From Bacteroidia bacterium (GTDB taxonomy: Bacteria > Bacteroidota > Bacteroidia > CAIKAF01), in the NCBI GenBank assembly GCA_016742095.1, contig JACVCJ010000036.1, positions 1 to 37,147 on the forward strand: a stretch of DNA of 37,147 bases, written 5' to 3'. Both the position numbers and the translations under genes were made by a program. The notes below the pieces were generated by a model. That model saw only the letters and a program-made list of their open reading frames with translations. It searched no databases and was not told the origin of the DNA. Below, piece by piece: positions 1 through 37,147 of the stretch (the first letter of the stretch is position 1; each line of letters begins with the position of its first letter).

Positions 1-1
1 G

Positions 2-3000
2 GTGTGCCTTACCGTAACCGCCACTACACCTACCGGTGAGCAATGCCGCAAACAGGTATGCATGGATGTGGTAGTGAACTGCGAAACACAACCCTGTCCC
101 TGCGATCTGAGCCCGAACTTCCAGTACAATGTTACGGCCAACTGTAACTACCAGTTCTTTGGCGTGAGCGGCGGGCCAAACTGCCTGAACGTGACCTACA
201 GCTGGGATTTCGGTGACGGAACCACCGGCACAGGTCAGAATCCTTCGCACGTATTCCCGGGCCCCGGCATTTATGTGGTATGTCTCGATGTAATTGCCAC
301 TACGCCTACCGGTGAACAATGTCATAAGAAGATCTGCAAGGATGTTGTGGTAACCTGCGGAACGCAGCCCTGCCCCTGCCAGCTGAGCCCGAACTTCCAG
401 TATAACGTTACGTCAGACTGTGTCTTCCAGTTCTTTGGAACGAGCGGAGCTCCGGCCTGCCTGAACGTTAGTTATACCTGGGATTTCGGTGACGGTACCA
501 CCGGTTCAGGTCCGAACCCGGCACACGTATTCCCGGGTCCGGGCGTATACATAGTATGCCTGGAAGTGATCGGCACCACGCCTACCGGTGAACAATGTCA
601 TAAAAAGATCTGCAAAGAGGTTGTTGTAACCTGCGGCACTACGCCGTGTCCCTGCGACCTGAGTCCATCCTTCCAGTACAACGTGATCCAGGGTTGCAGT
701 CTCCAGTTCTTTGGAGCCAGCGGCGGCCCTGCCTGCCTGAATGTAACCTATGACTGGGATTTCGGCGACGGCACTACGGGCACCGGTCAGAATCCGGCTC
801 ACACCTTCCCGGGTCCGGGTGCGTATGTGGTATGCCTCGAGGTAACTGCCACCACACCTACCGGTGAACAATGCCGGAAGAAGATCTGCCTGGATGTGAT
901 CGTGGATTGTGAAACACAACCCTGCCCCTGCGATCTGAGTCCGAACTTCCAGTATAACGTTACTTCCGACTGTGTATTCCAGTTCTTTGGCGTAAGCGGC
1001 GGCCCTGCCTGCCTGAACCTGACCTATGACTGGGATTTCGGCGACGGAACTACGGCAAGCGGTCAGAATCCGGCACACGTATTCCCGGGTCCGGGCGTAT
1101 ACGTGGTATGCCTGGAAGTGACCGGCACCACACCTACCGGAGAGCAGTGCCGCAAGAAGATCTGCAAAGAGGTCGTGGTGAATTGCGGGACCAATCCGTG
1201 TCCCTGCGATCTGAGCCCGTCCTTCCTGTACAACCCGATATCTCCGGGCTGTGGTCTCCAGTTCTTCGGAGCCAGTGGCGGCCCTGCCTGCCTGAATGTA
1301 ACGTACAGCTGGGATTTCGGCGACGGAACCACGGGTACCGGTCAGAATCCCGCACACACATTCCCGGGTCCGGGAGCTTATGTAGTGTGCCTGGAAGTGC
1401 TCGCTACCACACCTACCGGTGAACAATGCCGTAAGAAGGTCTGCATGGATGTGATCGTGAACTGCGAAACCACACCTTGTCCTTGCGATCTCGCGCCGAA
1501 CTTCCAGTACAATGTTTCGGAAGACTGCGTATTCCAGTTCTCCGGAGTAAGCGGCGGCCCTGCCTGTCTGAATGTGATCTACAACTGGGATTTCGGTGAC
1601 GGAACTACCGCGATCGGTCAGAACCCGTCGCACGTATTCCCGGGTCCGGGCGTGTATGTGGTATGTCTCGAAGTCATTGCCACCACACCTTCCGGCCAGC
1701 AGTGCCACAAGAAGATCTGTAAAGAGATCGTGGTGACCTGCGACGGCAATCCGTGTCCGTGTGACCTGAGTCCGTCCTTCCAGTACAACGTGATCCCGGG
1801 TTGCAGCATGCAGTTCTTCGGAGCCAGCGGCGGCCCTGCCTGCCTCAACGTAACGTACAACTGGGATTTTGGCGACGGTACTACCGGCACCGGCATGAAC
1901 CCCGTACACACCTTCCCGGGCCCCGGTGCCTATGTGGTGTGCCTGGAAGTGATCGCCACCACGCCAACCGGTGAACAATGCCGTAAGAAGATCTGCCTGG
2001 ATGTGATCGTGAACTGTGAAACACAGCCATGTCCCTGCGATCTCGCGCCGAACTTCCAGTACAATGTTTCGGCAGACTGCGTATTCCAGTTCTTCGGAGT
2101 AAGCGGCGGTCCTGCCTGTCTGAACGTAACGTATAACTGGGATTTTGGCGACGGAACTACCGGCAGCGGCCAGAATCCATCGCACGTATTCCCGGGTCCG
2201 GGCGTATATGTGGTATGTCTTGAAGTCATCGCCACCACGCCAACCGGAGAGCAGTGTCATAAAAAGATCTGTAAAGACGTTGTTGTGAACTGCGGAGGAG
2301 ATCCGTGTCCATGCGACCTGAAACCGAGCTTCCAGTACAATGTTACGGCAGACTGCGTATTCCAGTTCTTCGGAGTAAGCGGCGGTCCTGCCTGCCTGAA
2401 TGTAACCTACAACTGGGATTTCGGTGACGGAACTACCGGAACGGGTCAGAATCCTTCGCACATATTCCCGGGTCCGGGTGTATACCTGGTATGCCTCGAG
2501 GTAATTGCCACCACACCTACCGGAGAACAGTGCCGCGAGAAGATCTGCAAAGAGATTTTCGTGAACTGCGGACAACCGTGCCCGTGTGATCTGAATCCGG
2601 ACTTCAGCTACAGCATCAATGCCGACTGCAGCATATCCTTCAGCGGTATTTCCGGCGGTCCGTCCTGCCTGCAGAACGTGACCTATGACTGGAATTTCGG
2701 CGACGGGACCACCGGCAGCGGCCAGTATCCTACACACACATTCCCCGGCCCGGGCGTATACAATGTATGCCTCATCGTAACGGCCGTGAATGCCAACGGC
2801 GAAGAATGCCGCAAGGAGATCTGCCATGAGATACAGGTGAACTGTGATCCGCCGTACTGCCCGTGTGAACTTCAGCCTGACTTCCAGTACCTCCTGAGCT
2901 CAAGCTGCGCTGCCTACTTCGAAGGCTTCTCCGGCGCTCCTGCCTGCCTGCAGATACTTGCCTACAACTGGGATTTCGGCGACGGAACCACCGGTACCGG

Positions 3001-5345
3001 TCAGACCCCGATGCATGTATATGCAGGTCCGGGTGTGTACATGGTATGCCTGGAAGTAGTAGCCATGAATGCCAGCGGACAGATATGCATAGAGAAGATC
3101 TGTAAAGAGATCCATATCGATTGCTATGTGGAACCCTGCCCCTGCGATCTGAAACCGGAATTCACCTACAGCATCAATGCCGACTGCAGTGTGTCCTTCC
3201 AGGGTATCTCGGGCGGTCCGCAATGCCTGAACGTGACCTATAACTGGAATTTCGGCGACGGAACCACCGGTAGCGGTCAGTATCCCGTGCATACGTTCCC
3301 TGGTCCGGGTATCTATGTGGTTTGTCTCGAAGTAACGGCCATTGCCCCGAACGGCCAGATATGCGAGAAGAAGATCTGCAAAGAGATCTATATCGACTGT
3401 CATACCGATCCGTGTCCGTGTGAACTGAAACCGGACTTCAAGTTTGCGATCGATGAACAGTGTAATGTATATTTTGAAGGTGCTTCCGGTGGCCCTGCCT
3501 GCCTGCAGGTTGTGAGCTATGAGTGGGATTTCGGCGACGGAACTACCGGCACGGGTCAGTATCCTGTGCACGTGTTCCCGGGTCCGGGCACCTACTACGT
3601 ATGTCTTACCGTAACGGCCATCAATGCCAATGGCGAACAGTGCCGCGAAAGATACTGTGAGGAGATCCAGATCGACTGTCAGCAGCCTCCGTGCCCCTGC
3701 GATCTGAAACCTTCGTTCACGTATTCCATCGATGCCGCATGCAATGTACATTTTGTAGGCGTATCCGGTGGCCCGGCCTGCCTGCAGAACGTGACCTACA
3801 GCTGGGATTTCGGTGACGGAACTACCGGCAGCGGTCAGTTACCTACGCATACCTTCCCGGGTCCGGGCGTGTACAACGTATGCCTCACGGTAACGGCTAC
3901 CAATGCCAGCGGTGAAGTGTGCCGTAAACAGATCTGCAAAGAGATCTATATCCAGTGCGAGGCTCCGCCGTGTCACTGCGAACTGAAACCGGAATTCAAG
4001 TACAACATCGACAGCCAGTGTAACGTATTCTTTGAGGCAGCTTCCGGCGGACCGGCCTGTCTGCAGAACGTGACCTACACCTGGGATTTCGGTGACGGAA
4101 CCACCGGCTCCGGCCAGTTCCCTGTACACGTATTCCCGGGACCGGGCGTATATCATGTATGTGTATACGTAACCGCCTATGTGAACGGGCAGGTGTGTGA
4201 GGATAAATACTGCGAAGACATCGTGATCCATTGCGAAGCTCCGCCGTGCCCCTGCGACCTGGAACCGAAGTTCGAATACAGTATCGACGAACTGTGTAAC
4301 GTACATTTCGAAGGGCATTCCGGTGCACCTTCCTGCCTGCAGAACGTTACCTACAAATGGGATTTCGGCGATGGAACCACCGGCACCGGCCAGAATCCGA
4401 TACATACCTTCCCGGGTCCGGGCGTATACTATGTATGCCTCATCGTGGAAGGGACCAACGGTACCGAAGTTTGTAAAGAGAAATACTGCGAGTACGTGGA
4501 AGTACACTGCGAGGCTCCGCCTTGTCCGTGCGACCTGAAACCGGAATTCAACTATACCATCGACGAGCTGTGTAATGTACACTTCGAAGGTATTTCCGGC
4601 GGCCCCGAGTGCCTGCAGATCATCTCCTACAAATGGAATTTCGGCGACGGAACCACCTATACCGGTCCGAACCCGGTACATACTTTCCCCGGTCCGGGCG
4701 TATACACCGTATGCATGCAGGTAACGGCTACCAACGCCAGCGGCGAGGTATGCAAGAAAAAAGTATGCATGGATGTAGTGGTACAATGCGAGGCCCCGCC
4801 TTGTGAGTGCCGCCTGGATCCCGAGTTCAAGTACGGTATCGACTACGCTCAGTGCCTGGTTAAGTTCAAAGGCTTCTCCGGTGGTCCGGCCTGCCTGCAG
4901 AACGTGAACTATCACTGGAGCTTCGGCGACGGGACTACCTCCCTCGGACAGGAAGTCGGCCATATATATACGAATCCGGGTACATACTACGTATGCCTGG
5001 TAGTAACGGCCACAACCCCCGACGGTAATACCTGCGAGGAGAAATACTGCGAATACGTTACGGTTGACTGCGCAGGCAGCTGCGAATGTAAACTGGAACC
5101 GCAGATATTCTACCAGAACAATGCATGCGAATACACCTTTACGGGCGTGTCAGGCTCCAACTGCGTGAACATTACCAGCTATGCCTGGTATGTGAACGGC
5201 AGTGGTCCGTACTACGGACAGACCATGACACAGGTACTGAGTCCTACCCAGGGCTACCAGATCTGTCTCGTTGTGGAAGGTTATACCGACCAGGGCGAGT
5301 GTAAAAAAGAAGTCTGCGAATACATATTCAATACAGACTGCTATT
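2..5345 (+). repeat. Tandem array of ~273-bp PKD-encoding units
   Basis: About 19 full units of roughly 273-276 bp are arranged head to tail, all in frame. Units in the first half (to about 2570) are nearly identical at the DNA level, whereas units after about 2590 diverge progressively and the last one has lost the FGDGTT core. Between about 650 and 2300 the units alternate between two subtypes: SF..NVI..GC with HTFPGPGAY, and NF..NV..DC with HVFPGPGVY. This implies that a two-unit block of about 550 bp was amplified. The array is coding, not CRISPR. Confidence 0.9.
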
Positions 5346-5626
5346 ACAACAAAGGCAGATCGGCCGGCTATGACGTAGAACTGTACCCGAACCCGGCCAG
5401 CGAAGAAGTAAATATCCGCTTTACCGAAGACGTAAGCGGTGACGTACAGGTCGTGCTGCGCACCATGGAGGGTAAACAGCTTGCCGTATTCAAATACGCA
5501 CAGGCTTCTGCCGGAAGAGAGCTTAAAGTTCAGCTTCCTGCAGGAATCTCCGAAAGCCTTATTCTTGCCGAGATCATCGCCGGTGAAAACCGTGTGGTGA
5601 AAAAGATCGTGATCGTAAAGAAATAA
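2..5626 (+). CDS. Giant cysteine-rich PKD-repeat surface protein with T9SS sorting domain (5' partial)
   Basis: The reading frame is already open at the window edge, so the N-terminus and signal peptide are missing; 1874 residues are visible. It consists almost entirely of tandem PKD domains of about 91 residues. I count 18 copies of the W-[DNS]-FGDGTT core, a partial unit at the edge and a degenerate last unit near 5100-5340. Each unit also carries a CPC motif and several further cysteines, so intra-unit disulfides are plausible. The last roughly 85 residues (from YDVELYPNPASEE) form a type A T9SS sorting domain, so the protein is inferred to be exported through the outer membrane and attached or released at the surface. 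PKD arrays are typical of adhesins and polymer-binding proteins; the ligand here is unknown. A strong terminator follows directly, so it ends its transcription unit. Confidence 0.9.
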   Translation: MCLTVTATTPTGEQCRKQVCMDVVVNCETQPCPCDLSPNFQYNVTANCNYQFFGVSGGPNCLNVTYSWDFGDGTTGTGQNPSHVFPGPGIYVVCLDVIATTPTGEQCHKKICKDVVVTCGTQPCPCQLSPNFQYNVTSDCVFQFFGTSGAPACLNVSYTWDFGDGTTGSGPNPAHVFPGPGVYIVCLEVIGTTPTGEQCHKKICKEVVVTCGTTPCPCDLSPSFQYNVIQGCSLQFFGASGGPACLNVTYDWDFGDGTTGTGQNPAHTFPGPGAYVVCLEVTATTPTGEQCRKKICLDVIVDCETQPCPCDLSPNFQYNVTSDCVFQFFGVSGGPACLNLTYDWDFGDGTTASGQNPAHVFPGPGVYVVCLEVTGTTPTGEQCRKKICKEVVVNCGTNPCPCDLSPSFLYNPISPGCGLQFFGASGGPACLNVTYSWDFGDGTTGTGQNPAHTFPGPGAYVVCLEVLATTPTGEQCRKKVCMDVIVNCETTPCPCDLAPNFQYNVSEDCVFQFSGVSGGPACLNVIYNWDFGDGTTAIGQNPSHVFPGPGVYVVCLEVIATTPSGQQCHKKICKEIVVTCDGNPCPCDLSPSFQYNVIPGCSMQFFGASGGPACLNVTYNWDFGDGTTGTGMNPVHTFPGPGAYVVCLEVIATTPTGEQCRKKICLDVIVNCETQPCPCDLAPNFQYNVSADCVFQFFGVSGGPACLNVTYNWDFGDGTTGSGQNPSHVFPGPGVYVVCLEVIATTPTGEQCHKKICKDVVVNCGGDPCPCDLKPSFQYNVTADCVFQFFGVSGGPACLNVTYNWDFGDGTTGTGQNPSHIFPGPGVYLVCLEVIATTPTGEQCREKICKEIFVNCGQPCPCDLNPDFSYSINADCSISFSGISGGPSCLQNVTYDWNFGDGTTGSGQYPTHTFPGPGVYNVCLIVTAVNANGEECRKEICHEIQVNCDPPYCPCELQPDFQYLLSSSCAAYFEGFSGAPACLQILAYNWDFGDGTTGTGQTPMHVYAGPGVYMVCLEVVAMNASGQICIEKICKEIHIDCYVEPCPCDLKPEFTYSINADCSVSFQGISGGPQCLNVTYNWNFGDGTTGSGQYPVHTFPGPGIYVVCLEVTAIAPNGQICEKKICKEIYIDCHTDPCPCELKPDFKFAIDEQCNVYFEGASGGPACLQVVSYEWDFGDGTTGTGQYPVHVFPGPGTYYVCLTVTAINANGEQCRERYCEEIQIDCQQPPCPCDLKPSFTYSIDAACNVHFVGVSGGPACLQNVTYSWDFGDGTTGSGQLPTHTFPGPGVYNVCLTVTATNASGEVCRKQICKEIYIQCEAPPCHCELKPEFKYNIDSQCNVFFEAASGGPACLQNVTYTWDFGDGTTGSGQFPVHVFPGPGVYHVCVYVTAYVNGQVCEDKYCEDIVIHCEAPPCPCDLEPKFEYSIDELCNVHFEGHSGAPSCLQNVTYKWDFGDGTTGTGQNPIHTFPGPGVYYVCLIVEGTNGTEVCKEKYCEYVEVHCEAPPCPCDLKPEFNYTIDELCNVHFEGISGGPECLQIISYKWNFGDGTTYTGPNPVHTFPGPGVYTVCMQVTATNASGEVCKKKVCMDVVVQCEAPPCECRLDPEFKYGIDYAQCLVKFKGFSGGPACLQNVNYHWSFGDGTTSLGQEVGHIYTNPGTYYVCLVVTATTPDGNTCEEKYCEYVTVDCAGSCECKLEPQIFYQNNACEYTFTGVSGSNCVNITSYAWYVNGSGPYYGQTMTQVLSPTQGYQICLVVEGYTDQGECKKEVCEYIFNTDCYYNKGRSAGYDVELYPNPASEEVNIRFTEDVSGDVQVVLRTMEGKQLAVFKYAQASAGRELKVQLPAGISESLILAEIIAGENRVVKKIVIVKK

Positions 5627-5650
5627 GCGCTTCTGATACCGGATAAATGA

Positions 5651-5688
5651 AATCCCTTCCCGTCATTGGCGGGAAGGGATTCTTTTTT
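5651..5688 (+). terminator. Rho-independent terminator of the PKD-repeat gene
   Basis: A perfect 12-bp stem (AATCCCTTCCCG, 5651-5662, with its complement at 5670-5681) and a 7-base loop are followed by C and six T. It lies 24 bases after the stop codon. Confidence 0.93.
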
Positions 5689-5707
5689 GTTTACCCCCTG
5701 AAAATGC

Positions 5708-5734
5708 AAAAAAGAACCGGTCTGCTGACCGGTT
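5708..5734 (-). terminator. Rho-independent terminator of the dioxygenase-like gene (minus strand)
   Basis: Read on the minus strand, an 8-bp stem AACCGGTC/GACCGGTT with a 4-base loop is followed by TTCTTTTTT-like sequence. It lies about 50 bases past the stop of the minus-strand gene and sits back to back with the plus-strand terminator, isolating the two convergent units. Confidence 0.8.
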
Positions 5735-5784
5735 TATTAACCAACGTGCTGAATGCAAAGATCCAACTTAACTATAGATGCACC

Positions 5785-6792
5785 TTAACGGACCGCCGTC
5801 ATCATTTTGCACTGCCTGTATGTGCCCGACGCGTTCTTTACTTCGATCTGGTATACGTAATTGCCCGTAGCAATGCCCAGTTCGCTCATATTCAGCAGCA
5901 CTGTGTGATCGCCCGCGCTGAGCCCGCCCTGTTTTACCACGGCCACCTGCCGGCCCGAAAGGTCCCAGAGTCCGATGCTTACCTCGGAAGGCTGCTGCAG
6001 TGTGAACGGAATGCTTGTTTCGCCCAGGTACGGGTTTGGGAAATTCTGGCCCAGCTGCAGCTGTTTGGCCGTTTCTTTTTCTTCGTTGCCGATGCCCAGG
6101 GTACCACTGCCTTTTACCGTTACTTCCAGGTAGGAGTCGTATCCGCCGGTTGAGGCATTGGGCGTGAGCGTGGCCATCTGGTAGGCATAGCCGTCCGAAA
6201 ATATATTGTCTGAGGCCAGCGACATGGGATCGGCCCCTTTCGTATACAGGGACGAATGCGCGGCGTACAGGGCGTTTTTATCATTTACATCAAACGTAAG
6301 CTGCGAAATGGCTGCGTACGAAGAACTCACATACACCTGGAAATGGATGTGGCAGATGCGTCCGTTGTACCAGCCCGGGAAAACGGTAATGAACTCCACT
6401 TCGCCGTTCGCATCGCTGAACTGGTAGCCGCGCAGGTAAGTAAGGCCCTGCTGACCGGCATTTTCGCCGGTATTGTACCCGGAATACAGCCCGTCCTTAT
6501 CGCAGTGCCAGATATTCACGCGTACGTTTTGCATGGGGCCGCAGTTCTCCAGACCCAGGACCTTCATTTTCAGGTTTAGTTGCACGCCGGTCTTGCTTTC
6601 CCGTACGTCCTGGCGGAAAAAAGTACTGTTGGCCGTAAGGTCCAGCGGGTAAGGGCCCGCCGTTTCCGTGGGAATAAGCACACAGCCGGCCTGTTTGCTC
6701 AGTTGCATGGAGCCCGCATTCAGCCTTTCCCAGGGCAGGAGAGAGGCTGCCCCGGCCAGCCCCGATAATCTGAGAAAATCTTTTCGTTTCAT
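5785..6792 (-). CDS. Secreted intradiol ring-cleavage dioxygenase-like protein with T9SS sorting domain
   Basis: This 335-residue protein has three parts. The N-terminal export signal (MKRKDFLRLSGLAGAASLLP) resembles a Tat signal, but with RK in place of the twin arginine. Residues about 35-200 form an intradiol dioxygenase fold. Candidate Fe(III) ligands are visible: Tyr103 (GLYSGY), Tyr142 (PGWYNGR), His148 and His150 (CHIHF), with Arg145 at the position of the active-site arginine. The last roughly 90 residues (from LQLGQNFPNPY) are a type A T9SS sorting domain. Classical family members cleave catechol or protocatechuate in the cytoplasm; this one is inferred to act outside the cell on an unknown, perhaps plant- or lignin-derived, substrate. 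It lies 100 bases downstream of a LytTR regulator on the same strand, with no clear promoter of its own, so co-transcription is possible. Confidence 0.85.
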   Translation of the reverse strand: MKRKDFLRLSGLAGAASLLPWERLNAGSMQLSKQAGCVLIPTETAGPYPLDLTANSTFFRQDVRESKTGVQLNLKMKVLGLENCGPMQNVRVNIWHCDKDGLYSGYNTGENAGQQGLTYLRGYQFSDANGEVEFITVFPGWYNGRICHIHFQVYVSSSYAAISQLTFDVNDKNALYAAHSSLYTKGADPMSLASDNIFSDGYAYQMATLTPNASTGGYDSYLEVTVKGSGTLGIGNEEKETAKQLQLGQNFPNPYLGETSIPFTLQQPSEVSIGLWDLSGRQVAVVKQGGLSAGDHTVLLNMSELGIATGNYVYQIEVKNASGTYRQCKMMTAVR

Positions 6793-6892
6793 AACCCGTT
6801 TTGTTTATCTGTTTAAGGAATATTCAAATGAACAAAATGCTTCCGGACCATAAAAATGAATGAGGTAAAGAGCCGGTTTTCCGCGGTGAAAT

Positions 6893-7594
6893 TCAGGGTA
6901 GCCCGATCCACTGCCCGAACAGATCTTCATAACTGTTGCCCAGCGGAATTTCCTGCCCGGCAATGAATACGGTCCTGTTCCGTATTTTTTCAATGTGGGC
7001 GCGGGCTATGATGAACGAACGGTGGATGCGCATAAAATCCTTTTCGGGCAGTTTTTCCAGGATGTTTTTCAGGGTCATGCGGGTAATGAGCGTCTTCTGG
7101 CCGCGGATGCGTATCTTCAGGTAATCGTCGTCCGCTTCAATAAAAAGTATATCCATTACAGCTACACGGTGCAGGCTGTAGTCAGCACGTATGTACAGGA
7201 TATCGCTGTCTTCCTGGATGCGGGTCTGGCTGCGGAATTTGTGGTATTCCAGGGCTTTCTGCACGGCCTGCGAAAAGCGTTCGAAGGTATAGGGCTTTAG
7301 CAGGTAATCCACGGCGTTCATATTAAATCCTTCCACGGCATATGCACTGTACGCGGTGGTAAAGATCACCAGGCTGTGCTGTTCGGCCTGTTTCACAAAG
7401 TCGATACCGGAAATAGTAGGCATATTGATGTCCACGAAAAGCAGGTCGACCGGTTGTTTTCGTATATGCTTCAGGGCTTCGGCCGGACTCACGAAGGTTT
7501 TTACCAGTTGCAGTTCCGGTATACGGCCGGCAAAATTGCTGATCACCTGCAGGGCCGGCGGCTCATCATCTATGGCAATGGCCTGTAACTTCAT
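6893..7594 (-). CDS. LytTR-family response regulator
   Basis: A 233-residue cytoplasmic DNA-binding response regulator. The receiver domain (residues 1-120) shows the acidic pair at Asp9-Asp10, phospho-acceptor Asp55 (LLFVDINMP), TT at 79-80 and Lys100. The LytTR DNA-binding domain occupies about 135-230 (FIEADDDYLKI, MRIHRSFIIA). Its start codon overlaps the stop of the upstream sensor kinase by four bases (ATGA), which implies translational coupling and makes the pair a cognate two-component system. The target genes are unknown. LytTR proteins generally bind direct repeats upstream of targets, and the secreted dioxygenase immediately downstream is the nearest candidate. Confidence 0.93.
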   Translation of the reverse strand: MKLQAIAIDDEPPALQVISNFAGRIPELQLVKTFVSPAEALKHIRKQPVDLLFVDINMPTISGIDFVKQAEQHSLVIFTTAYSAYAVEGFNMNAVDYLLKPYTFERFSQAVQKALEYHKFRSQTRIQEDSDILYIRADYSLHRVAVMDILFIEADDDYLKIRIRGQKTLITRMTLKNILEKLPEKDFMRIHRSFIIARAHIEKIRNRTVFIAGQEIPLGNSYEDLFGQWIGLP

Positions 7595-8613
7595 AACTCC
7601 ATATGCAGCGATACAGTAAAGTAAGCATCTTTTTCTTCAATAAGCAAACGGTGTTTTCCCGGGTACAGGTGCTGCAGTCGGCCTGCCGTGTTGCCCAGGC
7701 CCAGTCCGCTGCTGTCTTCCGGGGTTTTCCGGCGGCTCACCATGCGGTTGCGTACTTCCATACGCAGTTTTTTTGCATCACAGAAGATGTGTATACGAAT
7801 ATCGGAGGGTTCTTCGGTGCTTACCCCGTGTTTAAAGGCATTTTCAATAAAAGTGATCAGGATCAGCGGGGCGATCTTCCGGCCGGCCGTATCTCCTTCT
7901 ACCGAATATAGCAGCTGCGTGGTATCGCCCAGGCGTATCTTCTGCAGGTCGATGTAATCACTGATATACGCAATTTCCCTGTCGAGTGCCACAAAGTCCT
8001 TATTGCCCTCGTTCAGCACATAGCGCATAATGCCCGAGAGCTTTACAATGGCGTCGGGCGTCAGGTCCGATTTTTCGATGGCCAGTGCGTAAATGCCGTT
8101 CAGCGTATTGAAGAGGAAGTGCGGATTGATCTGTGCCCTGAGCAGGGAGACCTCGGCCTGTAGTTTTTCGTCCTCGGCCTTTTTCCAGCGGGTATTGATG
8201 CGCAGCATCAGCGAGGAGAACACCACTACGAGGAAACTGAAAAAATTCTGGCTCAGTTCCATACTAATGAAGGGCTCGCGCCGGGGTGGACCTTCATGCT
8301 GCGGAGGCGGGGGCATATCCGGCGGAAAGGCAAGGTGCGGCAGAAAGGTCACGATCAGTAGCGCGAGCAGCAGGGTAAAGCCGTACAAAAAATACCGCCT
8401 GGGGAAATAAAGCCGGGGGATCAGCAGGTAATAGTTGAGGTAAAATACACCGATCAGCAGTACGTACGATTGCAGATGTCTTGCCAGGAAAGGACTGCGG
8501 GGCAGTTCGTCCCAGCGTTCGGCATCCGGGCCCATCAGGAAGGGAATGCACAGGAAAAGCAGGCATAGGCTGATATGCGTAATAACCTGTCTGATCCTGC
8601 TTCTGCTGCCCAT
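7591..8613 (-). CDS. LytS-type membrane sensor histidine kinase
   Basis: A 340-residue inner-membrane kinase. Four hydrophobic segments lie at about residues 10-28, 48-66, 76-94 and 122-138, with no recognisable extracytoplasmic sensor domain; a short proline-rich loop (about 97-113) lies between the third and fourth. The His_kinase domain has His165 in INPHFLFNTLN, followed by a HATPase with an N box (FIENAFKHG) and a G box (GLGLGN). This layout is typical of Bacteroidota LytS/YehU-like kinases that signal to LytTR regulators. It is first in an operon with the overlapping regulator gene. The signal is unknown. The ATG at 8613 fits a TAGTTTTG promoter box at 8628-8635. Confidence 0.93.
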   Translation of the reverse strand: MGSRSRIRQVITHISLCLLFLCIPFLMGPDAERWDELPRSPFLARHLQSYVLLIGVFYLNYYLLIPRLYFPRRYFLYGFTLLLALLIVTFLPHLAFPPDMPPPPQHEGPPRREPFISMELSQNFFSFLVVVFSSLMLRINTRWKKAEDEKLQAEVSLLRAQINPHFLFNTLNGIYALAIEKSDLTPDAIVKLSGIMRYVLNEGNKDFVALDREIAYISDYIDLQKIRLGDTTQLLYSVEGDTAGRKIAPLILITFIENAFKHGVSTEEPSDIRIHIFCDAKKLRMEVRNRMVSRRKTPEDSSGLGLGNTAGRLQHLYPGKHRLLIEEKDAYFTVSLHMEL

Positions 8614-8627
8614 AAACGTATTTTATT

Positions 8628-8635
8628 CAAAACTA
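8628..8635 (-). promoter_or_regulatory. -7 box TAGTTTTG for the kinase/regulator operon
   Basis: A minus-strand match to the Bacteroidota -7 consensus TAnnTTTG lies 14 bases upstream of the kinase ATG. A TTTC about 20 bases further upstream could serve as the -33 element (consensus TTTG). Confidence 0.6.
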
Positions 8636-8697
8636 AGAAAAGGCCGCAGACGGCAGAAATTTTTGAGGTGTGTGCAGGATTTGTGCCGGTGAACCGC

Positions 8698-9159
8698 TTA
8701 TCCGTATGCTTTACGGGCACGGTCCATTTCCATGCGGGCGTCTTTTTCCTTCAGGCTGTCGCGTTTGTCGAAGTGCTTTTTACCCTTGGCCAGCCCGATC
8801 TGTAGCTTGGCCAGTCCTTTTTCGTTCACGAACATTTTCAGCGGAACAATGGTAAAGCCTTTTTCGCGCAGTTTGGCCGCCCATTTGTTCATTTCCTTTT
8901 TCTGCAGCAGCAGTTTGCGCGCGGCCTTGGGCACGTGGTTCCAGTGGCCGCCTTTTTCGTATTCGGAAATGTGCAGGTTCAGCACAAACAGTTCGTCATT
9001 TACAAAGGTGCAGAAACTGTCGGCCAGGTTCACTTTCTGGTTACGTACGGATTTGATCTCCGTACCCTTGAGCACGATACCCGCAACGAGCACGTCCACG
9101 ATCTCATAATCGAAGGTGGCGCGTTTGTTTTTGATCTCTATTTTAACGGGAGCACTCAT
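8698..9159 (-). CDS. smpB: SsrA-binding protein SmpB
   Basis: The 153-residue protein is full length for the family. SmpB binds tmRNA and is essential for trans-translation, which frees ribosomes stalled on messages without stop codons and tags the incomplete protein for degradation. Recognisable family blocks are [10 protein letters not shown] near the N-terminus, [10 protein letters not shown] (residues about 31-40), the [14 protein letters not shown] tmRNA-binding segment, and the basic C-terminal tail ([17 protein letters not shown]), which inserts into the mRNA channel. The tmRNA gene itself is not in the window. It has its own TACCTTTG promoter box 12 bases upstream of the ATG. No convincing terminator separates it from the kinase operon downstream. 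Confidence 0.97.
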
Positions 9160-9170
9160 AACGAAGGGTG

Positions 9171-9178
9171 CAAAGGTA
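9171..9178 (-). promoter_or_regulatory. -7 box TACCTTTG of smpB
   Basis: A perfect TAnnTTTG match on the minus strand, 11 bases before the ATG, implies a leader of only several bases. The T-rich stretch just upstream, which would hold the -33 element, is also the U-tract of the preceding gene's terminator. Confidence 0.75.
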
Positions 9179-9194
9179 AGGAAAAGCAGGGAGC

Positions 9195-9227
9195 AAAAAA
9201 AATCCGGAACACAGGCTCCGGAGTTTT
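9195..9227 (-). terminator. Terminator of the small secreted-protein gene
   Basis: On the minus strand TCCGGA (9217-9222), an 8-base loop and TCCGGA (9203-9208) form a stem followed by eight T. It lies about 30 bases past the stop codon at 9256. Confidence 0.7.
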
Positions 9228-9255
9228 AGGTTTGGGGGGCTACAGGTTACACAGG

Positions 9256-9837
9256 TCAGCAATTGTCTTTATAGAGCTCAATATACGAAAAAACGGATGC
9301 GATGCTGGCTTCGGGCAGGTCTTTTACCAGGTTTTTGTTCATGCGCACATCGTCGCACACGCGGTACACCTGGCACCAGGTATTGCCGTCGTCCAGGTAG
9401 ATCTGGGCACGTATGAGAGCGTTCACCAGGTGTACGGTATAGCTTTTGCTGCCCAGGGCTATGGCGGCATTGCTGTATTCCAGGGCTTTGCTTACCTCAA
9501 AATAATTACCCAGGGCATAGGCATAGGCCAGCAGGCAGTACTGTTCGGCATTGGGACTTTTTGCACCCAGGGCCTGTTGTATCTCCAGGGCATTGTTCAT
9601 GGCATTTTCGCCCCAGCCCAGGGCATTGATCACGGCTATTTTTTCGCCGATGGCGCCCTTGCCCGTGAGAAATTTAAGCAGCTTCGGGTTTATTTTTCCG
9701 CCGGATCGCTTTGCCAGCAGTACATTTTTACTTTTCGGATAACCCGGTGTAAGATCGGTGGAGGTCAGGGGAGAGTCGGCCAGCGCCGCAAACGGCAGCG
9801 ACAGGCACAGCAGGCAGAACAGCAGTATTTTTCTCAT
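9256..9837 (-). CDS. Small secreted protein of unknown function, possibly TPR-like
   Basis: 193 residues. A clear Sec signal peptide (MRKILLFCLLCLSLPFAALA, cleavage before Asp21) directs it to the periplasm or surface. The mature part is largely alpha-helical in appearance, with alanine- and leucine-rich segments such as LLAYAYALGNYFEVSKALEYSNAAIALG (about residues 102-129), which resembles a tetratricopeptide-type helix pair. There is no lipobox and no T9SS sorting domain. I do not recognise the family. It is a single-gene unit with its own terminator, and its start region carries an inverted repeat (9845-9867). Confidence 0.75.
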   Translation of the reverse strand: MRKILLFCLLCLSLPFAALADSPLTSTDLTPGYPKSKNVLLAKRSGGKINPKLLKFLTGKGAIGEKIAVINALGWGENAMNNALEIQQALGAKSPNAEQYCLLAYAYALGNYFEVSKALEYSNAAIALGSKSYTVHLVNALIRAQIYLDDGNTWCQVYRVCDDVRMNKNLVKDLPEASIASVFSYIELYKDNC

Positions 9838-9844
9838 GGCGGAA

Positions 9845-9867
9845 TTTTACGCCGGAAGATCGTAAAA
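9845..9867. promoter_or_regulatory. Inverted repeat just upstream of the small secreted-protein gene
   Basis: TTTTACG (9845-9851) and CGTAAAA (9861-9867) form a perfect 7-bp inverted repeat with a 9-base spacer, beginning 8 bases upstream of the ATG at 9837. It could be an operator or a leader hairpin; no regulator is known. Confidence 0.35.
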
Positions 9868-9959
9868 ATTCTCTTCTTCCCCAAAAGATCCGCCCGGGCA
9901 TTTTCGACGTTCAGGCATATTCGTACTACGTTCGATTAGGCTATATCCACTGGGCTTTA

Positions 9960-9967
9960 TACCTTTA
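9960..9967 (+). promoter_or_regulatory. Possible -7 box TACCTTTA of the S9 peptidase gene
   Basis: The match to TAnnTTTG has one mismatch (final A) and lies 18 bases upstream of the ATG. No clear -33 element is visible. Confidence 0.4.
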
Positions 9968-9985
9968 GCGCATAAATTTAATAGT

Positions 9986-12148
9986 ATGCTGAAACGTATC
10001 CTGCTTTTCATCCTGCCTGTGGCTATCGGCACCGCCCATGCCCAGAAAGCCGATATTACACTGGAAGATATATGGCTCAACTTTAAATATTACGGTAACG
10101 GTATCGACGATCTCCGTTCCATGAACGACGGCCTGCACTACACCATTGCCGAAGGCGGCCGCAACGGCAGTAATGTCATTGCCAAATACGCCTATAAGAA
10201 CGGGGAAAAGATCGGTAACCTGCTCACGCTGGACGGGACCGTGGACCCGCTGCAGAACTTTGATTCCTATACGTTTTCAGCCGATGAGAACAAGGTGCTG
10301 CTTTCCGTGAACGGCGAGCAGATCTACCGCCACAGCTCCCGCGCCGATTTTTATATCTACGATTTTAAGACCAAAAAATGGACAAAGCTCTTCGATCGCG
10401 GTAAAGTACTGTATCCCACATTTTCACCGGCCGGGGATAAGGTAGCCTTCATTTTTGAGAACAACCTGTACTACAAAGACCTGAATTCAAACACGGTTAC
10501 CACCGTTACTACCGATGGTAAGGCCAATGAGATCATCAACGGGCTGCCCGACTGGGTATACGAAGAAGAATTTACCTTTTTCGAGGCGTATGAATGGAGT
10601 CCCGACGGTAAAAACATCGCTTACCTGCGTTTTAACGAGACCGACGTACCTTCGTACACCATGCCCGTGTTCGGTAAAAGCCTGTACCCGGAGAACTATG
10701 TGTTCAAATATCCCAAAGTGGGCGAGAAGAACAGTATCGTAGAACTGCACAATTATGCCCTGGATACAAAAAAAGACACGAAGATCGGCCTGAAGGAAAG
10801 CTATGAGTACATTCCGCGTTTCCGCTGGATCAACGCTTCGGAACTGGCCGTGTTCATTATGCCGCGCCTGCAGAACGAGCTGAAGATACTGAAAGCCGGC
10901 CTCAACGGCAATGTAAGCGTTATTTATGCTGAAAAAGCAGATACCTATATCGAGATCGGCGACGAATTCGAATTCCTGAACAGCGGTTTTGTGATCAAAA
11001 GTGAAAAGGACGGGTTCTATCACCTGTACATGTACGATTATACCGGCAAACAGAAGGCGGCCATCACTTCCGGAAATTTCGAGGTGACCGACCTGCTGGG
11101 CGTGGACGAGGCCAATGGCATGGTGTATTACACGGCCGCACTGCCCGATCCGATGAACCGCCAGGTATACCGCGCCTCGCTCGACGGTAAAAAGAAAGAA
11201 CTGCTCACGCCCGCCAAAGGCAGACACGACGTGAAGTTCAGCAGCAATTACAAGTATTTCATCGATAATTATTCCGACCTGAACACACCGCCCACCTTTA
11301 CCCTGTACGACGAGAAAGGCAAAGCCATCCGCGAACTGGAAGGCAATACCCAGCTGAAGGCCGACCTGAAAAAACTGAACCTGAACGCCGGGGAATTCTA
11401 TTCCTTCACTACTTCGGAAAATGTCCAGCTCAACGGCTGGATGATCAAACCGGCAAACTTCGATCCGGCTAAAAAATACCCCGTACTCATGTATGTATAC
11501 GGTGGCCCGGGCTCACAGGAAGCGCTCAACGAATGGGCGGGCTTCAATTACATGTGGTTCCAGATGCTGGCCCAGAAAGGCTACCTCATCGCCTGCGTGG
11601 ACAACCGCGGTACGGGCGGACGTGGCAAGGCCTTCCGTACGGCTACCTACGAAAAACTGGGTTACCTGGAGACCAATGACCAGATGGAAGCGGCACAGTG
11701 GCTGGGCAAACAAAGCTATGTGGACGCCAAACGCATCGGTATCTTCGGCTGGAGCTACGGTGGCTACATGTCTTCACTCTGTATTACCCGCGGTGCCGAT
11801 GTGTTCTCTGCCGCCATTGCCGTGGCCCCGGTATCGAACTGGAAATTCTACGACAATATTTACACCGAGCGCTACATGGGCACCTTCGAGACCAATCCCA
11901 ACGGGTACGACGACAATGCGCCCATCAACTTTGTAAAGAAACTGAAAGGCAAATACTTCCTGGTACACGGTACGGCCGATGACAATGTACACTGGCAGAA
12001 CGCCGCCGTGCTTTCCAAGGCCCTGGTGGATAACAACAAACAGTTCGATCAGTTTATCTACACCGATAAAAACCACGGTATCTACGGCGGATATACCCGT
12101 TATCATTTATATACTAAAATGACGGATTTCCTGCTGAAGAACCTCTAA
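9986..12148 (+). CDS. Dipeptidyl-peptidase IV-like S9 serine peptidase
   Basis: A 720-residue exported peptidase with a Sec signal (MLKRILLFILPVAIGTAHAQ). The N-terminal beta-propeller (about 40-450) contains the WVYEEEF motif; Glu194-Glu195 correspond to the double glutamate that anchors the free substrate amino terminus in DPP IV. The C-terminal alpha/beta-hydrolase has the catalytic Ser590 in GWSYGGY, Asp665 in HGTADDNVH and His697 in KNHGIYGG. The family removes dipeptides, usually X-Pro or X-Ala, from peptide N-termini; in Bacteroidota the enzyme is typically periplasmic and serves peptide feeding. All catalytic residues are present and the length matches the family. It is monocistronic with a terminator behind it. 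Confidence 0.95.
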   Translation: MLKRILLFILPVAIGTAHAQKADITLEDIWLNFKYYGNGIDDLRSMNDGLHYTIAEGGRNGSNVIAKYAYKNGEKIGNLLTLDGTVDPLQNFDSYTFSADENKVLLSVNGEQIYRHSSRADFYIYDFKTKKWTKLFDRGKVLYPTFSPAGDKVAFIFENNLYYKDLNSNTVTTVTTDGKANEIINGLPDWVYEEEFTFFEAYEWSPDGKNIAYLRFNETDVPSYTMPVFGKSLYPENYVFKYPKVGEKNSIVELHNYALDTKKDTKIGLKESYEYIPRFRWINASELAVFIMPRLQNELKILKAGLNGNVSVIYAEKADTYIEIGDEFEFLNSGFVIKSEKDGFYHLYMYDYTGKQKAAITSGNFEVTDLLGVDEANGMVYYTAALPDPMNRQVYRASLDGKKKELLTPAKGRHDVKFSSNYKYFIDNYSDLNTPPTFTLYDEKGKAIRELEGNTQLKADLKKLNLNAGEFYSFTTSENVQLNGWMIKPANFDPAKKYPVLMYVYGGPGSQEALNEWAGFNYMWFQMLAQKGYLIACVDNRGTGGRGKAFRTATYEKLGYLETNDQMEAAQWLGKQSYVDAKRIGIFGWSYGGYMSSLCITRGADVFSAAIAVAPVSNWKFYDNIYTERYMGTFETNPNGYDDNAPINFVKKLKGKYFLVHGTADDNVHWQNAAVLSKALVDNNKQFDQFIYTDKNHGIYGGYTRYHLYTKMTDFLLKNL

Positions 12149-12171
12149 ACGGAAATATACATACAGCATAG

Positions 12172-12198
12172 AAGCGGGATCCCGGTCCCGCTTTTTTT
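12172..12198 (+). terminator. Terminator of the S9 peptidase gene
   Basis: An 8-bp stem AAGCGGGA/TCCCGCTT with a 6-base loop runs into seven T, starting 24 bases after the stop. Confidence 0.88.
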
Positions 12199-12249
12199 AT
12201 GTCCGCCGGGACCGGAAAGGGAGCTGCACTTTTTCTCTGGGCAAAATAT

Positions 12250-12257
12250 TACCTTTG
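12250..12257 (+). promoter_or_regulatory. -7 box TACCTTTG of the CCA-enzyme gene
   Basis: An exact TAnnTTTG match lies 20 bases before the proposed TTG start, with T-rich sequence at 12230-12235 upstream. The predicted leader is about 15 bases. Confidence 0.75.
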
Positions 12258-12277
12258 CAGCAAATTTTCAGAGCACA

Positions 12278-13708
12278 TTGGATCTGCCCGTTAAATCATA
12301 TATACGAAATCCGCTGTTCAAAGCGGTGTCGTCTGCCGCAGCCGAACTGGGCATGAACGCTTACGTGATCGGGGGCTACGTGCGCGACAGCCTGCTGGGG
12401 CACGACTGTAAGGATATCGACATTATGTGTGTGGGCGATGGCATTTCCCTGGCCGAAAATGTGGCGCGCCGCGTAGGCTATAAAGGCGAGATCGCAGTGC
12501 ACCGGAACTTTGGTACGGCCGCGTTCCGCTTCCAGGACCTGGACGTAGAATTTGTGGGCGCCCGTAAGGAAAGCTACCGTTCGCACAGCCGCAACCCCGA
12601 AGTACAGGCCGGCACCTTGCAGGACGACCTGAACCGCCGCGATTTTACCATCAATGCCATGGCCATAGCCCTGCATCCGGGAGAATACGGGAAATTCGTG
12701 GACGCGTTCAAAGGCCTCGACGACCTGGAAAAAGGCATACTGCGTACCCCGCTGAACCCCGATATTACCTTCAGCGACGATCCCCTGCGTATGATGCGCG
12801 CCATCCGTTTTGCGGCCAAGTTCGATTTTCGCATCGAGACCGAAGCCTTTGAGGCCATTAAACGCAACGCCGCCCGCATCGATATTGTGGCAAAGGAACG
12901 TATTGCCGATGAACTCAATAAAATGGTACTGTCCGACAACTGTTCCCTGGCGTTCAAACTGTTGTTCCGCTCGGGCCTGCTGCAGCACATCTTCCCGGAA
13001 ATGGTTGCCCTGCACGGCGTAGAGAACATGGAGGGCAAGGGACATAAAGACAATTTTTACCATACGCTGCAGGTACTCGAAAATGTGGCGGCAGTTTCTG
13101 ATAACCTCTGGCTGCGCTGGGCGGCGATCTTTCACGATATTGCCAAACCACCCACCAAACGCTTCGATCCGGAGCACGGCTGGACCTTTCACGGACACGA
13201 AGAACTGGGCGCCCGCTGGGTACCCCGCCTGTTTAAAAAACTGGGTCTGCCGCAGCATCAGCCCATGAAGTACGTGCAGAAGCTGGTACGCCTGCACCTG
13301 CGGCCCATCGCCCTGGTAAAGGAAACCATTTCAGACAGCGCCATACGCCGCCTGATCTTTGAGGCCGGCGACGACCTGGAAGATCTGCTGGAACTCTGCA
13401 AGGCCGATATTACCTCGAAGAACGAGGATAAAGTGAAAAAATACCTCAGCAATTACGAAAAGCTGAAAAAGAAGATCGCCGAGATCGAAGAAAAAGACCG
13501 CATCCGCAACTTTCAGCCGCCGGTATCCGGGGAGGACATCATGCATATTTTCCAGATGCAGCCCTGTTTTGAAGTGGGCGTGATCAAAAATGCCATTAAA
13601 GACGCCATTCTCGACGGCGAAATCGAAAATAACCGTGGCATGGCCCTCGAAGTGATGCTGCGTAAAGGAGCGGAACTCGGTTTTGAACCTAAAATGCCGG
13701 TTGAATGA
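12278..13708 (+). CDS. cca: CCA tRNA nucleotidyltransferase / poly(A) polymerase family protein with HD domain
   Basis: A 476-residue class II nucleotidyltransferase that adds or repairs the 3' CCA of tRNAs. The head domain has GGYVRD (residues 32-37) and the metal-binding DID (Asp46, Asp48), followed by the RRDFTINAMA motif and the tRNA-binding neck (DPLRMMRAIRFA). A C-terminal HD phosphohydrolase domain (FHDIAKPP, His286-Asp287) is present, as in the Bacteroidota members. I start it at TTG 12278, because the first in-frame ATG (residue 26) would delete the conserved helix before GGYVRD, and because the promoter box lies just upstream. Its end overlaps miaA by four bases (ATGA). Together they form a tRNA-maturation operon. 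Confidence 0.93.
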   Translation: MDLPVKSYIRNPLFKAVSSAAAELGMNAYVIGGYVRDSLLGHDCKDIDIMCVGDGISLAENVARRVGYKGEIAVHRNFGTAAFRFQDLDVEFVGARKESYRSHSRNPEVQAGTLQDDLNRRDFTINAMAIALHPGEYGKFVDAFKGLDDLEKGILRTPLNPDITFSDDPLRMMRAIRFAAKFDFRIETEAFEAIKRNAARIDIVAKERIADELNKMVLSDNCSLAFKLLFRSGLLQHIFPEMVALHGVENMEGKGHKDNFYHTLQVLENVAAVSDNLWLRWAAIFHDIAKPPTKRFDPEHGWTFHGHEELGARWVPRLFKKLGLPQHQPMKYVQKLVRLHLRPIALVKETISDSAIRRLIFEAGDDLEDLLELCKADITSKNEDKVKKYLSNYEKLKKKIAEIEEKDRIRNFQPPVSGEDIMHIFQMQPCFEVGVIKNAIKDAILDGEIENNRGMALEVMLRKGAELGFEPKMPVE

Positions 13709-14571
13709 AACGCCTGCATGTGGTCTGCGGCCCTACGGCTTCAGGGAAGACCGCCTTTGCCATTGAGCTGGCTTTGCAGTTACACACTGAAATAATTTCG
13801 GCCGACAGCCGCCAGGTGTTCCGTGAACTGCCCGTAGGCTCTGCCGCTCCCACAGCGGAAGAACAGGCCCGGGTGCCGCATCATCTCGTGGGACATCTGT
13901 CCGTGGCCGAAACCTATGACGCCGTGCAGTTTGCCGCCGATGCAGACCGCATTATCGGGGAGCTTTTTAAAACGCACGACGATGTGGTCATCTGCGGCGG
14001 AAGCGGTCTGTATATACAGGCCCTGCTCTTCGGGTTTGACGAAATTCCTACCGTGCCGGCTGCCGTGCGCGAAGAAGTGGAAGAACTCTACCGCCGTAAA
14101 GACCTGGCCGGTCTGCACGAGGTCCTGCAAAAACTGGACCCGGAATTTATGACAGGCGGCGAAACCCGGAACCCGCGCCGCTGCATACGTGCCCTGGAAG
14201 TGAGCCTGTACAGCGGCCGTCCCTATTCTTCGTTCAAAAGCGGCGCCCAGGAAGCCCGTTATGCCTTTGAGATTTATTACCCTTCTGCAGACCGGGAAAC
14301 CCTGTACAAACGCATCAATGAACGCGTGACCCAAATGCTGAAAGCCGGTCTGGAGAACGAAGTGCGTAGTGTGTTACCCTACCGTGACCGCCAGGCGCTG
14401 CAAACGGTGGGGTACAAGGAATTTTTTCAGTATTTCGACGGGGTGTACGACCTGGAAACCTGCTTGGAAGAGATCCGCAAAAACACACGACGTTACGCCA
14501 AACGCCAGGAAACCTGGTTCCGGCACCAGTTGCTCGCCAGGCTGAGTCCCGCACAACTGCACGGGTTCTGA
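13705..14571 (+). CDS. miaA: tRNA dimethylallyltransferase MiaA
   Basis: A 288-residue enzyme that transfers the dimethylallyl group to N6 of A37 in tRNAs reading UNN codons. The P-loop GPTASGKT is at residues 9-16, followed by the DSRQVF motif and the PHHLVGHLS block. Near the C-terminus are TVGYKEFFQY and the RRYAKRQETWFR motif that contacts tRNA. It is slightly shorter than the roughly 310-residue E. coli enzyme, but all core motifs are present. Translation is coupled to the upstream CCA-enzyme gene through the ATGA overlap, so both tRNA modification genes come from one message. Confidence 0.96.
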   Translation: MKRLHVVCGPTASGKTAFAIELALQLHTEIISADSRQVFRELPVGSAAPTAEEQARVPHHLVGHLSVAETYDAVQFAADADRIIGELFKTHDDVVICGGSGLYIQALLFGFDEIPTVPAAVREEVEELYRRKDLAGLHEVLQKLDPEFMTGGETRNPRRCIRALEVSLYSGRPYSSFKSGAQEARYAFEIYYPSADRETLYKRINERVTQMLKAGLENEVRSVLPYRDRQALQTVGYKEFFQYFDGVYDLETCLEEIRKNTRRYAKRQETWFRHQLLARLSPAQLHGF

Positions 14572-14648
14572 ACGGCCCGCTGTAAAAGGCATATGGCCGC
14601 CACGCAAATATTTTTTCAAAATCATTCTATGGAACGGAATACACTCGC

Positions 14649-14656
14649 TATTTTTG
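14649..14656 (+). promoter_or_regulatory. -7 box TATTTTTG of recN
   Basis: An exact TAnnTTTG match ends six bases before the ATG at 14663, which predicts a leaderless or almost leaderless message. Confidence 0.6.
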
Positions 14657-14662
14657 CAACAG

Positions 14663-16315
14663 ATGCTGAAACGTCTGCATATACGAAATTACGCACTGAT
14701 CCGCGAACTGGACATGGAGTTCCGGCCCGGTTTCAATATCATTACCGGTGAAACGGGTGCGGGTAAGTCCATACTGGTGGGAGCACTGTCGCTGCTTACG
14801 GGCAAACGCGCCGATACCTCGGTGCTGCGCAACAGCGAAGAAAAGTGCGTGGTGGAAGGGACCTTCGTCATCGGCCCGGAATTTGAACTGATCTTCCGGG
14901 AACTGGACCTCGATTTTGAAAAAGAGAGCGTGATCCGCCGCGAAATTGCCGCCAACGGAAAATCGCGCGCTTTCATCAACGACACTCCGGTTACGCTTGA
15001 TACGCTAAAACTGGTGGCCGGACGTTTCATCGATATTCATTCCCAGCACGAGGTCTTTGCCCTGGCCGATCCCGTTTTCCGCCTGCAGATCACCGATGCG
15101 TTCGCACAGAACTCAGCCCTGCTGGACGAATACCGTGCGCTGTTCACCGAATATACCTTTATGAAAAAAGAGTGGGAGCGGAGCCTGGATACGGCCGAAT
15201 CCGCCGCCCGCGAACTCGATTATAACCGTTTCCTGTACCGCGAACTGGAAGAGCTGGACCTGAAACCCGGCGAACAGGCCTCCCTGGAACAGGAGCAGGA
15301 ATGGCAGACCCATGCCCTGGAAACAGGCGCCGCGCTTACGGCCTGCACGGCAGCCCTGAGCGATGCCGATGAGAACGTGATCGCTTTGCTGCAAAGCATT
15401 CGTGCGCAACTGCAAAAGATCGCCCGCCGTCACCCGGGTATCGAAACCCAGTTCGAACGGCTCAATTCCCTGGTCATAGACCTGAAGGACGTATCGGTGG
15501 AACTGGCTTCCATTGCCGGCGAGGTACAGTTCGATCCCGAACGCCTGCAAACCGTGGAAGACCGTCTTTCGGCCCTGTACACCCTGATGAAAAAACACGG
15601 GGTACTTTCGGGCGAAGACCTGATCGTCCGCCGCGAGGAACTGAGCGACTGGCTGGAGAATGTCTCCCGCGCGGAAGAGAATTCCGGAGAGCTGGGCCGC
15701 CGTGTAAGGGAACTGGAAGCCGCTATGGAAACCTGCTGCGTACAGCTGCACGAAAGCCGTATAAAGGGAACGGAACTGTTCTCAGGCCTGGTAAAGGAAC
15801 GCCTGCAGCAGCTGGCCATGCCCGATGCCGAATTCAGCGGCGAGGTACAAAGCACCGATACCTTTACCATGTATGGTAAAGACGAAATAAGATACGTATT
15901 TACGGCCAACCGCGGGCATGCAGCGCTGGAGCTGCACAAAGCGGCTTCGGGCGGCGAAATGTCGCGCGTGATGCTGGCCATTAAATCGGCTATGGCCGAG
16001 ATCAGCGCCCTGCCGGCCATTGTGTTCGACGAGATCGACACGGGTATTTCGGGCCGTGTGGCCGATATGGCGGGCGACCTGATGAAAAACCTGTCCGCCG
16101 GTATACAGGTGATCGCCATTACACACCTGCCGCAGATCGCCGGTAAAGGCAATGCCCATTACCGTGTGGAGAAATTCCTGGAGAACGATGTTACGTCCAC
16201 CCGCCTGGTCACCCTGAAGGGCGAGGAACGCGTACGCGAAGTGGCGGCGATGCTCAGCGGAGAGAACCTTACGGAAGCCGCGCTGGAAAACGCGCGCATA
16301 TTACTGGGCAAATAA
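14663..16315 (+). CDS. recN: DNA repair ATPase RecN
   Basis: A 550-residue SMC-like ATPase that acts early in recombinational repair of double-strand breaks. The Walker A motif GETGAGKS lies at residues 29-36. The middle is a long coiled-coil region (about 150-340). The ABC signature ASGGEMSRVMLAIK and Walker B IVFDEIDTGISG follow, then the D-loop and ITHLPQIAGKG. The length matches the family. I prefer ATG 14663 over TTG 14654 because the TTG lies inside the -7 promoter box and because homologues begin with a basic stretch like MLKRLHIRNYALI. Its own promoter separates it from miaA (gap about 90 bases). Confidence 0.95.
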   Translation: MLKRLHIRNYALIRELDMEFRPGFNIITGETGAGKSILVGALSLLTGKRADTSVLRNSEEKCVVEGTFVIGPEFELIFRELDLDFEKESVIRREIAANGKSRAFINDTPVTLDTLKLVAGRFIDIHSQHEVFALADPVFRLQITDAFAQNSALLDEYRALFTEYTFMKKEWERSLDTAESAARELDYNRFLYRELEELDLKPGEQASLEQEQEWQTHALETGAALTACTAALSDADENVIALLQSIRAQLQKIARRHPGIETQFERLNSLVIDLKDVSVELASIAGEVQFDPERLQTVEDRLSALYTLMKKHGVLSGEDLIVRREELSDWLENVSRAEENSGELGRRVRELEAAMETCCVQLHESRIKGTELFSGLVKERLQQLAMPDAEFSGEVQSTDTFTMYGKDEIRYVFTANRGHAALELHKAASGGEMSRVMLAIKSAMAEISALPAIVFDEIDTGISGRVADMAGDLMKNLSAGIQVIAITHLPQIAGKGNAHYRVEKFLENDVTSTRLVTLKGEERVREVAAMLSGENLTEAALENARILLGK

Positions 16316-16336
16316 TTGCGGAACTCCTCTCCACCG

Positions 16337-16369
16337 TTGTTTATACCATAACAAACACCATATAAACAA
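16337..16369. promoter_or_regulatory. 9-bp inverted repeat reaching the start codon of the dehydrogenase gene
   Basis: TTGTTTATA (16337-16345) and TATAAACAA (16361-16369) are perfect complements separated by 15 bases. The second arm includes the A of the ATG at 16369. It may be a regulator-binding site or an RNA hairpin covering the start codon. Confidence 0.45.
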
Positions 16370-17166
16370 TGAACGTAAAGGATAAAGTGATCGTAGTGAC
16401 CGGTGCAGGCAGCGGTATGGGCCGCGAACTGACACTGCATCTGCTGTCCAAAGGCACCCGTGTGGCCATGGCCGATATACATGAAGCCGGTATGCAGGAA
16501 ACCATGCAGCTGGCCGGGGATAAGGCTTCCGGGCTTTCGGCGACCGTACTCGATATTACTGACCGCGAAAAGGTGAACGCCTTCCCCGAACGGGTGATCG
16601 CCGCTCACGGCACGGTGGACGGTATCATTAACAACGCAGGTATTATACAGCCGTTTATCCCGGTGAACGACCTGGACCAGGAACGGATAGAACGCATCAT
16701 GCAGATCAATTTTTTCGGGCCGCTGAATATGGTAAAGGCGTTTCTGCCTTACCTGCTTCAACGGCCGGAAGCGCATATCGTCAATGTTTCCAGCATGGGC
16801 GCATTCATTCCTTTTCCCGGGCAAACGATCTACGGAGCGTCCAAAGCGGCGGTAAAACTGCTCACGGAAGGCCTGCATTCCGAACTGAAGGATACGCATG
16901 TAAAAGTAACCCTGATCATGCCGGGCGCGGTAAATACCAATATCATGTCCAATTCGGGCCTCGGGGCCGCTTCTGCCTCACAGAACGCACAGGCCGCCCG
17001 TATCCTGCAGCCTGCCCGTGCTGCGGCCCTGATGATACGCGCCATGGAAAAGGACCGTTATCGCCTGCTGCTGGGCAGGGACGCTAAATTCCTGGACCTG
17101 CTCTATCGCCTGAGCCCGGTACGTTCGGCCGGTTTTATTGCCCGGCAGATGAAAAAGATGTTGTAA
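16369..17166 (+). CDS. Short-chain dehydrogenase/reductase (classical SDR)
   Basis: A 265-residue cytoplasmic NAD(P)-dependent oxidoreductase. The Rossmann glycine motif TGAGSGMG is at residues 11-18, with an Asp at the end of beta-2 (MADIHEAG), NNAG in beta-4, an active-site serine in NVSSMG, and the catalytic Tyr155 and Lys159 (YGASK). The C-terminal part (NTNIMSN, then a basic tail near KMLL-type residues) resembles the fatty-acyl or steroid-type SDRs seen in many bacteria. The substrate cannot be inferred. It follows recN by about 50 bases on the same strand and is convergent with the LytTR gene only 12 bases away, with no terminator visible between them. Confidence 0.9.
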   Translation: MNVKDKVIVVTGAGSGMGRELTLHLLSKGTRVAMADIHEAGMQETMQLAGDKASGLSATVLDITDREKVNAFPERVIAAHGTVDGIINNAGIIQPFIPVNDLDQERIERIMQINFFGPLNMVKAFLPYLLQRPEAHIVNVSSMGAFIPFPGQTIYGASKAAVKLLTEGLHSELKDTHVKVTLIMPGAVNTNIMSNSGLGAASASQNAQAARILQPARAAALMIRAMEKDRYRLLLGRDAKFLDLLYRLSPVRSAGFIARQMKKML

Positions 17167-17178
17167 GCGGAACAGAGA

Positions 17179-17925
17179 TCAGATCTTCCCGAACAAAGCC
17201 AGGAATTCGTCCTTCCTGCCGCGGCTCAGGGGCAGACAAACCCCGCTGCGGAGCATTACTTCGCCGCCTTCGCCCCGTATGTACTGGGCCACACAATGCA
17301 GGTTGATGATGTAACTCTTGTGTATACGAAAAAAGCGTTCGGGATCCAGCAGATCTTCAAAATGTACCAGCGATTTGCTCAGCAGGTGCTGGGTACCGTC
17401 CTGCATATATACATTGGTATAGTTCGATTCTGCCTCGCAGTACATAATTTCTTCGGGCCGTATGAACAGCAGTCCCTTCAGCGTGCTGAGACCGATGTAC
17501 GGCAGAGGACTGCCCTGTAAGGCCTGTTTCAGTACTTCTTTCTGGCGTTTGCTGCCGCTGTTGTCGGCCTGTTGTTCCCAGCGCTGCACGCAGGCTGTAA
17601 GTTCATCCGGTTCGATGGGCTTCAGCAGGTAATCGAACGCACTCAGTTTGATGGCCCGGATGGCATATTGATCGTAGGCCGTGGTAAAGATCACCCGGGT
17701 GGGGCCGGGCGGCAGCAGCTGCACCATATCGAGGCCGTTCATCAGGGGCATCTGTATGTCCACAAAGGCTAACTGTGGCTGCTCTTCCGCGATCAGGCGC
17801 AGCCCGTCCGCGCCGTTGAGCGCCGTGCCCGCCAGGGTCCAGCCGGGGAGATACTTTTTCAGGTAGATCTCCAGCGTGCGGATGCAGGCCGTTTCATCGT
17901 CGATTATGACCGCTTTTTTCAGCAT
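17179..17925 (-). CDS. LytTR-family response regulator (second system)
   Basis: A 248-residue response regulator. The receiver domain has Asp9-Asp10, phospho-acceptor Asp56 (LAFVDIQMP), TT at 81-82 and Lys102 (LLKP). The LytTR DNA-binding domain spans about 145-245 (MYCEAESNYTNV, FFRIHKSYIIN). I use the ATG at 17925 because it opens the conserved MLKKAVIIDDE strand; the upstream extension of the frame overlaps the kinase gene and is arginine-rich shadow sequence. The start lies inside the 3' end of the propeller kinase gene (7-base overlap), so the pair is a cognate, translationally coupled system. Confidence 0.93.
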   Translation of the reverse strand: MLKKAVIIDDETACIRTLEIYLKKYLPGWTLAGTALNGADGLRLIAEEQPQLAFVDIQMPLMNGLDMVQLLPPGPTRVIFTTAYDQYAIRAIKLSAFDYLLKPIEPDELTACVQRWEQQADNSGSKRQKEVLKQALQGSPLPYIGLSTLKGLLFIRPEEIMYCEAESNYTNVYMQDGTQHLLSKSLVHFEDLLDPERFFRIHKSYIINLHCVAQYIRGEGGEVMLRSGVCLPLSRGRKDEFLALFGKI

Positions 17926-20819
17926 TTTACGTTCAGGTAGATATGTACATGCGTACCGGCTGCTTCCCCGGCCGCATTTTTTATATCGGTAAAGATGAAA
18001 AAATTCCCCGGATCGGCCAGCTCCAGGCGCTCTTTTACAATGGTCAGCCCGTGGCTGGTATGCTTCCGGGATGCGGCACGTTTGCGGGCTTCTTCGCGGC
18101 CGATGCCGTCGTCTTCGATATGTATGCAAAGCATGCTGTCGTTCTTACGCTCGTAACGGATGCGCAGGGTGCCGCCTTCCGGGCGGTTTATGAGCCCGTG
18201 CCAGATGGCGTTCTCTACAAAAGGCTGCACCAGCAGGGGCGGTATTTCCGTGTGGGAGGTGTCCAGCTCCGGATCGATGTGCAGCTCCCAGCGGAAGCGG
18301 TGGCCGGTACGCTCGGATTCCAGTTGTATGTAAAGTTCCAGGTTTTCGATGTCGTCCTGCAATGAGACGCTCTCTTTACGGGTAAGATCGAGGGTGTTGC
18401 GGATGAGACGGCTGAATTTTCGTATATACAAAGAGGCCTCGTCCGTTTTATTGTCCAGCACCAGGCTGTTGATGGAATTGAGCGTGTTGAAAATAAAATG
18501 CGGGTTCATCTGGGAGCGCAGCGCCAGGTTCTCGGTCTCCTGTATGCGGCGGCGCAGCTGCTCCCGGCGGCGTATAGTACGTATGATGCCCTGTATGATG
18601 AGTCCGCCGAGAGAAACGGCGATCAGTATACAAAAAAGGAGAAAAGAGGGACTGTCATACCAGGCCGGCCGTATATAAATATCTACTTTTTCGGAAGCGA
18701 TCGTATACAGATCAAAAAGGCGTGCTTCCACGTGCAGGGTATAGTTTCCCGGGGGCAGGCGTTCAAAATAGATCTCTCCCGATTCCCCGGGCAATACGCG
18801 CATGGAACTGCGGTCGCCGTTCAGGTAGTACTGCAGTTGTACTTCCCGTGCGGGCAGCGAGGACTGGAGCCCTGCGTGCAGGTGTATAAAGTTACGGTTC
18901 GGATCAGGTTCCAGTTTTCGTATAGGATTCCCGGAAAGGTTGCCCGCTTCGCTGATGTGTATACGTACATTGGGTTTTCGCTCCCCGGGATGTATATACC
19001 ACCAGCTGCGCAGATCGGGCAACAGCCAGCTTCGGCTGCCGGGAATACGAACGGCGGCGCCGGGACGAACGGCACTTGCCGGTATGGGAACAAGTTCCCG
19101 GACAAGCGGTTCCCGGATATCGGGTATATACATCAAAGTCCGCTGATCCTGGAGGTACAGGGCCTGTGCTTTGCCCGGGTACGCGTGCCAGAGCGGCCGG
19201 TTGTGGAAGCTGAAAAGAAGTTCCGCACTTTTCTGACCGCCTGTAAAACGATACACACCGTCGGGTGTAAAGGCCAGTATACCGCGGCCCGAGGGGTGGG
19301 GCAGCAGCATTTTTATTTCGTAGGGAAATTCACTCAGCCCTTCCCGGCGGAACACACCGTCTTCATACCTTCCGTACAGGAAAAAGGAATAGTGGGCATG
19401 TATGTACAGGCGGCCTTCCCCGTCGAAAACGGCGTGTGTGTAATGTGTATACGTTTCATCGCTGAAACCTTCGAGCGGGGCCACTTTCCCGTTCTTCAGC
19501 AGGTAGATGCCACGGTCGCTCAGCAGCAGCGGTCTGTCCTGCGGATCGGCCGTGATGGCATTGATGCGGGTACGGTAAGCCTGCGGCGGAATGGGAAAAC
19601 CTTCGGCGCGGTCTTCGTATATACGGTATAGGATCTGGTTGTCTGCGGCCCAGAGCTCCTCGGCGCTCAGACCGATAGTCTGCAGCCCGGCCGGCATGTC
19701 CGGTATGCTCTGTATACTGTCCGGATGCATATACGAAAAAAGCCGGCCCGATCCGTCCAGGAAATACAGTTTACCCTTATAGGCTGTAAATGCAGAAGAT
19801 GGCGAAAGCTCAGCGGCTGGCCGTATGCCCAGCGGGTTATGATCGAGGGATATGCTACCCGCATAGCCGTTGCTGCCTGCGTAGTACAATACGTTATTGC
19901 GTATATGGACCCGGCGGATGTCGTTATCGGCCGGGGTGAACGTGTTCTCTTCGGCATGACGGAATCCACGCTCTTCCCGCCCGCGGGCGATATTCCAGGT
20001 ACGTATACCCCTGCCGGTCGTGGCGCAGTACAAATAGCCATTCCGTACGGCCATCTGATGAATATACGAATCCCGGGCGAACAGCGGCCGGGGCTCTTCT
20101 TCGTTCTGGCTTTGCCATACGCCGGCCGATGTGGCAAAATAGACATCCTTACCGTTTACAAGTATATCGCTTACTTCCAGGGCCTGTTCGCCGCTGTGAA
20201 AGAATGCCTTTTCCTCCACCTGTCTGCCGCTGAAGCGTAGCCGGAAGATACCCCGGTTCTCGGCATACCAGAGCTCTTTTTTTCCGCCGGACCAGTTCAC
20301 TTCCCGGAACCCGTTATAGCCTTTGCCCATATGGTATACCCGGTTCTCTGCCGGACAGTAGCGATACAGCGAGGCCTGGTTGTATCCCGTGTATATCCAG
20401 AGGCAGCCTTCGGGATCAAAACCCAGGGGCTGAAAATAGGCTTTCAGCGGCCTGTTGCGGTGATCGCGCAGGTCCTGGCGTTGCAGCAGTTCACTTTTTA
20501 ATGAATATACGTAAATTCCTTCCTGTGTGCCGATCCACAGTTTTTCGTTCTTTTCGGGTACAATGGCCGTAATATACGCGTTGAATGCCTCCTTGCCGTG
20601 ATATACAGGCACTACTTCGCCGCCCCTCAGCAGGAACAGGCCTTTTTCGGTGCCGATCCAGAGCCGTCCGTCCTCAGCGGCATACAGCACCCGCGGCGGA
20701 TAGGGCGGCAATCCCTGTTCCGTACCCCTGTTGTGCGCAATGCCCGTAAAATCCTGTGCCGGCAGGTATGGCAGCGGTAACAGGAATAACAGCGTAAAAA
20801 GCAGTATCTTTCGTTTCAT
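17919..20819 (-). CDS. Sensor histidine kinase with periplasmic beta-propeller and LytS-type kinase domain
   Basis: A 966-residue inner-membrane sensor. The signal peptide MKRKILLFTLLFLLPLPYLPAQ is followed by a large periplasmic region (about 25-610) of two-component-regulator propeller repeats (blocks such as GLPPYPPRVLYAAEDGRLWI, KLWIGTQEGIYVY). A Y_Y_Y-like beta-sandwich (about 625-715) precedes one transmembrane helix (about 726-746) and a short coiled coil. The His_kinase domain has His774 in QMNPHFIFNTLNS, and a HATPase follows (VQPFVENAIWHG; DDGIGREEA). The ectodomain matches hybrid two-component sensors that detect glycans, but the output goes through a separate LytTR protein. It is divergent from a secreted GH5 glycosidase, which suggests, without proof, that it senses a carbohydrate. 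Confidence 0.93.
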   Translation of the reverse strand: MKRKILLFTLLFLLPLPYLPAQDFTGIAHNRGTEQGLPPYPPRVLYAAEDGRLWIGTEKGLFLLRGGEVVPVYHGKEAFNAYITAIVPEKNEKLWIGTQEGIYVYSLKSELLQRQDLRDHRNRPLKAYFQPLGFDPEGCLWIYTGYNQASLYRYCPAENRVYHMGKGYNGFREVNWSGGKKELWYAENRGIFRLRFSGRQVEEKAFFHSGEQALEVSDILVNGKDVYFATSAGVWQSQNEEEPRPLFARDSYIHQMAVRNGYLYCATTGRGIRTWNIARGREERGFRHAEENTFTPADNDIRRVHIRNNVLYYAGSNGYAGSISLDHNPLGIRPAAELSPSSAFTAYKGKLYFLDGSGRLFSYMHPDSIQSIPDMPAGLQTIGLSAEELWAADNQILYRIYEDRAEGFPIPPQAYRTRINAITADPQDRPLLLSDRGIYLLKNGKVAPLEGFSDETYTHYTHAVFDGEGRLYIHAHYSFFLYGRYEDGVFRREGLSEFPYEIKMLLPHPSGRGILAFTPDGVYRFTGGQKSAELLFSFHNRPLWHAYPGKAQALYLQDQRTLMYIPDIREPLVRELVPIPASAVRPGAAVRIPGSRSWLLPDLRSWWYIHPGERKPNVRIHISEAGNLSGNPIRKLEPDPNRNFIHLHAGLQSSLPAREVQLQYYLNGDRSSMRVLPGESGEIYFERLPPGNYTLHVEARLFDLYTIASEKVDIYIRPAWYDSPSFLLFCILIAVSLGGLIIQGIIRTIRRREQLRRRIQETENLALRSQMNPHFIFNTLNSINSLVLDNKTDEASLYIRKFSRLIRNTLDLTRKESVSLQDDIENLELYIQLESERTGHRFRWELHIDPELDTSHTEIPPLLVQPFVENAIWHGLINRPEGGTLRIRYERKNDSMLCIHIEDDGIGREEARKRAASRKHTSHGLTIVKERLELADPGNFFIFTDIKNAAGEAAGTHVHIYLNVKC

Positions 20820-20830
20820 ACGGGGTATTT

Positions 20831-20838
20831 CAAAGGTA
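20831..20838 (-). promoter_or_regulatory. -7 box TACCTTTG of the propeller kinase operon
   Basis: An exact TAnnTTTG match on the minus strand ends 12 bases upstream of the kinase ATG, which implies a very short leader. Confidence 0.7.
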
Positions 20839-20924
20839 AGTTATTGTTTGCGAATCTGCATCCCGCACACAAATACATACCCGCATTTCACACACTGAAC
20901 CGGGCCGCTGACGCAATGCCGGGT

Positions 20925-20936
20925 GCAGGTACCTGC
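20925..20936. promoter_or_regulatory. 12-bp perfect palindrome upstream of the GH5 gene
   Basis: GCAGGTACCTGC is a perfect palindrome in the divergent kinase/GH5 intergenic region, ending nine bases before a possible -7 box. It is a candidate operator; the cognate protein is unknown. Confidence 0.4.
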
Positions 20937-20945
20937 GGAACGGGC

Positions 20946-20953
20946 TACTTTTA
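20946..20953 (+). promoter_or_regulatory. Possible -7 box TACTTTTA of the GH5 gene
   Basis: The match to TAnnTTTG has one mismatch and lies 20 bases before the ATG. No clear -33 element is visible; the palindrome occupies that area. Confidence 0.35.
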
Positions 20954-20973
20954 TACCCTAAAATACAGGAAGG

Positions 20974-22254
20974 ATGAAAAAAGTATATGTAGTATGTGGT
21001 TTGATGGCCGCGCTGAGCATGGCCCCGGCCTTCGGGCAGGAAGAGACGATGTATGTAACGGGGAATACCCTGTACGATGTGTGCGGCAATGCCGTGGTGA
21101 TGCAGGGCGTGAACCATGCGCCCTATAACTGGGGCTGGTCGCCGGCCTATAATGTGTTCCCGGAGATTGAAAAAACGGGTTCCAATACCGTGCGTATCGC
21201 CTGGTACACCTCGCAGGCCTCGGGCGGGGGAGCGCCCGCGTATGCCGACCTAAGCCTGCTCGATTCGGCCATTACGCGCTGTGCCGCCGCTAAAATGATC
21301 CCTGTGCTCGAACTCCACGATCATACCTGTATGAACGATTCGGCGCAGTTCATCAGTATGGTTTCCTTTTTTACCCAGCCCGCGGTACAGCAGATCGTAC
21401 ACAAGCACCGCAGCTACCTGGTGCTGAACCTGGCCAACGAAGCCCTGCACGTAATGTGGGGCGGCACGGTGCAGCGCTACGTTAATATATATACGAAAGC
21501 GATCGGTATGGTCCGTGATGCGGATATTCACGTGCCCCTGATGATCGATGCGCCGGACTGCGGGCAGCACCTCGACGTATTTCAGCAGGCCGGGCAGCAG
21601 CTGAAAGATGCCGATCCGGACGATAATATTATTTTTTCGGCGCATGCCTACTGGAGCGCCTATGCCAATAATATGGACAGTGTAAGTGTGCGGGCCAAAC
21701 TACAGGCCGCTGTGAACACAGGGTTCTGTTATGTACTGGGCGAAGTGGCCAACCGCCAGTCCGACGGTAACGACGAATGTGCCTATACGCTTAACTACGG
21801 GCCCCTGCTGCGTATTGCCCGGGAAATGCAGATCGGCTACCTGGTATGGTCCTGGGACAATGATGTGTGCGCCCCGCGGGCGATGTCCTCCAACGGTATG
21901 TTCAGTCAGCTTACGCCCTATGGCTCGGATATGGTAAATAATGCAGGTTACGGACTGCTGCTCAGCGAACGTTCGCCCTGGCTGGCGGCGGGAATGGAAT
22001 GTGCGCCGGGTACCGGTCTGGCAGAACATGAAATGGCGCAGTACTTTACCGTGTCCAAAAACAGCGACCGCCTGTATGTACACTCATCCTACAAAGGAGA
22101 TGCCTCGCTGCAGCTGCTTTCCATGGACGGCAAGGTATTGTATAACGGACGTATGGCCGCTTTTTCGGAACTGTCCGTGCAGGACACCTGGACGGGTATC
22201 AAAATTGTAAAGATACAGACCTCAGAAGGAATGTATATACGCAAAATATTCTGA
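20974..22254 (+). CDS. Secreted GH5-family glycoside hydrolase with T9SS sorting domain
   Basis: A 426-residue exported enzyme with a Sec signal (MKKVYVVCGLMAALSMAPAFGQ). The catalytic barrel spans about 25-340. Family marks are MQGVNHAPYNW, NTVRIAW (Arg74), LELHDHT, the acid/base Glu156 in LNLANEAL, HAYW (224-227) and the nucleophile Glu257 in VLGEVAN, then WSWDND. The fold most resembles the GH5 beta-mannanase or endoglucanase branch; the exact substrate is not decided by sequence. The usual NEP is NEA here. Residues about 355-426 (AQYFTVSKNSD..., ending in MYIRKIF) look like a type A T9SS sorting domain, so it is inferred to be placed on or outside the cell surface. It is divergent from the propeller sensor kinase. 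Confidence 0.87.
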   Translation: MKKVYVVCGLMAALSMAPAFGQEETMYVTGNTLYDVCGNAVVMQGVNHAPYNWGWSPAYNVFPEIEKTGSNTVRIAWYTSQASGGGAPAYADLSLLDSAITRCAAAKMIPVLELHDHTCMNDSAQFISMVSFFTQPAVQQIVHKHRSYLVLNLANEALHVMWGGTVQRYVNIYTKAIGMVRDADIHVPLMIDAPDCGQHLDVFQQAGQQLKDADPDDNIIFSAHAYWSAYANNMDSVSVRAKLQAAVNTGFCYVLGEVANRQSDGNDECAYTLNYGPLLRIAREMQIGYLVWSWDNDVCAPRAMSSNGMFSQLTPYGSDMVNNAGYGLLLSERSPWLAAGMECAPGTGLAEHEMAQYFTVSKNSDRLYVHSSYKGDASLQLLSMDGKVLYNGRMAAFSELSVQDTWTGIKIVKIQTSEGMYIRKIF

Positions 22255-22307
22255 TCGTATATACTAAAACACTCCTTTTGTGGAATATATAATTATTATA
22301 TGAAATT

Positions 22308-22345
22308 GCCGGTGGATTCACTATACGGACCTGCCGGCTTTTCTT
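22308..22345 (+). terminator. Probable terminator of the GH5 gene
   Basis: GCCGG (22308-22312) pairs with CCGGC (22334-22338) and is followed by TTTTCTTT. The stem is short with an interior mismatch. The remaining intergenic sequence to the tetR stop (about 75 bases) holds a small hairpin, CTGCAT/ATGCAG (22366-22381), with no clear role. Confidence 0.5.
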
Positions 22346-22419
22346 TATACACAGGCGTTTCAGCACTGCATGAAGATGCAGCGTAAACCTTAAAATATTA
22401 CCTGGAAAAAGAGGAAAAA

Positions 22420-22968
22420 TTATTTCTTCTTTTTGCGGTAAAGCAGGCTTTTGAGGTAAGCTGAAAAGTAGGTGCTGCCGGCCGATTCATTGCGGCAACT
22501 GCGGAATATGCTCCACAGTACGTCCATCACCACGCGTTTGTTCAGCGCGGAAAAGGTCCGGTGCTCCAGTTTACGGAAAGGCTCGGTCCTGTTCAGGTCC
22601 AGGGCGTCTTCCAGTATGTTTTCAATTTCGTAATAGCTGTATTTCCCTTTGTTCAGGGCTACAAAGCCAACCTCGGGCATTGTTTTCAGCGTGTCGAAAA
22701 GCGCATTGAGCACTGTATCCGGTGTTTTATCCGCCATATTTTCCAGCACGCGCAGCTTCTGCAGCAGTATGCCAAATAATTCCTCCAGGATTTCGTCCTT
22801 GGAATTATAGAAATTATACACGGTTGCCCGGGAAATATTGGCTTCCCTGGCAATTAACTCGATGGACACAGCTTCAAATCCGGATTGGGAGAATTGTTCT
22901 GATGCAACTTTTAGGATTTCGTTCAGCGTTTTCTGCTGAGTTTTGCTTGGATTTTTGATTTTGGACAT
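22420..22968 (-). CDS. TetR/AcrR-family transcriptional regulator
   Basis: A 182-residue one-component repressor-type regulator. The N-terminal helix-turn-helix (about residues 14-60) has the family pattern ILKVASEQFSQSGFEAVSIE, then IAREANISRATVYNFYNSKDEIL. The C-terminal ligand-binding domain (about 65-175) is not similar to any subfamily I can name, and the protein ends in a lysine-rich tail. It lies 57 bases downstream of prfC on the same strand. A 13-bp palindrome between the genes (22983-22995) suggests autoregulation from its own promoter. The ligand and other targets are unknown; no efflux or lipid genes lie adjacent. Confidence 0.92.
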   Translation of the reverse strand: MSKIKNPSKTQQKTLNEILKVASEQFSQSGFEAVSIELIAREANISRATVYNFYNSKDEILEELFGILLQKLRVLENMADKTPDTVLNALFDTLKTMPEVGFVALNKGKYSYYEIENILEDALDLNRTEPFRKLEHRTFSALNKRVVMDVLWSIFRSCRNESAGSTYFSAYLKSLLYRKKKK

Positions 22969-22982
22969 CGATTTCCTCTACA

Positions 22983-22995
22983 ATTACCGTGTAAT
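22983..22995. promoter_or_regulatory. Candidate TetR operator upstream of tetR
   Basis: ATTAC-CGT-GTAAT is a perfect 13-bp palindrome 15 bases before the tetR ATG. It is enclosed by a wider inverted pair, CTCTAC (22976-22981) and GTAGAG (23008-23013). Position and size fit autoregulation by the adjacent TetR protein. Confidence 0.5.
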
Positions 22996-23025
22996 AATAC
23001 GAATAAAGTAGAGAATTGAAAAAAA

Positions 23026-24624
23026 TTATCCGGCAATTTCCGTTTTAAATTCACTGGTGCTGTGAAACACGATCTCCGGGTAGTCCTGTTTTGCCATGTT
23101 CAGCATCCACGCACTGGGCGCGAGAAACACGGGGTTATCGTCTTTATCATAGGCAATTTGGCCCTGTTTTACACGAATAAATTCCTGAATTTTTTCTGCA
23201 TTTTCGCTGGTGAGCCAAAGGGCTTTATGAAAGGCCATGGACTCGAACCTACATTTGGCCCCGTACTCATGTTCGAGTCGGTACTGGATCACTTCGAACT
23301 GCAGGTCGCCCACGGTGCCTACTATTTTACGGTTGCCGGGCTGCATCACAAAAAGCTGGGCAACGCCCTCGTCGGTCAGCTGCCGTATCCCTTTTTCCAG
23401 CTGCTTGGTCTTCATCGGGTCCATATTGATCAGTTCCCTGAAAATTTCGGGACTGAAGCTCGGTATGCCGCGGAACTGCATGTTCTCGCCTTCGGTGAGC
23501 GTATCGCCGATCTTGAAGTTCCCCGTGTCGTACAGGCCGATCACATCGCCCGGCCAGGCCTCGTCGATCACGTTCTTATCCGATGCCATGAACGAGGTAG
23601 GATTGCTGAAGCGCATTTCCTGGTTGAGGCGGGTGTGTTTGTAGAATTTTCCGCGCTGGAACATGCCGCTTACGATACGCAGGAAGGCGATGCGGTCGCG
23701 GTGACGCGGGTCCAGGTTGGCGTGTATCTTGAAAATGAAACCGGAAAATTTGGCTTCGTCCGGCTCCACGTTGCGTACATCGGTAGTGCGGCCGATGGGT
23801 GTGGGCGAAATGCGTATAAAGGTCTCGAGCAGTTCCTTTACCCCGAAATTGTTCAGGGCTGAACCGAAGAACACCGGTGCCGTTTCCCCGGCCAGGTATT
23901 TCTGCTGGTCGAACGGGTCGTACACGCCTTCGATCAGCTCTACGTCCGTGCGCAGCTGATCGGCCGGGCCTTTGCCGATGATCGTGTCCAGCTCCGGCGA
24001 ATGGATATCTTCAATATTTACTACCTCTTTTTCAATTTTGGTCTTATTGGCGGCAAACAGGTTCAGGCTTTTGTCGTACAGGTTGTAAACGCCCTGGAAA
24101 CGGGAGCCGATACCGATGGGCCAGGCCAGGGGACGCACGCGGATATTGAGCTTGCTCTCCAGTTCGTCCAGCAGGTCGAAGGGGTCCTGTCCCTCGCGGT
24201 CCATCTTATTAATGAATACGATCACGGGTATATTGCGCATGCGGCATACTTCCATCAGGCGTTCGGTCTGGGCCTCCACGCCGTTGGCGGCGTCTATGAC
24301 CAGTATTACAGAGTCTACCGCGGTAAGCGTGCGGTAGGTGTCTTCAGCAAAGTCTTTGTGACCCGGTGTATCCAGCAGGTTGATCTTGGCGCCCAGGTAT
24401 TCAAAGGCCATCACCGAGGTGGCCACGGAGATACCCCTTTGTTTTTCGATCTCCATAAAGTCGGAGGTGGCCGTTTTTTTGATCTTGTTCGATTTTACGG
24501 CCCCGGCGGTCTGTATGGCTCCCCCGAACAGCAGCAGCTTTTCGGTGAGTGTCGTTTTACCCGCATCGGGGTGCGAAATAATGGCAAATGTCCGGCGCTT
24601 TTGTATTTCTTGTTCCAGGCTCAT
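23026..24624 (-). CDS. prfC: Peptide chain release factor 3
   Basis: A 532-residue translational GTPase that recycles RF1/RF2 from the ribosome after peptide release. G1 SHPDAGKTT lies at residues 17-25. G2 is the [10 protein letters not shown] segment, G3 DTPGHKDF, G4 NKMDRE, and G5 lies in the following WPIG region. The EF-Tu-like domain II and the RF3-type C-terminal domain follow ([17 protein letters not shown]). I start at ATG 24624: the longer open frame adds an arginine-rich extension that overlaps the neighbouring gene, and a TACCTTTG box ends four bases before this ATG. The message is probably leaderless. Confidence 0.97.
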
Positions 24625-24628
24625 GCCG

Positions 24629-24636
24629 CAAAGGTA
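24629..24636 (-). promoter_or_regulatory. -7 box TACCTTTG of prfC
   Basis: An exact TAnnTTTG match ends only four bases before the ATG at 24624, so transcription should begin at or next to the A of the start codon. The rest of the promoter lies inside the 3' end of the WbqC-like gene. Confidence 0.75.
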
Positions 24637-24644
24637 GCTATTCC

Positions 24645-25262
24645 TTACAAAAATCGAAGTCTTGCCGCACGTCCTTCGTGGAATAAGAGGTCGAGTATGG
24701 AAAGATCGCCGGTAAAACCGTGCCGGGCGCTGAAAAGCTGCGGGTAAGGCCCGATACCGGAAATACGTTCGGCTTTGGGAGAGAAGGCTTTGCGGTGATC
24801 GGTATCTGCCGGCCCGGCCTCTGTATATACTTCGGTGAAATGTGTGCATTTATCACTGAATCCCAGTTCTTCCAGGCACCAGGCCAGGGCTTCGCGGCTC
24901 AGATCGCAGAGGGACGCCGGCTCTGCCTGCAGCATGGCATTGATCTCCGGACCGTAATAGGCATAAAAAGGCGTATTGGCATAGGCGGTCTTTAAAGCTC
25001 CCGTGTGCTGCTGTACCCACTTTTCGGCATAGGAAACCTGTACCTGCTGCAGCGGCATTTTTTCATTTTTGCCCTTGCTCAGCGGCACGATCAGTACTTC
25101 GCGTCCGTTGGGCCCGCATATCTCGTAACGGTTACGGAAACTCTGCTTTACAAAATATTCGCCCGTATCGATCAGCGGATCGGTCGCCGCACACAATGCC
25201 TTTATATACGACAGCGGCGGAAACAGGAACAGGGGAAATATCTGCCGGGATTCGGAACTCAT
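24645..25262 (-). CDS. WbqC-like family protein
   Basis: A protein of about 205 residues resembling the WbqC family, whose members occur in polysaccharide or O-antigen regions and are often singletons in Bacteroidota; the biochemical role is not established. Visible family-like blocks are [10 protein letters not shown] near the start, [37 protein letters not shown], and [13 protein letters not shown] followed by a [11 protein letters not shown] segment. I chose ATG 25262: the frame extends upstream only into the terminator hairpin of lepB, which argues against a longer protein. It lies between lepB and prfC on the same strand. Confidence 0.8.
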
Positions 25263-25280
25263 GGGTATCTGTATAAAAGA

Positions 25281-25312
25281 AAAAGAGATAACCGCTTGCA
25301 ATTATCTCTTTT
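25281..25312 (-). terminator. Terminator of lepB
   Basis: On the minus strand, AAAAGAGATAA (complement of 25302-25312) and its complement at 25281-25291 form an 11-bp stem with a 10-base loop, followed by TCTTTT. It lies about 20 bases past the lepB stop. Confidence 0.8.
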
Positions 25313-25330
25313 CCGGAATGTTTTTCGTGT

Positions 25331-26926
25331 TTACAGGAAGGTGAAGATGCGGTTCCAGCGGATGCCATCTTCGCCGGAGCTGAAGAAGATCATCGATGCT
25401 TTACCCACCACATGGTCTTCGGGTACAAAGCCCCAGTAACGGCTGTCGAGCGAGTTGTGGCGGTTGTCGCCCATCAGCCAGTAATAATCCATTTTAAAGG
25501 TGTACGAAGTGGCCGGAGCCCCGTTGATGATGATCTGTCCGTTCTTTAGCTCCAGGCTGTTGCCTTCGTACGTATCGATAATGCGTTTGTATACGGGCAG
25601 GTTCTCTGCGGTCAGCTGCACGGTCTCGCCGCGTTTGGGCACAACGATCGGTCCGAAATTATCGATGGACCAGCCACGGCCGTCATGCGGGAAAATGGTA
25701 TGCTTGGTGCTGTCTTTCTCATAAATTACCTGCTCGATGGAAAGTACGTTGGAGAAGGTCTTCAGCTTTTCGGCCTGGGCCGGGGTAAGCGTAAGCTGGC
25801 GGCTGTTCTTGCCCAGTCGTTTGCTTTCGGTATTGAACTCGTTGTCCTGGTCTTCGGAAGTAACGCCCATGTTCAGCAGGTTCTTGCGGTTGAACTCTGA
25901 ATTCACCGTAAGTATATAATGGAACTGACGTTTGCTGTTTTCCTTTTCGGGCGCATCGTTTATGAACAGTACGCCGTTTTTGATCTCCAGTTTATCGCCG
26001 GGAATGCCCACGCAGCGTTTTACAAAGTTCTCGCGTTTGTCCACGGGGCGGGTTTCCAGCGGGTATTTGGCCGGGTTGCTGTGGATGTCCTTGCGGATCA
26101 TGTTCTCATAGAACGCATAGGGCTTGCTTCGGTCTGCCGCGTGGCGGTACAGCATGTCTGCCGAGCCGCGTATGTAGTTGTAATAACTTTGTGCAAACAG
26201 TTCGGGAGTGTTGATGATGGTATCCGATTCCGGGAAATTAAATACCATAATATCGCCGTTCTTTGGTTTGGAAATAGCCGGGAAACGGGTATACGGAATA
26301 TGCGGACGTTCCAGGTAGGTGCGGCTCAGCGGCATGCCGGGCAGCGGAAGATCGGCCCATTTGTTGTGGGTGAACGGAATGGTAAAGGGCGTATTGGGCA
26401 GGCGCAGGCCGTAGTGGAACTTGCTTACGAACAGGTAATCGCCTACCAGCATGGTCTCTTCCATGGATGAAGACGGAATTTTGTAAGGCTCAAAGGTATA
26501 GCCCTTGGCAATGGTGGCCACGATCACGGCAAACAGGGCGGCCTCGGCCCACTCGCGCCATACAACGCGCGGGCGCTGTGGCATCTGGTCGACCGGGATG
26601 TATTTTACATTGGGATCAAAACCGTATTTCGGAAGGAAATAAAAGGGAGCGATCAGGCCCGGCAGGTGTTTGCTGAATCCGTTGATGCCGAAACTTTTGT
26701 ACAGGTTCACCAGCATACCCCAGATCACCAGCAGGCCGATACCCGGAAAAATGGTACCGATGACCCAGTATTTGGGTTTACCGGTGATCTTTTGAATGAT
26801 CCAGAAATTATATACGGGGATCAGTGCTTTCCAGGATGCTTCCCCGGCTTTGGGGAACAGTTTCCATAATCCGACAACGAGGCCCACCGACGTAGCGATG
26901 AGATATAGTAACACAATGTAATACAT
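25331..26926 (-). CDS. lepB: Signal peptidase I
   Basis: A 531-residue inner-membrane peptidase that removes Sec and Tat signal peptides. An N-terminal membrane domain (about 1-100, with hydrophobic segments and the WKALIPVYNFW motif) precedes the S26 core. The catalytic Ser154 lies in YKIPSSSMEETM and the general-base Lys303 in FVKRCVGIPGDKLEI. Box E is GDNRHNSLDSRYWGFVP near the C-terminus. A long insertion separates the Ser and Lys boxes, and a second insertion follows the Lys box; both are usual for Bacteroidota enzymes, which are much longer than E. coli LepB (324 residues). I use ATG 26926 rather than an upstream TTG. It would process the exported proteins in this window. Confidence 0.95.
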   Translation of the reverse strand: MYYIVLLYLIATSVGLVVGLWKLFPKAGEASWKALIPVYNFWIIQKITGKPKYWVIGTIFPGIGLLVIWGMLVNLYKSFGINGFSKHLPGLIAPFYFLPKYGFDPNVKYIPVDQMPQRPRVVWREWAEAALFAVIVATIAKGYTFEPYKIPSSSMEETMLVGDYLFVSKFHYGLRLPNTPFTIPFTHNKWADLPLPGMPLSRTYLERPHIPYTRFPAISKPKNGDIMVFNFPESDTIINTPELFAQSYYNYIRGSADMLYRHAADRSKPYAFYENMIRKDIHSNPAKYPLETRPVDKRENFVKRCVGIPGDKLEIKNGVLFINDAPEKENSKRQFHYILTVNSEFNRKNLLNMGVTSEDQDNEFNTESKRLGKNSRQLTLTPAQAEKLKTFSNVLSIEQVIYEKDSTKHTIFPHDGRGWSIDNFGPIVVPKRGETVQLTAENLPVYKRIIDTYEGNSLELKNGQIIINGAPATSYTFKMDYYWLMGDNRHNSLDSRYWGFVPEDHVVGKASMIFFSSGEDGIRWNRIFTFL

Positions 26927-26935
26927 ACCCTTCTT

Positions 26936-26950
26936 TTGTAATTGGTACAA
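26936..26950. promoter_or_regulatory. Small palindrome upstream of lepB
   Basis: TTGTA-ATTGG-TACAA lies 10-24 bases upstream of the lepB ATG. It may be part of the promoter or a weak operator. No good TAnnTTTG box was found here. Confidence 0.25.
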
Positions 26951-27008
26951 TGATACAAATTACCCCTATAAAATCCATTTTTTTTTAGATGAGGAGCCCG
27001 TAAAAGCA

Positions 27009-27037
27009 GAAAAGTCACTCAATACGAGTGACTTTTC
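27009..27037 (-). terminator. Terminator of the choice-of-anchor-L protein gene
   Basis: A perfect 12-bp stem (GAAAAGTCACTC and its complement) with a 5-base loop lies 24 bases past the stop. On the minus strand the stem ends in TTTTC and is followed by TGCTTTTA, so the U-tract is imperfect. Confidence 0.65.
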
Positions 27038-27060
27038 TTCGGGTAAGCCTGTTAAGGCGC

Positions 27061-29727
27061 TTATTTCTGGAATATCGTGACGGTGGTCTCAAACTTGGCC
27101 AGTTCGCCATCGCAGTTATTGTAGAAAATGGTTATGAAATAAACACCTTCTGAAATGTTCTTGGGTTGCCACTGTATACTGGGATCTTCGGTCTCGTACA
27201 CTTTCTTGCCCCAGCGGTTGAATATCTTACAGCTGAATTTTTCGCTGTCGTTGAATTCGTTGGTGGTATAGATATCGTTCTGCCCGTCGCCGTTGGGTGA
27301 GAACACATTCGGCATGGCCTGCGGATTGGCGCCTTTCTGCAGTACTACTTCCGCCGTATCCGAAATACTTCCGCATGCATTGTCGATGGTTACGGTAAGT
27401 TGTCCCGATTGGGTAACAGTGGTGGTTGGCATATTGCCCGTACCTACACCGCCCCAGCTGATGGCGTCGCTGCCGTTGTAGTTGCTGCTGTCGATGCCCA
27501 CGATCAGTTCGTCACCGTCGCAGAGTACGATGGTCGGCGGCAGATTGGGCGTAGACGGTTGTGCGACCACCACATAGATACTGTCGGTATTTTTGCAGTT
27601 CACGTTATCGGTTATGGTCAGGTACATCCAGCCTTCACTGCTCGTAGTGGTAGTGTCGGTGGTGGCGCCGTTGCTCCAGTTGAACGAAGTGTAGGGCGGG
27701 TTACCGGCCGGCGGAATGGTATCGTTGTACAGGGTAAGTTCATTGCCCTGACAGATGGCCGTGGTATCCGCATCCGGACTGATCTTCACGGCCACGGTGG
27801 GGTTAAGTACCACGGTATAGGTACTGGTACCGCAGGCTCCGGAAGAGTCGTAGGTAACGGTAAAGTTGATGGTCTGTGTACCGGGACCCGGGTTCGAACC
27901 GTAGAAGTTCGGGTTCGGGGAATTCGGGTCGGACAGGAACTGGGCCGGAGACCAGGAGTAATTTACGCCCGGTATATTGTTCGGGTTCGATCCCGACGGG
28001 GCATTCAGGATAAAATCGGTATTGGAACAGATAAAGCGCGGTGGCCAGGTAAGCACCATCTGTGCCGGCTGGAATACTTCCACCGTATCGCGCAGGATAC
28101 AGCCGTTGGCATCGGTTACCAGCACCACATAGCTGCCTGCACCGAGCCCGCTGATGTCCTGGTTGCTGCCTCCGCTCACCGGCGAACCGTTCAGGGCGGT
28201 CCATGCATAGGTGAAGGGCGCCAGGTTGCCGTTCACGGTCATGTCGATGGCTCCGTCTGCCGACTGGAAGCAGGACAGGCTGTCGATATCGTACACCATA
28301 CTGAACTGCGGCGGCTGCACCGTAAGGTAGAAACTGTCCTTAACGGCCGTGTATATGCCGCAGCCTTCCGACGCCGTGACGACGCACCAGCCCGAAGTAG
28401 TGGCGGGCAGGGTAATGGGGTTGGTACCTACGGCTCCGGGTACGGTCCAGGTTATGGTATAGGGTGGCACCCCGCCCGTGACGGTGGCATTGGCAGTATA
28501 GGGTATGCCGGGACATCGTGTAATATCAGGCCCTGCGTCCACCACCAGCGGCAGGAGGTCGTGTATGTACAGGGTGACCTCCGATTCCACCGTGTCGCCG
28601 CAGAGCGTTACAATACTTACATTAAAGATCACGGTTTCGATACCTTCGGTAACACCGTCAGCGGGAAAGCTGATGGTCACCTGAACGGAATCCTGTCCGG
28701 CCGGGAAGGTGATCTGGTTCGGGAAGGGATTACCGCCCACATTGTAGTCTACGCCGTTGGTAGCCGTTCCGCTGATGTTCACGTTGGATACAAAAGGCTG
28801 GGTCAGGCTGCCGAAACGCTGGAAGGTAAGCACCACGTCCGAACAACCTTCATAGATAACGGTATCGTTCGGGGCCGAGGTATAACTGTAATCCGGCGTA
28901 ATGGTAACACTGTTGGCCGAAAAGGAGTTCTTTTCAAAGAACACCCAGGAGTCAAAGGCGCTGTCGCCCCCGTCGGCAATGGCCAGGCGTATGGTATAGG
29001 TCTGGCAGGGCACTACGTGTGCAATGGCCGTGAGCCGTACTGTAAACCCGTCGCAGGCTATGCCCGAAGGTGCGCCGCAGAGGTTATCAATATAATAGTT
29101 ACAGTTCGGGTTCACGCCGGTGTTGCAGGGGCCTGTGCAGCCCACGCCGTAGCCGTTGTTCACCGTGTTGATACTCACCGGAGTAGCGGTATTTGGGATA
29201 AGGGCAATGTTCATATTGGTGTAGTTACCTCCCAGCGGGTTCGGACCCGACAGCAGGAAGGCAAATACGTCGTTCACACTTCCGTTCACATATTCGTTGT
29301 ACTCTTCCGAGCCGAATACGTAATCGAACTTCAGGGTATCGCCCGAAGGCACAAAATCGAACTGCAGAATGGCCGCGTCATTGGTAGGTACCCCGGCAAT
29401 GGCGGCCAGTGTGGGGTCACCGGGAGTACCGTTGGAAGTGCTGCAGAAGTTACCCGGAGGGCCGTTGAATAACGGATCAGTGGCATTACCGGTCGAGATC
29501 ACCAGGCCACCCTGGATGGGCAGGCTGGTTCCGCCCGCCGTGAACTGTGCCAGTGCGTTCGCATTACCGGTGTAGGAAATATTCGATACATTCAATCCAC
29601 CCCCTACGAGCACACTTGTTACAGCCTGGTTCGGAGTTACCGGGGTCGTGGTAACCTGTGCTTTCCCCCCGTGCATGAAACAGAAAAATGCGGCAAAAGC
29701 CGCAACAGAGAAGTTTAGACCTTTCAT
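27061..29727 (-). CDS. Choice-of-anchor-L / SprB-repeat surface protein with gliding-type (type B) T9SS C-terminal domain
   Basis: An 888-residue exported protein with signal peptide MKGLNFSVAAFAAFFCFMHG. Residues about 27-275 form a choice-of-anchor L domain (DYVFGSEEYNEYVNG; ADGGDSAFDSWVFFE). A Calx-beta-like segment follows (about 280-395; NGVDYN, GVTEGIETV), then PKD-like and SprB-type repeats (DSLSCFQSADGAID; GLGAGSYVVLVTDANGC). The last roughly 85 residues (NVFSPNGDGQND; IFNRWGKKVYE) are the gliding-motility-associated type B sorting domain. The family is surface-exposed, often in adhesion or gliding. A type B domain usually needs a PorP/SprF-like partner, which is not encoded nearby. 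It is monocistronic, with an unusual inverted repeat around its promoter. Confidence 0.93.
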   Translation of the reverse strand: MKGLNFSVAAFAAFFCFMHGGKAQVTTTPVTPNQAVTSVLVGGGLNVSNISYTGNANALAQFTAGGTSLPIQGGLVISTGNATDPLFNGPPGNFCSTSNGTPGDPTLAAIAGVPTNDAAILQFDFVPSGDTLKFDYVFGSEEYNEYVNGSVNDVFAFLLSGPNPLGGNYTNMNIALIPNTATPVSINTVNNGYGVGCTGPCNTGVNPNCNYYIDNLCGAPSGIACDGFTVRLTAIAHVVPCQTYTIRLAIADGGDSAFDSWVFFEKNSFSANSVTITPDYSYTSAPNDTVIYEGCSDVVLTFQRFGSLTQPFVSNVNISGTATNGVDYNVGGNPFPNQITFPAGQDSVQVTISFPADGVTEGIETVIFNVSIVTLCGDTVESEVTLYIHDLLPLVVDAGPDITRCPGIPYTANATVTGGVPPYTITWTVPGAVGTNPITLPATTSGWCVVTASEGCGIYTAVKDSFYLTVQPPQFSMVYDIDSLSCFQSADGAIDMTVNGNLAPFTYAWTALNGSPVSGGSNQDISGLGAGSYVVLVTDANGCILRDTVEVFQPAQMVLTWPPRFICSNTDFILNAPSGSNPNNIPGVNYSWSPAQFLSDPNSPNPNFYGSNPGPGTQTINFTVTYDSSGACGTSTYTVVLNPTVAVKISPDADTTAICQGNELTLYNDTIPPAGNPPYTSFNWSNGATTDTTTTSSEGWMYLTITDNVNCKNTDSIYVVVAQPSTPNLPPTIVLCDGDELIVGIDSSNYNGSDAISWGGVGTGNMPTTTVTQSGQLTVTIDNACGSISDTAEVVLQKGANPQAMPNVFSPNGDGQNDIYTTNEFNDSEKFSCKIFNRWGKKVYETEDPSIQWQPKNISEGVYFITIFYNNCDGELAKFETTVTIFQK

Positions 29728-29731
29728 ACGC

Positions 29732-29789
29732 TTAACTATACTTTTCTCAAATATATTAACTTTTTTTAAAAGTCATAAAGTATAGTTAA
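29732..29789. promoter_or_regulatory. 13-bp inverted repeat bracketing the promoter of the choice-of-anchor-L gene
   Basis: TTAACTATACTTT (29732-29744) and AAAGTATAGTTAA (29777-29789) are exact reverse complements separated by 32 bases. The -7 box lies between the arms. The distal arm overlaps the stop codon of the rRNA methyltransferase gene. The arrangement suggests a two-site operator, or a hairpin in the read-through transcript. Confidence 0.55.
29748..29755 (-). promoter_or_regulatory. -7 box TATATTTG of the choice-of-anchor-L gene
   Basis: An exact TAnnTTTG match on the minus strand lies 20 bases before the ATG, between the arms of the 13-bp inverted repeat. Confidence 0.6.
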
Positions 29790-31003
29790 ACTTTCCTTAT
29801 CATTCGGGACATATAAAAACCGTCAAAACCCTGCTCCGAAGGGTAAACGGTCTGTTCTGAAACCGGTTCAAAGTTTTTATTTTCAAGTAAAAAGGCCTGG
29901 GTCTGCTCCTGGTTCTCTTCGGGAAGCAGGCTGCAGGTTGCGTAAACTAAGGCCCCTCCGGGCTTCACCATACGGGCATATTCTTTTAGTATATACCCCT
30001 GCAATAGTTTAAGCTCGTCCACGAAGCTGTTCGTGATCCTGTATTTGGCGTCCGGGTTGCGTTTCAGCACGCCGCTGCCGCTGCAGGGAACGTCCAGCAG
30101 CAGTACATCGGCCCGGTCTTCCTTGTTCTTAATGCCGGCAAGTCCGCGTATCTGCTCGGTCTGTATGGTATCTATGCCGGCGCGGGCCGCTCTTTTTTTC
30201 AGTTCTTCCAGCTTCCAGGCCTCGGTATCCATAGAAAGGATACGACCTTTGTTCTGCATTTCAGCCGCCAGGAACAGGCTTTTACCGCCGGCGCCGGCAC
30301 AGGCGTCAATGACGGTCATGCCCGGTTTTACGGCACAGAACTCGGCAATTTTCTGCGATCCGGCGTCCTGTACCTCAAAGCAGCCGGCCCGGAACAGCGG
30401 ACTGCTGAATACGTTCCAGCGGCGTTCGCAGATGAGGGCATAAGGCGTAAAAGGCGTCTGCCGCGTCTGTATACCTTCGGCGGCCAGGTTTTTCTGTAGT
30501 TCGGCCACGGAATTCTTCAGTATGTTGCAGCGCAGGATGAGGTCGGCGGGTTCGTTCATGGCGGCCAGTTCCCGGGTCCAGCGTTCGGTATCGAGTTGTG
30601 CCAGGGCCCGTTGCTGCAGTTCGTCACCTACAGAATAACGTATTTCAGGCTTTTGTTCCGCCTCCCGCATACGGCTGCGGAAGTCCTTCTTCTGCAGGTC
30701 TTTGAATTCACTCCAGTCGGGCAGACCGTTCCCGGCCGAAAGCCAGTACACCCCGAACACTTCCCAGAGTTCTTTCTTCCGGAAGCCGGGTTCACGTTCC
30801 AGCAGGTAGTGCCACAGGCGCCAGTAGCGGATTATTTCGTAGGCGCTTTCAGCAATAAAGGCCCGGTCGTTACGGCCGTATTTCCGGTTGGCGGAAAACA
30901 GCTGTTCCATGGCCTTGTCGGCTTTGCGGCCATGGGCGAACACTTCTTCGAGAATTTCGCTGATGGCCTGTATCCATGCCGGGTTTATGCGGGTGTTCAT
31001 CAT
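29786..31003 (-). CDS. RsmB/NOP-family rRNA (cytosine-C5) methyltransferase
   Basis: A 405-residue SAM-dependent enzyme that methylates C5 of a cytosine in ribosomal RNA. The N-terminal helical domain (about 1-140) is followed by the Rossmann catalytic domain. The SAM motif is DACAGAGGKSLFLAAEM, with MDTE downstream. The catalytic pair is Cys307 in DVPCSGSG and Cys357 in ATCSLLPEE; the 50-residue spacing fits the family. Without position-specific data I cannot say whether it is RsmB or RsmF. It begins immediately after the truA stop codon (TAA-ATG-ATG), so both RNA modification genes form an operon. Confidence 0.93.
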   Translation of the reverse strand: MMNTRINPAWIQAISEILEEVFAHGRKADKAMEQLFSANRKYGRNDRAFIAESAYEIIRYWRLWHYLLEREPGFRKKELWEVFGVYWLSAGNGLPDWSEFKDLQKKDFRSRMREAEQKPEIRYSVGDELQQRALAQLDTERWTRELAAMNEPADLILRCNILKNSVAELQKNLAAEGIQTRQTPFTPYALICERRWNVFSSPLFRAGCFEVQDAGSQKIAEFCAVKPGMTVIDACAGAGGKSLFLAAEMQNKGRILSMDTEAWKLEELKKRAARAGIDTIQTEQIRGLAGIKNKEDRADVLLLDVPCSGSGVLKRNPDAKYRITNSFVDELKLLQGYILKEYARMVKPGGALVYATCSLLPEENQEQTQAFLLENKNFEPVSEQTVYPSEQGFDGFYMSRMIRKV

Positions 31004-31765
31004 TTATTTTTCCGGGGATATAAAAATGGAAGAAGGGTAAATAACGTCGCTGAGATGCAGGCCTTCGGGGGCGGCGTTCTCACCGGCCTGTGTACGGTCC
31101 AGCGCGGCCAGGATCAGGGGCATGTCCTCCGGGCGGCGTTTGCCCGCACCGATCTCGAGCATGGTGCCCGTGAGGCTTCGTACCATGTTCATTACAAATC
31201 GGTTGGCGCGTATCGTAAAGGTCAGCATCCGGCCGTCCTGCCGCCATTCGGCCTGGCTTACGGTGCAGCGTTTGTGCGCTACTTCGGCCCGGGCGCTGCA
31301 GAACGAACTGAAGTCGTGTTCGCCCGGTATGTATTGCGCGGCTTTCTGCATGGCCTCCAGGTCGGGAATGCGGTACAGCTGTAATGCCGTATCTTTCAGG
31401 AAGGCGGATTTACCCAGGTGAATAAAATACCGGTATTCCCGTGCCTCGGCGCTGAAGCGGGCATGGGCATCGGGCTGTACCTCAAGGATCCGGTGTATGG
31501 CAATGTCCTGCGGCAGCAGGCGGTTGAGCTTGTAGGTAAGCGTTTTGTTGTCCATCGGGACTTCTTCCAGCTCAAAATGGGCAAAACTCTTGAGGGCATG
31601 TACGCCGGCATCGGTACGTCCCTGGCCGGTAACGGGAACCTCGCGGCGCAGGATCAGGGCCAGGGCCTCTTCCAGGGTCTGCTGCACGGAAGGGCCGTTG
31701 GGTTGTACCTGCCAGCCGGAATAGGCCGTGCCTTTATAGGAAAGTTCGATGAAAAAACGCTTCAT
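31004..31765 (-). CDS. truA: tRNA pseudouridine synthase A
   Basis: A 253-residue enzyme converting uridines 38-40 of the anticodon arm to pseudouridine. The catalytic Asp52 lies in GQGRTDAGVHA. The N-terminal strand MKRFFIELSYKGTAYSGWQ and the central HDFSSFCSARAE block are typical, as is FVMNMVRSLTGTMLEIG. I start at ATG 31765, because the longer open frame (to 31786) runs through the TACCTTTG promoter box. It is first in an operon with the rRNA methyltransferase and divergent from ffh. Confidence 0.96.
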   Translation of the reverse strand: MKRFFIELSYKGTAYSGWQVQPNGPSVQQTLEEALALILRREVPVTGQGRTDAGVHALKSFAHFELEEVPMDNKTLTYKLNRLLPQDIAIHRILEVQPDAHARFSAEAREYRYFIHLGKSAFLKDTALQLYRIPDLEAMQKAAQYIPGEHDFSSFCSARAEVAHKRCTVSQAEWRQDGRMLTFTIRANRFVMNMVRSLTGTMLEIGAGKRRPEDMPLILAALDRTQAGENAAPEGLHLSDVIYPSSIFISPEK

Positions 31766-31772
31766 ACCGCCG

Positions 31773-31780
31773 CAAAGGTA
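31773..31780 (-). promoter_or_regulatory. -7 box TACCTTTG of truA
   Basis: An exact TAnnTTTG match ends seven bases before the ATG, with T-rich sequence about 19-20 bases upstream. The leader should be nearly absent. Confidence 0.75.
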
Positions 31781-31844
31781 ATGCAATCTTCAACGTATAA
31801 AATAATATGCCGGAAGAGCGGCTGTAACGAGCCGGGGATTTTAA

Positions 31845-31852
31845 TATATTTG
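31845..31852 (+). promoter_or_regulatory. -7 box TATATTTG of ffh
   Basis: An exact TAnnTTTG match lies 24 bases before the ffh ATG, in the 110-base region divergent from truA. Confidence 0.65.
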
Positions 31853-31875
31853 CACCTCAAAAAAAATCGAGCATC

Positions 31876-33210
31876 ATGTTTGAAAATCTGTCCGAAAAGC
31901 TGGAGCGCTCGTTTAAGCTGCTCAAAGGCCAGGGGAAAATTACCGAGATCAACGTAGCGGAAACCATGAAAGAAGTGCGTCGTGCCCTGCTGGATGCCGA
32001 CGTGAACTATAAGACCGCCAAGGAATTTACGGATACCGTTAAGGCCAAAGCGCTGGGACAAAACGTACTCACCGCCGTTTCACCGGGGCAGCTGATGGTA
32101 AAGATCGCGCACGACGAACTGGTGCAACTGATGGGCGGCACAGCCAGCGATATCAACCTGAAAGGTTCCCCGGCCGTGATCCTCTTGTCGGGTCTGCAGG
32201 GTTCGGGTAAGACCACCTTTTCTTCCAAACTGGCCTCGTACCTCAAAACCAAAAAAGGCAAAAATCCCCTGCTGGTAGCCTGTGACGTATACCGTCCCGC
32301 GGCCATCGATCAGCTGCACGTACTGGGAGAGGCCATCGGGGTGCCTGTATATTCGGATAAAGAGAACAAGAACGCCGTTCAGATCGCTGAGAATGCGATC
32401 AAACATGCCAAACAGAACGGTAATAACGTAGTGATCATCGATACGGCGGGCCGCCTGGCGGTAGACGAGGAGATGATGGCCGAAATAGCCCGCGTAAAAG
32501 CGGCCGTGAGCCCCGACGAGATCCTGTTCGTGGTGGATGCCATGACCGGTCAGGATGCCGTAAACACGGCCAAAGCCTTTAACGACCGCCTCGACTTTAA
32601 CGGGGTGGTGCTTACCAAACTGGACGGCGATACCCGCGGTGGGGCGGCCCTTTCCATACAGTCGGTGGTGAACAAGCCGATCAAGTTCGTGGGTACGGGC
32701 GAAAAACCCGACGCCCTCGACGTATTCTACCCCGAACGTATGGCCGACCGTATCCTCGGTATGGGCGACATCGTATCGCTGGTAGAAAAGGCCCAGGAAC
32801 AGTTCGATGAAGAGCAGGCCAAAAAACTACAGAAAAAGATTGCCAAGAACCAGTTCGACCTGGAAGACTTCCTGGACCAGATACAGCGTATCAAGAAAAT
32901 GGGTAACATGAAAGACCTGATGGGCATGATCCCCGGTGTGGGCAAGGCCATTAAGGACGTAGATATCGACGATAACGCATTCAAAGGGGTAGAGGCCATT
33001 ATCCGTGCCATGACGGCCGAAGAACGCAGCAATCCCGCCCTCATCAACGGTTCGCGCCGTAACCGCATAGCCAAAGGCAGCGGTACCAGCGTGCAGGAAG
33101 TGAACAAGCTCCTGAAACAGTTCGACGAAATGCGTAAAATGATGCGTATCATGAGCGACCGCAACCAGATGTCGAAACTCATGCGCAATATGCCCAAACC
33201 ACAACAGTAA
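31876..33210 (+). CDS. ffh: Signal recognition particle protein Ffh
   Basis: A 444-residue SRP GTPase that binds 4.5S RNA and hydrophobic signal sequences for co-translational membrane targeting. The N domain covers 1-95. In the G domain, G1 GLQGSGKTT is at about 106-114, with [19 protein letters not shown] and GTGEKPD following. The methionine-rich M domain (about 300-444) contains [13 protein letters not shown] and the RNA-binding [24 protein letters not shown] segment. The length is normal. The stop is two bases from the folD start, so the two are co-transcribed. Confidence 0.98.
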
Positions 33211-33212
33211 AC

Positions 33213-34097
33213 ATGACACAGATCTTAGACGGTAAGCAGCTTTCGGCCCTGATGAAACAACAGATCAAGGCCGAAACGGAAGAGTGGACACGTAACGGCG
33301 GCAAAAAACCGCACCTGGCCGCCATACTCGTGGGCAACGACGGCGCCAGTGAAACCTACGTGGCCAGCAAGATCAAAGACTGCGAAGAAGTGGGCTTCGA
33401 TTCCACCCTGGTCCGTTTCGACGCTTCCGTAAGCGAGGAAGAGCTGCTGGATGCCGTGCGCCGTATCAATAACGACGCGGGTATCGACGGTCTCATCGTA
33501 CAATCGCCCCTGCCGGCGCATATTTCCGAGCAGAAAGTGGTGGAAACCATCCTGCCTTCGAAAGATGTGGACGGTTTTCATCCCGAGAACGCCGGTCGCC
33601 TGGCCCTGGGCATGCCTTCTTTTGTAAGTGCCACACCGGCCGGCATTATGTTCCTGCTGGAGCATTATAAGGTAGAAACTTCCGGTAAGCACTGTGTGGT
33701 GCTGGGCCGCAGTCATATCGTAGGTACACCCGTGAGCCTGCTCATGTCGCGCAATACCTATCCGGGCAATGCTACGGTGACCATCTGTCACAGCCGCACC
33801 CGGGACCTGGCAGAGATCACCCGCTCGGCCGATATCATTATTGCCGCCATCGGTAAACCCGAATTCCTGAAGGGCGATATGGTAAAAGAAGGCGCCGTAG
33901 TGGTGGACGTGGGTATTACCCGCGTACCCGACAGCAGTAAAAAAGCCGGGTTCCGCCTGGCCGGCGACGTAGATTTTGCCTCCGTAGCCCCGAAATGCAG
34001 CTGGATCACCCCGGTACCCGGCGGCGTAGGTCCCATGACCCGTACCGCTTTGCTTTTCAACACGCTGAAAAGTGCCCGCAAAGAAGTATACAAATAG
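33213..34097 (+). CDS. folD: Bifunctional methylenetetrahydrofolate dehydrogenase / cyclohydrolase
   Basis: A 294-residue enzyme interconverting 5,10-methylene-THF and 10-formyl-THF, using NADP, in one-carbon metabolism. Tyr49 and Lys53 ([10 protein letters not shown]) match the catalytic pair. [24 protein letters not shown], the nucleotide-binding [17 protein letters not shown] and the C-terminal [13 protein letters not shown] are all present. It is translated from the ffh message, with two bases between the genes. The following gene lies 52 bases away and may have its own promoter. Confidence 0.97.
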
Positions 34098-34149
34098 TTT
34101 TGGCTATTCTATATATTCTTAGTACTTTCCAAGCCCAAACTCAAGTGTT

Positions 34150-35757
34150 ATGAAAAGACTTCTGATCCTTTCCCTTACCCTTGCGATCTCCGGCCCGGCG
34201 GCCGCCCAGAGCAATGTGGCCAAGATCGGCCTGCTGAAAAGATTTGTAACGGAAGAGAACTGGGACGGGGCCGTGTCCGTGGGCGAAAAACTGCTTACGG
34301 TCAACAGCAAGGATCCTGCCGCTACCTATTACACCGCCATCGCTTTTGTAAATACCAACCGCCCGGCCGACGCCCTGCGCATGCTCAAAAGCCTGGAAGG
34401 GAACGAAAAGCTGAGATCCTTTAAAGACTATACGTTCTGGACGGGCCGCGCTGCCCTGGCCAACGGCAAACCCCAGGATGCAATGACGTCCTTTGAAGCC
34501 TATAAAACGCAGCTGAAGGGGAAAAAGGCCGTTTCTACCCTGGAATTCGACCATTATTATTCCCAGGCAAAAAATGCGGTGCATTACATGAACAATCCGC
34601 TGCCGATCAGCTTTAAAAACCTCGGCGAGACCATCAATACCGAAGTGCAGGAAATGAAACCCAGCGTAAACGCCGAAGGCAACCTGCTGGTGTTTTCTGC
34701 CCGCCGCTACGGGAACGTGGGTGCCAATACCGATCCCTACGACGGTAAACCGTTCGAAGATATCTGGTACTCCACCTGGGATACCATCAACAACCGCTGG
34801 GGCGAGGCCGAGAACCTCACCGCCGTGAATACCGGGGAACACGAATCGGTCATGTCCCTTTCTCCCGATGGTTCGGTCATGTTCATCTATGTGAATATCC
34901 CGGGCAAGACGGGCAGCGGAGATATCTGGTACAGCAAATACCGCGGAGACCTGGAATGGAGCCGTCCTACCGAGTATGAGGGCCCTTTCAATACTTCCTA
35001 TTTTGAATCTTCGGCCAGCCTGGCCACCGGTGGTAAACGCATGTTCTTCGTGAGCGAACGTACCGATGGCAAGAGCCAGGGCCAGGGCGATATCTGGGTG
35101 TGCGACCGCAAAGGCCGCCGCGAATGGGATAAACCCGTAAACGCCGGCGAAATGATCAATACCCGCTGGGACGAAGCTTCGGTATACGTTGCAGTGGACG
35201 GTAAAACAGTGTTCTTCAGCTCCAACAGCGACAGCAGCATGGGCGGTTACGATATCTTCCGCACTACCTATGTGAACGGTAAATGGACCGCACCGGTAAA
35301 CCTGGGCTATCCCATCAATACCACGGGCGATGAAGTGAGCTTCTCCATTTCTGCCGATGGCAAAAAGGCTTACATGGCCGCCAAAAGACCCGAAGGCTAC
35401 GGCGATTTCGATATTTATGAAGTAGACCTTTCCAAAGTGAATATCCTGGACAATACACAGGTATTCGGCGAAGGAGCCGTGCTCAGTATCCTGAAAGGTA
35501 CGGTGGACGGAGACGACGGTATGCCGCTGCCCGAAGCGAAAATAAGCGTGTACGACGAGAACGGTGCCGCCCTTATCTCTACCCACGATGTGGACGAAGA
35601 CGGTAATTTCTTCATTACCCTCGAAGGCGGTATGAAATATACCGTTACCATTTCGGCCAAAGGTTTTAGGTCCGTAACCCAGAAAATTGCCCTGAGTAAA
35701 AAAGAAGGATCGCAACCCTTTACATTGAATAAGGAATTCATTTTGGATAAAGAATAA
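34150..35757 (+). CDS. PorE-like periplasmic protein: TPR, beta-propeller and carboxypeptidase-regulatory-like domain, no OmpA domain
   Basis: A 535-residue exported protein with signal MKRLLILSLTLAISGPAAAQ and no lipobox cysteine. TPR-like helices (about 22-150) precede a PD40/WD40-type propeller (about 165-430; repeats such as SFSISADGKKAYMAA and LSPDGSVMFIY, each ending in a DIW or DIF/DIY strand). A small beta-sandwich of carboxypeptidase-regulatory type follows (about 445-530; LKGTVDGDDGMPLPEAKI). This is the domain order of PorE, a peptidoglycan-bound T9SS accessory protein, but the C-terminal OmpA domain is absent and the frame ends in a normal stop. It is therefore best called a PorE-like paralogue. 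Its stop is three bases from the gpmA ATG. Confidence 0.85.
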   Translation: MKRLLILSLTLAISGPAAAQSNVAKIGLLKRFVTEENWDGAVSVGEKLLTVNSKDPAATYYTAIAFVNTNRPADALRMLKSLEGNEKLRSFKDYTFWTGRAALANGKPQDAMTSFEAYKTQLKGKKAVSTLEFDHYYSQAKNAVHYMNNPLPISFKNLGETINTEVQEMKPSVNAEGNLLVFSARRYGNVGANTDPYDGKPFEDIWYSTWDTINNRWGEAENLTAVNTGEHESVMSLSPDGSVMFIYVNIPGKTGSGDIWYSKYRGDLEWSRPTEYEGPFNTSYFESSASLATGGKRMFFVSERTDGKSQGQGDIWVCDRKGRREWDKPVNAGEMINTRWDEASVYVAVDGKTVFFSSNSDSSMGGYDIFRTTYVNGKWTAPVNLGYPINTTGDEVSFSISADGKKAYMAAKRPEGYGDFDIYEVDLSKVNILDNTQVFGEGAVLSILKGTVDGDDGMPLPEAKISVYDENGAALISTHDVDEDGNFFITLEGGMKYTVTISAKGFRSVTQKIALSKKEGSQPFTLNKEFILDKE

Positions 35758-35760
35758 GTT

Positions 35761-36504
35761 ATGAAAAGGCTGGTTTTATTGCGTCACGGGCAGAGCGCCT
35801 GGAATAAGGAAAATCGTTTTACGGGATGGACAGACGTTCCGCTGAGTGAAGCCGGGGTGGAAGAAGCCCGCAAAGCCGGCAGGGATATGCTGAACGCCGG
35901 TTTCCACTTCAAAGTGGCCTATACTTCTTTCCTGAAACGCGCGATCAAGACCTGCTGGCTGGCTCTGGAAGAAATGGACCGCATGTACATACCCGTGTAT
36001 ACGTCCTGGCGCCTGAACGAAAAACATTACGGCATGCTTACCGGGCTCAACAAAGCCGAAACGGCCGAAAAATACGGCGATGAACAGGTGCTGCTCTGGC
36101 GCCGCGGGTATGCCATAGCGCCCCCGGCCATCGATCCGGAGAATGAATTCAGTCCCTACCTCGACGCTAAATACAGCGCCATTCCCAAAGAGCAGATCCC
36201 GCTTACCGAATCGCTGAAAGATACCATTGAACGCATTATCCCGTACTGGGAAAGCGATATACGCCCGGCCCTCTTCCGCGAGGGTGAAGTGCTGGTGGCC
36301 GCCCACGGCAACAGTCTGCGGGGCATTGTGAAATACCTGAAGAACATGAGCGAGGAAGAGATCCTGGAGCTGAACCTGGTCACCGGCATCCCTTACGTGT
36401 TCGAATTCGATGATGAGGGCAAACTGCTGCGCGACTACTTCCTGGCCGATGACGAAGAGCTGAGGAAGCAGATGGCCGCCGTAGCATCCCAGGGCAAAAA
36501 ATAA
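35761..36504 (+). CDS. gpmA: 2,3-bisphosphoglycerate-dependent phosphoglycerate mutase
   Basis: A 247-residue glycolytic enzyme interconverting 3- and 2-phosphoglycerate. The phospho-histidine motif LLRHGQSAWN is at the N-terminus (His9), the catalytic Glu87 lies in RLNEKHYGMLTG, and the second histidine is His182 (AAHGNSLRG). The length equals that of the E. coli enzyme. It sits between the PorE-like gene (three bases upstream) and a phosphatase gene (four bases downstream), so all three are probably on one message. Confidence 0.97.
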   Translation: MKRLVLLRHGQSAWNKENRFTGWTDVPLSEAGVEEARKAGRDMLNAGFHFKVAYTSFLKRAIKTCWLALEEMDRMYIPVYTSWRLNEKHYGMLTGLNKAETAEKYGDEQVLLWRRGYAIAPPAIDPENEFSPYLDAKYSAIPKEQIPLTESLKDTIERIIPYWESDIRPALFREGEVLVAAHGNSLRGIVKYLKNMSEEEILELNLVTGIPYVFEFDDEGKLLRDYFLADDEELRKQMAAVASQGKK

Positions 36505-36508
36505 GGAG

Positions 36509-37147
36509 ATGAACACCTTTGCCGTTGGCGATATACATGGCTGCAGCCGCACACTGCGCGCACTGATCGAAGATTACATCGTACCTTCGGCCGGGGACCG
36601 TTTTATTTTTCTCGGCGATTATATCGACCGCGGGCCCGGCAGCCGGCAGGTGATCGATTACCTGCGATCGCTTCCCGCACAGGGCATAGATACGGTCTTT
36701 ATCGGAGGCAACCACGAAGAAGTGGCCCTTAAGGCCTACGATACGGCAAAGGAACAGAAACAGAAAAAAAACTTCTTTTTTAAACCGTCCAATCCCACAC
36801 TGGCCTCCTGGCTGCGTATGGGCGGCACGGAATGCCTGCAGAGCTTCGGCCTGGACTCGATACTGGCCATCCCCGAAAATTATATGGACTGGATGCGGGC
36901 CTGCACCGATTATTACGAACACCCGAAATACCTGCTGGTACACGGGGGATTTAATTTTTCGGTCCCCGATATATTTTCGGACGTACATGCCATGCGCTGG
37001 ATCCGTGAATTTGAAGTAGACCTCGGTAAAACCGGCAACCGGGGCGTGGTACACGGTCATGTACCGGTGTCGCTCGATCTCATAAAACAATGTGCTGCCG
37101 ACGAAAATTCGGTGTTTTTCCCGCTCGATAACGGCTGTGTGTACAAC
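36509..37147 (+). CDS. Metallophosphatase of the PPP family (3' partial)
   Basis: An open frame of 213 codons runs off the window end without a stop. The ATG follows the gpmA stop by four bases, with AAGGAG directly before it. The product carries the metal-binding blocks of serine/threonine-type (PPP/PrpA-like) phosphatases: GDIHGCS (residues 7-13), GDYIDRGPGS, GGNHEE, the LLVHGGF histidine and VHGHVP. Members dephosphorylate proteins, or in related branches cleave diadenosine tetraphosphate; the sequence does not decide between them. It has no signal peptide and is probably cytoplasmic. It ends in the expected place for the last strands of the fold, so only the final few residues are likely to be missing. 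Confidence 0.9.
   Translation, partial: MNTFAVGDIHGCSRTLRALIEDYIVPSAGDRFIFLGDYIDRGPGSRQVIDYLRSLPAQGIDTVFIGGNHEEVALKAYDTAKEQKQKKNFFFKPSNPTLASWLRMGGTECLQSFGLDSILAIPENYMDWMRACTDYYEHPKYLLVHGGFNFSVPDIFSDVHAMRWIREFEVDLGKTGNRGVVHGHVPVSLDLIKQCAADENSVFFPLDNGCVYN

Follow-up and report, generated by a model that had tools for sequence, protein, structure and literature searches.

The window analysed here is an entire contig of 37,147 nt, taken at its full length from a genome of 3.7 Mb in 70 contigs, and both its T9SS genes and its type of promoter point to a host within the Bacteroidota. Three codirectional genes of its minus strand are relevant to this work (Table 1). The last of them encodes an 888-aa product that the initial annotation called an anchor-L surface protein, an identity that is borne out by the choice-of-anchor L, SprB-repeat and CHU_C (T9SS signal) regions found in it. 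The protein belongs to a large surface-protein family, with 25 matches counted in its own genome (23 of the 69 candidates scored), and its stop codon is closely followed by a hairpin (perfect 13-bp stem, 5-nt loop) that is perhaps its terminator. The gene upstream encodes an rRNA cytosine methyltransferase labelled RsmB/F-like at the level of the family only, its score being under the NCBIfam equivalog cut-offs, and it is adjoined in turn by truA. Since the gap between these two genes is 0 bp, they are likely to form one operon.

The rsmB-like and anchor-L genes are separated by a gap of 58 bp with only 21% GC (79% AT), where the inverted repeat is found. A repeat search recovered the two exact complementary arms originally reported (13 of 13 positions, with a spacer of 32 bp). 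The promoter box and a shorter ACTTTT/AAAAGT pair were read from the sequence of the spacer, and the rsmB-like reading frame does end inside the distal arm, as had been pointed out. On the minus strand the distal arm with the rsmB-like stop codon comes first, and the spacer then contains a small hairpin followed by the TATATTTG box. Next comes the proximal arm, which is separated by four bases from the ATG of the anchor-L gene, and the predicted 5′ UTR of this gene consists mostly of that arm.

Table 1. Features of the locus, with positions in the window.
Feature	Position	Strand	Remarks
Hairpin past the anchor-L gene, perfect 13-bp stem	27008-27038		5-nt loop; just past the anchor-L stop codon
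Choice-of-anchor L / SprB-repeat / CHU_C (T9SS signal) surface protein	27061-29727	minus	888 aa
Terminator-like hairpin TGCGGC-TTTT-GCCGCA with T-rich tail	29689-29704	minus	anchor-L codons 8-13, signal peptide
Predicted read-through hairpin	29730-29791	minus	-17.9 kcal/mol
Outer stem of the read-through hairpin	29791-29777 / 29744-29730	minus	15 pairs, one G-U; ends 2 nt before AUG
Inner stem of the read-through hairpin	29775-29768 / 29764-29757	minus	8 pairs, one G-U
Proximal arm TTAACTATACTTT	29732-29744	minus	-1 to +12 of predicted start; ends 4 bases before ATG
Predicted transcription start	29743	minus	box position plus published box-to-start spacing
Promoter -7 box TATATTTG	29755-29748	minus	between the arms; ends 20 nt before ATG
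Inner pair ACTTTT/AAAAGT	29759-29764 / 29768-29773		inside the spacer
Distal arm AAAGTATAGTTAA	29777-29789	minus	-34 to -46 of predicted start; holds the rsmB-like stop codon
RsmB/F-like rRNA cytosine methyltransferase	29786-31003	minus	upstream of the anchor-L gene, codirectional
TruA tRNA pseudouridine synthase	31004-31786	minus	adjoins the rsmB-like gene

The presence of a promoter between the arms, already proposed in the initial annotation, is supported by other genes of the genome. A count of TAnnTTTG over the 120 nt upstream of 353 genes gave 111 occurrences in the sense orientation, against 33 in antisense and 21 for a reversed control. In 34 of the 111 the motif ends at 17-25 nt from the ATG, the largest cluster of distances (a second one occurs at 3-9 nt), and the 20 nt of the anchor-L box are within it. 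The match to a -33 element is poor by eye, an element described as far less evident than the -7 box in Flavobacterium johnsoniae (PMC6847099). Transcription starts of this bacterium are reported to fall 4-5 nt after the box (PMC6847099), and in a map of F. psychrophilum the box occupies positions -12 to -5 (PMC9723704). With this spacing, the +1 of the anchor-L gene is predicted at the second base of the proximal arm and, because the predicted start is inside this arm, the gene's own transcript would lack the distal one.

A chance 13-bp match at this distance had been regarded as improbable, a view that holds locally and is tempered at the scale of the genome. Of 20,000 dinucleotide shuffles of the 58-bp gap, 4 yielded a perfect repeat with arms of 13 bp or more and a spacer of 0-60, and wider nested regions around the gap gave 9, 11 and 6 of 20,000. 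When each of the 244 gaps in a sample of 437 kb was shuffled, on the other hand, 0.040 such repeats were expected per sample, which corresponds to 0.34 per genome. When the whole sample was shuffled, at least one was present in 8 of 200 trials. Genes in the samples were called as longest-ATG ORFs of at least 90 codons, so that some starts are over-extended and gaps can be swallowed, as happened with a repeat on contig C62. Shorter repeats with long spacers are above expectation in this genome (32 observed with arms of at least 9 bp, 8.4 expected), and some of those with arms of at least 10 bp resemble, by eye, terminators with a flawed stem. In 837 kb (437 kb with this contig and 400 kb without it) there are four repeats of at least 13 bp with a spacer of 11-60: the anchor-L one, another with mirrored boxes, a nested hairpin rich in GC and a fourth that lies within a called CDS. 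The single occurrence in the sample is no evidence in itself, because the stretch was chosen on account of the repeat. Altogether, the repeat is unusual for its position, yet one such repeat could arise by luck in a genome of this size. As a separate observation, the repeat with mirrored boxes (L086, G000:C62:49245-49298) is a 13-bp inverted repeat of the same genome with a spacer of 28, placed by the ORF caller inside an ORF, and each of its arms holds a TATCTTTG box, resulting in two promoter-like boxes that are mirror images and point apart.

The comparison with other genomes offered no sign of conservation. Forty genomes were searched, none of the others from the same genus, and the family search covered 16 genomes including its own. 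Three likely orthologues of the anchor-L gene were found, all in other genera and with 46-48% identity over nearly the whole protein; comparison of their promoters revealed no repeat of at least 9 bp in the 260 bp upstream of any of the three, nor is there an rsmB-like gene in their 1.5-kb flanks. A scan of the genome collection gave seven loci at 31-45% identity in the best segment. Among the rsmB-like genes of the family, counted as the best locus in each of 13 genomes and thus leaving out the weaker loci L058-L073 (including the only one of G015), none of the 13 carries a repeat across its stop codon, and a single gene is followed by a 9-bp repeat at 146 bp beyond the stop; G007 gave no rsmB-like match. 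As far as seen in the genomes searched, the repeat is private to this genome. An upstream element common to paralogues was also rejected: among seven other anchor-L-like matches in the same genome, with starts taken as the first ATG, an upstream repeat of 9 bp occurs in one, and three lack a TAnnTTTG box in 150 bp. The idea of a mobile element or MITE remnant, for arms that begin and end in TTAA, was discarded as well, as both the 351-bp region and the arm pair are single-copy in the genome.

These data speak for a rival explanation, that the repeat has no function. The match between two AT-rich arms would be a coincidence in a short gap of 79% AT, and the hairpin and the closed leader described below would follow from it. 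Composition alone would account for the expected number of gap repeats of this kind per genome given above, and conservation is absent in the orthologues and family rsmB-like genes examined. Moreover, a genome search for the 13-mer, proposed in the initial annotation as a check, found one other exact match and two with one mismatch, none of them at a promoter but all within coding sequence or at its end, and a reversed control pattern had 11 matches against 5 for the pattern itself. Set against this are the scarcity of the repeat in local shuffles (4-11 of 20,000) and in the sample-wide ones (8 of 200), and the exact placement of one arm at the stop of the upstream gene and of the other in the leader of the downstream gene. 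We consider a lack of function a serious possibility, somewhat short of an even chance.

The initial annotation also contemplated an invertible promoter, in which a recombinase would flip the 32 bp between the arms (29745-29776) to turn the surface protein on and off. Invertible promoters are highly prevalent in Bacteroidales (PMC10939037), and the locus resembles those invertons in that inverted repeats surround a TAnnTTTG promoter before a surface gene. It differs from them in that no recombinase match lies on the contig, as noted from the start: the four recombinase matches of the genome, three to PF00589 (tyrosine) and one to PF00239 (serine), are all on other contigs. The invertible-promoter resistance loci described in PMC8748976, in contrast, are all directly downstream of an invertase gene. 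In addition, the interior has only 32 bp, a second arm pair was found nowhere in the genome, the three likely orthologues have no upstream repeat of at least 9 bp, and the flanks of the recombinase matches contain a single arm octamer in one case (L106) and none in two others (L107 and L108), all of which makes inversion very unlikely. In the first of these loci (L106, G000:C7:31000-41000), the tyrosine recombinase match occurs about 6 kb from a serine recombinase encoded by a frame of 542 codons, an arrangement suggestive of an integrated element.

A third possibility, likewise raised in the initial annotation, is a paired operator, where a repressor bound to both arms, with centres 45 bp apart, would bridge or loop the promoter. 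The arms match exactly over 13 bp, and one of them lies beside the -33 region while the other covers the predicted start. However, the arm pair (8-bp core, spacer 20-50) occurs once in the 3.7-Mb genome and the 13-mer, with up to one mismatch, at no other promoter, which counts against a shared regulator and is compatible with a regulator of a single target. Neither arm is by eye a clean dimer palindrome, and no regulator gene adjoins, a TetR-like gene being found 6.8 kb away, so that we regard an operator as improbable.

The anatomy of the repeat takes on a different meaning at the level of RNA. A transcript that reads through from the upstream genes is predicted to form a hairpin with a long outer stem and a shorter inner one, leaving the promoter box in a 12-nt bulge. 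The 72-nt read-through segment reaches -17.9 kcal/mol with a z of -4.97, and none of 200 shuffles was as stable, whereas a 99-nt piece ending at 29732 is unexceptional (z -0.96), its stability being equalled in 30 of 200 shuffles. In a read-through RNA running from 120 nt upstream to 45 nt into the CDS, the 15 nt that precede the AUG have a mean unpaired probability of 0.015, the lowest among 655 genes (353 in a first sample and 302 in a second), followed by 0.075. When the sequence upstream of the +1 was shuffled, none of 1000 trials reached this value and the minimum was 0.095, but this closed leader depends on the repeat itself and is thus a consequence of it and not independent evidence, a point that also favours the absence of function. 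For the predicted own RNA, the openness of the same 15 nt was 0.49-0.81 when five different lengths of CDS were included and 0.21 with 120 nt of CDS, while the read-through RNA stayed at 0.01-0.06 over the same six lengths and at 0.04-0.13 for three other upstream ends. The leaders of the three orthologues are more open (0.59, 0.60 and 0.36). The fall in openness from own to read-through RNA has a mean of 0.149 in 33 codirectional genes and of 0.122 in 29 others with a box, which indicates no genome-wide habit of closing the leader among the 62 box genes compared; the anchor-L gene ranks third of the 62.

A fold of this kind could have another role in the RNA, as a processing site or at the 3′ end of the truA-rsmB mRNA, which it would mark or protect. 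The stem starts at the rsmB-like stop and the z of the 72-nt fold would support an RNA role, but the hairpin is not followed by a T-run, and the pattern scan did not classify 29728-29791 as an intrinsic terminator. The stem is AT-rich and the interior long; short loops are the rule in the longest hairpins found in gaps of this genome. A known structured RNA was rejected too, since no Rfam match occurs in the whole contig at gathering thresholds. Such a role seems doubtful to us.

We propose instead that the repeat may act in the RNA as a filter on the origin of the transcript, an action that the initial annotation had not considered and the reading that best fits the anatomy. Judging from sequence and computed folding, we would give it a probability of about 0.38, which makes it the best explanation at hand, with a lack of function as a close second. 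When the gene's own promoter fires, transcription would start within the proximal arm and the resulting mRNA, deprived of the partner strand, would keep a mostly open leader. A polymerase reading through from truA-rsmB would instead copy both arms, and the 15-pair stem formed just before the AUG would make ribosomes load poorly, so that the surface protein would be made only when its own promoter fires. The proposal is favoured by a box at a distance usual in this genome and by the published spacing, which puts the +1 in the proximal arm. Read-through is plausible because the pattern scan reports no terminator on the minus strand of the 58-bp gap. In F. johnsoniae, translation is tuned by RNA structure in the region of the start codon, and the authors call this effect subtle (PMC6847099). 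Against the filter stand the absence of such a repeat at the likely orthologues and rsmB-like stops, the more open leaders of these orthologues, the lack of a genome-wide trend, a match that may be due to chance, a folding that varies with the stretch chosen and an AUG that is outside the stem. Moreover, a ribosome finishing the rsmB-like gene would probably cover the distal arm.

Further downstream, the terminator-like hairpin in the signal peptide of the anchor-L gene is the only such site on the minus strand within 29600-29900, and it could serve as the terminator of the truA-rsmB operon. With loops of up to 6 nt, a hairpin of this kind inside the CDS was found in 1 of 356 genes. With loops of up to 7 there are five in 660 called genes from two samples, four of them in the first 60 nt, and four in antisense, that is, neither depletion nor excess, and its being a unique feature was consequently rejected. 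When the peptide was kept and its codons were drawn synonymously from genome usage, the hairpin formed in 2,242 of 50,000 draws (1,865 with early-codon usage); because of this frequency and the lack of excess over antisense, its presence weighs little as evidence. The five strong sense hairpins (L083, L092, L109, L116 and that of anchor-L) fall by eye in signal-peptide-like or membrane segments in four cases, whereas the fifth resembles an over-extended start. We also considered a two-part switch, in which the repeat would block ribosomes on the read-through RNA and the hairpin of codons 8-13 would then end the truA-rsmB message, while early translation of the own RNA would let the polymerase pass. 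As reported in PMC7858274, close to 100% of transcription was ended by intragenic terminators situated within 100 nt of the beginning of an ORF, and this efficiency disfavours passage of the own RNA through the hairpin. Such a switch is decidedly unlikely; if true, one stretch of DNA would be promoter, filter, leader, signal peptide and terminator of the neighbour.

Comparable arrangements exist in other systems. Transposase transcripts that enter IS10/Tn10 from outside fold over the start while its own transcript does not, but those are the ends of mobile elements, whereas the region studied here has no second copy in the genome. The closest case is that of gene e of phage T4, where lysozyme synthesis is cut 100-fold because the long early RNAs form a hairpin over the start. 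The late promoters of this gene are so placed that the 5′ strand of the hairpin is missing from their transcripts, as also reported for I-TevI (PMC3014915, PMC2988022). For the anchor-L locus, an own transcript without the 5′ strand is predicted from the position of the box, and in the computed folding the upstream transcripts close the ribosome start region (0.015). It is unlike them in being a bacterial chromosome with a host promoter, in a phylum from which Shine-Dalgarno sites are described as naturally absent (PMC6847099), and in a stem that stops 2 nt short of the AUG and leaves the start codon out of the helix. This position is nearer to that of seg43(25), whose hairpin sits just upstream of the RBS (PMC2988022). 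A control like that of T4 gene e and I-TevI is plausible from sequence and folding, and we do not claim membership of that type because the AUG is outside the stem and the start, the read-through and the repression are predicted ones. The EGeRS1 elements of plasmid pLS20 are likewise inverted repeats upstream of genes and are reported to stop expression from the read-through of upstream promoters, but as described in PMC8708921 they are 420-750 bp long, GC-richer than the plasmid and without a strong promoter, and their mechanism is left unexplained there. Among the papers listed in a narrow search of the open literature, none describes the present layout in a Bacteroidota chromosome in its title or the opening of its abstract.

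If the filter on transcript origin is true, a gene of a phylum without Shine-Dalgarno sites would be using a trick of phage T4 to ignore messages started in the wrong place. It would offer one way of separating packed codirectional genes with no terminator between them and, moreover, would be a warning against taking every repeat that flanks a promoter in Bacteroidota for an inverton.
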